This document shows positions 1-53,750 of a DNA stretch of 53,750 nt, piece by piece. Each line of letters starts with the position of its first letter. Position 1 is the stretch's first letter. The translations under genes and the position numbers were made by a program. The notes under the pieces are model-generated. The model searched no databases, had not been told where the DNA came from, and worked only from the letters and a program-made list of their open reading frames with translations. The DNA is from an uncultured Alphaproteobacteria bacterium (GTDB lineage Bacteria; Pseudomonadota; Alphaproteobacteria; Bin95), in the NCBI GenBank assembly GCA_937891825.1, contig CALAHN010000038.1, positions 1 through 53,750 of the forward strand, in the 5' to 3' direction.

Positions 1-7
1 CCTTGAA

Positions 8-517
8 TCACAATTCGTTCAATGGATTCAACATGTTTCCGGACAGACACTTAGGGATCGCACCTTGGCTTTCGGTGAAGCGCCTGATGGCGTTGGCGTC
101 ATACGCTTTGTCGGCCATGACCATGGCTCCGACCTGAAGGCTTTCAAGTAACACAGCCGCTTGCGGAGCATCGGCGGCGTTCCCTCCCGTTCGCAGGAAA
201 CCGATAGGCCTGCCTGCGCCGTCGCTCAGCGCGTGGATTTCCGTCTTCTGCCCATCCCGGCTGACGCCGATGGCTTGGGCCAACGCCCCCCTTTTTCCAC
301 CAGCAGCGGAGCGATGCGCTTTCACGTGCGTACTTTCGAACAGGACCTCCGCTGGAGGGCCGCCCGCAGCAGCAAGCGCCGTAAAGGCGTTCTCCCAAAC
401 GCCCTTCGCCCGCCAGCGCACAAACCCATTGTAGAGCGTTTTATCAGGCCCGTAGTCCGGCGCCGCATCTTTCCATCGATACCCGGACTTCAACACCTGA
501 ACGATGCCGCTGATCAC
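8..517 (-). pseudogene. IS5-family transposase fragment
   Basis: This is an internal piece of an IS5-family DDE transposase (169 aa). Recognisable blocks are VISGIVQVLKSGYRWKD, a THVKAHRSAAGGKRGAL block after the first catalytic position, and ADKAYDAN around the second Asp. The N-terminal segment is missing: the frame upstream of the GTG at 517 soon runs into IS3-type sequence on the other strand. The C-terminal region with the catalytic Glu is also missing, because the frame ends within 20 codons of the second Asp region. The first catalytic residue, normally Asp (DSTHVKAH), reads Glu here (FESTHVKAH). With both ends and one catalytic residue lost, this is a dead remnant. A 7-bp inverted repeat (TTGAATC at 3-9, GATTCAA at 25-31) sits at the window edge beside its 3' end. 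Confidence 0.85.
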
Positions 518-528
518 CGCCGTGCCCG

Positions 529-776
529 CTTGACCGGGTCAATCGCCAGTTCCAGGCGCCGAGACCGAACGCGCTCTGGGTCTCGGACTTTACCTACATG
601 GCCACCTGGGCCGGCTTCGTCTATGTGGCTTTTGTGATCGACGCCTACGCCCGCCGCATCGTCGGCTGGCGGGTAAGCCGAACGGCGCATGCCAGCTTTG
701 TGCTGGTTGCATTGGAACAGGCTCTGCAGGAAAGGCGGCCGGTCCGAGCCGACGGGCTCGTCCATCACTCGGATAG
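529..776 (+). mobile_element. IS3-family transposase (OrfB) internal fragment
   Basis: An open frame running into the ATG at 598 encodes the start of an IS3-family OrfB integrase core: VNRQFQAPRPNALWVSDFTY, then MATWAGFVYVAFVIDAYARR and a GLVHHSD block. The Asp of SDFTY and the Asp of HHSD match the first two residues of the DDE triad. The match to the family stops right after HHSD, where RGSQY would be expected, so the third catalytic region is absent. The 5' edge abuts the IS5 fragment on the opposite strand at about 520-530, so one element was broken by, or recombined with, the other. The frame continues without a stop into the neighbouring hydrolase remnant. Confidence 0.85.
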
Positions 777-1491
777 TCAAAAGATGGTCGCCAGTTCCCG
801 GGCGGTTTGTCTCAAACACCTATCGACCGCCATGTGGAAGTCGAATGTCGCGGCGCTTGCGGATGCCGGCTATCGGATCATCGTCTGGGATATGCGCGGC
901 CATGGCCAGACAGCATCGCCCGACGAGCCTGAGAAATATTCCGAAGCCGCGACGGTCGAGGATATGGCGGCCGTGCTTGATGCGGCGGGGGCCAAAACCG
1001 CCGTGATCGGCGGCATGTCGCTTGGCGGATACATGACGCTCAATTTCTATCGCCGCTATCCCGAGCGCTGCCGGGCTTTGAGGCTGATCGATACCGGCCC
1101 CGGCTTCAAGCAGGATGCGGCGCGGGACAAATGGAATGTCTACGCCCGCGAAAAAGGCGACGACCTCCTGAAGCGCGGCTTGCCTGCGCTCTCCTCCAGC
1201 ACGGAAGCGCATCTGCAGCGGCAGAACTTCAAGGGCCTCCGCAATGCGGCCTGCGGCATGCTGGCGCAGACCCATGCCAAGGTCATCCAGAGCCTGCCGG
1301 AGATCGCGGTCCCGACCCTCGTCGTCGTCGGCGACCGGGACGAGCCGTTCATCGCCGCGAGCGACTACATGGCGAAGAAAATTCCGGGCGCCGCGAAGGT
1401 CACGATCGCCGATGCCGGCCATGCGAGCAATGTCGATCAACCGGGCCAGTTCAATGCCGCCGTGCTGGAGTTCCTCGCCCGCCTGCCATAG
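777..1491 (+). pseudogene. alpha/beta hydrolase, N-terminus replaced by IS3 sequence
   Basis: The C-terminal part of an alpha/beta-hydrolase-fold enzyme. The recognisable hydrolase part begins near WKSNVAALADAGYRIIVWD. It has the GxSxG nucleophile elbow (GGMSLGGY), the acid residue in VVVGDRDEP and the catalytic His in DAGHASN. The first 40 or so residues expected of the family, including the HG oxyanion-hole strand, are missing and are replaced in frame by the IS3 fragment. The longest ATG-initiated frame (598-1491, 297 aa) is therefore a transposase-hydrolase chimera. All three triad residues survive, but loss of the oxyanion strand makes activity unlikely. The stop codon TAG (1489-1491) is the first three bases of the 109-bp hairpin repeat. 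Confidence 0.8.
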
Positions 1492-1597
1492 AGCATGGCG
1501 CGTCCAGGTGGACGCGCGGTCCATGCTCTACCTTATTGAGATCGATCAAATTATCCAATCTTAGGCGATTCCGCCTAAGATTGGTTTGATCTAGCGC
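1489..1597. repeat. 109-bp bipartite hairpin repeat, copy A
   Basis: Two nested hairpins joined by an AT-rich linker. Hairpin 1 (1489-1530) has 10-bp outer arms TAGAGCATGG/CCATGCTCTA around an inner 8-bp stem CGCGTCCA/TGGACGCG with a 2-nt loop and a 4-nt bulge. Hairpin 2 (1544-1591) has arms GATCAAA/TTTGATC outside a perfect 13-bp stem CCAATCTTAGGCG/CGCCTAAGATTGG with a 4-nt loop. A second copy at 12828-12936 has the same length and differs at four positions. The repeat begins exactly at the hydrolase stop codon and lies between convergent genes, so it could act as a bidirectional terminator. Confidence 0.9.
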
Positions 1598-1605
1598 CCG
1601 AAACG

Positions 1606-2421
1606 CTACAGCAGCAGCATTTTCAGCGCCGTTACGAACAGGAAGAAGGCGAAGGCGCGTTTCAGGATTTTCGGCGAGAGGTAGTGCGCCAGCTTGACGC
1701 CGAGGGGGGCGGTCAAGGTCGTGAAGGGCGCGATCAGGGCGAGGCCGAGCAGGTTGACGTGGCCGACGCTCGCCTGCGGCAGGGCCGGGATGCCCCAGCC
1801 GGTGACGATGAAGCCGATGGCGGCCGGCGTCGCGATAATCAGGCCGATCGCCGCCGCCGTGCCGACGGCGCGATGCACCGGAAACCCGAAGGCGTTGAAA
1901 TAGGGCACGCAGAGCGTGCCGCCGCCGATCCCCATCATCGCCGATAGACCGCCGATGCCGAAGCCGCTCGCCTGGCCCGCGATGCCGGATGGCAGGCTGT
2001 CGCGCAGGCGAAAGTCCGGCGGCGTCAACGCCATGTAGAGCGCGACGGCAAGGGCCACGACGCCGAACACGGCCGTCAGCGCGCCGCCGGTGATCGCGCT
2101 CGCGATGAGGACGCCGGCGATAGAGCCTGAGAAAATCCAGATGCCCCAGGACTTCAGCAGAGGCACATCGACCGCGCCGCGCTTGTGATGGGCGCGGGCC
2201 GAAACAAGCGAGGTCAGGACGATGCTGGCGAGCGAGGTGCCGACCGCCACATGCATCCGGACGCCCATGTCGATATCGAGAAAGCCCAGCATGGTGAACA
2301 GCACCGGCACCACGATGATGCCGCCGCCGACGCCCAGAAGCCCCGCGAGCACGCCCGCAATGCAGCCCGTGCCCGCCAGGATCGCCGCAAGCGGCAGCAG
2401 GGCCATCAAATCGAATTCCAT
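1606..2421 (-). CDS. TauE/SafE family sulfite exporter-like permease
   Basis: Predicted inner-membrane permease of 271 aa in the TauE/SafE (DUF81) family, which moves small anions such as sulfite, sulfoacetate or other organosulfur compounds. Two inverted halves are visible, each with a glycine-rich signature: GLLGVGGGIIVVPVL near residues 24-38 and MMGIGGGTLCVPYF in the second half. About eight hydrophobic segments are present and the length is typical. The ATG at 2421 was chosen because it overlaps the hyuB stop as TGATG, which suggests translational coupling, and because the longer frame upstream is Arg-rich and reads over hyuB. Coupling to hyuAB suggests transport related to that pathway, but the substrate cannot be read from sequence. 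Confidence 0.88.
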   Translation of the reverse strand: MEFDLMALLPLAAILAGTGCIAGVLAGLLGVGGGIIVVPVLFTMLGFLDIDMGVRMHVAVGTSLASIVLTSLVSARAHHKRGAVDVPLLKSWGIWIFSGSIAGVLIASAITGGALTAVFGVVALAVALYMALTPPDFRLRDSLPSGIAGQASGFGIGGLSAMMGIGGGTLCVPYFNAFGFPVHRAVGTAAAIGLIIATPAAIGFIVTGWGIPALPQASVGHVNLLGLALIAPFTTLTAPLGVKLAHYLSPKILKRAFAFFLFVTALKMLLL

Positions 2422-4016
2422 CAGGCTGTCTCCGCCTTGCCCCAGCCGCCGGCGCCGGGGGAGTCCATCAATACTGCGCCGCCGGGCTGGACGACGCGGT
2501 CGCCGGTCTTGCCGGGAAGCGGCGTCTCCTCGCCATTGGCGCTCACCATGGCGAAGCGGCCAGTGCCGCCATTCTCGCCGCCGTTCAGGCCCCAGGGCGG
2601 ATTGCGGAAGCGCTCGCCGACGCCGTTGAAGGTGCAATGGTGATCGACCGGCTTGACGATCCGGCGGATGCCCCGTCCGCCTGGATGCAGGCCGGCGCCG
2701 CCGGACCCCGGCGCCAGGCCGTATTCCAGCACCATCAGCGGATACTCGGTTTCAATCGCCTCGACCGGCAGGTTGGAGGTGTTGGTGATGCCTGTCTGCA
2801 CGGCGTCCTTGCCGGGCTTGGTCGGCCGGCCGCCAGCGCCGCCGCCGATGGTCTCCAGATAGACATAGCTTTCGCCCGAGCGCGGATCGACGCCGGAGAA
2901 GACCGCCATGGTGTTGGCCCCATTGGGCGCGGCCGGCACCAGATGCGGCAGGGCGGGCGCAAGCGCGCCCATCACCACGTCGATCACCCGCTGGCAGGTA
3001 TGGGCGCGGCCGGCGACCGGCGCCGGGAACACGGCGTTCGCGACGGAGCCGAGGGGCGCCGTCAACGCCACGCAGTCGATAACGGCCTGGGTGTTCGGCG
3101 CTTCCGGATCGAGCAGCGCCTTGATCGCATAGATGACGGCGGCCTGGGTCGCGTTCAGGGTCATGTTGATGTTGCCGCGGGTCTGGGGCGCGGTGCCCGC
3201 GAAGTCGAAGGCGAGCTTGCCAGCTTCAGCGGTGATCGTAACGGCGAACAGCACGTCGGTCGTCGCGACGCCGTCGTCGTCCATGTAGTCCTCGAAGCGA
3301 TAGACGCCGTCGGGCACGGCCTTGAGCGCCGTCGCCATGCGGGCGGCCGACCGCTCGAGCAATTGCCGGAACCCGGCGCTCAGGGTCGCCGCGCCGTAGC
3401 GGCGCCCGAGTTCGCGCATCCGCCTGACGCCCAGCTTCGCCGCCGCGATCTGGGCATAGTAATCGCCGCGCCGCTCTTTCGGGGCGCGGGCGTTCAACAG
3501 GAAGATGTCGAGGATTTCCTGATTGATTTCATCGCGCTGGCCGATCCGGGTCACCGGTATGCGCAAGCCTTCCTGGTAGATTTCGGTCATGCCGCCGGAC
3601 ATCGACCCGGCCGCCATGCCGCCGATGTCCGCATGGTGCGCTATGTTGCAGACGAAGCCGATCATCCGGCCGTCGACGAAGACCGGCGCCGCGAAATTCA
3701 CGTCCGGCAGGTGCGTGCCGCCGGCCGTGTGGGGATCGTTCGCGACGAACAGGTCGCCCGCATGAATGTCCGCGCCATATTTTTCGATGACGCAGCGCAT
3801 CAGCCCGCTCATGGACGCGACATGGATCGGCAAGCTCATGTCGGCCTGGGCGATCAGCGCGCCCTCGGCGTCCATGATCGCGGTCGAATGGTCGTGGCGT
3901 TCCTTGATATTGGTCGAATAGCTGGCCTTCATCAGCGCGACGAAGCATTCGTCGTTGATCGATTTCAGCGCGTTCGAGAGAATCTCGAGGCCGATCGCAT
4001 CCAGGTCCGTCATCAT
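2421..4016 (-). CDS. hyuB: hydantoinase B / oxoprolinase family protein
   Basis: A 531-aa HyuB-type subunit that would pair with HyuA for ATP-dependent opening of a five-membered lactam or imide ring (N-methylhydantoin, 5-oxoproline or similar). Family features visible include the start DLDAIGLEILSNAL, the HDHSTAIMDAEG block, FVANDPHTAGGTHLPDV, and a Gly-rich C-terminal region (GAGGRPTKPGKDAVQTG, YGLAPGSGGAGLHPGGRG). Length is normal for the B subunit. The ATG at 4016 overlaps the hyuA stop by 4 nt (ATGA) and the 3' end overlaps the permease start, giving a tightly coupled hyuA-hyuB-permease unit. Family membership is clear but the substrate is not; acetone carboxylase-like or acetophenone carboxylase-like roles are alternatives. 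Confidence 0.92.
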   Translation of the reverse strand: MMTDLDAIGLEILSNALKSINDECFVALMKASYSTNIKERHDHSTAIMDAEGALIAQADMSLPIHVASMSGLMRCVIEKYGADIHAGDLFVANDPHTAGGTHLPDVNFAAPVFVDGRMIGFVCNIAHHADIGGMAAGSMSGGMTEIYQEGLRIPVTRIGQRDEINQEILDIFLLNARAPKERRGDYYAQIAAAKLGVRRMRELGRRYGAATLSAGFRQLLERSAARMATALKAVPDGVYRFEDYMDDDGVATTDVLFAVTITAEAGKLAFDFAGTAPQTRGNINMTLNATQAAVIYAIKALLDPEAPNTQAVIDCVALTAPLGSVANAVFPAPVAGRAHTCQRVIDVVMGALAPALPHLVPAAPNGANTMAVFSGVDPRSGESYVYLETIGGGAGGRPTKPGKDAVQTGITNTSNLPVEAIETEYPLMVLEYGLAPGSGGAGLHPGGRGIRRIVKPVDHHCTFNGVGERFRNPPWGLNGGENGGTGRFAMVSANGEETPLPGKTGDRVVQPGGAVLMDSPGAGGWGKAETA

Positions 4017-6079
4017 GCCGCTCCCTTCAAGGCGATCGCGAGCGACCCGTCCGGCCGGACTTCGACCCGGTCGCCGGGCCAGACAGGCGTCGTCGCATCC
4101 AGTTGATCGACGATCGCCGGGCCTTCGAACCGCAGCCCTGGGCCAAGCGCCTCCCGGCGGTAGACCGGCGTTTCGGTCGCGCCGGCCGCGTCGAACCAGA
4201 CCGGCCGGCGGCCGACAGGCGCGGGCAGCGCCGGGGCTCCAGGCGTTGCGGGCGCCGCGGCCGCGTCGAACAGCCGGCCGCGCGCCGTCATCCGGAAGTT
4301 GACGATTTCGACGGCGGCTTCGGGGTCGTGGAAGCCATAGGCCCGGTCATGGGCCTCGAAGAACAGGCGCTCGATCGCCGCCGCTGGCGGAAGGTCGTCG
4401 GGCGAAAGGTTGGCCTTGGCCGCGACCGGCACGATCAGTTCGAAATTCTGGCCGACATAGCGGAGGTCGAGCGCCAGTTCCATGCGCTGGCTGTCGGCGG
4501 GCAGGCGCTCGGCCTTGAACCATGCGGCGGCGGCGCTGGCGAGGTCCGCGACGGCCGCGGCGGCGGCGTCCATCTGTCCGGCCTCAAGCGGCAACCGGCG
4601 GCTCTGGACGAAATCCTCCTTCTGGTCGGAGACCAGCAGGCCCTCGGCGCAGACGATGCCGGGCGCCGGGGGCACGAGCACTTCGGCCATGCCCAGTTCG
4701 GCCGCGACGTCGCGGGCATGCAGGGGACCGGCGCCGCCAAACGCCATCAGCGCGAAATTCCGCGGGTCGCGGCCGCGTTCGACCGACATGCGCCGGACCG
4801 AGCGCGTCATGTTCGCGACCGCGATGGCGAGAACGCCCAGGGCCGCCTGTTCCAGCGACACGCCGACCCGCCGGGCGACCGGCGCCAGGGCCTGGGCCGC
4901 CAGCTCGCGCTGCAGCGGCATGGCGCCGTCGAGAAGGCCGGCTTCGGAAAGCCGCCCCAGGACGAGGTTGGCGTCGGTCACGGTCGGTTCGGTTCCGCCC
5001 TGGCCGTAGCAGGCGGGGCCGGGATGGGCGCCGGCGCTGATCGGGCCGACCTTCAGGAGGCCGTCCCGGTCGAACCAGGCGATCGACCCGCCGCCGGCGC
5101 CGACCGTGTCGATATCGACCATGGGCAGGCGGATGGGGAAGCCGGCGACGTCCCGCTGGAACGCGATTTCGGTTTCGCCGTCGACGATCAACGCAACGTC
5201 GGCCGATGTGCCGCCCATGTCGAGCGTCGCGACATTCGGCCGGCCTGCCCGCTTCGCCACATGGGCCGCGCCGACGGCGCCCGCCGCCGGGCCGGAAAGG
5301 GCGGTCCGGACCGGATATGCGGCCGTGCGCTTGGGCGACATCAACCCGCCCGACGATTGATTGACCCCAAGCGTCGCCTGCCCGACGAGGGATTTGAGGC
5401 CGTCCGCCAGCCGTTCGACATAGCCTGCCGTCAGGGGTTGGAGGTAGGCGTTGATCGCCGTCGTCTGAAAGCGTTCATACTCGCGGAATTCCGGCTGCAC
5501 GTCGGAAGCGAGGGAGATGCGCATGGCGGGCGCCCGCGCGCGGATCGCCGCCGCGAGTTTCTGCTCGTGGGCTGGGTTCAGGTAGGCGAACAGGAAGCAG
5601 ATGGCGACAGCCTCGGCGCCGCTCGCGACGATGGCGTCGGCCGCCCTGGCCGCTTCGGCGTCGGTCAGGGGGACCACGGCTTCGCCCCGCCAGTTAAGGC
5701 GCTCCTGGACCTCGAAGCGCATGGCTTCGCCCGCGAGCGGCGCCGGCTTGTCCAGGTTCAGGTCGTACATGTGCGGCCGAACCTGCCGGCCGATCTCCAG
5801 GAGGTCCCGGAAGCCCTGGGTCGCGACGGCCGCGATGACGGCGCCCTTGCGTTGGATCAGCGCATTCGTCGCGACCGTGGTGCCATGGGCGACACGGGCG
5901 ATATCGGCAAGCGGAATGTCATGGGCCGCGGCCATCTCGCCGAGGCCGGCCAGAATGGCCTGGCCGGGGTCGCCAGGCGTCGAGGGGCGCTTGAAGATGG
6001 CTTCCCGGCCCGAAATGTCGTCGCGCGCATGGAAGTCGGTGAACGTGCCGCCGACATCGACGCCAATGGTCCAGGTCAT
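4013..6079 (-). CDS. hyuA: hydantoinase A / oxoprolinase family protein
   Basis: A 688-aa HyuA-type subunit, the ASKHA-fold ATPase half of the hydantoinase/oxoprolinase pair. The N-terminus TWTIGVDVGGTFTDF is the phosphate-1 motif; a second nucleotide-binding motif, LDMGGTSADVAL, lies near residue 285, and GVNQSSGGLMSPKRT and FGGAGPLHA are further family landmarks. Length is typical. The ATG at 6079 starts directly at the conserved N-terminus. It is followed by hyuB with a 4-nt overlap. The upstream coiled-coil gene ends 52 nt before this start on the same strand, so hyuA may share the long minus-strand transcript or have its own promoter in that gap. Confidence 0.93.
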   Translation of the reverse strand: MTWTIGVDVGGTFTDFHARDDISGREAIFKRPSTPGDPGQAILAGLGEMAAAHDIPLADIARVAHGTTVATNALIQRKGAVIAAVATQGFRDLLEIGRQVRPHMYDLNLDKPAPLAGEAMRFEVQERLNWRGEAVVPLTDAEAARAADAIVASGAEAVAICFLFAYLNPAHEQKLAAAIRARAPAMRISLASDVQPEFREYERFQTTAINAYLQPLTAGYVERLADGLKSLVGQATLGVNQSSGGLMSPKRTAAYPVRTALSGPAAGAVGAAHVAKRAGRPNVATLDMGGTSADVALIVDGETEIAFQRDVAGFPIRLPMVDIDTVGAGGGSIAWFDRDGLLKVGPISAGAHPGPACYGQGGTEPTVTDANLVLGRLSEAGLLDGAMPLQRELAAQALAPVARRVGVSLEQAALGVLAIAVANMTRSVRRMSVERGRDPRNFALMAFGGAGPLHARDVAAELGMAEVLVPPAPGIVCAEGLLVSDQKEDFVQSRRLPLEAGQMDAAAAAVADLASAAAAWFKAERLPADSQRMELALDLRYVGQNFELIVPVAAKANLSPDDLPPAAAIERLFFEAHDRAYGFHDPEAAVEIVNFRMTARGRLFDAAAAPATPGAPALPAPVGRRPVWFDAAGATETPVYRREALGPGLRFEGPAIVDQLDATTPVWPGDRVEVRPDGSLAIALKGAA

Positions 6080-6131
6080 GAATGCTCTCGGTCTCTAGAA
6101 TGCGGGCGGTGGGCGGGCGGCCCCTCGGGGA

Positions 6132-7085
6132 TCACTCGGGCGCGCCGCCCTTGCCGCGGAAGAATGCGAAGATCGCGAGCGCGAAAGCGATGATGGCCGC
6201 GATGACCGCGATCGTCCGTTGCTCCTGCAGATCGGCGGCTTTCGCCGTTGCGGACTGGAGGTCGGCGTTCGCCTGCTCGACTTTCGCCGCCGCGGTCAGC
6301 TTGATCGCGGTCGCATTGGCGGCTCGGTCCGCGGCTTCCTTGGCGGCGGCATTGCTCGCTGCGAGCGCGGCCTCAAGTTCCGTGATGCGGTCGGCGAGGC
6401 CATCCCGTTCGACGGAAGCCGCCGCCAGTTTCGCATCGGCGCTGGCGAGGGTTTCCTGCAGTTGCCTGGTATTGTCCGCCGACGTCGCGGCTTCGTCGAG
6501 CCGGGCCGCAAGGTCCGCCTTGGCGCTTTCCGCGGCCATATTGACCGCCCGAAGCACCTCCGTCGATCGCTTCAGGGTCTCGATCTCGGCGGTTTTCTCA
6601 GCCGCGCTCTTGCTCAGTTCTTCGAGGCGGCCGGTCAGCAAGCCATTCTCGGTCTGCAGACTGTTCACCTGCCCGACCAATTCGCCGATCCGGCCGGAGA
6701 GGACGGCATTCTCGGTCTGGAGGCCATCGATCGTCTTGCCGAGGTCGCCGACCTGACCGGATAGCACGGCGTTCTCGCCTTTCAGGCTGTCCAGGGCCTT
6801 CGACAGATCCCGGGCTTGCCCGGCGAGCACGCTGTTCTCGCCTTCGAGCGGGTTGACCGCGGGCGCGGGCGCGGCCGACCCGGCGGCCGTCGCAGGCCCG
6901 GCCTGAACCGGCAGAATCGGCGCCTGGAGCCTGGGCGCGACCGGGGCTTTCACCGATGGCGCAGTCGGGGCCTTCGGCGCCGCGACCGCGCCGCCGGTCG
7001 GCGGCTTTATGGCGCCGGTCTGGGCCATGGCCGGGACGGCCGCCAGCGCAATGGCCGCCAGCAGCGCTCCGCGCAATAGCATCAT
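6132..7085 (-). CDS. envelope-anchored coiled-coil protein of unknown function
   Basis: A 317-aa protein I cannot assign to a named family. It opens with a signal peptide (hydrophobic core LLRGALLAAIALAAVP, probable cleavage after AMA), then a Pro/Ala-rich stretch (residues about 23-78), four 21-residue repeats (80-163), a long Ala/Glu/Lys-rich coiled coil (about 163-285), and one C-terminal transmembrane helix (IAVIAAIIAFALAIFAFF) with a short basic tail. This layout suggests a periplasmic rod anchored in the inner membrane. The ATG at 7085 was chosen because it gives the signal peptide and overlaps the AhpD-like stop by 4 nt (ATGA); the open frame extends further upstream but reads over that gene. 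Coupling to a peroxidase-like enzyme gene is unexpected. Confidence 0.75.
   Translation of the reverse strand: MMLLRGALLAAIALAAVPAMAQTGAIKPPTGGAVAAPKAPTAPSVKAPVAPRLQAPILPVQAGPATAAGSAAPAPAVNPLEGENSVLAGQARDLSKALDSLKGENAVLSGQVGDLGKTIDGLQTENAVLSGRIGELVGQVNSLQTENGLLTGRLEELSKSAAEKTAEIETLKRSTEVLRAVNMAAESAKADLAARLDEAATSADNTRQLQETLASADAKLAAASVERDGLADRITELEAALAASNAAAKEAADRAANATAIKLTAAAKVEQANADLQSATAKAADLQEQRTIAVIAAIIAFALAIFAFFRGKGGAPE
6597..6848 (-). repeat. four 21-residue coiled-coil repeats
   Basis: Residues 80-163 of the coiled-coil protein form four consecutive 21-aa units with the pattern L-x-x-E-N-x-(V/L)-L-x-G-x-x-x-(D/E)-L. The cores are EGENSVLAGQ, KGENAVLSGQ, QTENAVLSGR and QTENGLLTGR. Three heptads per unit fits a continuous coiled coil with a regularly placed Glu-Asn pair. 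Confidence 0.8.
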
Positions 7086-7636
7086 GCTACGGATCCCATC
7101 GCGACATGGGCTTCGTCCTCGATATCGAGCTGCAGGACATCGTTGAAGCGGTTGAACGCCCCGCAAAGCGAAATCCGCCAGGTCAGTTCGACGATCTGCG
7201 GCTCGTCGAAATACTCCCTCAGTCGCGCGAAGATGCCGTCGCGCACCCGGTTGGGGTCCAGCGTCACCTGGCGGGCATATTCGATGACCAGCCGGTCCTT
7301 CGCGTCGAACTCGGGGACGTTTTCGAAATCCAGGATATTGTCGATGGCGGCTTTGGAGGCGCCGACGACGTGCAACATCGGGCCGTGATGGGCGACGCAA
7401 TAATCGCAGGCGTTCAGCTTCGAAACCGCGACAAGCACAAGTTCAAGCGAACGCCGGTCGAGCACGCCGTCGTCCCGAAGGTCGCCCAGGAGGCCGAAAA
7501 TCCGGTTCAGGATCGGCGGGCGCTGCGCCATGGCGCCGGCGAGGCTGGCGAACGGGCCGTAGCCGGTGACGGCGTCATAGGTCGACTTTGCGGCGTCCGG
7601 AACTTCATCGGCGCTCAAGACTTTGATGCGGGCCAT
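7082..7636 (-). CDS. carboxymuconolactone decarboxylase/AhpD-like protein
   Basis: A 184-aa protein of the CMD/AhpD superfamily. The redox motif is visible as ACDYCVAHHG (C77-x2-C80 followed by His83/His84), as in alkylhydroperoxidase AhpD-core proteins. Such proteins reduce peroxides or act as disulfide oxidoreductases; a decarboxylase role is less likely with the CxxC present. Length fits the single-domain peroxidase-related group. The mRNA carries an AGGAGA Shine-Dalgarno about 8 nt before the ATG. It lies 56 nt downstream of the FAD/Fe-S oxidase and overlaps the coiled-coil gene start by 4 nt. A role in removing peroxide produced by flavoenzymes would fit the context but is inference. Confidence 0.87.
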   Translation of the reverse strand: MARIKVLSADEVPDAAKSTYDAVTGYGPFASLAGAMAQRPPILNRIFGLLGDLRDDGVLDRRSLELVLVAVSKLNACDYCVAHHGPMLHVVGASKAAIDNILDFENVPEFDAKDRLVIEYARQVTLDPNRVRDGIFARLREYFDEPQIVELTWRISLCGAFNRFNDVLQLDIEDEAHVAMGSVA

Positions 7637-7692
7637 TTCGGCGATCTCCTGCGGGGCAAAGGTTCCCCCGAACCCTACGCGCGGCAGGCCTT

Positions 7693-10578
7693 TCAGCCAA
7701 GCGATTCAGCGAGAATTTCGACGGCGTGGCGCGCTTTCCGTCCGGCGCCGTCGGCGATCTGATGGCGGCAGCTTGTGCCGTCCGCGACGATCAGCGTCCC
7801 GGGGTCGGCGGCGCGGATCGCCGGCAGCAAGCTGATCTCCGCCATGGCGACGGACATGTCGTAGGTCGCGCGCTGATAGCCGAACGCGCCGGCCATGCCG
7901 CAACAGGACGTTTCAATCATCGTCACCGCCAGATCCGGGATCAGCTTGAGCGCCTGGAGCGTCGCTTCCGCCGCGCCGAACGCCTTCTGATGGCAGTGGC
8001 CATGCACCAGCGCCGCGTCGGCGATGGGCCGGAGCTGCGGCCGGAGGGCGTCCGCCGCCTCATGGGCCAGGAAATCGTCGATCATGCGCGCAGCCTCGGC
8101 CAGCTTGACCGCGCGGCCGTCGAGCTTCAGCGCCTCAAATTCGTCCTTGAAGGTGAAGAGGCAGGCTGGCTCCAGGCCGAGCACGGGCGCGCCCGCATCC
8201 AGGAAGGGCGCCATCAGGTCGAGCGTGCGCATGGCTTCGGCGCGGGCCGCGTCGATCAGGCCGGCGCCCAGGAACGTCCGCCCGCAGCAGGCGCCGCGCC
8301 CGTCCGCTCCTCGGACGACATGGACATGATATCCGGCGGCGCTGAGCACCTTGACGGCGGCGCGCGGCTTCTCCGGCTCGAACCAGGTTGTGAAGGTGTC
8401 GGCGAACAGGACCACGTCCCGGCCGTCGCTCACAGGAACGCCGCCGATGCTTTCGACAAACGGGTCGGGCGCCCATGCCGGCAGCGAGCGCTTCGCCGAA
8501 AAGCCGGTCAGCGGCGCGGAGAGGCGCGCGGCGCCCGGCAGGCGGTCCCGAAGGTTCATGAGCCGCCCGAACTTCGAGAGGCGCCTCGCCTGATGCGGCA
8601 GAAACGCCGTCATGCGCTCGCCGAGCGTCAGCTTCGTCGTCTTGCGCTTCTGATAGGCGGCCTCGATCTTCATGCGCGCCATATCGACGCCGGTCGGGCA
8701 TTCCCGGCGGCAGCCCTTGCAGCCGACGCAAAGCGCCATCGCCTCCTCGACGGCGCCGCCGGCGATATCGGCCGGCCCAAGCTGGCCCGACAGCGCGAGG
8801 CGGAGCGTGTTCGCCCGTCCCCGCGTCACATGGGTTTCGTCGCGGGTCGCGCGGAAGCTGGGGCACATGACGCCCGCCAGCAGGGAGCGGCAGGTTCCGT
8901 TGTTGTTGCACATCTCCGCGGCGCCCAGGAACCCGCCCCAGGGGCTCCAGTCGAGCCCGGTTTCAAGCGGCACAGGCGCGTAACCGGGCTGGAAGCGGAA
9001 CAAGCTGCGGTCGTCCAGCTTCGGCGGATCGACGATCTTGCCGGGGTTGAAGCGGTTATCGGGATCGAAGCGCTGCTTGATCTCCCCGAAGGCGGCGGCG
9101 AGGCGGGGGCCTTGCATGGTCGCGATGAACTCGGAGCGGACGATGCCGTCGCCATGCTCGCCGGAATGGGAGCCGCCATATTCCGCGACGATCTCGAAGG
9201 CGGCTTCGGCGATCTCGCGCAGTTGCCGGGCGCCGTCGGCCGTCTTCATGTTCAGGATCGGCCGGACATGCAGCAAGCCGACGCTGGCATGGGCATACCA
9301 CGTGCCTTCCGTATCGTGGCGGGCGAACAGAGCCGTCAGGCGTTCGGTGAAGTCGGCCAGATGCTCAAGCGGAATGGCGCAGTCTTCGATGACCGATACC
9401 GGCTTGGCGCTGCCCTTCATCGCCATGACGATGTTCAGCCCGGCCTCCCGCACGCCCCAGACGCGCTTCTGGACGCCAGGGTCCGTGACGCGCACCACGG
9501 ATTTAGGATGGCCGATGTCGCCCATCAGCGCTTCCAGATCGTCCAGCCGCGGCAGGAGCGCCGACGCGGTCTCGCCGGAGAATTCGACGATCAGCAAGGC
9601 CTGCGGCTCGCCCGGCGACATGATGCGGGCGACATCGGCGAACGCCGGCATGGCGCGGGCGCGTTCGATGATCGTGCGGTCGACAAGCTCCACGGCGTCG
9701 GGCTTCAGGGTCACCAGATGCTGGGTCGCGACCATCGCCTCGCGGAAGCTCGGGAACTGGCAGATCCCGATGACCTTGTCTGGCGCGAGCGGCTGCAGTT
9801 TGACCTCGATCGCCTTGAAAAACCCGAGGGTGCCTTCCGATCCGACCAGAATATCGGCCAGATTGAAGCCATTGGCGCCGGGGGGCGGGATGCGGTGCAG
9901 ATTATAGCCAGCGACATGCCGCAGCACTTTCGGAACGCGCCGGGCGATCTCGTCGGCCTCGCGGGCGGCGAGGCCTTGCAGGAACTGCGCGAGGCCGTCG
10001 CCGTGCCGGCCCTCCAGCCAGCCGAAGCGCCGGCTGCCGCCGTCCGCCAGTAGCGCGTCGATCGCGAGCACATTGTCGGCCATGATCCCATAACGGATCG
10101 AGCGAGCGCCGGAGGAATTGTTCGCCGTCATGCCGCCAAGGGTGCAGCGGCTGGCGGTCGATGGGTCGACCGGAAAGAACAGCTTGTCCTGGGCGAGGCG
10201 GGCGTTCAGATGGGCCAGGACGACGCCTGGCTCGACGCGCGCCGTGCCGGCCGCTACGTCGACATCGAGGATCCTGTCGAGATATTTCGACGTGTCGATC
10301 ACCAGCGCTTCGCCGATGGTCTGGCCGCACTGGGACGTTCCGGCGCCGCGCGGCAGCACCGGCACGCCCGCTTCAGTCGCGATGGCGAGCGCCGCCTCCA
10401 CGTCCGCCATCGATTTCGGCCGGATCACGCCCAGGGGCTCGATCTGATAGATCGAGGCGTCCGTCGCATAGCGGCCGCGATGGCCGGCGTCGAACCAGAC
10501 GTCGCCCGCGATCGCGCCCCGGAGTTTCCGGGCGAGGGCGGCGTCGCCGGGAAGCGGGCGGGCGTGTCCGTCGGGCAT
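7693..10578 (-). CDS. FAD-linked D-2-hydroxyacid oxidase with C-terminal Fe-S/CCG domains (YdiJ/D-2-HG dehydrogenase-like)
   Basis: A 961-aa fusion enzyme. Residues about 30-480 form a PCMH-type FAD domain plus FAD-oxidase C domain (PRGAGTSQCGQTIGEALVID, GGMTANNSSGARSIRYG, GEHGDGIVRSEF). Residues about 560-650 hold Cys clusters (NNNGTCR, MCPSFR, and ferredoxin-type CVGCKGCRRECP). The C-terminal third has two CCG domains (GACCGRTFLGAG and SCCGMAGAFGY). This is the layout of E. coli YdiJ-type D-2-hydroxyglutarate or D-lactate dehydrogenases, which pass electrons to the quinone pool or another acceptor. The ATG at 10578 overlaps the stop of the NAD-dependent D-2-hydroxyacid dehydrogenase (TGATG), so the two are probably co-translated and act on related hydroxyacids. 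The exact substrate is unknown. Confidence 0.9.
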   Translation of the reverse strand: MPDGHARPLPGDAALARKLRGAIAGDVWFDAGHRGRYATDASIYQIEPLGVIRPKSMADVEAALAIATEAGVPVLPRGAGTSQCGQTIGEALVIDTSKYLDRILDVDVAAGTARVEPGVVLAHLNARLAQDKLFFPVDPSTASRCTLGGMTANNSSGARSIRYGIMADNVLAIDALLADGGSRRFGWLEGRHGDGLAQFLQGLAAREADEIARRVPKVLRHVAGYNLHRIPPPGANGFNLADILVGSEGTLGFFKAIEVKLQPLAPDKVIGICQFPSFREAMVATQHLVTLKPDAVELVDRTIIERARAMPAFADVARIMSPGEPQALLIVEFSGETASALLPRLDDLEALMGDIGHPKSVVRVTDPGVQKRVWGVREAGLNIVMAMKGSAKPVSVIEDCAIPLEHLADFTERLTALFARHDTEGTWYAHASVGLLHVRPILNMKTADGARQLREIAEAAFEIVAEYGGSHSGEHGDGIVRSEFIATMQGPRLAAAFGEIKQRFDPDNRFNPGKIVDPPKLDDRSLFRFQPGYAPVPLETGLDWSPWGGFLGAAEMCNNNGTCRSLLAGVMCPSFRATRDETHVTRGRANTLRLALSGQLGPADIAGGAVEEAMALCVGCKGCRRECPTGVDMARMKIEAAYQKRKTTKLTLGERMTAFLPHQARRLSKFGRLMNLRDRLPGAARLSAPLTGFSAKRSLPAWAPDPFVESIGGVPVSDGRDVVLFADTFTTWFEPEKPRAAVKVLSAAGYHVHVVRGADGRGACCGRTFLGAGLIDAARAEAMRTLDLMAPFLDAGAPVLGLEPACLFTFKDEFEALKLDGRAVKLAEAARMIDDFLAHEAADALRPQLRPIADAALVHGHCHQKAFGAAEATLQALKLIPDLAVTMIETSCCGMAGAFGYQRATYDMSVAMAEISLLPAIRAADPGTLIVADGTSCRHQIADGAGRKARHAVEILAESLG

Positions 10579-11582
10579 CAGTCGACCAGGAAGGCGAGGT
10601 TCTGGCAGTTGCGCAGCGAGCCGTCGCGCACGCGCCCCGCCGCCGTCGCGACCGCCTTGGAACGCAGGTCGCGCAAGCCCGGCGGGCTGTAGAACGCCGC
10701 ATGGGGCGACAGCATCAGCCGGCCTTCCAGCCAGCTTTCGCGGTTCATGTAGGCCTTGATCAGCGGATGGCTCGCGTCGGCCGGCTCCTGGGGCAACACG
10801 TCGAGCCCGGCGCCGGCGGGGCGGCCGGCCTTGAGCGCTTCATACATCGCGTCCAGATCGACGATCGGGCCGCGCGCCGTGTTGATCACGACGGCCCGGT
10901 CGTTCATGCGGCCGAGGAGATCGCGATTGATCGCGCCACGCGTGCTGTCGTTCAGGGGCGAGTGGATCGAAATCGTATCGGCTTGCTCGAACAGCGCTTC
11001 CGGCGACGTGACCCGGCGGTAGCCGGTCGCGAGGTCATAGCCGTCGGGCTGGCCCGGATCGTAGAACACGACCGTCATATCGAAGGCCGCCGCCCGTCTG
11101 GCCGCGGCAAGGCCGATGCGGCCAAGGCCGAAGACGCCGAAAGTCCGGCCCCGCAGCCGGTCGACGCAGGGGCTTTCGACATAGCGCCAGAGGCCGGCCG
11201 GGTCCTGGCGCATGCGTTGCTCATAGCGGTCGAGGCCCCGGCGGAGCGCCAGCATCATGGCGATGGCATGGTCTGCGACTTCCGTCGTGCCGTAGTCCGG
11301 CACGGTGCATACGGCGATGCCGCGCTCGCCGAGCGCCTTCAGGTCCAGTCCGTCGAAGCCGACGCCGCCGCGGACGACGATCCGCGCCCGCTGCAGCTTC
11401 GGCAAGGCGGCCATGACCGCCTTGGTGCCGCGATAGGTCACGACGCCATCGGCGCGCGCCCAGGCATCGTCGGTGACTTCGTCGGGCGAGGCGAAGAATT
11501 CCAGCTCGATATCGGGTCCGGCGGCTTCCTGCTCCAGGGCCTCGTCGCCGATCATGTGTCGGTCCGTGATGAGAATGCGCAT
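10578..11582 (-). CDS. D-2-hydroxyacid dehydrogenase (CtBP-like, NAD-dependent)
   Basis: A 334-aa cytosolic D-isomer-specific 2-hydroxyacid dehydrogenase. The Rossmann motif FGVFGLGRIG lies near residue 148. The catalytic triad is visible as Arg in NTARGPIVD, Glu in PQEPADASHP and His in LSPHAAFYS. The YGTTEVADHAIAMMLALRR segment is typical of the C-terminal-binding-protein-like subgroup. It is the first gene of a minus-strand run and is translationally coupled to the FAD/Fe-S oxidase. It starts back to back with the arfA-like gene, about 100 nt away, so the promoter should lie in 11583-11684. The reduction product or substrate cannot be named from sequence. Confidence 0.9.
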   Translation of the reverse strand: MRILITDRHMIGDEALEQEAAGPDIELEFFASPDEVTDDAWARADGVVTYRGTKAVMAALPKLQRARIVVRGGVGFDGLDLKALGERGIAVCTVPDYGTTEVADHAIAMMLALRRGLDRYEQRMRQDPAGLWRYVESPCVDRLRGRTFGVFGLGRIGLAAARRAAAFDMTVVFYDPGQPDGYDLATGYRRVTSPEALFEQADTISIHSPLNDSTRGAINRDLLGRMNDRAVVINTARGPIVDLDAMYEALKAGRPAGAGLDVLPQEPADASHPLIKAYMNRESWLEGRLMLSPHAAFYSPPGLRDLRSKAVATAAGRVRDGSLRNCQNLAFLVD

Positions 11583-11684
11583 GCGGGTTCAGCCTCTTTG
11601 CATCGTTTTCGGGCTGAAGATGCTCTATTACCGGCGCTCAAGTCCATAAGGCGGCGGGCTGGGACCCGCCCGGAGGCTTCCGCC

Positions 11685-11852
11685 ATGAAAGAAACCCCGA
11701 AATCGCCGCCGCGCCCGAAGAACCTGGCGGCCAAGGCGCTCGCCGATCCGGCGACCCGCCAGCGGGTGACGAAGCCGAAGCGCGGCAAAGGCGCATATAC
11801 CCGCAAGCGCCGGAAGCTGGATGCCGACAGCGCCGGCCGCGATACGGATTGA
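11685..11852 (+). CDS. arfA: alternative ribosome-rescue factor ArfA-like small protein
   Basis: A 55-aa basic protein hidden as the tail of a much longer open frame that is antisense to the dehydrogenase genes. The block NLAAKALADPATRQRV followed by KRGKGAYTRKRRK matches the ArfA signature as I know it (Asn-Ala, Leu-x-Asp-Pro, Arg-x-Arg-Val, then Lys-Gly-Lys-Gly-Ser/Ala-Tyr and a basic stretch). ArfA recruits RF2 to ribosomes stalled on non-stop mRNA, as a backup to tmRNA. The start is supported by GGAGG at 11672-11676, 8 nt before the ATG. A strong hairpin starts 1 nt after the stop; in E. coli, arfA expression depends on a 3' hairpin inside the gene. An ArfA-like assignment is likely but not proven. 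Confidence 0.72.
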   Translation: MKETPKSPPRPKNLAAKALADPATRQRVTKPKRGKGAYTRKRRKLDADSAGRDTD

Positions 11853-11853
11853 T

Positions 11854-11868
11854 CTGGCGCGCCGCCAG
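11854..11868 (+). terminator. hairpin just downstream of the arfA-like stop
   Basis: CTGGCG-CGC-CGCCAG forms a perfect 6-bp GC-rich stem with a 3-nt loop, beginning 1 nt after the TGA at 11850-11852. There is no following T-tract, so intrinsic termination is uncertain. RNase processing or Rho-dependent ending are alternatives. A second small dyad, GTCCG-N5-CGGAC, follows within 25 nt. Confidence 0.45.
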
Positions 11869-11966
11869 CGTCCCGGTCCGTCCGCCGGACGCCTGGAAGA
11901 CTTGGCGATATCAGCCTTTATTGCCTAGCATCCAGACGCCTGACCTTGCCGTGGGAGCCCTCTTGC

Positions 11967-12830
11967 ATGACCGATCGCCGACCCAATCGCCGGAGCGCCA
12001 TGTTCTTGCCCGCATTGCAGCCGGACCGGATCGCGGAGGTCGTGGCCGCTGGGGCCGATATCGTCGTGTTCGACCTGGAGGACGGCACGGCCGAGGCTCG
12101 CAAGGATGAGGCGCGGGCAGTCGTCGCCGCCGCGTTCGAAGGGGCGCTCGACCGACCGCTCGACCGGCCGCTTCTGCGCTATCTCCGCATCAATCATCCG
12201 GCCAGTCCGGCGGGCATCAGGGATCTGGCGGCCGTCCTCGACTGGCGGTCGCCGCCCGACGGCCTCGTCATTCCGAAAGCGGAATGCGCGGCGGAAATCG
12301 CCTGGGCGCATCAAACGGCGGGCGCGGTCCATCCGGGCCTCGACCTGATGCCGATTATCGAGACGCCGGCGGGACTGGAGGCCGCGCCCGAAATCGCCCG
12401 GGCGCCGGGGGTGGCGGCGCTTCTGCTTGGCTGCGACGATCTCTCGGGCGCGCTTGGATCGGATCGGGGCTGGGACGCGATGGCTTATGCGCGCGGCAGG
12501 GTGGCCGCGGCGGCCGGCGCGGCCGGGGTCGAGGCCATGGACGGCCCGTGGCGCGACCCCGACGATCCTGATGGATTGATCGCGGAAACCAACCGGATCG
12601 CCGCCATGGGGTTCAGCGGCAAGGCCTGCTACCACGCCAGCCAGGTTCCCCATATCCATGCCGCTTTCACGCCCGCGCCCGTCGCCATCGCGGAAGCCGA
12701 GGCTATTCTTGCGGCCGCCGCGGCGGACGACAGCGGCCTTACGCACGCCGGGGGCCGCGTCGTCAACGCCGCCGTCGTCAAGAACGCGCGACGCTTGCTC
12801 GCCCTGGCGGACCGACGGGGCTTACGCTAG
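11967..12830 (+). CDS. HpcH/HpaI aldolase / citrate lyase beta-like (CoA ester lyase family)
   Basis: A 287-aa TIM-barrel protein of the CitE-like family, which cleaves or hydrolyses CoA esters such as malyl-, citramalyl- or citryl-CoA. Visible landmarks are RRSAMFLPALQPDR at the N-terminus, VVFDLEDGTAEARKDEAR (acid cluster), YLRINHP (substrate Arg), LVIPKAE, MPIIETPAGLE (metal Glu), LGCDDLSGALG (metal Asp) and the C-terminal GKACYHASQV block. The ATG at 11967 was preferred over an upstream TTG because GGGAG precedes it and the conserved N-terminus follows. The TAG stop is formed by the first three bases of repeat copy B. It stands alone between the arfA-like gene and the amidohydrolase operon. 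Confidence 0.87.
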   Translation: MTDRRPNRRSAMFLPALQPDRIAEVVAAGADIVVFDLEDGTAEARKDEARAVVAAAFEGALDRPLDRPLLRYLRINHPASPAGIRDLAAVLDWRSPPDGLVIPKAECAAEIAWAHQTAGAVHPGLDLMPIIETPAGLEAAPEIARAPGVAALLLGCDDLSGALGSDRGWDAMAYARGRVAAAAGAAGVEAMDGPWRDPDDPDGLIAETNRIAAMGFSGKACYHASQVPHIHAAFTPAPVAIAEAEAILAAAAADDSGLTHAGGRVVNAAVVKNARRLLALADRRGLR

Positions 12831-12936
12831 AGCATGGCGCGTCCAAGTGGACGCGCGGTCCATGCTCTATCTTATTGATAGCGATCAAATTATCCAATCT
12901 TAGGCGATTCCGCCTAAGATTGGTTTGATCTAGCGC
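12828..12936. repeat. 109-bp bipartite hairpin repeat, copy B
   Basis: Same length and structure as the copy at 1489-1597, with four substitutions: one in the loop of hairpin 1 and three in the linker. Hairpin 1 spans 12828-12869 and hairpin 2 about 12883-12930. It again starts on the stop codon TAG of the upstream gene. Two of the linker changes convert TTGAGATCGATCAA (copy A) into TTGATAGCGATCAA (12875-12888), a perfect match to the FNR/FixK box TTGAT-N4-ATCAA. Confidence 0.9.
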
Positions 12937-12987
12937 GAGACATCGCATTATCCGCGCGTCGCCGCTTGACGACTTTCAGAATTTGAA

Positions 12988-12997
12988 CGAACGTTCG
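12988..12997. promoter_or_regulatory. candidate TetR operator ahead of the amidohydrolase operon
   Basis: CGAACGTTCG is a perfect 10-bp palindrome 28 nt upstream of the amidohydrolase ATG and a few bases after a TTGACG hexamer at 12966-12971 that could be a -35. TetR-family repressors commonly bind such dyads near their own promoter, and the second gene of this operon is a TetR regulator. Autoregulation is inferred. Confidence 0.45.
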
Positions 12998-13025
12998 ATA
13001 GCACTGATGGCGAGGGCCGAGGCCG

Positions 13026-14732
13026 ATGGCGAAGTACGATCGCGTCCTGAAGGGCGGCATGGTTGTCGACGGCACGCGGGCGCCCAGATATCGGGCGGAT
13101 ATCGGGGTCAAGGATGGCCGGATCGCGGAGATCGGGCAGATCGATCCCGCTGACGCCGAGGAGACGCTCGATGTCTTCGGCCTGATCGTCGCGCCTGGCT
13201 TCATCGACCTCCATACCCATTATGACGCCCAGGTGTTCTGGGACCCCTACTGCACGCTCTCCAGTTGGCACGGCATCACGTCGGTCGCGATCGGGAATTG
13301 CGGCTTCGGGTTCGCCCCGGTGCGGCCGGAGATGCGCGAGCGGGCGATGCTGTCGATGACGCGGGTGGAGGCGATCCCGCTGGCGTCCATGCAGGCGGGC
13401 ATGCCGTGGGACTGGGTGAGCTTCCCGGAATTTCTGGATAGCGTCGAGCGGACGCCGAAGGCCGTGAACATCCTGCCCTATGTGCCGGTCGGCCCCATGC
13501 TGATCTGGGTCATGGGCCTGGAGGGCGCCAAGGCGGGCCGCATGCCGACCGATGCGGAGCATGCGGAACTGCAGCGGCTGTTCCGCGAAGCGCTCGATGC
13601 CGGCGGCTGCGGCTGGTCGGCGCAGCGCATGCTCCCCGACGGCCCGGCCGCCGTACAGCGCGACTTCGACGGCTCGCCGATGCCGACCGATGTGATGCAC
13701 GACGAAACCTGCCGCGTCTTCGCCCGCGTCCTGGCCGAGCGCAATGCAGGCGTCATGCAGATGCTGCTCGTCTCCGGCGACAATCGGCGCGATCAGGCAT
13801 TCTACGAAGAAATGGCGGAGCTTTCCGGCCGCCCGATGATCATGAACGTCGTCCAGGCTTTCGATCATCGGCCGGAAATCCATCGGCGCGTGCTGCGTTG
13901 GCTGCAAAGTTGCCGGGAGCGGGGCATCCGGGTCGTCGGCCAGGGCCTGACCACGGACGCGGGCTTCGGCTTCACTTTCGTCGATTGGAACCTGTTCGAC
14001 GATTCCGAGCCCTGGCGCGAAGCTACGACCGGAACCGTCGAGGAGCGCAAGGCGAAGCTTGGCGATCCGGCGCGCCGGCAGGCGCTCAAGGACCAGATGC
14101 CGATTACGGCGACCGGGCCGCTCGACGGGATCGTCATCGTCGGTCCGCGGCTGGCGAAGAATCAGCAATGGCTCGACCACACCCTGGCGCTCGCGGGGCA
14201 GAAGATGGGTAAGCATCCGGTCGACGTGATGCTGGACATGGCGGTTGAAGAGGACCTGGAGACGGAGTTCTTCGCCGCGCCGCCCAACGGCAAGATCGAG
14301 CATCTGCGGGAAATCGTGGCCGATCCCTACGTCCTGTTCGGCGTGTCCGACGGCGGCGCCCACACCAAGTTCCTGACCGCAGGGCGCTATCCGACCGAGA
14401 CGATCTGCAAGGTCGTGCGCCAGCATGGCATGATTTCGCTGGAGGAAGCCCACTGGCGCCTGTCAGCCTTGCCGGCCCAGGTCGCGGGCTTCGAGGGGCG
14501 CGGCGTGCTGATCAAGGGCGCGCCGGCGGACATCATCGCCTATGACTTTGACCGGCTGGAGGTCCTGAAGGAAGAAATCGTGCACGACCTGCCGGCAGGG
14601 GAATGGCGGCGGATTCAGCGGGCGAGCGGCTATCGCTTCGTCCTGGTCAATGGCGAAGTCACGATCCGGGACGATCGACCGACGAACACGTTCTCCGGGG
14701 AATTGCTCCGCCACGGCCGCGCCGCATCATGA
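13026..14732 (+). CDS. N-acyl-D-amino-acid deacylase-like amidohydrolase
   Basis: A 568-aa amidohydrolase-superfamily enzyme of the D-aminoacylase type (amidohydrolase family 3). Features are DRVLKGGMVVDGTRAPRYRAD at the N-terminus (beta-sandwich), the metal motif DLHTHYDAQVFWDP, GITSVAIGNCGFGFAPV, GWSAQRMLPDG, and the late metal/catalytic region FGVSDGGAHTKFLTAGRYPTE. The C-terminal beta-sandwich strand GAPADIIAYDFDRLEV completes the layout. Length is at the upper end for the family (about 480-570). The product would release an amine or D-amino acid from an N-acyl compound. It overlaps the TetR gene by 4 nt (ATGA), and a TauD-like oxygenase follows, so the three likely form one inducible catabolic unit. 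Confidence 0.88.
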   Translation: MAKYDRVLKGGMVVDGTRAPRYRADIGVKDGRIAEIGQIDPADAEETLDVFGLIVAPGFIDLHTHYDAQVFWDPYCTLSSWHGITSVAIGNCGFGFAPVRPEMRERAMLSMTRVEAIPLASMQAGMPWDWVSFPEFLDSVERTPKAVNILPYVPVGPMLIWVMGLEGAKAGRMPTDAEHAELQRLFREALDAGGCGWSAQRMLPDGPAAVQRDFDGSPMPTDVMHDETCRVFARVLAERNAGVMQMLLVSGDNRRDQAFYEEMAELSGRPMIMNVVQAFDHRPEIHRRVLRWLQSCRERGIRVVGQGLTTDAGFGFTFVDWNLFDDSEPWREATTGTVEERKAKLGDPARRQALKDQMPITATGPLDGIVIVGPRLAKNQQWLDHTLALAGQKMGKHPVDVMLDMAVEEDLETEFFAAPPNGKIEHLREIVADPYVLFGVSDGGAHTKFLTAGRYPTETICKVVRQHGMISLEEAHWRLSALPAQVAGFEGRGVLIKGAPADIIAYDFDRLEVLKEEIVHDLPAGEWRRIQRASGYRFVLVNGEVTIRDDRPTNTFSGELLRHGRAAS

Positions 14733-15340
14733 GCCAGGCGGCGCTCTATCCGGCGCGCGGTCGGGGGGAAGACGGCGAAGCGCGCATGTTGAGCGCGGCG
14801 CTGGCCGCTTTCGTCGAGAAGGGCTTCCACGGCGCCAGCATGCGCGAGATCGCGGAGCGCGCCGAATCCAGCGTCTCGAGCGCCTATTATTACTTCTCCT
14901 CGAAGCAGGCGATCCTCTATCGGATCGTCTACGACATCACCGCCGAATTGGCGGATAGCCTGGAAGCAGCGGAGCGTGCGGCAGGATCCGATCCGGCCGA
15001 GCGGCTGGCGGCCGTCGTTCGGCTCCATGTGCTGTTCCATGCCGAGCGGCAGGATGCCTCCTTCATCGGCAATTCCGAATTGCGCAGCCTTGGCCTGGAC
15101 GAGCGGGCGGCCGTCATGGTCTGCCGCGACCGCGTCACGGCCGCGTTCGAGCGGCCGGTCATGGACGGCGCGATGGCCAGGCAGTTCGACTGCCCCGATC
15201 CGGTGCTGACGACCCGCGCGATCGTCACCATGGCGACGGCCGTCGCGGTCTGGCGGCGCGCCGATGGCGTGCTCGCGCCGGAAGCGATCGCCGACCGTTA
15301 TGTCGAATTGGCGCTGCGGATGGTCGGCGCCCGCTCATGA
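14729..15340 (+). CDS. TetR/AcrR family transcriptional regulator
   Basis: A 203-aa repressor-type protein. The N-terminal helix-turn-helix is clear: MLSAALAAFVEKGFHGASMR then EIAERAESSVSSAYYYFSSK, including the typical FxxKGF and YYYFxSK blocks. The remaining 140 residues form the variable ligand-binding/dimer domain. The ATG at 14729 was chosen because it overlaps the amidohydrolase stop by 4 nt; a longer open frame upstream reads over that gene. Its position inside the operon and the dyad at 12988-12997 suggest it controls its own operon in response to the pathway substrate. Confidence 0.92.
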   Translation: MSQAALYPARGRGEDGEARMLSAALAAFVEKGFHGASMREIAERAESSVSSAYYYFSSKQAILYRIVYDITAELADSLEAAERAAGSDPAERLAAVVRLHVLFHAERQDASFIGNSELRSLGLDERAAVMVCRDRVTAAFERPVMDGAMARQFDCPDPVLTTRAIVTMATAVAVWRRADGVLAPEAIADRYVELALRMVGARS

Positions 15341-15373
15341 CACGTTATCAATCTCGAGGAGGCCAAGACTGCC

Positions 15374-16264
15374 ATGCTGTTTGAAATTCGTCCGCTGAGC
15401 GATGTGTGCGGCGCCGAGGTGATCGGTCTCGACATGACCAAGCCCCTGGATGACGCCGCGGCGCGGCGCGTCGAGGATGCTTTCGACCGGCACAAGGTGC
15501 TGCTGTTCCGCGCGCAACCTCTGTCCGCGCGGCAACTGGCGGATTTCTCCGCGCAGTTCGGCGTGCTTCAGCAACATGTCCAGCGGGCCTATCAGCATCC
15601 CGAAGTGCCGGAAGTCGTGCAGATGACCAACCGCAAGGCCGACGGAACCTATGATGAAGTCGGCGCGGCGCGCGGCGCGGCGGCGCGGACGCGGGACGGC
15701 TGGCATAGCGATCTGTCGTTCGATCCGAAGCCGGCGAAGGCGACGCTCCTGCATTCCGTCGAGATCCCAAGCAGCGGGGGCAACACCTGCTTCGCCGACA
15801 CGACCGCCGTCTATCAGGCGCTGCCGGAGGCGATGAAGCGGCGGCTGAACGGCTTGACCGCCGAGTTCGTCTATGGCCAGGCGCGGCGCAACAAACTGGC
15901 CGCGAAAGCGGCGGAAGCGCTCGACGCCGAGGCGCGGGCCAAGACCATCGCCATCCATCCCGTCGTCGCGCGCCATCCGAAGACCGGCGCGCCCGGCATT
16001 TTCCTGAACCCCTATACCGGTCAGCGCATCATGGGCCTGGAGTCCGAGGAGAGCGAGGCGCTGATCGAGGAGCTGACAGACCGGATCGAGGATGAGGCCG
16101 TGCGCTGGGAACATGTCTGGGGCGTCGGCGACACGCTGATGTGGGACAATCGCGGCGGCTTGCTGCACTCCGGCCGCATCGACTATCCCCTTAACGAGAA
16201 CCGGCGGTTCATCCGAACGACCGTCATGGGCGATGCGATCCAGCCCTACACCTTCCAGGGCTGA
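15374..16264 (+). CDS. TauD/TfdA-family Fe(II)/2-oxoglutarate dioxygenase
   Basis: A 296-aa non-heme iron oxygenase. The facial triad is readable as H-x-D in GWHSDLSFDPKPA and the distal His in WDNRGGLLHSGRIDYP; the 2-oxoglutarate-binding Arg lies in ENRRFIRTTV. LFRAQPLSARQLADFSAQFG is the usual N-terminal block. Length is typical for the family (taurine, 2,4-D, alkylsulfate or carnitine-type dioxygenases). A GAGGAGG Shine-Dalgarno lies at 15355-15361. It follows the TetR gene by 33 nt and is probably co-transcribed with the amidohydrolase. The substrate is not predictable from sequence. Confidence 0.92.
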   Translation: MLFEIRPLSDVCGAEVIGLDMTKPLDDAAARRVEDAFDRHKVLLFRAQPLSARQLADFSAQFGVLQQHVQRAYQHPEVPEVVQMTNRKADGTYDEVGAARGAAARTRDGWHSDLSFDPKPAKATLLHSVEIPSSGGNTCFADTTAVYQALPEAMKRRLNGLTAEFVYGQARRNKLAAKAAEALDAEARAKTIAIHPVVARHPKTGAPGIFLNPYTGQRIMGLESEESEALIEELTDRIEDEAVRWEHVWGVGDTLMWDNRGGLLHSGRIDYPLNENRRFIRTTVMGDAIQPYTFQG

Positions 16265-16312
16265 CCGCCCGAACGGCCGTCAGCGGCCGACTGCGAGGAA
16301 CGCCGCCGGATT

Positions 16313-16753
16313 TCAGTCCATCGCAGCGATGACGCCGCGGGGCAAGATCGCCTCGCCGGTGTTTTCGTCGATCAGCAGCGGCTTGATCGGTTCGCCTGTC
16401 GCCCGCGAGAGCAGGCGGAGCGATGGGGACGTCTCGGACGGCGCGTAGTCGTTCGCCCATTTGATGATCGAGACCAGCACCGGATAGAGGTCGCGCCCGG
16501 CATCGGTCAGCCGGTACTCGAAGCGTTTGGGCCGTTCCTGGTATTGGACGCGGCTCAGGACGCCAGCCTCTTCCAGCTTGCGCAGCCGGTCCGCCAGCAG
16601 ATGCCGGGTCACCCCAAGACGCTCCTGAAACTGATCGAACCGCCGGACGCCCTGAAAGCAGTCCCGCAGGATCAGCACGGTCCAGCGATCGCCGATGACC
16701 GACAGGCCACGGGCGACAGGGCAGCGTTCTTGTCTGAGCTCTTGCCATCGCAT
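16313..16753 (-). CDS. HxlR-family transcriptional regulator
   Basis: A 146-aa winged-helix regulator of the HxlR family. The core is readable as CPVARGLSVIGDRWTVLILR, then RRFDQFQERLGVTRHLLADR and LRKLEEAGVLSRVQYQERP. Cys11 in the N-terminal CPVARGL motif sits where redox- or aldehyde-sensing family members carry their reactive Cys, and a further Cys occurs in RDCFQG. The extra C-terminal 30 residues are common in longer HxlR proteins. It is divergent from a MATE exporter with two dyads in the shared 96-bp region, so it likely controls both genes. Whether it senses thiol-reactive compounds is inference. Confidence 0.92.
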   Translation of the reverse strand: MRWQELRQERCPVARGLSVIGDRWTVLILRDCFQGVRRFDQFQERLGVTRHLLADRLRKLEEAGVLSRVQYQERPKRFEYRLTDAGRDLYPVLVSIIKWANDYAPSETSPSLRLLSRATGEPIKPLLIDENTGEAILPRGVIAAMD

Positions 16754-16778
16754 GGCCTGAATATAGCCGCCCTTGACG

Positions 16779-16825
16779 AGTTCTGAAAGAGAACTTATTG
16801 CTGATGTTAGTTCTAAAAAGGAACC
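16779..16825. promoter_or_regulatory. two operator-like dyads, 30 bp apart, between hxlR-like and MATE genes
   Basis: AGTTCTGAAAGAGAACT (16779-16795) is a 6-bp inverted repeat with a 5-bp spacer. AGTTCTAAAAAGGAACC (16809-16825) is a close variant in which the GTTC-N7-GAAC core is conserved. The two centres are exactly 30 bp apart, about three helical turns, so bound dimers would lie on the same DNA face. They sit between the divergent starts and are the obvious candidates for HxlR binding. Confidence 0.65.
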
Positions 16826-16849
16826 TACAATCTTGCTGGAGCCCAGACC

Positions 16850-18325
16850 ATGACCCTCGTCGCCCCGTCAGCGTTCGCGGTCGACCCAATTCCGTCGACG
16901 CCCGACGCGCCCGAGGGGCCGCCCGGCCCACTGGCGGGCAAGGCAGGCGGCAAGGCGGCCGCCGCTGCGGCAAGCCGCGCCGCGCGCACCCGGCGTCTGC
17001 TCGAAGGGCCGATCGGGCCGACGCTCGCCCGCCTCGCCGCGCCGAACGTCATCGCCATGTTCGTGATGGCGGCCATGAGCATCGCGGAGGGATTTTTCGC
17101 GGGCCAGTTGGGCGTCACGGCGCTGGCTGGCCTGGCGCTGGTCTTTCCCCTGGTGATGCTGACGCAGATGATGTCGGCGGGGGCCATGGGGGGCGCGATC
17201 TCATCGGCGATCGCCCGGGCGCTTGGCGGGCAGGGCGGCGCAGCGCGCACGGGCGGCCTCGCCCTGGCGGCATGGATGATCGCGGCCGCCGCCGCCGCGT
17301 TCTTCGCCGTGCTGATGGCGCTCTGGGGCCAAAGCGTGTTTGAAGCGCTTGGCGGCGGGGAGGGCGCGGTCGCCGCCGCGCTGGCCTATGCGGCCGTGTT
17401 CTTTCCGGGCTGCATTGCGCTCTGGCTGTGCCATTCCTCGCTCAGCATCATGCGCGGCGCTGGCGACATGCTGACGCCGTCGCTGTTTCTGCTGGGCGTG
17501 TCCCTGGCGTCGATCCCCCTGGCCGGCGCGCTGGCGCTTGGCTGGGGGCCGTTTCCGGCCTTGGGCATGGCGGGGCTCGCCGCCGGACCGGTGGCGGCCT
17601 ATGGCGTCGGGGCCGTGCTGGCGGTCGTCTATATCCTCGCCGGCCGGAGCGGGATCGCCTTCGGCGCCGGCCGCGCGCGGTTCGAGCGCAGCATGTTCGC
17701 CGACATTCTGCGCGTCGGTCTGACGGCCTCGTTGAACGCCGTCCAGACCGTGCTGACGATTGTCCTGATGGTCGGCCTGGTCGGGCGTCACGGTCAGGAC
17801 GCGCTCGCCGGATATGGCCTTGGCGCGCGCCTGGAATTCCTGATGGTGCCGATCGTGTTCGGCATCGGTTCGGCGATGACGGCGATGGTCGGCGCGAATA
17901 TCGGCGCCGGCGCAAGACAGCGGGCGCTCCGGATCGGTTGGACCGGCGCCAGCGCCGCGGCGCTGCTGGTCGGCGCCATCGGCGCGGTCGCAGCGCTTGC
18001 GCCCGATCTCTGGCTCCGCCTCTTTCTCGACGGGTCGGATGCGGCCGCGCTTGAGGCCGGGCGCGCCTATTTCCATACGGTCGGGCCGTTCTACGGCTTC
18101 TTCGCCCTTGGCCTCGCGCTGTATTTCGCGAGCCAGGGCGCCGGGCGGATGGTCTGGCCGGTCGCCGCCAGCCTTTGCCGGATGGCGATCGCCTTCGGCG
18201 GCGCCCTGCTGGCGACGGAGCTGACGGATTTCGGGGTCGCCGGCGTCTTCGGCGCGATCGCCGCGGGCATGTTCGCCTACGGCGTCATCACGGCCGCCGC
18301 CGTCAGGCTCACCGGCTGGCGATAG
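16850..18325 (+). CDS. MATE-family multidrug/toxin efflux transporter
   Basis: A 491-aa inner-membrane exporter of the MATE/NorM family with about twelve hydrophobic segments. Family landmarks include GPIGPTLARLAAPNVIAMFV, GVTALAGLALVFPLVMLTQM, MSAGAMGGAISSAIARALGG, and the second-half repeat GSAMTAMVGANIGAGARQRA. It carries an unusual Ala/Pro/Gly-rich cytosolic N-terminus of about 50 residues. A GGAG motif precedes the ATG. It is divergent from an HxlR regulator, a common arrangement for inducible exporters. The 3' end overlaps the convergent LysR gene by 17 nt, and its TAG stop coincides with the 14-bp match to the hairpin repeat. Confidence 0.92.
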   Translation: MTLVAPSAFAVDPIPSTPDAPEGPPGPLAGKAGGKAAAAAASRAARTRRLLEGPIGPTLARLAAPNVIAMFVMAAMSIAEGFFAGQLGVTALAGLALVFPLVMLTQMMSAGAMGGAISSAIARALGGQGGAARTGGLALAAWMIAAAAAAFFAVLMALWGQSVFEALGGGEGAVAAALAYAAVFFPGCIALWLCHSSLSIMRGAGDMLTPSLFLLGVSLASIPLAGALALGWGPFPALGMAGLAAGPVAAYGVGAVLAVVYILAGRSGIAFGAGRARFERSMFADILRVGLTASLNAVQTVLTIVLMVGLVGRHGQDALAGYGLGARLEFLMVPIVFGIGSAMTAMVGANIGAGARQRALRIGWTGASAAALLVGAIGAVAALAPDLWLRLFLDGSDAAALEAGRAYFHTVGPFYGFFALGLALYFASQGAGRMVWPVAASLCRMAIAFGGALLATELTDFGVAGVFGAIAAGMFAYGVITAAAVRLTGWR

Positions 18326-19238
18326 AGCATGGCGCGCCGCTGAACTCCTCCAGCAGCATGGCCTTCAAGGCCGACGCGCTTGGGGAGAGCGTCGCGCCCC
18401 GGCGTTCGACCAGCAGCACCGTGCGGCTGAACGCCGGATCGACGATCGGCCGGTAGGAAATCGGGCGGCCGGCGATGGCCCGCATCGCCAGTTCCGGCGC
18501 GATGCCGACGCCGATGCCAGCTTCGATGAAGCCGATCATCGTCGAAAGATGCTGCACCTCATAGCGCCAGTTCAAGGCGCGCGCGCGCTCCGGCAGGCGG
18601 TCGGTCAGAAGGCGGCTGGTGCCGCTGCGGGCGCCCAGGGTCACGATCGGCATGTCGGCGAGCCTGTCCCATCCGACCGGTCCGCCCGCCGCCAACGGAT
18701 GCCCGGTCCGGCAGGCCAGCACAAACCGATCCTCCATGATCGGCGTGATGCTGAGCTCCGGGTCGTCGTCGGCGTCCGAGGTTCGCATGTCGACCGCGAA
18801 TTCGGCGTCCCCGCGCCGTACATATTCCGCGATATCCTGCTCGGAATCGTCGATGGTGCGGACGCTGACATCGGGATATGCGGCGGAGAAGCGCGCGAGC
18901 GCCGGGGGCAGCACATACGTGGCGATGGAGATCAAGCTGGCGATCGTCACCCGTCCGCCCCGGGCATGGATCATGTCCTGCAGATCGGTAATCGAGCGGT
19001 CGAACTGATCGAGCAGGCGCCGTGCCGACGGCAGAAAGGCCCGGCCGACAGCAGTGACGGCGACGGTGCGCGTCGTGCGGTCGATCAGGCGCGCGCCGAC
19101 GGCGTCCTCCAGTTTCTGCAGGCGCTGCGTCAACGCCGATGGCGTGAGGCTGAGGTCGTGAGCGGCCGCCTTGAAGCTGCCAAGCTCCAGCACGCGCACG
19201 AACGCGGCGATATCCTTCAGGGCGAAGCGATCCTGCAT
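18309..19238 (-). CDS. LysR-family transcriptional regulator (TcuR-like position)
   Basis: A 309-aa LysR-type activator/repressor. The N-terminal winged HTH is clear (FVRVLELGSFKAAAHDLSLT, PSALTQRLQKLEDAVGARLI, DRTTRTV), followed by a substrate-binding fold with GRVTIASLISIATYVLPPAL and the Gly-rich IGFIEAGIGVGIAPE. The ATG at 19238 starts the usual MQDRFALKDIAAF beginning; upstream in-frame codons fall in the AT-rich promoter region. It is divergent from a TcuA-like dehydrogenase, matching the tcuR-tcuABC logic of tricarballylate use in Salmonella. Its last codons lie in the 14-bp repeat fragment and overlap the MATE gene end, so its C-terminus (CSIASR) may have been altered by that sequence. 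Confidence 0.9.
   Translation of the reverse strand: MQDRFALKDIAAFVRVLELGSFKAAAHDLSLTPSALTQRLQKLEDAVGARLIDRTTRTVAVTAVGRAFLPSARRLLDQFDRSITDLQDMIHARGGRVTIASLISIATYVLPPALARFSAAYPDVSVRTIDDSEQDIAEYVRRGDAEFAVDMRTSDADDDPELSITPIMEDRFVLACRTGHPLAAGGPVGWDRLADMPIVTLGARSGTSRLLTDRLPERARALNWRYEVQHLSTMIGFIEAGIGVGIAPELAMRAIAGRPISYRPIVDPAFSRTVLLVERRGATLSPSASALKAMLLEEFSGAPCSIASR
18323..18336 (+). repeat. 14-bp fragment of the hairpin repeat
   Basis: TAGAGCATGGCGCG matches the first 14 bases of the two 109-bp copies, again starting at the stop codon of the upstream gene (MATE). The rest of the element is absent, so this is either a truncated remnant or a chance match. Confidence 0.5.
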
Positions 19239-19241
19239 ATA

Positions 19242-19270
19242 AGTTAGAAACTCTGAACATTCATACGAAT
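19242..19270. promoter_or_regulatory. candidate LysR-binding region
   Basis: The AT-rich gap between the divergent LysR and tcuA-like genes contains two short dyads next to the LysR start: AGTTAGAAACT (19242-19252) and ATTCATACGAAT (19259-19270). LysR proteins usually bind partly symmetric AT-rich sites beside their own gene. The rest of the 128-bp gap shows no clearer element. Confidence 0.35.
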
Positions 19271-19366
19271 AGTTTAATTTTACTGGATCATATGCCCGAC
19301 GCAATATGGCCGAGTGGATGGGGCGAGGCTCTAGGCCTTTGCCGCTGGAATGGGAAGGAAGATTGA

Positions 19367-20854
19367 ATGGCTACGTATGATGTCGTGGTGGTCGGCGCGG
19401 GCAACGCGGCTTTGACGGCGGCGCTGGCGGCGCGGGAAAATGGGGCCTCGGTCCTGGTGCTGGAAAAAGCGCCGGAGCATGAGAAGGGCGGCAATTCCTA
19501 CTTCACGGCGGGCGGCTTCCGTTTCTGTCACAGCGGCATCGACGATGTGGCGACCGACGTCCTAACCGATCTTTCAAAGGCCGAGCGCGATCAGATCGTG
19601 TTGCCGGTGCATGACCGGGACGTGTTCTACAACGCCCTGATGAAGGTCACGCGCCATCAGGCGAACGAGGACATGGCCTGGCGGCTGATCGACAATTCCC
19701 GCCCGACGATGGTGTGGCTGCGCAAACATGGCATCCGGTTCATCCCGATGTTCGGCCGCCAGTCGTTCCTGGTCGACGGCAAGCAGCATTTCTATGGCGG
19801 CGTGAACATCGAAGCCGTCGGCGGCGGCGCCGGGCTTGTCGAGGCCGAGATCAAGCGCGCCCGGCAGATCGGCTGCGAAATCCGCTATGAGACGGGCGCG
19901 ACCCGTCTGATCCAGGACAAGCAACGCCGGATCACCGGCCTCGAGATCAATGGCCCGGACGGATATGAGGAAATCGAGGCGCGCGCCGTCGTGTTGGCAT
20001 GCGGCGGCTTCGAATCGAACCCGGAAATGCGCGCCCGCTATCTGGGGCCGGGCTGGGACCTGGCGCGGGTGCGCGGCACGCGCCACAACATGGGCGACGG
20101 CATCAAGATGGCGATCGATATCGGCGCGCGGCCCTACGGCAACTGGTCCGGCTGCCATTCCGTCGGCTGGGACATCTCCGCGCCGGAATATGGCGACTAT
20201 GAAGTGCTCGATAACTTCCAGAAGCATTCCTATCCCTGGGGCATCATGGTCAACGCCAGGGGCAAGCGCTTCGTCGACGAAGGCGAGGATCTGCGGAACC
20301 ACACTTACGTGAAATTCGGCCGCGAGATCATGAGCCAGCCCAACCGGATGGCGGTCCAGATCTTCGACCAGAAGACCATTCCGCTGCTCCGCGACGAATA
20401 TCGCATCCGGCAGGTGACGAAGGTGACGGCAAACACCATCGCGGACCTCGCGGTGCAGCTGGAAATCGATCCCGAGGCGCTCACGGCGACGATCGCCGAC
20501 TTCAACGCCGCCTGCCAGCCGGGCGACTTCAATCCCGCCGTTCTCGACGGCGTCACGACGAAGGGCCTCAGCCCGAACAAGACCAACTGGGCCCTGCCGA
20601 TCAACGAGGGACCGTTCGAGGCATTTGTGACGACGACCGGCGTGACCTTCACCTTCGGCGGCCTGAAGATCGACGCCAAGGGCACGGTCCAGGACAGCAG
20701 CGACCGCTCCATCCCCGGCCTGTTCGCGGCCGGCGAGCTTGTCGGCGGCCTGTTCTACGAGAACTATCCGGGCGGCAGCGGCCTGATGGCGGGCGCGGTC
20801 TACGGCAAGATCGCCGGCGAAAGCGCCGCAGCCCATGCGGGCGGCGACGCCTGA
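19367..20854 (+). CDS. tcuA: FAD-dependent tricarballylate dehydrogenase-like flavoprotein
   Basis: A 495-aa flavoprotein of the fumarate reductase/succinate dehydrogenase flavoprotein family, closest by eye to TcuA, which oxidises tricarballylate to cis-aconitate. The FAD site is VVVVGAGNAALTAALAARE with the acidic end LVLEKAPEHEKGGNS. Other blocks are FYGGVNIEAVGGGAGLV, VVLACGGFESNPEMRARYLG and the C-terminal FAD loop NYPGGSGLMAGAVYGKIAG. Length is slightly above Salmonella TcuA. The divergent LysR fits regulation, but no TcuB-type electron-transfer protein or TcuC-type citrate transporter lies beside it, so the electron acceptor and true substrate are open. It converges on thiE with 12 nt between the stops. 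Confidence 0.82.
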   Translation: MATYDVVVVGAGNAALTAALAARENGASVLVLEKAPEHEKGGNSYFTAGGFRFCHSGIDDVATDVLTDLSKAERDQIVLPVHDRDVFYNALMKVTRHQANEDMAWRLIDNSRPTMVWLRKHGIRFIPMFGRQSFLVDGKQHFYGGVNIEAVGGGAGLVEAEIKRARQIGCEIRYETGATRLIQDKQRRITGLEINGPDGYEEIEARAVVLACGGFESNPEMRARYLGPGWDLARVRGTRHNMGDGIKMAIDIGARPYGNWSGCHSVGWDISAPEYGDYEVLDNFQKHSYPWGIMVNARGKRFVDEGEDLRNHTYVKFGREIMSQPNRMAVQIFDQKTIPLLRDEYRIRQVTKVTANTIADLAVQLEIDPEALTATIADFNAACQPGDFNPAVLDGVTTKGLSPNKTNWALPINEGPFEAFVTTTGVTFTFGGLKIDAKGTVQDSSDRSIPGLFAAGELVGGLFYENYPGGSGLMAGAVYGKIAGESAAAHAGGDA

Positions 20855-20866
20855 GCGCGCCTTGTT

Positions 20867-21553
20867 CTACCCGAACGCGGCGTCGATCGCCTTGTTGATG
20901 GCGATGACGCCCGCCGCCGGTCCGTCGGCATGGTTCCAGACCCCGCCGGCGATGGCGAGGAAATCTGCGCCGGCCTGGATCACGGGCGCGCAATTCGCCG
21001 CCGTGATGCCGCCGATGGCGACCGAGGGCACCGTCGTCAGCGCTGACCACCAGGTCAGCACATCGAGGCTGGCCGGGGTGGTGACGGTCTTCGTCGTGCT
21101 TTCGAAGAATGCCCCGAACGCGACGTAATCGGCGCCGGCTTCCGCCGCCTCGGACGCAAGATCGCGGCTGGCCTTGCAGGTGACGCCGATCATGGCGTCA
21201 GGCCCCATCAGGCGCCGCGCCTCCGCGTAAGGCATGTCGTCCTGGCCGATATGCACGCCGTCGGCGCCAAGTTCGGCTGCGAGGTCGGCCCGGTCGTTCA
21301 GCAGAAACGCCACATCTCGCGCATGGGTGATCGGCATCAGAGTCTCGGTCGCGCGGCGCCAGTCGTCGTCCGAGACGTCCTTGAGGCGCAACTGGATGCA
21401 GGCGACATCGCCCGCGTCCAGGGCTGCGCCAAGGCGCTCGCCGAAAGCCTTGAGGGATGGGCCGTCGACCGCCAGATCGCCCGGCGTGATGAGATAGAGC
21501 CGTGGGCGCGGCCGGTCATAGGCCTCGCTCGCGTCGTCCGCGCCCGTCGCCAT
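20867..21553 (-). CDS. thiE: thiamine-phosphate synthase
   Basis: A 228-aa TIM-barrel enzyme joining HMP-pyrophosphate and thiazole phosphate to make thiamine phosphate. Visible blocks are [61 protein letters not shown] (in place of the commoner GxSxH), [13 protein letters not shown] (diphosphate loop) and AIGGITAAN. The start lies 3 nt after the fba stop, so it is the last gene of the tkt-gap-orf-fba-thiE operon. Linkage with transketolase, a thiamine diphosphate enzyme, makes sense. The altered THT-like loop (CKAS) is a small deviation from canonical ThiE. Confidence 0.88.
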
Positions 21554-21556
21554 GGC

Positions 21557-22477
21557 TCAAGCTTTCCCGAGATAGATTTTGACGATGGCGTCAAGCAGTT
21601 CTAGCGCTTCGCCGCGCTCGCGCTGGAAGCTGTTGCGGCCGATGATCGACCCATTCGAGCCGCCGGCCGCGACTTCGCGGATTTCGTTCAGTACGGCTTC
21701 CGTGCCCTTCGCGGCACCGCCGGAGAAGACGACCAGCCGCCGGCCGTTGAAGGCCGACTGCATGACATGCTCGATACGCTTGGACAGGCTCGATGTGTCG
21801 ACCTTCGCCTTCTTCAGCGCCTCGCCGGCTTCCTTCTGCTCGATCTTCTCGGTCGGCGGCTTCACCTTGATGATGTGGGCGCCGAGCAACGCCGCCAGAT
21901 GGGCGGCATAGGCGGTGACGTCGATGGCGGTCTCGCCGTCCTTCGAGAGATTGCCGCCGCGCGGATAGGACCAGAGGACGACCGCGAGGCCGACGGCCTT
22001 GGCTTCGGCCGCAAGCTCCCGGAATTCTTCCATCATGTCGAACTGTTCGTCGGCGCCCGGATAGATCGTGAAGCCGATGGCGGAACAGCCGAGCCGGAGC
22101 GCGTCGTCGACCGACCCATAGACGGCCTGGTCCTTCTGGGTCGCATGGCTGTTGGAACTGTTCATCTTGAGGATCGTCGGGATTTGCCCGGCGAAGGTGT
22201 CGGCGCCGGCTTCGATCATGCCAAGCGGCGCCGCATAGGCGTTCAGGCCCGCGTCGATCGCCAGCTTGAAATGATAGTGCGGGTCGTAGCCTGCCGGGTT
22301 CGGCGCAAAGCTGCGGTCGGGGCCGTGCTCGAAGCCCTGGTCGACGGGCAGGATCACCATCTTGCCGGTGCCGGCAAGTTTCCCCTGCATCAGGATGCGG
22401 GCGATGTTGGTTTTCGTGCCCGGGCTATCGCTCTCGTACCAGGACAGGATTTCTTTGACTTTACGGGTCATGCGCAT
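21557..22477 (-). CDS. fba: class I fructose-bisphosphate aldolase (archaeal/DhnA type)
   Basis: A 306-aa aldolase of the FbaB/DhnA type, which forms a Schiff base and cleaves fructose 1,6-bisphosphate. Landmarks are VILPVDQGFEHGPDRSFA (start of the barrel), GLNAYAAPLG, VYGSVDDALRLGCSAIGFTI, LWSYPRGG, HIIKVKPPTEK with the Schiff-base Lys in the KVK motif, and VVFSGGAAKG / GSIIGRNSFQR phosphate-binding loops. The ATG at 22477 is preferred to that of the longer open frame: a GAGGGGG ribosome-binding site lies upstream and the upstream residues read over the neighbouring ORF. It lies 13 nt after the 134-aa ORF and 3 nt before thiE. Confidence 0.93.
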   Translation of the reverse strand: MRMTRKVKEILSWYESDSPGTKTNIARILMQGKLAGTGKMVILPVDQGFEHGPDRSFAPNPAGYDPHYHFKLAIDAGLNAYAAPLGMIEAGADTFAGQIPTILKMNSSNSHATQKDQAVYGSVDDALRLGCSAIGFTIYPGADEQFDMMEEFRELAAEAKAVGLAVVLWSYPRGGNLSKDGETAIDVTAYAAHLAALLGAHIIKVKPPTEKIEQKEAGEALKKAKVDTSSLSKRIEHVMQSAFNGRRLVVFSGGAAKGTEAVLNEIREVAAGGSNGSIIGRNSFQRERGEALELLDAIVKIYLGKA

Positions 22478-22490
22478 GGAACTGGCCCCC

Positions 22491-22895
22491 TCAGGCTGAT
22501 GATTGAAGCAGGCGGGCGACGGCCGCCTCCGGATCGTGAATGAATGCAAGGTCGAGATCGGCCGGCTCTCGGTCAAGCTCGGCGCCTTCCGCGGCCGCCA
22601 GACGCGCGATGCGGCGGGCGCCCGGACCGTCGCCCTCGAGCGCCAGGCGCCTCGCCCCGGCGGCGATCGCCGCATGGGCGTCGCCGACGTGATCAGCGCA
22701 GTCGATGCAGAACGTCAGCCGAGCTTCGGGCGCGCTATCCCGCGTCGCCGCGGCGAGCGCCATCCAGCCGCCGACGCCCAGGCTCCGTCCGACGCCATGC
22801 GCCGACCGCAGCGTCAAGGGCGCGCCAGTCGCCGACGCCGCGCGGGCGCTTGCAAGCGCCTGCGCCAGATCGTGAACGACGACGGACGCTGGCAA
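22491..22895 (-). CDS. conserved-looking small protein between gap and fba, function unknown
   Basis: I do not recognise the family. The likely start is the TTG at 22895, 13 nt after the gap stop; no ATG or GTG gives a start clear of gap, so the start is uncertain. The 134-aa product is Ala-rich with a predicted alternating alpha/beta pattern. It contains TLRSAHGVGRSLGVGGWMAL, then LTFCIDCADHVGDAHAAIAA and GARRLALEGDGPGARR. The Cys-x-x-Cys-Ala-Asp segment and the loop after it recall a fragment of an aldolase-like barrel but are too short to claim it. It occupies the position where pgk is often found in tkt-gap-pgk-fba clusters. Tight spacing on both sides argues it is translated. Confidence 0.6.
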   Translation of the reverse strand: MPASVVVHDLAQALASARAASATGAPLTLRSAHGVGRSLGVGGWMALAAATRDSAPEARLTFCIDCADHVGDAHAAIAAGARRLALEGDGPGARRIARLAAAEGAELDREPADLDLAFIHDPEAAVARLLQSSA

Positions 22896-22908
22896 GGCCC
22901 GCCGCCGG

Positions 22909-23919
22909 TCAGATCTGGGCGGCCAGCGCCACAGCCGTGTCCGACATACGGTTGGAGAAGCCCCATTCGTTGTCGTACCAGGACATGACGCGGACCAGGC
23001 CGCCATCGACGACCTGCGTCTGCGTCGCGTCGAAGACCGAGCTGAACGAAGAATGATTGAAGTCGACCGAAACCAGGGGGGCTTCGTTCACGCCCAGAAT
23101 GCCTTTCAGGTTCCCGTTCGCGGCCGTCTTCATCAGCGCGTTGATCGCTTCGACGGTCGCTGCCTTCTCAGGGATGAACTTGAAGTCGATGACCGAGACG
23201 TTGGCGGTCGGCACACGGATCGCGGTGCCGTCGAGCTTGCCCTTCAACTCCGGCAGCACGAGGCCGACGGCGCGGGCGGCGCCCGTCGAGGTCGGGATCA
23301 TCGAGAGGGCGCCGGCGCGGGCGCGGCGCATGTCGTCGTGGAGGTTGTCGTGCAGCTTCTGGTCGCCGGTATAGGCGTGGATCGTCGTCATGTAGCCGCT
23401 CTTGATGCCGAAGGCTTCATGCAGGATCGCGGCGACCGGCGCCAGGCAGTTGGTGGTGCAGGAGGCGTTGGAGATGACGTCGTGGGTCTTGGCGATCTTG
23501 TCGTGATTGACGCCGTAGACGACCGTCAGATCGGCGTCGCCCGACGGCGCGGAAATCAGGACCTTCTTGGCGCCAGCCTCGAGATGCGCGCCCGCCTTCG
23601 CCTTCGACGTGAAAATGCCGGTGCATTCCATCACGACGTCGATCTTCAATTCGCCCCAGGGCAGGGCCGCCGGATTGCGTTCGGCGAACGACTGGATCGG
23701 CGCGCCGCCATTGACCGAGATCCCGCCCTTCGAGACGCTGATCTCGCCCGGGAAGCGGCCATGGACCGAATCGTACTGCAGCAGATGCGCGTTCATTTCC
23801 GGGGAGCCCAGATCGTTGATCGCGACAAACTCCACATCGTCGCGGCCGCTTTCCAACGCAGCGCGCAGCGCCAGGCGCCCGATGCGACCAAAACCATTAA
23901 TTGCGACCCGAACCGCCAT
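22909..23919 (-). CDS. gap: glyceraldehyde-3-phosphate dehydrogenase, type I
   Basis: A 336-aa phosphorylating GAPDH interconverting glyceraldehyde 3-phosphate and 1,3-bisphosphoglycerate. The NAD-binding start is [20 protein letters not shown]; Asp36 after VAIN fits NAD preference. The catalytic motif [12 protein letters not shown] holds Cys154, the activating His is in [10 protein letters not shown], and [12 protein letters not shown] is the typical C-terminal block. It lies 30 nt downstream of tkt and upstream of the small ORF and fba, forming a central carbon operon. Confidence 0.97.
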
Positions 23920-23949
23920 CCCTGCAGTCTCCTGTTTCCTGATAGATGT

Positions 23950-25923
23950 TTAGCGTTGCAAACGACTGGCGACCGCGGCCGCCAGCGCGTCAGATGTTAT
24001 ACCAAAATGCGTATACAGGGCGTTAGCCGGCGCCGACGCCCCAAAGCCCGTCATGCCGATGAATGGACCGTCGCCGATATAGCGCTCCCAGCCTAGCCCG
24101 ATGCCGGCTTCGATCGCGCCCTTGACGACGCCCGGCGGCAAGACGCTGGCCTTGTAGGCGGCGTCCTGTTCGTCGAACAATTCCCAGCACGGCATGGAGA
24201 CGACCCGGGCGCCGATGCCCTTGGCCTCCAGTTGCGCCTTCGCCTCGACGGCGAGGGAAAGCTCCGTGCCTGTGCCGATCAGCACGGCTTGCAGGGGCGC
24301 ATCGGCTTCCAGCAGCACATAGGCGCCTTTGGCGGAGCGGTTCTCGGCGGTGACGTCGCACAACGCCGGCACGCCCTGGCGGGAGAGGGCGATGACGCTT
24401 GGCCGGTGTTTCTCGCAAAGCGCGATTTCCCAGCATTCGGCGGTCTCGATGGCGTCGGCCGGGCGCATCGTCAGCAAGTTCGGCATCGCGCGGAGGCTCG
24501 CCAGATGCTCGACCGGTTGGTGCGTCGGGCCGTCTTCGCCGAGGCCGATGGAATCGTGGGTCATCACGAAGATCTGCCGCTGGCCCATCAATGCCGCCAG
24601 CCGGATCGCCGGGCGGCAGTAGTCGGTGAAGATCAGGAAGGTCGCCGTGTAGGGGATCAAGCCGCCATGCAGGGCGATGCCGTTGGCGGCGGCGGCCATG
24701 CCATGCTCGCGCACGCCCCAATAGACATAGCGCCCGGCCCGGTCGGTCTTGCTGAAGGGCTTGGTCTGCTCGGTCTTGGTCAGGTTGGAGCCGGTGAGGT
24801 CGGCGGAGCCGCCGAGCGTTTCCGGCACGGCAGCATTAATCACGCCAAGCGCGCGCTGCGAGGCGGCGCGGGTCGCGATTTTCGGCTTTTCGGCCGCCAG
24901 CGTCTCGCGGTAGGCCAGCATGGCGCCGGCGAAACCGGCCGGAAGGTCGCCCGCCATGCGGCGCTCGAACTCGGCTCGGATGTCCGCTGGCGCAGCTTGC
25001 AGCCGGGCTTCCCAGGCTTCCCGGGCGGCATGGCCGCGGGCGCCGGCCGTCTTCCAGGCGGCGCGGATGTCGTCGGGCACGACGAAAGGCGCATACGGCC
25101 AGTCCAGCGCCTTCCGGGCGCCGGCGATTTCCTCGGCGCCCAGGGGCGCGCCGTGGGAGCCGGCGGTTCCGGCTTTCTTGGGCGCGCCGAAACCGATCGT
25201 CGTCTTGCAGGCGATCAGCGTCGGGCGGGCGTCGTCCGCCTTGGCGGCGTTCAAGGCGGCTTCGACCGCGCTGGCGTCATGGCCGTCGACGCGGGCCGTC
25301 GCCCAGCCATAGCTCTGGAAGCGCATCAGGACGTCGTCGCTCATCGAAAGGTCGGTCGGGCCGTCGATCGAGATGCCGTTGTCGTCCCAAAGCACGATCA
25401 GTTTGCCGAGGCCGAGATGCCCGGCGATGGCGCCGGCTTCGTGGCTCACGCCTTCCATGAAATCGCCGTCGGAGGCGATGACCCATGTCCGATGGTCGAC
25501 GAGATCGGCGCCGAACTCGGCCGCCAGTTTCGCTTCCGCGATCGCCATGCCGACGGCGGTCGCGATGCCCTGGCCGAGGGGACCGGTCGTCGTCTCGACG
25601 CCGGGCGGGTGGCCGGCCTCCGGGTGGCCGGCGGTCAATGCGCCGAGCTGCCGGAAATTCCTGATCTGGTCGAGCGTCATTTGCGGGTTGCCGGTCAGGT
25701 GCAGCAAGCCATAGAGCAGCATCGAGCCATGGCCGGCGGACAACACGAAGCGGTCCCGGTCCGGCCATGTCGGATGACTGGCGTCATAGCTCATCGGGCC
25801 GTCAAACAGAGCTGTCGCTGCATCTGCCATGCCCATCGGCATGCCTGGGTGGCCGGAATTGGCGGCTTCAACCGCATCCATCGCCAACGCGCGCAGCGCG
25901 TTCGCCATCTGGCGCCGTGTCAT
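23950..25923 (-). CDS. tkt: transketolase
   Basis: A 657-aa thiamine diphosphate enzyme of the pentose phosphate (and possibly Calvin) pathway. Visible: [19 protein letters not shown], the [20 protein letters not shown] donor-site loop, the ThDP/Mg2+ motif [20 protein letters not shown] ending near [17 protein letters not shown], the catalytic Glu region [12 protein letters not shown], and [20 protein letters not shown]. Length matches the family. It is the first gene of the minus-strand operon; its promoter should lie in 25924-26050. rpe, another pentose phosphate gene, is about 11 kb away at 36430. Confidence 0.97.
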
Positions 25924-26055
25924 CGTGGCTGTGTATCCTTAAATGCGCGTCACTATTGAGAATGGCGGCAGGCCAACGCCCACGGCAATTGCACCGTTCA
26001 TGCGGGATTGTTCGACCCGCCGTCAAGCGCGCAAGGACTTGGGGCGTTTGTCTTG

Positions 26056-26084
26056 TTGACGCTGCGGCGGCGTGGGCTTATCGT
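26056..26084 (+). promoter_or_regulatory. candidate housekeeping promoter for the DUF4164-like/zapA pair
   Basis: TTGACG (26056-26061) and TATCGT (26079-26084) are separated by 17 bp, giving a sigma70-type promoter with a good -35 and a weak -10. Transcription would begin near 26091, leaving a leader of about 60 nt. The rest of the 228-bp gap between tkt and this gene shows nothing else I can name. Confidence 0.4.
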
Positions 26085-26151
26085 CCGCGACGAGGCATTG
26101 CATTAAGAAGTACGCCTAGCGCTCCAACTCAATGGGATTTTTCGGCTGACA

Positions 26152-26406
26152 ATGACGTCCTCCAGCCAATTGCAAGCAGCGCTTGAAGCGCTTGAGAACG
26201 CCGTCGACGCTGCCGAAGCCGCCGCGGCTGCGCGGATCGCTGCCTCGAATGCCGAAACCGGCGCCGCGCAGGACTCGGACCTGGATTCGGCGCTGGCCGC
26301 GCTCCAGCGCGAACATGAAGGCTTGAAATCGGTCACGGGCGATGTCAGTCGCCGGTTGGACGGCGCAATCCAGCAGGTCGAAGCCATCCTGACGGGCCGC
26401 GCCTAG
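26152..26406 (+). CDS. small coiled-coil protein, DUF4164-like
   Basis: An 84-aa Ala/Glu-rich protein predicted to be almost wholly helical (QLQAALEALENAVDAAEAAA, then DLDSALAALQREHEGLKSV). A small DUF4164-type coiled-coil ORF commonly precedes zapA in alphaproteobacteria, and here it is followed 227 nt later by zapA on the same strand. The role is unknown but its position suggests a link to cell division. I see no strong hairpin or second ORF in the gap 26407-26633. Confidence 0.75.
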   Translation: MTSSSQLQAALEALENAVDAAEAAAAARIAASNAETGAAQDSDLDSALAALQREHEGLKSVTGDVSRRLDGAIQQVEAILTGRA

Positions 26407-26633
26407 GCGGCTGTCATCGACCGCGCCGGTTGCGGCCGGTCGAACGAAATGCGGAAAATCGCCAGGCGCATGGGTTGCGTCCCGTCGCGCCAAGGCCATC
26501 TTCCAGGAGCAAGCTGCGCCAGCGCGGGCGCAGGTTCCTTGCTTCGACTGATGAGGCGCAATCTACATATCCACCTTCCGGCGGTTTCGTCGAAGGATGG
26601 GTCGATCTGAGGCGACCGCCAAGGAGGTTCGGT

Positions 26634-27173
26634 ATGGGCGAAGTGACGATCACCGTGAACGGCAGGCCCTATCGCATGGCGTGCGAAGACGGTCAGGAGC
26701 CGCATCTGCGCGGCCTTGGCGCAGATCTGGCCAATCGGGTGCAGGAACTGGCCGGGCAGGTCGGCAAGGTCGGCGACGCGCAATTGCTGGTCATGGCCGC
26801 GTTGATCGCCGCCGATGAAGCGCAGGTCGCCAGCACGGCGGGCGGCGGCGCCGGCGATGACGAAGCGGTCCGGTCCTTGATGGCGGAGCGGGACGCGCTC
26901 ATCGCCGAGCGCGACGCAGCGCTCGCGGCGCTGGATGCGGCGGAAGCGGCGGCGCGCAAGCGCCCCAATACAACGGCCGCCGAAGCAGCGCTCGCGACCG
27001 CCCAGAAAGCCCGGGACGCCCTGGCGGCCGACCTGGCGCGCGCCGAAGCTGCGCGACAGGCGCTGCTGGCGGAAAGGGATGCGCTGAAGGCGGCGGAAGC
27101 CGATGCGACGGCGACGATCGCTGATCTCACGGGCCGCGTCGCCAAACTGGCCCGCTCGCTAACGCCCGCCTGA
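26634..27173 (+). CDS. zapA: cell division protein ZapA with long Ala-rich coiled-coil extension
   Basis: A 179-aa protein whose first 70 residues match ZapA, the FtsZ-bundling protein: VTITVNGRPYRMACEDGQEP, then HLRGLGADLANRVQELAGQV and VMAALIAADE. The rest (about 70-179) is an Ala/Glu/Lys/Arg-rich coiled coil, longer than in the 100-130 aa enterobacterial proteins. The start is fixed by AAGGAGG at 26621-26627, six bases before the ATG; the open frame extends upstream to 26430 but that part is not ZapA-like. The gene converges on an esterase gene 26 nt beyond, so the zapA-6S RNA neighbourhood often seen in proteobacteria is not preserved on this side. Confidence 0.88.
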   Translation: MGEVTITVNGRPYRMACEDGQEPHLRGLGADLANRVQELAGQVGKVGDAQLLVMAALIAADEAQVASTAGGGAGDDEAVRSLMAERDALIAERDAALAALDAAEAAARKRPNTTAAEAALATAQKARDALAADLARAEAARQALLAERDALKAAEADATATIADLTGRVAKLARSLTPA

Positions 27174-27199
27174 CGCTGAACGCCGAAGGGCGGATCGGT

Positions 27200-28009
27200 C
27201 TAACCTGCGGCGGCGAACTGCCGGACAGCGTCCATGAAGGGGCGGGGCTGCTCGGCATGCAGCCAATGGCCGGCGTCCTTCAGGGCCGCGAACCGGGTTT
27301 TCGGGAACAGCTTCCGGATCAGCGGCTTGTGCTCCGGCTTCACATAGTCGGACGCGCCCCCGGTCAGAAACAGCGACGGGCCGTCGTAGCGCACGCCCTG
27401 CGGCGGTTCAGGAAAGCCCAGGACATTTTCCATGTCGGCCGCGAGCACGCCGAGATTGCACCGCCAGCGAAAGCCGCCAGCTTCATCGGTCACAAGGTTC
27501 TGCAACAGGAAGCCGCGCACGCCGTTGTCGGGAATGGCGTCGGCCAAGGCCGTGTCGGCGTCGGCGCGCCGCTGGATGGACCCAAGGTCGAGGGCGGCCA
27601 TGTGTTCGACATAATCAAGGAAGGTCGAGCGTCCGACGCGCGCATAGGCGACCGGCGCGATGTCGGCGACGATCAGCTTGCCGACGATCTCCGGCGCGTT
27701 GAGCGCCAGCGTCATCGCCGCCTTGCCGCCCATGCTATGGCCAAGGACGGTAGGGGCGCCAAGGTCATGGGCGCCGATATACGCCGCGACGTCCGCCGCC
27801 ATCGCCTCGTAGGACATGCCATCGACCCAGGGCGACCGACCGTGATTGCGCAGGTCCAGGGCGTGGACTTCGTGATCGGCGCCCAGGCGCTTGGCGATCG
27901 CCATCCAGTTGCGCGCGGCCCCAAGCAGGCCATGCATGATGACCAGTTTGGGGCCGTGGCCCTCGCCATAGATATCGCTGGCGAGCGCGACCGTTTCGAC
28001 GGCGGCCAT
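27200..28009 (-). CDS. alpha/beta-fold esterase (YbfF-like)
   Basis: A 269-aa alpha/beta hydrolase. The oxyanion strand is LVIMHGLLGAARNW, the nucleophile elbow is VLGHSMGGKAAM, the acid lies in the FLTGGASDYVKPE region, and the catalytic His is in LKDAGHWLHAEQP. LDLRNHGRSPW is typical of the YbfF/acyl-CoA esterase-like subgroup. The start is 11 nt after the FecR-domain gene stop, so it may be the third gene of the Slam-like/FecR operon, although it looks like a general cytoplasmic esterase. Confidence 0.88.
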   Translation of the reverse strand: MAAVETVALASDIYGEGHGPKLVIMHGLLGAARNWMAIAKRLGADHEVHALDLRNHGRSPWVDGMSYEAMAADVAAYIGAHDLGAPTVLGHSMGGKAAMTLALNAPEIVGKLIVADIAPVAYARVGRSTFLDYVEHMAALDLGSIQRRADADTALADAIPDNGVRGFLLQNLVTDEAGGFRWRCNLGVLAADMENVLGFPEPPQGVRYDGPSLFLTGGASDYVKPEHKPLIRKLFPKTRFAALKDAGHWLHAEQPRPFMDAVRQFAAAG

Positions 28010-28020
28010 AACCTCGCGGG

Positions 28021-30846
28021 TCAGCCGCCAGCTCGTTCGGCGACTGCGGCGCCGACCGCTTCAAGCCCGGCGCCGTTGTTGATGTCGATCGTCACGCCAA
28101 GGTTCTGCGCGCCTGCGCCGAAGAACGCGCCAGCGCCGCTGCCGACATTCGCCGCATCCTGGAAGTAGGTCACGTTCAGGGCCGAATTGCCGACGGCATG
28201 TTGCCCGATGACCGTGAAGGCGTTCGCCCCAAGGTTCATGTCGCCCGCGCTGACGCCGGTCTGGAACTGCACGTTCATGGAGAAGTCGCCGCGCATGAAC
28301 TGCGGGCTGTCGAGGCCCGGCTGCAAGACGGAGGCGAAGGCGCCGCCGGTGAAGGTCGCCGACCCGGTTACGGGCATATCGATCGTCGGCGTCGGGACGC
28401 CGGCGAAGAACACGCCGATATCGGATACGGAATTGCTGAGTTCGCCCGGATTGGCCTGACCGCCGGCGATAAAGCCCCAATGCATGAATTCGCAGACGCA
28501 TGGCCGATCATTCGCGTTCAGGACCGCATCGGCGGCGACCGCGATGAAAGCGATATCGTTGCCGTCGGCGAAGCCAGAATCCAGGGCGGACTTGGCGATC
28601 GCAAAAGTCTTATCGTCCATGAACGCGGATTGACTGCCGACATTTTCGATTATGACACGGATGCCTTCCTGGTCGTGCAGGTGGAAATGGGCTAAAATTT
28701 CGCCGTCGTCCCGGTCGATGGTTAATGTGCCGGGGCCGTTTTCTGCGTCGGGGTTGGTGACCAGCGCCTCTAATTCATCTTCAGCATTGACGATGAAGAT
28801 CGCCCCGAACAGGGTTTCGATCGTCGTGCCCGCGCCCGGATTGTTCAAGGCGAACGGCGTCGTCGCCTCAAGGCCGAATTGGTGGTTCTGGCTGACGACG
28901 GGCGGTTGTTGGCCCGCCTCCGTCTCATTCGGCGTGATCGTCGCGTGGAACCCATCCATCGTGACGGCTTTTTCGCCATTGGGGTCGCCGAGCGGATTGC
29001 CCGTCGCGGCGCCAACATGCAGTCGGCGCGTCTCGATATCGTTCAGGAAAATGTGCGACGAGCCGACATTGTCGCCGACGAAACGCACCAGCGACTCGCC
29101 GCCGCCGCCCGTGACATTGCCCGCGACCGCCTGAATGCCATAGGCCTTGTCGCTGCCGGGTTCGCCATTCACGTTCTGGAAAACGCCGCCGGCATACATG
29201 AACTTGCGCTTGTCCCAATCGACGATCAGCGGCGTCTGATTGACGGCGGCGTCGTCGAACAACCGGGTGTTGGCGTCGTCGATGCCGTTGATCGGCAACT
29301 GAAAGAGGCCGATATCCGAATAGGGCAATACGGAAGCAGTTTGGCTGTCGCCGCTTAGCGCGAAGTGGGTTTGCCCGGTCGGCAGCGACAGGAAACCGCG
29401 ACCGCCGAAGACCGTAATGCGCGACCCGTCGATGCCGTTGAAGTCTTCCGTCGAAAGGTCGTAGTTGAAAAAGAGGTCGCCTGAAACATTCTGGGCTTCG
29501 ATGACAGCCGCCCGAAGGCCGCCGACGGCTTCGGCGCGATTGGCGTTAAAGGTTTCCGGCGACAGATAGGTGCGTGTGTCTTCGCTGTTGAAAACGTTCG
29601 TGACCGCATCGGGATCGCCCGCGCCGCCGACGGAGAACGAGAGCGGTTGGCCATCGAATCGGGAAATCAGCAAGCCTTCGTTGCCTTCGATCGCGATGAA
29701 GCGATCGCCGATTTCTTGATCCGCGGCATTCAAATCGCCAAGCTGCTGGCTGCCGCCCCCGACCGGGGTCGCGCCGGGCAGCTCCAGGTTGCTGACCGAG
29801 CTGCCGGCCACGCCGATGCCGAATCCGCCCGCGCCGATGTTGGCCTCATCGATATTTTCGTTGTTCTCCACAACTGGAACAACCTCGAGCAAGCCAGACG
29901 TGGAGCCGAGGATCAAATTTCCTTGCAGGGCGCCCGAGACCGTAAATATCTCCGTGATGTTGAATTCCTGCGCCAGGTCGATAATCGGCTCTTCCACCTC
30001 GGTATCGTCCTCCGGCTCAAGCACCAGGGTTTCGTCGACGGGGGTTTCGCCGTTCGGGGTCTCGTTATCGTCCTGCGTATTCTGGTTATTGGCGTTCGTG
30101 CCGTCATTGGTCGGCGGGGCTTCCGAGCCCCCAACCGGCGTGGAGCCCAACTGCTCCTGAGCGCCGGTATCGGTGGGCTTCTCAGGCGCGCCGGCGGCTG
30201 CGCTGGCGCGACCCTCCAGCTTCGCCAGCGAGTTCCCGAGCGTCGCCGCCGTCGCGGGCTGCGGCGCGCTGGCGCCCTTGTCCTGCTCGATCCGGGTAAA
30301 ATAGCCGTGCCGGCGGACGCTGAAATTCTGGCCGGTATCCGTCACCCCCTGAATGGCTTCGCCGTAAAGCAGGGTCACATCGACGACGGTGTCCGAGATG
30401 ACGTTAATCAAGGCGACGCCGCCGCGAATGCCTATGGTCGCGACCGGCGTCCGGACGCTGACGGACCCGGTTTTCGACAGGCGCCCGCCGACAAACCGCA
30501 TCAGGCCGCGCGACAGGTTCAGCGCCATCTCGCCCGTTTTCTTGTCCGGGTCATAGACGAACTTGTCGATAGTGAGTTCGGAATTCGGCGCGACGGTGAC
30601 CGCGCTCTGATCCAGCATCAAAAGCTGCGCCTGGCCATTCTCGCCGGTCTTGATGACTTCCTCGAACACGACGTTCTGGCCGACGACCAGAATGCGCTCA
30701 TTCTGCGCCGGCGGCCGCGACAGGGCGTCGGTGTTGACCGCGGCGGCGACGCCGGCCTCACGGGCTTCAGCGCCGGGCGTCCAAATCAGCAGTGCTGCGA
30801 TCGCGACGCTGAGTGCGGCGAAGCGGAAGGTATGGCGGGAAGCCAT
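28021..30846 (-). CDS. large FecR-domain exported protein, probable Slam/T11SS-like cargo
   Basis: A 941-aa exported protein. Residues 1-28 form a Sec signal peptide (core FAALSVAIAALLIW, cleavage after AEA) with no lipobox Cys. Residues about 50-155 are a FecR domain (NERILVVGQNVVFEEVIKTG, SAVTVAPNSELTIDKFVYDP, SVRTPVATIGIRGGVALINV). Residues about 220-290 are an acidic Asn/Asp/Glu/Pro linker. The large middle part is beta-rich with no recognised domain. A C-x-C motif with a downstream WG (PCVCEFMHWGF, Cys783/785) precedes a C-terminal beta-strand domain of about 140 residues (TGSATFTGGAFAS, GDFSMNVQFQTG, GAGAFFGAGAQNLGVTIDI) resembling the barrel of TbpB-type Slam substrates. AGGAG precedes the ATG. 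It lies 18 nt after the Slam-like gene. Confidence 0.75.
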   Translation of the reverse strand: MASRHTFRFAALSVAIAALLIWTPGAEAREAGVAAAVNTDALSRPPAQNERILVVGQNVVFEEVIKTGENGQAQLLMLDQSAVTVAPNSELTIDKFVYDPDKKTGEMALNLSRGLMRFVGGRLSKTGSVSVRTPVATIGIRGGVALINVISDTVVDVTLLYGEAIQGVTDTGQNFSVRRHGYFTRIEQDKGASAPQPATAATLGNSLAKLEGRASAAAGAPEKPTDTGAQEQLGSTPVGGSEAPPTNDGTNANNQNTQDDNETPNGETPVDETLVLEPEDDTEVEEPIIDLAQEFNITEIFTVSGALQGNLILGSTSGLLEVVPVVENNENIDEANIGAGGFGIGVAGSSVSNLELPGATPVGGGSQQLGDLNAADQEIGDRFIAIEGNEGLLISRFDGQPLSFSVGGAGDPDAVTNVFNSEDTRTYLSPETFNANRAEAVGGLRAAVIEAQNVSGDLFFNYDLSTEDFNGIDGSRITVFGGRGFLSLPTGQTHFALSGDSQTASVLPYSDIGLFQLPINGIDDANTRLFDDAAVNQTPLIVDWDKRKFMYAGGVFQNVNGEPGSDKAYGIQAVAGNVTGGGGESLVRFVGDNVGSSHIFLNDIETRRLHVGAATGNPLGDPNGEKAVTMDGFHATITPNETEAGQQPPVVSQNHQFGLEATTPFALNNPGAGTTIETLFGAIFIVNAEDELEALVTNPDAENGPGTLTIDRDDGEILAHFHLHDQEGIRVIIENVGSQSAFMDDKTFAIAKSALDSGFADGNDIAFIAVAADAVLNANDRPCVCEFMHWGFIAGGQANPGELSNSVSDIGVFFAGVPTPTIDMPVTGSATFTGGAFASVLQPGLDSPQFMRGDFSMNVQFQTGVSAGDMNLGANAFTVIGQHAVGNSALNVTYFQDAANVGSGAGAFFGAGAQNLGVTIDINNGAGLEAVGAAVAERAGG

Positions 30847-30864
30847 GGCTGGTCTCTCCTCTGG

Positions 30865-32235
30865 CTAGAAGCGCAGATTGGCGCCGAGCGTAGCGCTGAA
30901 ATTCTCGAAATCGTTGTTCGGAATGTTCGACAGGTTCCACTGGTAGCCCAGGGTCGTGAAGACGCTCCACCCGTCCGCCAGCGGCACCGCGACGGTTGAA
31001 TTGACGCGAATGTCGTCGTCCTGGCGCGTGTCGTTCGCGACAAGCAGATTCGGGCCGTCATGCTCCCGATTGGAGTAGCGGCCGTTCAAGGAGAAGTTCC
31101 ACGGCGCGGCCACCAGGGCGAAATCCTCATCGCCCTCGAACGGGGAGTCGAAGCGCATGTTGAAGGTCATCGACGCGCCGAGTTCCCTGTAGGCCTCGAA
31201 GTCGGACCTGGCGTCGACGATCCCGGCGAAGACGCGCCCGCGGACGGCCATGTTCTGGTCGATCTCATGGATCGCGCCGAGCGCGACTTCATATGCGGCG
31301 CCGTCCTGGGTGTTGGAGTTCTGCCGCTCCTTGGTCACATAATATTCCCGGTCCTCGGCGAGGCTGTTCAGGAACAGGGTCGTCTTGTCGAAAGCTTTCC
31401 AGTCGATATCCAGGCCACCGCCGAGCGAGAAATTATAGCTCTCGTCGTCAAGCCGGACATAGGTCGCGCGCATGTGCGGCCGCACCAGCACCGGCGTATC
31501 GGGGGAGGGGTAGTAGCGCAGTCCCGGTCCGGCGATCACGCGGAAATGCTCGACGTCCAATGTCGTCAGTTCGAGCTGCCGGGCGCCGTAGACAGAGCCT
31601 TCGATGCCGAAAAAGTCGCCCGCATCGTTGCCGATATCGTAAACGTAGCGGCCGGTCAGCGCGAAGAACGCATTAAAATCGTCGTCGGCTTCGGTGTCGT
31701 CGTTGGGGTTGGCGGGCGCATTCAGAACCAGGACCTGGCCTTCAGGCCCGTAGTTCGCGTTCGACTGATAGCGGCCGCCGAACGCCAGCGAACCGCTGAA
31801 ACGGTTCTTCGACTTGGTCTCGTCGATCTTGGAGAGGAATTCCTGGATGCGATCCTGCACCTCGACCGGCACGCCGGGGGACTTCAGGGCGTCGGTCAGG
31901 TAGCTGCGGGCGGTATCGAACGAGCCGAGCCGATAGTAGAGGATGCCAAGCTCGGTCTTCACGCGCGGCAGGTCCGGGTTGAACAGCAGCAGGCGTTCGT
32001 AGGACGTGATCGCGGCCTCATAGTCGCCAGCCGCTGTCGCCATCTTCGCGTAGTCGTAGGTCTTGTCGAGATTTGTCGGGTCCGCGAGGATGCCCTGGAA
32101 CGCCGCGTCAAGCTCGCGACGCATTTCCGGCGAGACATTCTGCGCGTCGGCTTTCGGAGAACTCAGGAGAGCGAGGGCGCCAAGAAAGCCGACAAATGCC
32201 AGCGCTGAACAATTCTTGGCCTTCATAGCGCGCAT
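30865..32235 (-). CDS. TPR plus outer-membrane beta-barrel protein, Slam (type XI secretion)-like
   Basis: A 456-aa outer-membrane protein. A signal peptide ends near SSPKADAQN. Residues about 35-140 are TPR-like (YDYAKMATAAGDYEAAITSY, LGILYYRLGSFDTARSYL). From about 150 to the end, amphipathic beta-strands alternate (SGSLAFGGRYQSNANYG, PHMRATYVRLDDESYNFSLG, NFSATLGANLRF), ending in Phe as outer-membrane barrels do. Periplasmic TPR followed by a barrel with a GxxYxSN start is the layout of Slam/DUF560 translocons, which export proteins across the outer membrane. The start at 32235 was chosen because AAAGGAG precedes it; the frame extends ten codons further. The FecR-domain gene follows by 18 nt, the expected place for a cargo gene. 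Confidence 0.78.
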   Translation of the reverse strand: MRAMKAKNCSALAFVGFLGALALLSSPKADAQNVSPEMRRELDAAFQGILADPTNLDKTYDYAKMATAAGDYEAAITSYERLLLFNPDLPRVKTELGILYYRLGSFDTARSYLTDALKSPGVPVEVQDRIQEFLSKIDETKSKNRFSGSLAFGGRYQSNANYGPEGQVLVLNAPANPNDDTEADDDFNAFFALTGRYVYDIGNDAGDFFGIEGSVYGARQLELTTLDVEHFRVIAGPGLRYYPSPDTPVLVRPHMRATYVRLDDESYNFSLGGGLDIDWKAFDKTTLFLNSLAEDREYYVTKERQNSNTQDGAAYEVALGAIHEIDQNMAVRGRVFAGIVDARSDFEAYRELGASMTFNMRFDSPFEGDEDFALVAAPWNFSLNGRYSNREHDGPNLLVANDTRQDDDIRVNSTVAVPLADGWSVFTTLGYQWNLSNIPNNDFENFSATLGANLRF

Positions 32236-32300
32236 GTCTGCGCTCCTTTGGGGAGTGTGCTGCAAATCCGGGAAATCTTACGTCCGCGCGCCATTCCAGT

Positions 32301-32314
32301 CAATCGACCGATTG
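32301..32314. promoter_or_regulatory. dyad upstream of the Slam-like operon
   Basis: CAATCG-AC-CGATTG is a perfect 6-bp inverted repeat 66 nt upstream of the Slam-like start, in the 209-bp gap before that gene. It is a candidate operator for the secretion operon. No regulator gene is adjacent. Nothing else stands out in the gap. Confidence 0.35.
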
Positions 32315-32444
32315 TTGCGCCGATCGCCCGCATTTCGATGGAAAAGCTGCAGCATTGCCGCGGTTATTGATGTTGAACGGCAGGCTTCGCCCCGGAATTC
32401 GATCCTGGCCCTGGAAAGGCTAAAGCGGTCGATCGCTGAGCGGC

Positions 32445-32663
32445 TTAGTCTTCTTGCGCTGCCTCGCGGCCCGCCGTCTGGGCCTTGCGACGGCGGATGT
32501 TAGCTTTCAACGTCGCGGCCAGTCTGGCTTTACGGGCGGCGGCGGCCTGTGCCTTGGCCTTGCCGCCAGCGGCGGCCTGCTCCTTGCCCTTGCCGCCAGC
32601 GGCGGCCTGTTCCTTGCCCTTGCCGCCAGCGGCGGGCGCGGGCGTTTCTGGCGGCTTCGTCAT
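32445..32663 (-). CDS. small Lys/Ala-rich repeat protein of unknown function
   Basis: A 72-aa strongly basic protein. After MTKPPETPAPA come three near-identical ten-residue units (AAGGKGKEQA, AAGGKGKEQA, AAGGKAKAQA), then a helical basic region AAARKARLAATLKANIRRRK and an acidic end. It resembles histone H1-like or nucleoid-type Lys/Ala repeats, but that is a composition similarity only. It starts 7 nt after the ketopantoate reductase-like gene stop, so it is probably the last gene of that operon. Confidence 0.6.
   Translation of the reverse strand: MTKPPETPAPAAGGKGKEQAAAGGKGKEQAAAGGKAKAQAAAARKARLAATLKANIRRRKAQTAGREAAQED
32541..32630. repeat. three tandem 30-bp repeats inside the Lys/Ala-rich gene
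   Basis: Three head-to-tail 30-bp units at 32541-32570, 32571-32600 and 32601-32630. Units 2 and 3 differ at one base and unit 1 at about three. They encode the ten-residue protein repeats in frame, so length changes by unit slippage would keep the frame open. Confidence 0.9.
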
Positions 32664-32670
32664 GGTTTGG

Positions 32671-33654
32671 TCATGTCGGATAGAGGCCGGCGGTCCGCGC
32701 CCGAAGTTGGACGAGCGCCAGAACCGCGTTCAGCATCGGCGTCTCGACCCCGACGATGGCGCCAAGCTCGGTGACTGCCGTCACAAGCGCGTCGATTTCC
32801 ATCGGGCGGCCGCGTTCCAGGTCCTGCAGCATGGAGGTCTTGTGCTCGCCGACCTCGAACGCGGCGGCAAGGCGGCGCTCGGCCGTCACCCGGAAGCGGG
32901 CGCCCACGGCTTCGCCGACGGCGCGGCCCTCGGCCGCCAGCGTGAAGAGCAGCGCCTTCGTCGCCGCATCCCGGCCGAGGCCCGCGAGCGTCGCGCCCGT
33001 CAGCGCCGAAACCGGGTTCAGGCAGAGATTGCCCCAGAGCTTCATCCAGATGTCGTCCCGGATCTTGGCGCGGATCGGCGCCCGCAGGCCCGCCGCCGTC
33101 AACGCATCCGAAAGCGCCGTGATCCGCGCGGTCTTTTCGCCCGACGGCTCGCCGATCGGGTAGGCGTCGCCTTCCATATGCTGAATGACGCCGGGCGCCG
33201 TGATTTCGACCGCCGGATGCACGACCATGCCGATCGCCCGTTCGGGGCCGATGCCGGTCCATTGGGCGCGGCCGGGATCGACCGTCTCCAGCGTTCGGCC
33301 CGCATGGGCGCCGCCGAGGCCGTGGAAATACCACCAGGGCACGCCGTTCATGGCTGTAACGACCGCGGTATCGGGGCCGAGCAGCGGCTGCATCGGCCCG
33401 ACGACGCCGGCGCTCTGGTGGGCTTTCAGCGTGACGATCACAAAGTCCTGGACGCCGAGCGTCGCCGGATCGTCGGTCGCCTTCGGCCGGGCGGTGAATT
33501 CGCTGCCGTCCTGAAACTTGCAGACCAGGCCGTTCGCCTGCATCGCCGCCAGATGCGGCCCGCGGGCGATCAGCGCTACGTCCGCGCCCGCGCGGGAGAG
33601 CATGCCGCCCAGATGCGCGCCGATCGCCCCCGCGCCATAGATCGCGATCTTCAT
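32671..33654 (-). CDS. ketopantoate reductase family protein (2-dehydropantoate 2-reductase-like)
   Basis: A 327-aa NADPH-dependent reductase of the ApbA/PanE family. The N-terminus MKIAIYGAGAIGAHLGGMLS is the Rossmann motif; the central Lys region is KIRDDIWMKLWGNLCLNPVS, and the C-terminal helix bundle contains SMLQDLERGRPMEIDAL, as in PanE proteins. The ATG at 33654 overlaps the GlcD-like oxidase stop by 4 nt. In an operon with a D-2-hydroxyacid oxidase and an MFS carrier, a catabolic 2-oxoacid/2-hydroxyacid role is as plausible as pantothenate synthesis, so I give no gene symbol. Confidence 0.88.
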   Translation of the reverse strand: MKIAIYGAGAIGAHLGGMLSRAGADVALIARGPHLAAMQANGLVCKFQDGSEFTARPKATDDPATLGVQDFVIVTLKAHQSAGVVGPMQPLLGPDTAVVTAMNGVPWWYFHGLGGAHAGRTLETVDPGRAQWTGIGPERAIGMVVHPAVEITAPGVIQHMEGDAYPIGEPSGEKTARITALSDALTAAGLRAPIRAKIRDDIWMKLWGNLCLNPVSALTGATLAGLGRDAATKALLFTLAAEGRAVGEAVGARFRVTAERRLAAAFEVGEHKTSMLQDLERGRPMEIDALVTAVTELGAIVGVETPMLNAVLALVQLRARTAGLYPT

Positions 33655-35072
33655 ACGTGCAGAACCTTGCCGGGGTTCAGGATGTTCTTCGGGTCGAGCG
33701 CGCGCTTCAACGTCCGCATCAGCGCGATGGCGGCCGGGCCATGCTCCTTCGCCATGGAATTCATCTTGCCCATGCCGACGCCGTGCTCGCCGGTGCACGA
33801 TCCGCCCATCGCCAGCGCCCGGTCGACAAGGCGGTCGTTGAACGCCGTCGCCCGCGCCAGTTCCTCCGCATCGTCCAGGTCGACCATGATGCAGCAATGG
33901 AAGTTGCCGTCGCCGACATGGCCGCAGATCGGTGAATAGAGGCTGCTGGCGCCGATGTCGGCCTTGGTGTCGACAATGCATTCCGCCAGCCGGCTGATCG
34001 GCACGACGACATCCGTCGCCCATCCGCGCTTGCCGGGCGACTTCGCCAGACAGGCATAGTAGGCGTCATGGCGCGCCTGCCAGAGCTTCGAGCGTTCCTC
34101 CGGCTTCATCGTCCACTGGAACCCGGCGCCGCCATTGTCGAGCGCGAGCGCCTCGACCGTGCCTGCCTGCTCCGCGACGCTGGCCGCCGTGCCGTGGAAT
34201 TCGAAGAACAGCGTCGGCTTGATGTCGAAGCCTTCAAGCTTGGAATAGTCGATACAGGCCTGAATTTGCACATCGTCCAGGAGTTCGATCCGCGCGACCG
34301 GCACGCCCATCTGGATCGTCTGCTGCGCCGTCTCGACTGCGCCCGCCAGGGTTTCGAACTGGCAAACGGCGGCGGCGATCTTCTCGGGCACGCCATAAAG
34401 CTTGAGGCGGACTTCCGTGATGATCCCAAGCGTGCCTTCGGACCCGACGATCAGGTGGGTCAGGTCGTACCCGGAGGATGATTTCTTCGCCCGCCCGCCG
34501 GTCGTCATGATCGTGCCGTCGGCGAGCACGACCGTCAGGCCGAGCACGTTCTCCTTCATCGTGCCGTAGCGCACGGCGTTGGTGCCCGAAGCGCCCGTCG
34601 CGGCCATGCCGCCGAGGCTCGCGTCGGCGCCGGGATCGACGGGGAAGAAATACCCGGTATCGCGGAGATGCTCGTTGATCGCCTTGCGGGTGACCCCGGC
34701 TTGCGTCATGCAGTCTCCGTCGGCCGCGTTCACTTCCAGAACGGCGTTCATGCCGGAAAGATCGATGGTGACGCCGCCGTGGATCGCCTGCACATTGCCT
34801 TCAAGCGACGTGCCTGTGCCCCAGGCGATGATTGGCAGGTCGTTGGCGTTGCAGATTTTCACGATCGCCGAAACTTCCTCGGTCGATAGCGCGAAAGCGA
34901 CGGCGTCGGGGGGCGCCGGGCGAAAATGGTCCTCGCCCTGGGCATGCTGGTCGCGAACGGCCTGGGCGGTCGACAGCCGGTCGCCGAGCAGGGCGCGCAA
35001 GTCGCTGAGAGCCGCTTCCAGCCGTTCGGAATTGCGGCGGGCGTCTGGCGGGGCGCTGTCCGGGGGCGTCAT
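33651..35072 (-). CDS. FAD-linked D-2-hydroxyacid oxidase (GlcD/D-lactate dehydrogenase-like)
   Basis: A 473-aa flavoprotein of the PCMH/GlcD family. The FAD domain is seen in IAWGTGTSLEGNVQAIHGGV, YFFPVDPGADASLGGMAATG, GTNAVRYGTMKENVLGL and LTHLIVGSEGTLGIITEV. The C-terminal domain carries CGHVGDGNFHCCIMVD and SCTGEHGVGMGKM and ends with LDPKNILNPGKVLHV. It has no Fe-S domain, unlike the YdiJ-like protein at 7693-10578. The ATG at 35072 (AGAAGGA upstream) is preferred to the longer Arg-rich frame. It is coupled to the reductase by a 4-nt overlap and lies 37 nt after the MFS gene. Substrate options include D-lactate, glycolate and D-2-hydroxyglutarate. Confidence 0.9.
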   Translation of the reverse strand: MTPPDSAPPDARRNSERLEAALSDLRALLGDRLSTAQAVRDQHAQGEDHFRPAPPDAVAFALSTEEVSAIVKICNANDLPIIAWGTGTSLEGNVQAIHGGVTIDLSGMNAVLEVNAADGDCMTQAGVTRKAINEHLRDTGYFFPVDPGADASLGGMAATGASGTNAVRYGTMKENVLGLTVVLADGTIMTTGGRAKKSSSGYDLTHLIVGSEGTLGIITEVRLKLYGVPEKIAAAVCQFETLAGAVETAQQTIQMGVPVARIELLDDVQIQACIDYSKLEGFDIKPTLFFEFHGTAASVAEQAGTVEALALDNGGAGFQWTMKPEERSKLWQARHDAYYACLAKSPGKRGWATDVVVPISRLAECIVDTKADIGASSLYSPICGHVGDGNFHCCIMVDLDDAEELARATAFNDRLVDRALAMGGSCTGEHGVGMGKMNSMAKEHGPAAIALMRTLKRALDPKNILNPGKVLHV

Positions 35073-35109
35073 GGGGCGAGGTCCTTCTGTGGGGCGTCGG
35101 CAGCGCCCA

Positions 35110-36333
35110 TTAATGCCGTGGCGGGGGCGGAGCCGCAATAAGGCGCACGAATATCGCCCGCGCCACAAGGCTCAGCGCCGCGACATGCAGGAAGCCGAGC
35201 GCCCAGGCGAGATCGGTATAGCCCTCCGGCCCGGAAAATGCCGCAAGGATGAACCCCATCGCCACCGGCCCCATCGCGCCGCCGGCATAGCCAAGCGTCG
35301 TGTGCAGCGCCAGGGTCTGCCCGCGCCGCCCCGGCTCGGCGGCCTCCGAAGTGCCGCCGGTCAGGGTCGAACTGTCGAGCCAGATCGCGGCCCCGGAAAT
35401 CAGGGCGAGCGTCACCGCCAGCCAATAGGCTTCGGGCCCGGCGACGCCCAGCAGCAGGGACGCGACAGCCGAGAGCACGGTCGCGAGCCTGACGATGCGC
35501 TCCCGCCCGATCCGGATCGAGAGGCCATTGCCGTACACGCTGACGATCGTGCCGAGCAGGGCGAGCAGCGTCGCGGCGAGGGCCGGGGCGACCCAGTCCG
35601 TCGTGCGATCCGGGGCGCTGAGCGCGACATAGCCAAGGAACGCCACGATCCAGCCGCGCAGCACGCTCATTTCCCAGGTATGGACGCAATAGGTCAGGGC
35701 AAAGGCCATCGCCGGGCGGTTCTTCATCACCGGGCGGAAGTCGAGCAAGGCAGTCCGGGGACCTTCGGCCGCGGGCGGCCTGACGGATGGGGCGGCGATC
35801 AACACCAATGCCGAAGCCGAGACCGCGACCCAGCCGGCGATCGCGAACGCCGCCTGCCAGCCATAGGCATCGGCGACGACAGCGCCGAGCGTAAACGACA
35901 ACGCGCCCGAAATGCCGATCCCGGCCGCATGCCAGGCGACCGCCCGGCGCATCAGACCGGCGTCGACCCGGTCCGCCAGCAGTTTCAGTCCGGTCATGTA
36001 GACGCCCGCCCAGCCGACGCCGGAAAGGGCGCGGGCCGCCATGGCGCTCCAGAAGTCGTCGACGGCATAGGCGAAGGCCAGGTGGCCGCCCGCGATCGCA
36101 ATGGCGCCGAAGAGATATATCCGCTTTGGGTCGATCCGGTCGGTCAGGGAGACCAGGAAGGGCGCCGCGGCCATGTAGGCGAAATAAAAAGCGCCGGTAA
36201 TCATCCCGGCTTCGGCAGGGCCGATGTCCCATGCCTCGCGCAGGCGCGGCAGCAGCGCCGACCACACATAGGCGCCGATCTGGGCCGCGATCTGGGCCGC
36301 GCAAACAAGGATGACGAGTCGATGACCGGACAT
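35110..36333 (-). CDS. major facilitator superfamily transporter
   Basis: A 407-aa inner-membrane carrier with about twelve hydrophobic segments. Helix 1 is LVILVCAAQIAAQIGAYVWS, followed by the loop-2 motif LTDRIDPKRIYLFGAI typical of the family, ALSGVGWAGVYMTGLKLLAD, and a repeated second half starting near DFRPVMKNRPAMAFALTYC. The ATG at 36333 gives the usual short N-terminus; an alternative ATG at 36351 adds six residues. It heads an operon with the GlcD-like oxidase and the ketopantoate reductase-like enzyme, so it could import their hydroxyacid substrate. It is divergent from rpe. Confidence 0.88.
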   Translation of the reverse strand: MSGHRLVILVCAAQIAAQIGAYVWSALLPRLREAWDIGPAEAGMITGAFYFAYMAAAPFLVSLTDRIDPKRIYLFGAIAIAGGHLAFAYAVDDFWSAMAARALSGVGWAGVYMTGLKLLADRVDAGLMRRAVAWHAAGIGISGALSFTLGAVVADAYGWQAAFAIAGWVAVSASALVLIAAPSVRPPAAEGPRTALLDFRPVMKNRPAMAFALTYCVHTWEMSVLRGWIVAFLGYVALSAPDRTTDWVAPALAATLLALLGTIVSVYGNGLSIRIGRERIVRLATVLSAVASLLLGVAGPEAYWLAVTLALISGAAIWLDSSTLTGGTSEAAEPGRRGQTLALHTTLGYAGGAMGPVAMGFILAAFSGPEGYTDLAWALGFLHVAALSLVARAIFVRLIAAPPPPRH

Positions 36334-36429
36334 GCGCGTCAGCCTGCCCATTTCGGGTCCGCCCGTCCATCTGCCGGGATTAACGAAGTTGTGCTTGTTC
36401 CCCGATTCGCGGCCTGCTACGAACAGTCC

Positions 36430-37122
36430 ATGCCAAATGATATATTGATCGCTCCGTCCATCCTCGCCGCCGATTTCGCGGCCCTGGGCGCCGCCGTCGC
36501 AGAAGTCGACGCCGCGGGCGCGGATTGGCTGCATCTCGATGTCATGGACGGCAATTTCGTGCCCAACATCAGCTTCGGCCCGGCGGTCATCAAGGCGCTC
36601 AGGCCGCACAGCGCCAAGACCTTCGACGCCCATCTGATGATCAACCCGGTCGACGCCTTCGTTGCGGAATTCGTGAACGCCGGCTGCGAGCGGATCACGG
36701 TGCATCCCGAAGCCGGGCCGCATGTGCATCGCTCGCTCGGGCTGATCCGGTCGCTCGGCGCGAAGCCCGGCGTCGCCCTTAATCCCGGAACGCCGGTCGA
36801 GGCGATCGACAATCTGATCGACCTGGTCGATCTCGTCTTGGTGATGAGCGTCAATCCGGGCTTTGGCGGCCAGTCGTTCATCGATAGCCAATTGGCGAAG
36901 ATCGCCGCCGTTCGGCGACGCATCGACGCGTCCGGCCGCGATATCCGCCTGCAGGTCGATGGCGGCGCGACGCCCGCCACGGCAGGAGCGATCGCCCATG
37001 CCGGGGCGGATGTCATCGTCGCGGGCACGGCCGTCTTCAAGGATGGGCCGGCAGGCTACGCGCGCAATGTGGCGGCGATCCGGAACGCCGCCATGGCGGG
37101 CCGAAAGGCGAGGGCGGCCTAG
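36430..37122 (+). CDS. rpe: ribulose-phosphate 3-epimerase
   Basis: A 230-aa TIM-barrel epimerase interconverting ribulose 5-phosphate and xylulose 5-phosphate. Landmarks are IAPSILAADFAALGAAV, the metal-binding LHLDVMDGNFVPNISFGP, TFDAHLMI, ITVHPEAG, VLVMSVNPGFGGQSFI and LQVDGGATP. The ATG at 36430 starts at the conserved MPNDILIAPS. The stop overlaps the GTG of the heparinase-like gene (TAGTG). It supplies the pentose phosphate link that matches the tkt operon elsewhere in the window. Confidence 0.96.
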   Translation: MPNDILIAPSILAADFAALGAAVAEVDAAGADWLHLDVMDGNFVPNISFGPAVIKALRPHSAKTFDAHLMINPVDAFVAEFVNAGCERITVHPEAGPHVHRSLGLIRSLGAKPGVALNPGTPVEAIDNLIDLVDLVLVMSVNPGFGGQSFIDSQLAKIAAVRRRIDASGRDIRLQVDGGATPATAGAIAHAGADVIVAGTAVFKDGPAGYARNVAAIRNAAMAGRKARAA

Positions 37123-38651
37123 TGCCAGGGTCGCTGGCGCGCTTCAAGCCGCCACGGCAGCACATGCCGTGGCTCGATGCGCTGATCGAGGCGTTTCAAT
37201 CCACGCCCGATGCGCCGAGCGAACCGGTCGCCCGCCTGAAAGACCCGTGGCCCGGCGACGCCGGCCGCGCGGAAGTGCTGATCCAGCAGGAAGCCGAACT
37301 GATGGCGGCGCTGGACCCCGATCCCCATGACCCGGAATTGGCGCGGGATCATGTGCGCCGGGGCAGGGCTCAGTCCTTCACCTGGCTGCGCGACCTTCGG
37401 TCCGCCGGCGGCGATGCGGCGCGGCGCGCGGCGCGGCGCGGCGTCACGACCTGGATCGAGACCAATCGTCGAAGCGACCCCATCGGCTGGCGGCCCGATA
37501 TCGTCGGCCAGCGGCTCTCCGCCTGGATGGGCGCCTATGAATTTTATGCCGCAAGCGCCGGCCCAGCCTTCCGCGCCGAGGTGATGGAGCAGACGGCCGT
37601 GCAGGTGGCGTGGCTCCGCCGGCGCATCGATCTGGCGCCGCCCGGCCCTGGCCGGTTCGCGGCGCTGGCCGGGCTGGCGGCCGGCGCCGCCGCGATCGGC
37701 GGGTCGGAGGCCATCCTGACCGAAGTCGACCGCGCGCTGGTCCGGGCGATCCGCAAGGAACTTGCGCCCGATGGCGGCCTGATCGGCGCGGCGCCGCTGA
37801 CCCAGCTCGATGCATTGATGCGCTTGCTCGATCTCCGCGCCGCCTTTGCCGCAGTCGGCCGCCCGCCGCCGGAGGCGAGCAGCGACGCCGCGAGCGCCAT
37901 GGCGGCGCCGCTTGCCGCCTTGCGCTTTGGGGATGGCGGGCTTGGCGTGTTCAGCGGCGGCGAAGGCGATCCCTGGACCATCGATCTGGCGCTCGCGGCG
38001 TCCGGGTGGCGCGGCCGCGCGCCCCTGGACCTGCCGCAAGCCGGCTTCGCCCGGGCGGTCGCGGGCCGGTCGACGCTGCTGACATGCGCTGGCCCCGGCG
38101 CCTTCGAATTCGGCCATGGCGGCGACCGTCTGGTGACCAGCACGGGCGCCAATTCCGATGCGCCGCCCGCGCGCTTCGAAGCGCCGGGCATCTCGCATTT
38201 CTCCGCGCCGTGCTTCGCCGGCGGCCGGATGGCGGCCGGGGCCGCCGTCGAGCGCGACGCCGATGGCGGCGCGACCCTGCTGACCCTAGCCAACACATGG
38301 TCGCGACCCCAGGCCGAATGGCGCCGTCGCCTCTACCTCGCGGCCGACGGGCATGACCTCCGCGGCGAGGATTGCGCCGTCGGTCCGGCCGGACAGGCCA
38401 TGGTCGTAGCGTTCCACCTGCACCCCAGCGCCGATGCAATCCAGTTGGACGATGGCGGCGTCCTGGTGCGCGCCCATTCCGGCCAGGGCTGGCGGTTCCG
38501 GGCCGATCGACCTGCCCGGCTCGCCGCCGAACCCTACCGCGGCCGGCCGGGCGCCGCCGCTGCCGCCCTTCGCATCGAAGCCCCGGCGGCGTTCGACGGC
38601 GAGGGCAAACTCTTGCTGCGATGGGCATTCCGCATGGAGCGCGCGATCTAG
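37122..38651 (+). CDS. heparinase II/III-like family protein
   Basis: A 509-aa protein whose layout fits the heparinase II/III-like family: an alpha-helical first half ([60 protein letters not shown]) and a beta-sheet second half ([39 protein letters not shown]). I recall members next to purH in alphaproteobacterial genomes, where their function is not established. The start is a GTG overlapping the rpe stop. No signal peptide is visible, so periplasmic polysaccharide cleavage would need another export route. Residues of a lyase active site cannot be assigned by eye. Confidence 0.8.
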
Positions 38652-38734
38652 TTACCGCGCTGTTTGACAGGGCCTTCGCCTTCCGCGCAAAACCCAGGCT
38701 TCTCGACAGTATTCATGCTTGGAGTCGCCCGTTC

Positions 38735-40354
38735 ATGGCCGTTTCGCTCGATTTGCCGCCAGCGCCGGATCTCGTCAGGATCAAACGCGCGCTGATTTCC
38801 GTGTCGGACAAGACCGGCATTGTCGCATTCGGACAGTTCCTGGCGTCCCAGGGCGTCGAGGTCTTGTCGACAGGCGGCACCCGCAAGGCGCTAGTCGAAG
38901 GCGGCGTCGCGGCGATCGAAGTCGCGGACGTGACCGGCTTCCCCGAAATTCTGGACGGCCGGGTCAAGACCCTGCATCCGAAGGTGCATGGCGGCCTCCT
39001 GGCAGTGCGCGGCCTGGCCGCCCACAAGGCGGCGCTGGAAGAGCATGGCATGCCGGAAATCGATCTTCTGGTCGTGAACCTCTACCCATTCGAGGCGACG
39101 GTCGCCGGCGGCGCCGATGCCGCGACCTGTGTCGAGAACATCGATATCGGCGGGCCGGCGATGATCCGTGCGGCCGCGAAGAACCACGGCTATGTCACGG
39201 TCGCGACGGCGCCGGACCAGCTTGAGGCGATTCAGGCGGAAATGGCGGCGCAGAGCGGCGCGGTTTCGTTCGACCTCCGCCGCCGCCTTGCCGGCGAAGC
39301 CTATGCGCGGACGGCCGCATATGACGCCCGGATCGCCGGATGGTTCGCCGAACAGCGGGGCGAAGTCCTGCCGGCGACGCTGCCTCTCGCCGGAACCGAA
39401 GGCGAGATCCTGCGCTATGGCGAAAACCCCCATCAGGCGGCGGCGTTCTACCGGATGCCGGACGCCGCAGGCCGTCTTCGCTTGGGCGTCGCGACCGCCA
39501 CGCAGCTTCAGGGCAAGGAGCTGTCCTACAACAATCTGAACGACACCGACGCCGCCTTTGAGCTGGCGGCGGAATTCGATGTTCCGGCAGTCGCCATCAT
39601 CAAGCATGCCAACCCCTGCGGCGTCGCCACTGGCGCGACCTTGCTGGAAGCCTGGCAGGCAGCATTGAAGTGCGACCCGGTCAGCGCCTTTGGCGGCGTG
39701 ATCGCCGTAAACCGGACGCTCGATGCGGCGACGGCGGCGGCGATCGGCAAGCTGTTCGTCGAAGTCATCATCGCGCCGGACGTCGCCGAAGACGCGGTCG
39801 CGGCGCTGGCGAAGAAGAAAAACCTGCGCTTGCTGAAAACCGGCGGCATGCCCGACCCGGCGGCGAAGGGCCTGACCGTCAAGACGCTTGCCGGCGGCCT
39901 CCTGGCCCAGACCCGGGACGACGGCCGGATCGGCGAGGCGGACCTGAAGGTCGTGACCAAGCGGGCGCCGACGGCGGCCGAAATGGCGGACCTGCTGTTC
40001 GCCTTCCGCGTCGGCAAGCACGTCAAGTCGAACGCTATCGTTTATGTAAAGGGGCAGGCGACGGTCGGGGTCGGCGCCGGCCAGATGAGCCGGGTCGATT
40101 CGGCGCGGATCGCGGCGCGAAAAGCCGCCGACGCTGCCGAAGCCGCTGACGAAGCTGTGCCATTGACCGTGGGTTCGGTCGTCGCGTCGGACGCTTTCTT
40201 TCCGTTTGCCGACGGCCTGATGGCGGCGGTCGAAGCCGGCGCCACGGCGGTGATCCAACCGGGCGGCTCGATCCGCGACGACGAGGTGATCGCCGCCGCC
40301 GACGCCGCCGGCATCGCCATGGTCTTCACCGGCATGCGCCATTTCCGGCATTAG
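38735..40354 (+). CDS. purH: bifunctional AICAR formyltransferase / IMP cyclohydrolase
   Basis: A 539-aa purine biosynthesis enzyme catalysing the last two steps to IMP. The N-terminal cyclohydrolase domain (about 1-200) shows [50 protein letters not shown] and [11 protein letters not shown]. The C-terminal transferase domain has [33 protein letters not shown], the catalytic [23 protein letters not shown] and the end FPFADGL...[10 protein letters not shown]. The ATG at 38735 has TGGAG nine bases upstream; the open frame extends further but reads over the heparinase-like gene. A perfect TTGACA at 38664-38669 may be a -35, though no convincing -10 follows. Confidence 0.97.
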
Positions 40355-40408
40355 ATATTGCTGCCACAATGCGGCTGACACGGTAAGGCAAGCTCCAAGC
40401 GAGGCGCC

Positions 40409-41752
40409 ATGACGTCGATGATCACCGAGGCGAGGCCGGTTCAGTTTTCAGGCGCCGTGCCGGATGCGGCCGATGTCGTCGTCATTGGCGGCGGGGTCGC
40501 GGGCGTCGCCGCCGCCTATTACCTGGCGAAGCGCGGGCGGTCGGTATTCCTCGCGGAAAAGGGGCGGGTCGCGGCGGAGCAATCCAGCCGGAACTGGGGC
40601 TGGGTCCGCCAGCAGGGCAGGGACCCGGCCGAACTGCCGATCATGATCGAGGCGAACCGCCTCTGGCGGGGGCTGGCCGCCGAAACCGGCGAGGCCGACC
40701 TCGCCTTCACGCAATCGGGCTGCCTGTACCTCGCGAAAGACGCCGCGGCGATGGCGAAATATTCTGGCTGGCACGATCTCGCCAAGCGGCATCAGCTCGA
40801 CACGACGTTGCTGTCCGCCGCCGAAGTGCGCCAGCGCTATCCGATGGCCGCGGGCGATTGGGCGGGCGGCATGATTACGCCGAGCGACGGCCGCGCCGAA
40901 CCGTTCGTCGCCGTGCCGGCGCTGGCGCGGGCGGCGGAGCGCGCGGGCGCCGTGATCCGGGAAGCTTGCGCCGTGCGCACGCTCGACGTCCAGAACGGCC
41001 GCGTCGCCGGCGTCGTCACGGAAGCCGGGCGGGTTCGCGCCGACCGGGTGGTGCTGGCGGGCGGCGCCTGGTCCACCTATTTCGCGGCCAATGCGGGCCT
41101 GGACCTGCCGCAATTGGCGGTGCGCTCGACGGTGATGCGGACCGAGCCTGCGCCCGATGTCATCGGCCCCAACATTTCCAGCCCCGGCCTGGCGATCCGG
41201 CGGCGGGCCGACGGCGGCTATTCCGTGACCAGCGGCGATCTCGCCGAGCATTTCCTGTCGCCGAAGTCGTTCCGTTATTTCGCGAAGTACCTGAAGCTGA
41301 TGAAGGCGTCGGCCAAGGACGTGCGCATTCGCGTGGCGGCGCCGAAGGGCTATCCGGGCGCCTGGGGCGCGAAACGCCGCTGGGGCGCGGATGAGGCCAG
41401 CCCGTTCGAGGCGATGCGCATCGTCAACCCCGACCCGTCGCCGGTCGTCGTCGAGCGGGTGCGGCAGCGGTTGGGGCAGCGCTTTCCAGACCTGGCGGGC
41501 GTCAAGGTCGCCGAGGCCTGGGCCGGCATGATCGATGTGACGCCGGACGCCGTGCCCTATGTCGGCGAGGATCACCGCTTGGCCGGGCTATTCTATGCGA
41601 CGGGGCTTTCCGGCCACGGCTTCGGCATCGGCCCGGCGATCGGCAAGCTCATGGCGGAACTCGTCGTCGGCCAGACTCCGGCGCACGACCTGACCCGCTT
41701 CCGGACCGAACGCTTCTTCGACGGCAGCCCGATCGTGCCCGGACCTTATTGA
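40409..41752 (+). CDS. FAD-dependent oxidoreductase, DAO (glycine/D-amino acid oxidase) family
   Basis: A 447-aa flavoprotein. The dinucleotide-binding motif is VVVIGGGVAGVAAAYYLAKR with the acidic strand end FLAEKGRVAAEQSSRNWGWV. A second FAD block is VLAGGAWSTYF, and the C-terminal GLSGHGFGIGPAIGKLMAEL closes the FAD site. These fit the DadA/SoxB-like DAO family, oxidising an amine or D-amino acid. Upstream purH ends 54 nt before it. The 3' end overlaps the convergent tlpA gene by 7 nt. The substrate is unknown; opine, sarcosine-like or D-amino acids are options. Confidence 0.9.
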   Translation: MTSMITEARPVQFSGAVPDAADVVVIGGGVAGVAAAYYLAKRGRSVFLAEKGRVAAEQSSRNWGWVRQQGRDPAELPIMIEANRLWRGLAAETGEADLAFTQSGCLYLAKDAAAMAKYSGWHDLAKRHQLDTTLLSAAEVRQRYPMAAGDWAGGMITPSDGRAEPFVAVPALARAAERAGAVIREACAVRTLDVQNGRVAGVVTEAGRVRADRVVLAGGAWSTYFAANAGLDLPQLAVRSTVMRTEPAPDVIGPNISSPGLAIRRRADGGYSVTSGDLAEHFLSPKSFRYFAKYLKLMKASAKDVRIRVAAPKGYPGAWGAKRRWGADEASPFEAMRIVNPDPSPVVVERVRQRLGQRFPDLAGVKVAEAWAGMIDVTPDAVPYVGEDHRLAGLFYATGLSGHGFGIGPAIGKLMAELVVGQTPAHDLTRFRTERFFDGSPIVPGPY

Positions 41753-42291
41753 GGCGGCGCCATCGCCATCAGCCAGTCGACGAATGCCGGGTTGTCCCAT
41801 TCCGCCATGCCTTCCAGTTTGGCGACGATCATGCCTTCCTGATCGAGCACATAGGTCGTCGGCAGAACGCGCAGGCCAAGCGCGCGAGTCAGCGCGCTTT
41901 TGGGGTCGAGATCGGCGGCGAGATGCTTGAGCCCGAGCTTCGCCAGAAACGGCGCCGCCTGCTTCGCGCCGCCGCGGTCGTTCGAGAGCGCCAGCACCTT
42001 GAACCGGTCCGGCGGCAGCAAGCCGCTCAACCGGTCCAGGCTCGGCAATTCCTTGACGCATGGCGCGCACCAGGTCGCCCAGAAATTCAAGACGACGACT
42101 TTGCCGGCGAAAGCCTTCAAGCTGGCCGCGGTCCCGGCGGCGTCGACATAGTCCTCGGCGGGCAGGGCTTGCGGCGGGTCCAGCAGTTGGACGGCGTCGG
42201 TCGGCGGCGGGGGCGCTGCGATGGACGAAGCTGGCGCGATGCTCCATAAGGCGGCGGTTAAACTGATGACGAAAATCAAGGAACGGCGCAT
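41746..42291 (-). CDS. tlpA: TlpA-like periplasmic thiol:disulfide oxidoreductase
   Basis: A 181-aa exported thioredoxin-fold protein. The signal peptide is [20 protein letters not shown] with a break near SIAA. The redox motif is [15 protein letters not shown] (Cys75, Cys78), and the cis-Pro region is [13 protein letters not shown]. Such proteins reduce cytochrome c or copper-site cysteines in the periplasm. The ATG at 42291 has GGAG upstream. Its start codon and that of argH share the same CATG on opposite strands, so each gene's ribosome-binding site lies inside the other's coding sequence. A tlpA/argH divergent pair is common in alphaproteobacteria as I recall. Confidence 0.92.
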
Positions 42292-43717
42292 GTCAGGCTC
42301 CGGCGGGACCAGGGAAAAGTCCGAAAACGCAAACGCCATGTGGGGCGGCCGCTTCGAAGGCGGCGCTTCGGATATAATGGCTGCGATCAATGTGTCCATC
42401 GGCTTCGACAAGCGAATGGCCGCACAGGACATTCATGGCTCCAAGGCGCATGTCGCCATGTTGGCGGCGCAGGGCATCGTTTCCGCCGCCGATGCGGCCG
42501 AAATCGCCCGTGGTCTCGACCTGGTCCTGGGCGAGATCGAAGCCGGGACGTTCGTCTTCAAGGATGTGCTTGAAGACATTCATATGAATGTGGAATCCCG
42601 GCTCGCCGAACTGATCGGCGCGCCTGCCGGACGCCTGCATACCGGCCGCTCGCGCAACGATCAGGTCGCGACGGATTTCCGGCTGTGGCTGCGCGATGAA
42701 ATCGACGTGGTCCTGGCCGCGCTCAAGGATCTTCAATTTGCGTTGATCGAACGGGCGGACGCCGCGAGCGACTACATCATGCCGGGCTTCACCCACTTGC
42801 AGAACGCCCAGCCCGTAACCTTCGGCCATCATCTGATGGCGTATGTCGAGATGCTTGAGCGGGACCGGGGCCGCTTCCGGGATTGCAGGGCGAGGTTGAA
42901 TGAATCGCCTCTCGGCGCCGCCGCGCTCGCCGGCACGCCCTATCCGATCGACCGGACGATGACGGCGGCCGCGCTTGGCTTCGACCGGCCGATGAACAAC
43001 TCGCTCGACGCCGTGTCTGCCCGTGACTTCGCCCTGGAGTTTCTGGCGGCCGCCTCGATCAACGCGATGCACCTCTCGCGGCTCGCCGATGAGATCGTGC
43101 TCTGGATGAGCGCGCAATTCCGTTTCATCAAGCTCTCCGACGCCTTCACGACCGGCAGCTCGATCATGCCGCAGAAGCGCAATCCCGACGCGGCGGAACT
43201 GGTGCGAGCCAAGATCGGGCGGGTCGCCGGCTCCTTCACGTCGCTGCTGACCATGATGAAGGGCCTGCCGCTCGCCTATTCCAAGGACATGCAGGAGGAC
43301 AAGGAGCCAGTCTTCCTGGCGGTCGATGCGCTGATGCTGGCGATCGCGGCGATGGCGGGCATGGCTCGGGACATGCAGCCCAACCGTCAGGCGATGCTCG
43401 CCGCCGCGAAGCTGGGCTTCACGACTGCGACAGACGTTGCCGACTGGCTGGTGCGCGAGCATGGCAAAGCGTTCCGCGAAGCGCACCATATCGCCGGCGC
43501 GTTGGTAGGCGTCGCGGAAAAGCGCGGCTGCGGCCTGGAAGATTTATCGCTCGCCGAAATGCAGTCGGTCGCGCCCGAGATCGACGAGCGGGTCTATGCC
43601 GTGCTCAAGGTTGAAGCATCGGCGGCTGCGCGGACGAGCTTCGGCGGCACGGCGCCGGCCCGGGTCGCGGCCGCGGTCAAGGCGGCGAAAGCCCGGCTGC
43701 TGGCGGAGGAGGCGTGA
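42290..43717 (+). CDS. argH: argininosuccinate lyase
   Basis: A 475-aa fumarase/aspartase-superfamily enzyme, last step of arginine synthesis. Landmarks: [73 protein letters not shown] and the signature [20 protein letters not shown] with its catalytic Ser loop. The ATG at 42290 gives the short variable leader usual before MWGG and has AAGGAA upstream. Its stop overlaps the lptM-like ATG by one base, and lysA follows, forming an argH-lptM-lysA unit. Confidence 0.96.
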
Positions 43718-43839
43718 TGCGGGCCTGGATGATCGCCGCCGCAATCGGCCTGCTGCTCGCCGGTTGCGGCAAGAAAGGCGAGCTTGAGCATCCGGAGGGC
43801 GCGAAGCCCGTTTACCCCAAGGTTTACCCGACACGATGA
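43717..43839 (+). CDS. lptM: small LptM/YifL-like lipoprotein
   Basis: A 40-aa lipoprotein easily missed because of its size. It has a short signal (MIAAAIGLLLAGC) with a lipobox ending in Cys17 and a mature part CGKKGELEHPEGAKP. The CGxKGxLxxP pattern is that of LptM (YifL), which in E. coli helps mature the LptD/E LPS translocon. It overlaps argH by one base and lysA by four (ATGA). Small lipoproteins of this type sit directly upstream of lysA in many proteobacteria. Confidence 0.85.
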   Translation: MRAWMIAAAIGLLLAGCGKKGELEHPEGAKPVYPKVYPTR

Positions 43840-45137
43840 GTTCGCCCGCCATGGATCTGCACAATCGCCTGAAGCTCGCGGCGCCGGCCTTCAGCTATGT
43901 CGATGGCCGCCTGACGGCCGGCGGCGTCGATCTGGCGGCGATCGCGGACGCCGCTCGCGGCCCCGCCTATGTCTATGCCCTCGATGCGGTGCTGGAGGGC
44001 TTCAACGCCTTCAGGACAGCGTTTGCGGGCCAGCCGACGCGCATCTGCTATGCAATGAAGGCCAATGATTCCGTCGCCATCCTGAAAGTCCTGGCGGATG
44101 CGGGCGCCGGCGTCGATGTCGTCTCCGGCGGCGAACTGGCGCTGGCGCTTGCGGCTGGCGTCCCGGCGGATCGGATTGTTTTCTCCGGCGTCGGCAAGAC
44201 GGACCGGGAACTGGTCGAGGCGCTTGAAGCTGGCGTCATGCAGGTCAATGTCGAGACGGCGTATGAGCTTGAACGCCTGTCGGCGCTCGCGGTTGAACGG
44301 GGCAAGCGCGCCGCGGTCGCGCTCCGCGTCAATCCGGATGTCGATGCCGGGACCCTGGACGTCATCTCGACCGGCCGGGCCACGGATAAATTCGGGATCG
44401 CCTATGACGAGGCGGAAGCGATTTACGCCAAGGCCGCGACCCTGCCGGGGATCGACCTCGCCGGGGTCGCCATGCATATCGGCTCCCAGATCGCCGACGT
44501 GGCGCACTGCGCCGCGGCCTGCGCCAAGCTGCGCGCGCTTTGGGAGCGATTGGCGGCGAACGGCGTCCGATTGCGGCGGTTCGATATTGGCGGCGGCCTG
44601 GGCATTCGCTACAGGGACGAAACGCCGCCGTCCATCCAGGCCTATGCCGAGACGGTCAAGGCCGCGGTGGCGGGCCTGGACTGCGAAGTCGTGCTGGAGC
44701 CGGGCCGCCGCATCGTCGGGCCGACCGGGGCGCTCCTGGCGGAGGTCGTTTCGATCAAGCATGCGGCCGGGCTGCGCTTCGTCATCCTGAACGCGGCGAT
44801 GAACGATCTGATCCGGCCTGCGCTCTATAAGGCGTGGCATGAGATCGTGCCGCTGGTCGACCCGGGCGACGCTCCATGGACGCCCGCCGAGATCGTCGGC
44901 CCGGTCTGCGAATCCACTGACAAGTTCGCGGCCGCGCGGCCATTGCCGCCGCTCAAGCCCGGCGACAAGGTTGCTTTCCTTTGCGCCGGGGCCTACGGCG
45001 CCGTCATGGCGTCGGAATATAACGGCCGCCCGCGCGCGCCGGAAGCTGTTGTGCGGAATGGGCAATGGTCATTCTCCCGCCCGCCGCGCCAATATGACGA
45101 CCTTATTCGCGAGCAATCGCTTCCCGCCTGGCTCTAG
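43836..45137 (+). CDS. lysA: diaminopimelate decarboxylase
   Basis: A 433-aa PLP enzyme making lysine from meso-diaminopimelate. The PLP Lys lies in ICYAMKANDSVAIL; GVGKTDRELVEAL and VNVETAYELERLSAL follow; FDIGGGLGIRY is the Gly-rich phosphate loop; VLEPGRRIVGPTGALLAEV and the C-terminal active-site Cys in GPVCESTDKFA complete the fold type III signature. Length is typical. The ATG overlaps the lptM-like stop by 4 nt. Confidence 0.96.
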   Translation: MSSPAMDLHNRLKLAAPAFSYVDGRLTAGGVDLAAIADAARGPAYVYALDAVLEGFNAFRTAFAGQPTRICYAMKANDSVAILKVLADAGAGVDVVSGGELALALAAGVPADRIVFSGVGKTDRELVEALEAGVMQVNVETAYELERLSALAVERGKRAAVALRVNPDVDAGTLDVISTGRATDKFGIAYDEAEAIYAKAATLPGIDLAGVAMHIGSQIADVAHCAAACAKLRALWERLAANGVRLRRFDIGGGLGIRYRDETPPSIQAYAETVKAAVAGLDCEVVLEPGRRIVGPTGALLAEVVSIKHAAGLRFVILNAAMNDLIRPALYKAWHEIVPLVDPGDAPWTPAEIVGPVCESTDKFAAARPLPPLKPGDKVAFLCAGAYGAVMASEYNGRPRAPEAVVRNGQWSFSRPPRQYDDLIREQSLPAWL

Positions 45138-45148
45138 GAGTTCTGCCC

Positions 45149-45931
45149 ATGCCCGATACCGCCGCCATTCAAAGGCCGCTTGTCAGCGACACCATCGAAA
45201 CGCTCGCGAACCGCGTCAGCGTCCGCTCCTTTACCGATGAGCCGGTGACCGACGCCCAGGTCGATGCGGTGTTGCAGGCGGCCTTCCGCGCGCCTACCTC
45301 CTCGAACATTCAGTCCTACAGCGTCATCGTCGTCCGCGATCCCGAAACGCTGGCGAAGCTGGCGGTCGTGACGGCCGGGCAGAAGCATGTCCTGAACGCG
45401 CCGGTGTTCCTGGCGTTCTGCGCGGACATGACCCGGATCGACAAGGCGGTCACGGCCAAGGGCGGCAATATCGAGCGCAACAATCTCGAAACCGGCCTCG
45501 TCACCTCGATCGATGCGGCCCTGGTCGGCATGTCGGCCTATATCGCGGCGGACTCGCTTGGCATGAAGGGCGTCATGATCGGCGCGGTCCGGAATAACGC
45601 CCTGGAGACCGCGAAGATCCTGGGCTTGCCGAAACGGGTGTTCTGCGTGTTCGGCATGGTGCTGGGCTGGCCGGATGTCGTGCCGAGCCAGAAGCCCCGC
45701 ATGACGTTCGAGAGCGTCGTGCACTACGAGCAATATGGCCAGACCCGCGACGGCGGCGAACTCGACCCCGCGGTCGCCGCCTACGACGCCGCGCTCGCCG
45801 CCCATTACGCGAGCGAGGGCAAGCCGACCGCGCCGGATAGCTGGTCCGCCGATGTCGCGAAGAAGTTCATGCCGGAACCGCGCCAGAACCTCCGCAAGGA
45901 ACTGGCGGCGCTCGGTTTCGATTTTCTCTAG
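45149..45931 (+). CDS. NfsA-like nitroreductase family FMN oxidoreductase
   Basis: A 260-aa flavin reductase-fold protein. Landmarks are RVSVRSFTDEPVTDAQVDAV, AAFRAPTSSNIQSYSVIVVR, DAALVGMSAYIAADSLGMKG, GLPKRVFCVFGMVLGWPD and the C-terminal YEQYGQTRDGGELD. These match the NADPH-dependent NfsA/Frp subgroup, which reduces nitro-compounds, quinones or flavin. It starts 11 nt after lysA and probably shares its transcript. The physiological substrate is unknown. Confidence 0.9.
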   Translation: MPDTAAIQRPLVSDTIETLANRVSVRSFTDEPVTDAQVDAVLQAAFRAPTSSNIQSYSVIVVRDPETLAKLAVVTAGQKHVLNAPVFLAFCADMTRIDKAVTAKGGNIERNNLETGLVTSIDAALVGMSAYIAADSLGMKGVMIGAVRNNALETAKILGLPKRVFCVFGMVLGWPDVVPSQKPRMTFESVVHYEQYGQTRDGGELDPAVAAYDAALAAHYASEGKPTAPDSWSADVAKKFMPEPRQNLRKELAALGFDFL

Positions 45932-46063
45932 AAGTTCGCCTCATCGATCGTGGCGCTGCGTAATCAATGAGTTACAAGCGCTTCTACTGGGGCGCGCTTT
46001 TGTCTGGTCGGACCGGCTTGAAAGTGGTTTGATTGTCATCGGTTCAAGGGGGGAGGCTGCGGC

Positions 46064-46840
46064 ATGGACGGCATGGCGCCGATGCAATCGGCATACGATC
46101 TGGACGGGTATGCGGCCGAACGGGAATTGCGCGTGCAATTGGCCGCGGCCTACCGCCTTGTCGATCACTTCGGCTGGACCGAGTTGATCTATGGCCACCT
46201 GACCGCGCGCGTGCCGGGGCCGGAGCATCATTTCCTGATCAACCCCTACGGGCTGAACTATGACGAGGTGACCGCGTCGAACCTCGTCAAGATCGATCTC
46301 GATGGCAACGTGATTTCCGGCGGCGGTTACGGCGTGAACTATGCGGGCTTCGTCATTCACTCCGCCATCCATATGGCGAAGGCGGACAAGAACCGCGTCG
46401 TCATGCACACCCATACCCGGGCCGGCATGGCGGTGGCGGCGCTCGAAGACGGCCTCCTGCCGATCTCGATGACCTCGACCCAGTTCTATGGCGACATCGC
46501 CTATCACGACTATGAAGGCGTCAGCGTCTATCTGGACGAGCGCGAGCGCATCCAGCAGGCGCTCGGCGAGGCCAAAGCGATGATCCTGCGGAATCACGGG
46601 CTGTTGACGGTCGGCCGCACGGTGCCGGAAGCTTTCCTGAACCTTTACCGGCTCGAGCGCGCCTGTCAGGTGCAGATCGACGCCCTGGCGGCCGGCAAGG
46701 TCCGCCAGATATCCGGCAATGTCGCCGCCCGCAGCCGTGAGGACCTGGAAGTCAGGGCGACGGACAAGCCCAAGGGCGACCTTGAGTTCGCGGCGCTGAT
46801 GCGCAAACTCGACAAGACCGACGCCAGCTACAGGACCTGA
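46064..46840 (+). CDS. class II aldolase/adducin family protein
   Basis: A 258-aa Zn-dependent aldolase-fold protein. Zinc ligands are visible as the HxH in VVMHTHTRAGMAV and a third His in LRNHGLLTVG. NPYGLNYDEVTASNLVKIDL is the substrate-loop block. Members include fuculose-phosphate aldolase, ribulose-phosphate epimerase and various decarboxylases; several larger members, as here, are annotated only as adducin-like. Its stop overlaps the start of the serine hydrolase gene (TGATG), indicating coupling. The 132-bp upstream gap shows no strong promoter. Confidence 0.9.
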   Translation: MDGMAPMQSAYDLDGYAAERELRVQLAAAYRLVDHFGWTELIYGHLTARVPGPEHHFLINPYGLNYDEVTASNLVKIDLDGNVISGGGYGVNYAGFVIHSAIHMAKADKNRVVMHTHTRAGMAVAALEDGLLPISMTSTQFYGDIAYHDYEGVSVYLDERERIQQALGEAKAMILRNHGLLTVGRTVPEAFLNLYRLERACQVQIDALAAGKVRQISGNVAARSREDLEVRATDKPKGDLEFAALMRKLDKTDASYRT

Positions 46841-48078
46841 TGCCCATGAATACGACGACCCGCCCCGCCGCCGTCGGCATGTCGAAAGACCGGCTCGCCC
46901 GCATCGGACCCTGGATGGAAGGCTATGTGGCGAGCGGCAAGCTCGCCGGCTGCATGACCCTGATCGCGCGCCATGGCCAGATCGTCTACTGGGACCAGCG
47001 CGGCATGGCGGATGAGGGGACGGGCCGGCCGATGGCCGCCGACGATATCTTCCGCATTTATTCGATGACCAAGCCGATCGTCTCGGCGGCGGCGATGGCA
47101 TTGTTCGAGGAAGGCCTGTTTCAACTCGACGATCCGGTCGCGCGCTTCCTGCCGGAGTTCGGGAACAGCCAGCTCTGGCTCGAAGGCGAGGGCGAGGCCA
47201 TGAAGACCGAGCCCGTCGGCGACGCCATGAAGATCTGGCATCTGATGACCCATACCTCGGGCCTCGTCTACGGCAACCGGGAGCCGGGGGAGGTCGGGCG
47301 CGCCTATCAGGCGGCTGGCGTCGATTTCTCCGGCAGCCGCAACACTGGCGATCTGGCAGAGATGACCCGGCGCTGCGCTTCCATGCCGCTCCGCTGGCGG
47401 CCGGGGACGCGCTGGGAATACAGCGTCGCGACCGATGTGCTGGGACGGCTGGTCGAAGTCGTCGCCGGCAAGCCGCTCGCCGAAGTGCTGCAGGAGCGGA
47501 TTTTCAAGCCGCTCGGCATGACGGACACTGGCTTTCAATTGCCGAAGACCAAAGCGCAGCGGCTGACGGCGCTGTTTCAGCGCCAGGCCGATGGCAGCCG
47601 GAAGGAAACGGATCCGGCGAGCGAGCTCTCGTCCTGGGCGCAGCCGATCACGCTCGCATCCGGCGGCGGCGGTCTGGTCTCCACGGCGGCGGATTATCTT
47701 AAGTTCACGGAGATGCTGCGCGGCCTTGGCGAGTATGAAGGCGCGCGGACGCTTGGCCGGAAGACCGCCGCATACATGATGCGCAATCACCTGCCGGGCA
47801 ACGCCGACCTTACGTCCATGGGCCAGCCCGTGTTCAGCGAGACCAGCTATGACGGCATCGGCTTCAGCCTCGCGGGCTCAGTCGTCATCGACGCCGCCAA
47901 GGCGAAGGCGCTCTGTTCGGAAGGCGAATTTGCCTGGGGCGGGGCCGCGTCGACCGGGTTCTGGGTGGACCCGGCAGAAGGCATTTGCGCGATCTTCATG
48001 ACCCAGCTTCTGCCCTCATCCTCCTATCCGATCCGGCGGGAGCTTCGCACCCTGACCTATCAGGCGCTGATCGATTGA
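46840..48078 (+). CDS. serine hydrolase, class C beta-lactamase-like
   Basis: A 412-aa serine hydrolase of the beta-lactamase/esterase EstB type. The SxxK motif is IYSMTKPIVSAA (Ser75, Lys78), the second motif is the Tyr of WEYSVATDVLGRLV, and the third conserved region near the C-terminus is WGGAASTGFWVDP. No signal peptide is visible, which favours a cytosolic esterase over a periplasmic beta-lactamase. It is translationally coupled to the class II aldolase gene. Confidence 0.9.
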   Translation: MPMNTTTRPAAVGMSKDRLARIGPWMEGYVASGKLAGCMTLIARHGQIVYWDQRGMADEGTGRPMAADDIFRIYSMTKPIVSAAAMALFEEGLFQLDDPVARFLPEFGNSQLWLEGEGEAMKTEPVGDAMKIWHLMTHTSGLVYGNREPGEVGRAYQAAGVDFSGSRNTGDLAEMTRRCASMPLRWRPGTRWEYSVATDVLGRLVEVVAGKPLAEVLQERIFKPLGMTDTGFQLPKTKAQRLTALFQRQADGSRKETDPASELSSWAQPITLASGGGGLVSTAADYLKFTEMLRGLGEYEGARTLGRKTAAYMMRNHLPGNADLTSMGQPVFSETSYDGIGFSLAGSVVIDAAKAKALCSEGEFAWGGAASTGFWVDPAEGICAIFMTQLLPSSSYPIRRELRTLTYQALID

Positions 48079-48087
48079 GCGTGTGGC

Positions 48088-48103
48088 TGTGATCGGCCTC
48101 ACA
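48088..48103. promoter_or_regulatory. perfect CRP-type palindrome upstream of cytochrome c
   Basis: TGTGATCGGCCTCACA exactly matches the enterobacterial CRP consensus TGTGA-N6-TCACA. It lies 9 bp after the serine hydrolase stop and 81 bp before the cytochrome c ATG, a plausible place for a CRP/FNR-family activator site. Which family member would bind it in this organism is unknown. Confidence 0.55.
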
Positions 48104-48184
48104 GAGCGGCACATTCGCGCTTGCCGCGTCGCCTCGAACGCCCACCTATTGGGCATCGAGAACGCGATGGACGGAGGCAAGGCG

Positions 48185-48667
48185 ATGCAGCAGCGTAGGG
48201 ACCTAATCCTGGTGGCGACGGCCGCGTTGGCGCTTGCCGTATTCGCAGCTTTCGGCGCTGCCGCGCGCGCCCAGACCGCCGCGCCGGCGGATGCGCCCCC
48301 GACCGCCGCCCAGACCGCGAAGCCCAGCGACTATGGCGTGACGCCGGCGATCCGGCCGAACGACGACCCGGTCGACAAGGGAGCCTTCATCTACAAGCAG
48401 CGCTGCGCGGTCTGCCATGCGCGCGCCGCGGATGGGAAGACCGAATACGGTCCGCATCTGGCGGGCATTTTCGGCCGCAAGGCGGCGACGACGGGCTGGG
48501 ACGGCCATACCCGCCAGTTCAAGGCGATGGACACGGTTTGGAACGACGCCGCGCTCGATGCGCTCCTGACCGACCCGCAAGCTGCGGCGCCAGGCATCAA
48601 GATGGATGTCGTGGTCCGTTTCAAACGGTCCCGCGAAGCGCTAATCGCCTATCTGAAAACGCTTTAA
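48185..48667 (+). CDS. periplasmic monoheme class I cytochrome c
   Basis: A 160-aa exported c-type cytochrome. The signal peptide (LILVATAALALAVFAAFGAA) ends near ARA at residue 29. The heme-binding motif is CAVCH (Cys74, Cys77, His78), followed by YGPHLAGIFGRKAATTGW, typical of cytochrome c2/c550-like proteins, and a Met axial ligand near residue 140 (PGIKMDVVVRF). The ATG at 48185 has GGAGG seven bases upstream; upstream in-frame codons lie in the promoter region. It likely carries electrons to a terminal oxidase or other periplasmic partner. Confidence 0.9.
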   Translation: MQQRRDLILVATAALALAVFAAFGAAARAQTAAPADAPPTAAQTAKPSDYGVTPAIRPNDDPVDKGAFIYKQRCAVCHARAADGKTEYGPHLAGIFGRKAATTGWDGHTRQFKAMDTVWNDAALDALLTDPQAAAPGIKMDVVVRFKRSREALIAYLKTL

Positions 48668-48720
48668 CCAAACGCTCACTCGACTGAGGCATGCTGCGCG
48701 CAAGATGTTTGGGGATAGCG

Positions 48721-49080
48721 ATGGCGCGCATATTACTTGCCGAAGACGATGATTCGATGCGCGCGTTCCTGAAGCGCGCCCTCGAAAAAGGCGGACATGA
48801 CGTTGAAGCCGTGGGCGACGGGATCGACGCGCTCGCCGCGCTGATCTCCGACCGCTACGATCTGTTGCTCGCCGACATCGTGATGCCGGGGCTGGATGGG
48901 ATCGAACTGGCGCGCCGCGCGTCCCAGGACGATCCGGCGATGCGCGTCATCCTGATTACCGGCTTCGCCGCGGTGGCGCTGCGGGCGCGGACGGAAGCGC
49001 CCTCGGGCGCGCAGGTGCTGTCGAAGCCGATGCATCTCCGCGAACTGGTCGCCCAGGTCGACGTCATTCTCGCAGCCTGA
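48721..49080 (+). CDS. cpdR: response regulator CpdR
   Basis: A 119-aa single-domain receiver. ARILLAEDDDSMRAFLKRAL, the phospho-acceptor Asp52 in LLADIVMPGLDGIELARR, the Thr of VILITGFAAVAL and the Lys of VLSKPMHLRELV are readable and closely match Caulobacter CpdR. In Caulobacter, unphosphorylated CpdR primes ClpXP for cell-cycle proteolysis and is controlled by CckA-ChpT. Its presence supports an alphaproteobacterial host. It converges on the histidine kinase gene 10 nt beyond, so they are not co-transcribed. Confidence 0.93.
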   Translation: MARILLAEDDDSMRAFLKRALEKGGHDVEAVGDGIDALAALISDRYDLLLADIVMPGLDGIELARRASQDDPAMRVILITGFAAVALRARTEAPSGAQVLSKPMHLRELVAQVDVILAA

Positions 49081-49090
49081 CGGGGCCGCG

Positions 49091-51106
49091 TCAGGCCGAT
49101 ACAGCCTCCAGGGCGCGAACCTTGTCCTTCGGCAGGATGATGGTAAAGGACGAGCCGTCGCCCTTGGCCGACTTGATTTCCAATTCGCCTTGATGCATCT
49201 CGACAACGGCCTTGACGATCGAAAGACCCAGCCCTGCGCCCTTGAGCGGCTTGGCGCCCAACCGGCGCGCCTGGGTGAACGGCTGCGTGATCCGGGGCAG
49301 ATCGCTGGCAGGAATGCCCTCGCCGGTATCCTTGACGGTCAAACGCAATCCGTCGCCGCCATCCTCCGCCGTGACAGTGATGGCGCCGCCCTGGGGCGTG
49401 AACTTGATGGCATTGGCGAGCAGATTGATCAACGCCTGCATCATGCCCCGTCGATCGACATGAACCTGTATCGGCGGAATTGAGGGCGCGCTGAGGGTAA
49501 TCTTGGCCTCATGGGCCATCGGCTCCAACAGCCGCAGCACATCTGCCGTCAGTTTTTGCAGGTCGAGCCATTCCGGGTCGAAAGCGTAGCGGCCAGCCGT
49601 CAGTTGCGCATGGTCGAGCATGTTGTCGACCATCTCGAGCATATGCCGCCCGGCGCCGCCAATGTCTTCCAGATACTGCGCCTGACGATCGTTGAGCGGC
49701 CCGAAGGACCGGGCGAGCAGGACGTCGGTGAAACCGATCACGGCGTTCAACGGCGTCCGCATTTCATGGCCAAGCTCGCCGAGCGCCAAGGTCGCCGCAA
49801 TGGCGCGCTCGGCCTCCGGGGAATTCTTTCGTGCGCTTGCCGGCGCTGCGGCCGCGCGCGCAGGCGGAGCGGCGGCCCCTTGGGGCAAGGTCGCCAGGAT
49901 GACAAGCGTCCGCCCATCCGCCATTTGCCGTGCGTTGGCGGCCAGCGCCACGCCGCCGCTGTCGGTCTTGCCCGGCAGGCCGACGGGGGTCCAGGCATCC
50001 TTCGCCGCATCCGTGAACCGACCAAGCTTCCGGCCGGTAAGCGCTTCCGATGGCTGGCCGAGCAAGGCGCACGCCGCTGGGTTGGTCCGGCTGATGCGGC
50101 CTGTCCGCTCCAGCACGAGGATGCCGACCGTCATGTCATCCCAATAGGCCAGGAGCTCCGCATGCGCGGCTTCGGCCGCTTCGATCCGCCGACGGCTTTC
50201 GGCCATGGCGGCGAACGGCGCGTCCGCCAGACTTTGCAGCACCAGTTCGTCGCCATTCTCCAGGCGCTGGGTCGCAAGCCGAAGCCAGCGGCCTTCGGCA
50301 GACAGCGCCATCTGCAAGCAGTCGTCGGCCTGGCTGAGGTCGCGGGCGAGCAGCGCCGGTCCGAAGCGGGTTTCCGAGCGGCCGACAATGGCCGCGAGCG
50401 ACAGGCCCTTCAGGTCCTGGCGACGCGCGCCATAGGCGGCGGCGAAAGCCGCGTTCGCGGTCACGAGGCCGCCATCCTTGTCGAAGAGCGCGACGCCGTC
50501 GGTGTGCCGGGCCAGGCCCTCGATCAGCCGGTCGGTCAGTCGGTCGGCGCGCCGGTCGTCTTGGCGCTCGGGCCCGGCTTGGCCAGATGGCGCCCTTTGT
50601 TGCAGCAAGGGCGCGATGCAGCTTCCGACAACGCTGCATGCTGCGCCGAGTCGAATGGGGTCTGCCGCGGATTCGGTCAGCACGACAAGGGCGCCCGTGG
50701 TTACGCCTTTCGTGGCGAGCGGGGTCGCGAAGACGGTCTCATCGGAGACGGCGGCTTTCCCGGCCATGGCATTCCGGCCGAGGGCGATCAGGGTTCGCCG
50801 GGATTGCGCGGTCGTCGCCAGCCCTGAAATCGTGCGCGATGCGGACGCCAGAACGCAGCCATCGCGGCCCAGGGTCACGGCGGAGACAGCGCCCAACGGC
50901 TCCAGCATGGATTGCAGGACCTGGCCAAGGACGATCGAACGGTCGGCGACGCCATGAAAGGCGGCGAGCGCACGCGCCAGCGTCGCGGCCAGATGGCCTT
51001 GATCGATCTGCGGCGCGGCGCCTGGATTCGCGACATGCAGGCGCGCGCCGGTGTTTGGCGCGGCATCGCCGCGGCGCACGCTGCGTCTTGAGCTCGGTCC
51101 CCGCAT
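49091..51106 (-). CDS. soluble PAS-domain sensor histidine kinase
   Basis: A 671-aa kinase with no visible transmembrane segment or signal peptide, so probably cytosolic or peripherally attached. Residues about 50-170 look GAF-like (VTLGRDGCVLASASRTISGL), two PAS-like domains follow (LIEGLARHTDGVALFDKDGG and YWDDMTVGILVLERTGRISR), then the H-box ELGHEMRTPLNAVIGFTDVL (His447) and ATPase motifs NLLANAIKFTP (N), VKDTGEGIP (G1) and KGAGLGLSIVK (G2). No receiver domain is attached. The start at 51106 is supported by AGGAAGAG upstream. It could feed a phosphorelay such as the one acting on CpdR, but nothing in the sequence proves this. Confidence 0.9.
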   Translation of the reverse strand: MRGPSSRRSVRRGDAAPNTGARLHVANPGAAPQIDQGHLAATLARALAAFHGVADRSIVLGQVLQSMLEPLGAVSAVTLGRDGCVLASASRTISGLATTAQSRRTLIALGRNAMAGKAAVSDETVFATPLATKGVTTGALVVLTESAADPIRLGAACSVVGSCIAPLLQQRAPSGQAGPERQDDRRADRLTDRLIEGLARHTDGVALFDKDGGLVTANAAFAAAYGARRQDLKGLSLAAIVGRSETRFGPALLARDLSQADDCLQMALSAEGRWLRLATQRLENGDELVLQSLADAPFAAMAESRRRIEAAEAAHAELLAYWDDMTVGILVLERTGRISRTNPAACALLGQPSEALTGRKLGRFTDAAKDAWTPVGLPGKTDSGGVALAANARQMADGRTLVILATLPQGAAAPPARAAAAPASARKNSPEAERAIAATLALGELGHEMRTPLNAVIGFTDVLLARSFGPLNDRQAQYLEDIGGAGRHMLEMVDNMLDHAQLTAGRYAFDPEWLDLQKLTADVLRLLEPMAHEAKITLSAPSIPPIQVHVDRRGMMQALINLLANAIKFTPQGGAITVTAEDGGDGLRLTVKDTGEGIPASDLPRITQPFTQARRLGAKPLKGAGLGLSIVKAVVEMHQGELEIKSAKGDGSSFTIILPKDKVRALEAVSA

Positions 51107-51142
51107 GTCGGGCTGCTCTTCCTGAACCTACATGGCGGCACC

Positions 51143-51159
51143 GGGGTCTATCTGACCCC
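51143..51159. promoter_or_regulatory. dyad upstream of the histidine kinase
   Basis: GGGGTC-TATCT-GACCCC is a perfect 6-bp inverted repeat 37 bp upstream of the kinase start. It may be an operator or a hairpin in the leader or in the ettA 3' region. The rest of the 156-bp gap holds nothing I recognise. Confidence 0.3.
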
Positions 51160-51262
51160 AGAATGCCTTCAAGCTAACCTACAGCAACCCCCAGGCCAAG
51201 GAAACAGCCGAAACATGGGCATTCGGATTAATTGGCGCAGCCCAGCGCCTGCCGCGCAACCC

Positions 51263-52945
51263 TCACACGCGGGCGAGCGGCTTGTACTTGATCCGGTGCG
51301 GCTGGTCGGCGGCCTTGCCGAGCCGGCGCTTCCGGTCCGCCTCGTAATCCTCGTAGTTGCCTTCGAACCATTCGGCATGGCTGTCGCCCTCGAACGCCAG
51401 AATATGCGTCGCGATCCGGTCCAGGAACCAGCGATCATGGCTGATGACCACAGCGCAGCCGGGGAAGACGAGCAGCGCTTCTTCCAGCGCCCGCAGGGTT
51501 TCCACGTCCAGGTCGTTGGTCGGTTCGTCGAGCAGCAGCACGTTCGCGCCGGTTTTCAACATCTTCGCCAGATGCACGCGGTTGCGCTCGCCGCCCGAGA
51601 GTTGGCCGACGCGCTTCTGCTGGTCGGAGCCCTTGAAGTTGAAGGCGCCGACATAGGCGCGGCTGGGCGCTTGACGCTTGCCCAGTTGGATAATGTCGAG
51701 GCCGTCGGAGATTTCCTCCCAGACGTTCTTTTCCGGGCTGAGGGCGTCGCGGTTCTGGTCGATATAGCCAAGCTTGACCGTGTCGCCGATCTTCAGCGTC
51801 CCGGCGTCCGGCTGCTCCTGTCCGGTCAGCATGCGGAACAGCGTCGTCTTGCCGGCGCCGTTCGGGCCGATCACGCCGACGATGCCGCCGGGCGGCAGGC
51901 GGAACGATAGATTGTCGATCAGGACCTTGTCCCCGAAGGCTTTCGTCAGGCCTTCGGCTTCAATGACATTCGCGCCCAGGCGTTCGCCGGGGGGGATGAC
52001 GATCTGCGCGGTCTCAAGCGTTTCCTTGTCGGCCGCCGCGACCAGTTGTTCATAGGCCTGCACGCGGGCGCGGCTCTTGGCCTGACGGGCGCGCGGACTC
52101 TGGCGGACCCATTCCAGTTCCTGGTTGATGGTGCGCTCGCGCGCCTGCTCCTGGCGTTCTTCCTGTTGCAGGCGCTTCTGCTTCTGTTCGAGCCAGCCTG
52201 TGTAATTGCCCTCGTAGGGAATGCCCTTGCCGCGGTCGAGCTCGAGGATCCAGCCGGCGACGTTGTCGAGGAAGTACCGATCATGGGTGACGGCCACGAC
52301 CGTCCCGGGGAAGTCGGCGAGGAAACGCTCCAGCCAGGCGACCGATTCTGCGTCCAGATGGTTCGTCGGTTCGTCCAGAAGCAGCATGTCGGGCTTCGAG
52401 AGAAGGAGCCGGCAAAGCGCGACCCGGCGCCGCTCGCCGCCGGAGAGATTGGCGACAGCGGCGTCGCCCGGCGGACAGCGCAGCGCGTCCATGGCGATTT
52501 CGACCTTGCGCTCGATCTCCCAGCCATCGACCGCGTCGATCTTTTCCTGCAGTTCGCCCTGTTCGGCGATGGCGGCGTTCATCTCGTCGTCGGTCAGTTC
52601 CTCGGCGAAGCGCATCGAGACTTCATTGAACCGGTCGATCAGCGACTGGACCTCGCCGACGCCTTCCATGACGTTGCCCATCACCGTCTTGTCGGGATTG
52701 AGATGCGGCTCCTGCGGCAGGAAGCCGATCTTGACGCCATCGGCCGCCCAAGCTTCGCCCTGAAATCCCTTGTCGACGCCGGCCATGATCCGCAAAAGCG
52801 TCGACTTGCCCGAACCGTTCGCGCCGAGCACGCCGATCTTGGCGCCCGGGAAGAACGAGAGCCAGATGTTCTCGAGCGTTTTCTTCCCCCCAGGATAGAC
52901 CTTGGAGAGCTCTTTCATCACATAGATATATTGATAAGACGCCAT
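51263..52945 (-). CDS. ettA: energy-dependent translational throttle protein EttA (ABC-F)
   Basis: A 560-aa ABC-F protein with two ATPase cassettes and no membrane domain. The N-terminus [20 protein letters not shown] is typical of EttA. Walker A motifs are [17 protein letters not shown] and [17 protein letters not shown]; signature motifs are [15 protein letters not shown] and [15 protein letters not shown]; both Walker B segments read LLLDEPTN. The central linker is [20 protein letters not shown]. It binds the ribosomal E site and gates the first elongation steps according to ADP/ATP. Length is close to the E. coli protein (555 aa). Confidence 0.96.
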
Positions 52946-53078
52946 GGCGGGGCGGTCCTTTGCGCGACGGGCATTCGGGAATTGGCCCCGGTTCTATCGC
53001 GCTCTGGCCTTGGGCGCAATCGCGCCCCGGTCGATGGGCCGGCCGTCTGCTGCGTGACGGGACCCGCTTCTGGTGCGA

Positions 53079-53681
53079 TCAGCCGCGCTTGATGGCGGCG
53101 CGGATCAGTTCCAGGCGGTCATTGCCGAAATACATGTCATCGCCGTTCAGGAAGAATGTCGGCGACCCGAAGACGCCGCGGGCGATCGCCTCGTCGGTCG
53201 CGTCGAACAGCCGCTGCTTGATCGCGTCGTCGTTGAGGGCGGCCAGGAACGCGCCTTCGTCCAGTCCGGCGGCGACGGCGATGGGCGCGAGCGCTTCCGG
53301 TTTGGAGATGTCCTGGTCCTTCTGCCAATAGGCCTCGAAGCAGCCGCGGGCATAGGCCGGCAGCTTGCCCTGGTGGATGGCAAAGAAGCAGCCGCGCATC
53401 GCTCGCACGCTGTTCAAGGGGAAGACCGACGGCGAAATCAGCTTCAACCCCTCATAGAGCGCCCAGTCGGCCATGTCCTTCTTGTAGTAGGCGTCCTTCG
53501 CCGGGATCGGATTGTCCCGGCGCTGGTAGACCGACGGATTGACCTTGTTGAAGACGCCGCCCAGCAGAAACGGCTTCCACACAATTTCCGCGCCAGCCTC
53601 GTCCGCGAACGCTTCCAGGCGATGAAACGCCAGGAAAGTCCACGGGCTGGAGATATCGAAGAAAAATTCTAGGCGCGGCAT
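53079..53681 (-). CDS. DsbA-family 2-hydroxychromene-2-carboxylate isomerase-like protein
   Basis: A 200-aa thioredoxin-fold protein of the HCCA isomerase/kappa-class GST type. LEFFFDISSPWTFLAFHRLE has SPW where DsbA has its CxxC, so a glutathione-dependent isomerase rather than a disulfide oxidase is expected. WKPFLLGGVFNKVN and the C-terminal GVFGSPTFFLNGDDMYFGND (cis-Pro in SPTF) are family blocks. It lies 14 nt downstream of a quinone oxidoreductase gene on the same strand. In naphthalene degradation such enzymes isomerise 2-hydroxychromene-2-carboxylate; here no other pathway genes are near, so the substrate is unknown. Confidence 0.9.
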   Translation of the reverse strand: MPRLEFFFDISSPWTFLAFHRLEAFADEAGAEIVWKPFLLGGVFNKVNPSVYQRRDNPIPAKDAYYKKDMADWALYEGLKLISPSVFPLNSVRAMRGCFFAIHQGKLPAYARGCFEAYWQKDQDISKPEALAPIAVAAGLDEGAFLAALNDDAIKQRLFDATDEAIARGVFGSPTFFLNGDDMYFGNDRLELIRAAIKRG

Positions 53682-53695
53682 GGCGGTCGTTTCCT

Positions 53696-53750
53696 TTAGG
53701 GAATGAAGATCGTCGAGCCGGTGGTCTTGCGGCCTTCCAGGTCCCGGTGG
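53696..53750 (-). CDS. NADPH:quinone oxidoreductase, C-terminal end (partial)
   Basis: The last 17 codons of a gene that enters the window from the right. The translation HRDLEGRKTTGSTIFIP followed by TAA matches the C-terminus of zinc-free quinone oxidoreductases (Qor), in which HRDLExRxTTGxTxLxP is characteristic. The gene precedes the DsbA-family isomerase by 14 nt and probably shares its transcript. Confidence 0.8.
   Translation of the reverse strand, partial: HRDLEGRKTTGSTIFIP

Follow-up and report, generated by a model that had tools for sequence, protein, structure and literature searches.

A divergent Slam-like barrel encoded beside a FecR-domain protein with a TbpB-type lobe: a candidate translocon-client pair in Alphaproteobacteria

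Most known cargo proteins of the type XI secretion system (T11SS), to which the Slam outer-membrane proteins belong, come from bacteria that live in association with hosts (PMC8406197, PMC12282271). In S. meliloti the NsrA protein is required for signalling by a CHASE2 cyclase (PMC7529298, PMC13001267), and gene clusters with FecR, TPR and CHASE2 cyclase genes have been noted in Campylobacterota (PMC9239204). LapA is anchored in its own export channel by an N-terminal retention domain (PMC6890996). A full-text search of the open-licence literature found no paper linking DUF560, Slam or SlipAM with FecR; the main text of two T11SS surveys mentions neither FecR nor Rhodospirillales, and the later survey does not mention CHASE2. 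The gene pair described here, which has features in common with each of these systems, lies in a contig of an uncultured alphaproteobacterium, and the whole stretch of 53,750 nucleotides that was analysed is referred to as the window.

The original prediction had described a TPR-barrel gene followed after 18 nt by a gene for a 941-aa protein, and both open reading frames were found on the minus strand with that spacing between the pore stop and the cargo gene (Table 1; gene calls were mechanical). The pore gene starts with an ATG at 32235 preceded by AAAGGAG, and an in-frame TTG at 32265 is an alternative start that would give a protein of 466 aa. The ATG of the cargo gene is preceded by AGGAG. 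An alpha/beta hydrolase gene on the same strand, 11 nt downstream of the cargo gene, is probably co-transcribed with the pair and shows no sign of belonging to the pore-cargo system. Upstream, a PanE/ApbA-family gene on the same strand ends at 32671, and ~435 bases remain for a promoter. The other neighbours examined were a transketolase-like gene (named from its sequence) and genes for GAPDH, an FAD-linked oxidase, an MFS transporter and purH. No iron-uptake, heme, TonB or TonB receptor, sigma-factor, FecA receptor or cyclase genes were seen among the window genes examined, and no polysaccharide synthase was seen adjoining the pair. The purH gene lies at 38372-40354(+), ~6 kb from the pair; nucleotide and one-carbon genes have been reported to co-occur with T11SS genes (PMC12282271), and the proximity observed here is probably a coincidence.

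Table 1. Positions in the window of the pore and cargo genes, their predicted domains and the downstream gene
Feature	Position	Strand	Basis
Pore gene, 456 aa, divergent Slam/T11SS (SlipAM-type) translocon candidate	30865..32235	-	profiles, model
Pore: periplasmic TPR domain, six helices, residues 36-141	31813..32130	-	Pfam TPRs, model
Pore: 14-strand barrel, residues 144-455	30871..31806	-	AlphaFold2; OmpG and CymA folds; SlipAM barrel-only profile
Cargo gene, 941 aa, FecR-domain cargo protein	28021..30846	-	Pfam, NCBIfam, model
Cargo: signal peptide, residues ~1-28, cleavage motif AEA, without lipobox	30763..30846	-	by eye from sequence; cysteine check
Cargo: FecR domain, residues ~30-190	30277..30759	-	PF04773; PupR signalling domain 6ovk
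Cargo: low-complexity linker, predicted disordered, residues ~214-380	29707..30207	-	pLDDT 27-51 by block; composition
Cargo: beta-rich middle, residues 381-700, modelled at low to medium confidence	28747..29706	-	model
Cargo: handle-like part of C-terminal lobe, residues 706-816, with C783 and C785	28399..28731	-	sequence, model, structural matches
Cargo: C-terminal 8-strand TbpB/fHbp-type barrel, residues 829-938	28033..28362	-	slam_lipo; NHBA 6cuj, fHbp 4ayn
Alpha/beta hydrolase gene	27200..28009	-	Pfam

The pore protein carries a signal peptide. Structure models were built from alignments of the loci collected in this analysis, and the AlphaFold2 model of the pore, computed with 56 relatives, has the anticipated fold of a TPR domain and a barrel of exactly 14 long strands (pLDDT 92.8 overall and >90 over most of the barrel). 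The Foldseek list for this model contained OmpG, CymA and other porins and included BcsC and PelBC, the nearest PDB folds of the barrel being 14-strand OmpG (Z 20.9) and CymA (Z 22.1). A PDB sequence search with a Slam relative returned no Slam entry for direct structural comparison, and the Slam homology of the pore rests on profiles.

In single-sequence Pfam searches, TPRs were the matches of the window pore above cut-off, TPR_Slam reached 17.9 bits against a cut-off of 35.2 bits, and SlipAM (PF04575) gave no match even at E 1. Among the 56 relatives, SlipAM was matched by 11 (best E 7.9e-14), TPR_Slam by 23 and BBP2_2 by five, and one relative scored 24.1 bits against PF04575, which has a cut-off of 22 bits. 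A barrel-only profile of 13 Slam references, most of them checked one by one against PF04575 (66-122 bits), picked out 71 of the 77 family pores from a set of 5,569 ORFs and matched nothing unrelated, and profile-profile comparison of the pore-family and Slam barrels gave a probability of 99.8% over 273/277 columns. The family forms a large branch of its own in the pore tree, apart from most Slam references. At the level of profiles, the pore is a divergent relative of DUF560/SlipAM (Slam); the proposed Slam relationship is supported for the family, and the window pore by itself misses PF04575.

The Sec-type signal of the cargo, which was judged by eye from the sequence, leads straight into the FecR domain, ahead of which there is neither a cytoplasmic anti-sigma domain nor a transmembrane helix. 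No cysteine occurs in residues 1-150, so there is no lipobox. FecR (PF04773) was matched at residues 64-163 with 43.9 bits (cut-off 24), and the domain resembles the PupR cell-surface signalling domain (6ovk, Z 16.8). The earlier description of an exported, FecR-containing protein without a lipobox agrees with these results. Its description as giant does not, as 941 aa is not exceptionally large in the family, in which relatives with two TbpB-type domains reach 1,632 aa.

The AlphaFold2 model of the cargo is confident for the FecR domain, has very low confidence in the linker, is unreliable in the middle region (381-700) and ends in eight strands, as had been expected of a TbpB-like C-terminus. 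The C-terminal lobe resembles NHBA (6cuj, Z 16.0), the fHbp barrel (4ayn, Z 15.6) and also the hemophilins 7re4 and 6om5; its nearest solved structures in the Foldseek and VIA lists were TbpB, LbpB, fHbp, NHBA and hemophilins, which are Slam substrates. The NCBIfam model slam_lipo (NF041636) matched residues 808-926 (E 1.2e-10, 41.9 bits, against a whole-protein cut-off of 80), and this match is independent of the alignments built here. Single-sequence Pfam searches gave no TbpB-family match to the window cargo, and TbpB_B_D or FHBP_C was matched by some of its relatives. A profile of 26 such cargos matched LbpB (1.5e-5) and NHBA (1.7e-5) in the PDB. Because iteration of the C-lobe profile dropped the window cargo, the uniterated version, for which the window cargo was one of the seeds, and NF041636 were relied upon. 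Ahead of the C-terminal barrel there is a CxC pair followed by W-G (window 28492-28500; C783, C785), which most of the long cargos aligned share; it is a possible disulfide or metal site.

The pore profile was searched in 387 genomes of the class Alphaproteobacteria at a threshold of 1e-8, and 104 of them contained a match. Eighty strong pore ORFs were fetched, a few of which are fragments or lie at contig ends. A FecR protein was adjacent on the same strand at 53 of these 80 loci, downstream at 52 and upstream at one, with most within 100 bp, and FecR was nearby or divergent at six further loci. Among non-seed, full-length pore loci the same-strand neighbour was present in 42 of 65. A separate scan of named genomes, a set that overlaps in part with the class set, found a FecR neighbour at 59 of 80 pore loci, all with alphaproteobacterial or proteobacterial titles and from genera such as Reyranella, Ferrovibrio, Oceanibacterium, Microvirga, Chelatococcus, Enhydrobacter and Vineibacter; linked-locus counts include related genomes. 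When the cargo was searched in the 387 genomes at 1e-60, all 38 matched genomes were pore-positive. Some of these 38 had given sequences to the cargo profile, and the fairer figure, with such genomes excluded, is 16 out of 16 (P 1.2e-11, relatedness ignored). Several pores without a FecR neighbour have unlinked FecR-TbpB cargos elsewhere in the same genome, one genome (G258) containing four that are full-length. Pore and FecR co-occur far above chance, in line with the pairing originally proposed from architecture and gene order.

The partners themselves vary. Of 55 adjacent FecR partners, 21 (~40%, window cargo included) carry a TbpB-type lobe, and the other 34 show none. Many FecR partners are short and have no TbpB lobe, some of the lobe-less ones ending in proline-rich or low-complexity tails, and in most partners a low-complexity stretch follows FecR. 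The pore tree, in which some long branches meet, implies at least seven changes between TbpB-lobe and lobe-less partner types and contains a 25-row clade without TbpB-lobe partners. What stays constant beside the pore is FecR, and the TbpB-type barrel comes and goes. Because 34 of the 55 adjacent partners are without the lobe, the pore family must do more than Slam-like export, and it works with FecR proteins generally; the reading as Slam-type display applies to the subset to which the window pair belongs.

Several loci depart from the common arrangement. The FecR partner at L074:5554-6762(-) ends in an intein/Hint-like domain in place of the TbpB lobe and is possibly a self-processing client, and those at L108:6529-11391(+) and L119:6422-11320(+), of ~1,620 aa, have two TbpB-type domains each. 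Cadherin/Big repeats were matched as well by one of the aligned cargos. At L071, L120, L124 and L179 the pore and a short FecR protein are followed by a glycosyltransferase gene, hinting at another sub-group. Locus L091, from a genome of the window genome's family (G008), has an ordinary Slam gene (SlipAM, 70.8 bits) whose neighbour encodes a 633-aa protein that contains two TbpB_B_D domains but lacks FecR. Multiple SlipAM genes occur in several genomes of this family; the SlipAM model found no match in the window genome.

A CHASE2 adenylate/guanylate cyclase is encoded within ~5 kb of 34 of 77 pores, where ~0.5% would be expected from a rough background, the CHASE2 density in nine genomes. 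Such a cyclase is near 12 of the 21 TbpB-lobe loci, including one in a genome of the window genome's family (G007), and Paracoccus aminophilus and Shinella have rows of pore, FecR and cyclase genes. No CHASE2 cyclase lies beside the window pair. The five CHASE2 genes of the window genome are all on other contigs, and two of them (G000:C43 44981-48012 and G000:C98 53457-56158) are near genes for small FecR proteins of ~175-212 aa; these loci are candidate partners in trans. NsrA of S. meliloti (L180:1729-5388, 1,219 aa), encoded just upstream of cyaK, carries FecR at its N-terminus (a modest match, E 2.8e-7 in a profile search of 16 ORFs); TPR-like repeats are also present, and the second half of the protein holds a barrel. 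Because the pore profile did not match NsrA at E up to 10, the likeness is one of architecture by analogy and not of family membership.

The pair is probably a T11SS-like translocon with a dedicated, non-lipidated client that is displayed at the surface, its FecR domain staying in the periplasm and possibly signalling. The computed basis of this reading comprises the SlipAM barrel homology, the TPR domain and 14 strands, the TbpB/fHbp-type fold of the lobe, the FecR fold and the genetic linkage, from which we infer secretion of the cargo and signalling by FecR. Sec would take both pore and client across the inner membrane. The client's C-terminal TbpB-type lobe would be recognised by the pore and passed to the cell surface, while the N-terminal FecR domain would fold in the periplasm and stay there, so that the disordered linker, threaded through the pore or lying alongside it, would hold the non-lipidated client at the surface. 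As FecR/PupR and NsrA suggest by analogy, the FecR domain kept in the periplasm may inform an inner-membrane partner of the ligand state of the surface lobe; in many relatives this partner would be the CHASE2 cyclase encoded nearby, and in the window genome it would necessarily be encoded elsewhere. N-terminal retention is proposed on the precedent of LapA, on the low-complexity stretch behind FecR in most partners and on a weak relation of the FecR region to the retention module: with the FecR part of the cargo profile, the antifreeze protein (RTX adhesin) entry 5ix9 was matched at 1.8e-4, and the LapA retention-module model was matched by three cargos. The missing PF04575 match of the window pore, a slam_lipo score at about half its cut-off, the 34 of 55 adjacent partners without a TbpB-type lobe and the lack of a cyclase, TonB receptor or iron gene among the window genes examined are points against this display reading.

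Since FecR is the constant partner, CHASE2 cyclases are frequent neighbours and NsrA combines FecR, TPRs and a barrel in one analogous protein, the client is no less likely to be tethered or to signal than to be secreted freely. It is possible, though doubtful, that the Slam-type translocon is itself part of a trans-envelope receptor, in which the TbpB-like sensor lobe leaves C-terminus first, FecR stops in the periplasm and the binding of a ligand outside is relayed to inner-membrane CHASE2 cyclases; if true, this would join type XI secretion to cyclic-nucleotide signalling. A receptor that exports nothing, in which the barrel senses an outside ligand and FecR relays to the CHASE2 cyclase as in a split NsrA-CyaK, would be consistent with the excess of cyclases near the pores, the gene rows in Paracoccus aminophilus and Shinella, the domain content and cyaK linkage of NsrA (PMC7529298), the Campylobacterota clusters and the many short FecR partners without a TbpB lobe. 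We nevertheless regard it as unlikely, as it leaves unexplained a Slam-cargo lobe on ~40% of adjacent partners, including that of the window, where moreover no cyclase is a neighbour, and the NsrA barrel is unmatched by the pore profile.

The Sec signal without a lipobox and the hemophilin matches of the lobe could also indicate a soluble, hemophilin-like protein that is exported whole through the Slam-like pore and freely secreted, as the framing of the original prediction implies, and a soluble T11SS cargo is known (PMC8406197). An N-terminal FecR domain better suits a periplasmic location, however, a long linker separates it from the lobe, and no heme or TonB genes are among the neighbours examined, which together make free secretion quite improbable. 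That the barrel is of another TPR-bearing kind, such as a BcsC/PelB polysaccharide exporter or a BBP2-type porin that merely lies beside FecR genes, is hardly credible: BBP2_2 matches in five of 56 members and the presence of BcsC and PelBC in the Foldseek list are outweighed by the larger number of SlipAM matches (11 of 56), the specificity of the SlipAM barrel profile for family pores, the 14 strands with a short TPR domain and the lack of an adjoining polysaccharide synthase in the window.

If such pores serve FecR-prefixed, non-lipidated clients throughout the class, T11SS would reach into free-living Alphaproteobacteria, and there would be a suggestion of how a client stays at the surface without a lipid anchor. 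The family would also provide CHASE2 cyclases, few of whose signals are known, with a candidate input at the outer membrane, and the pairing may connect the display of a surface protein with intracellular signalling.

In comparison with the known systems, the window pore has in common with Slam/T11SS outer-membrane proteins (DUF560, PF04575; Slam1, NilB, HrpB) an N-terminal TPR domain, a C-terminal barrel of 14 predicted strands with related sequence, and a gene beside that of a TbpB-type cargo, but it is below Pfam detection, belongs to a separate branch of the tree and has a FecR protein as its constant neighbour. The window cargo likewise has the handle-like region, C-terminal 8-strand barrel and Sec signal of T11SS cargo (TbpB, LbpB, fHbp and NHBA fold; hemophilin), whereas its N-terminal FecR domain, disordered linker and lack of lipidation set it apart from cargo with a TbpB_B_D or lipoprotein-C barrel; the FecR-linker-TbpB architecture is missing from the ~ten cargo architectures listed in PMC12282271. 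FecR, TPRs, an outer-membrane barrel and, beside many relatives of the window pair, a CHASE2 cyclase are common to NsrA/CyaK of S. meliloti, although NsrA is a single 1,219-aa protein whose barrel is unmatched by the pore profile and in which no TbpB-type lobe was found, and the window pair has no adjoining cyclase. The FecR/PupR domain fold (6ovk, Z 16.8) is shared with anti-sigma signalling proteins, from which the cargo differs in having a cleavable signal peptide and no cytoplasmic anti-sigma part, and in that no sigma factor or FecA receptor was seen next door. With LapA-type RTX adhesins, the cargo has in common a weak relation of its FecR region to the N-terminal retention module and possibly C-terminus-first export with an N-terminal stop; those adhesins leave via an ABC/TolC type I system, whereas the window cargo is paired with a Slam-type barrel.
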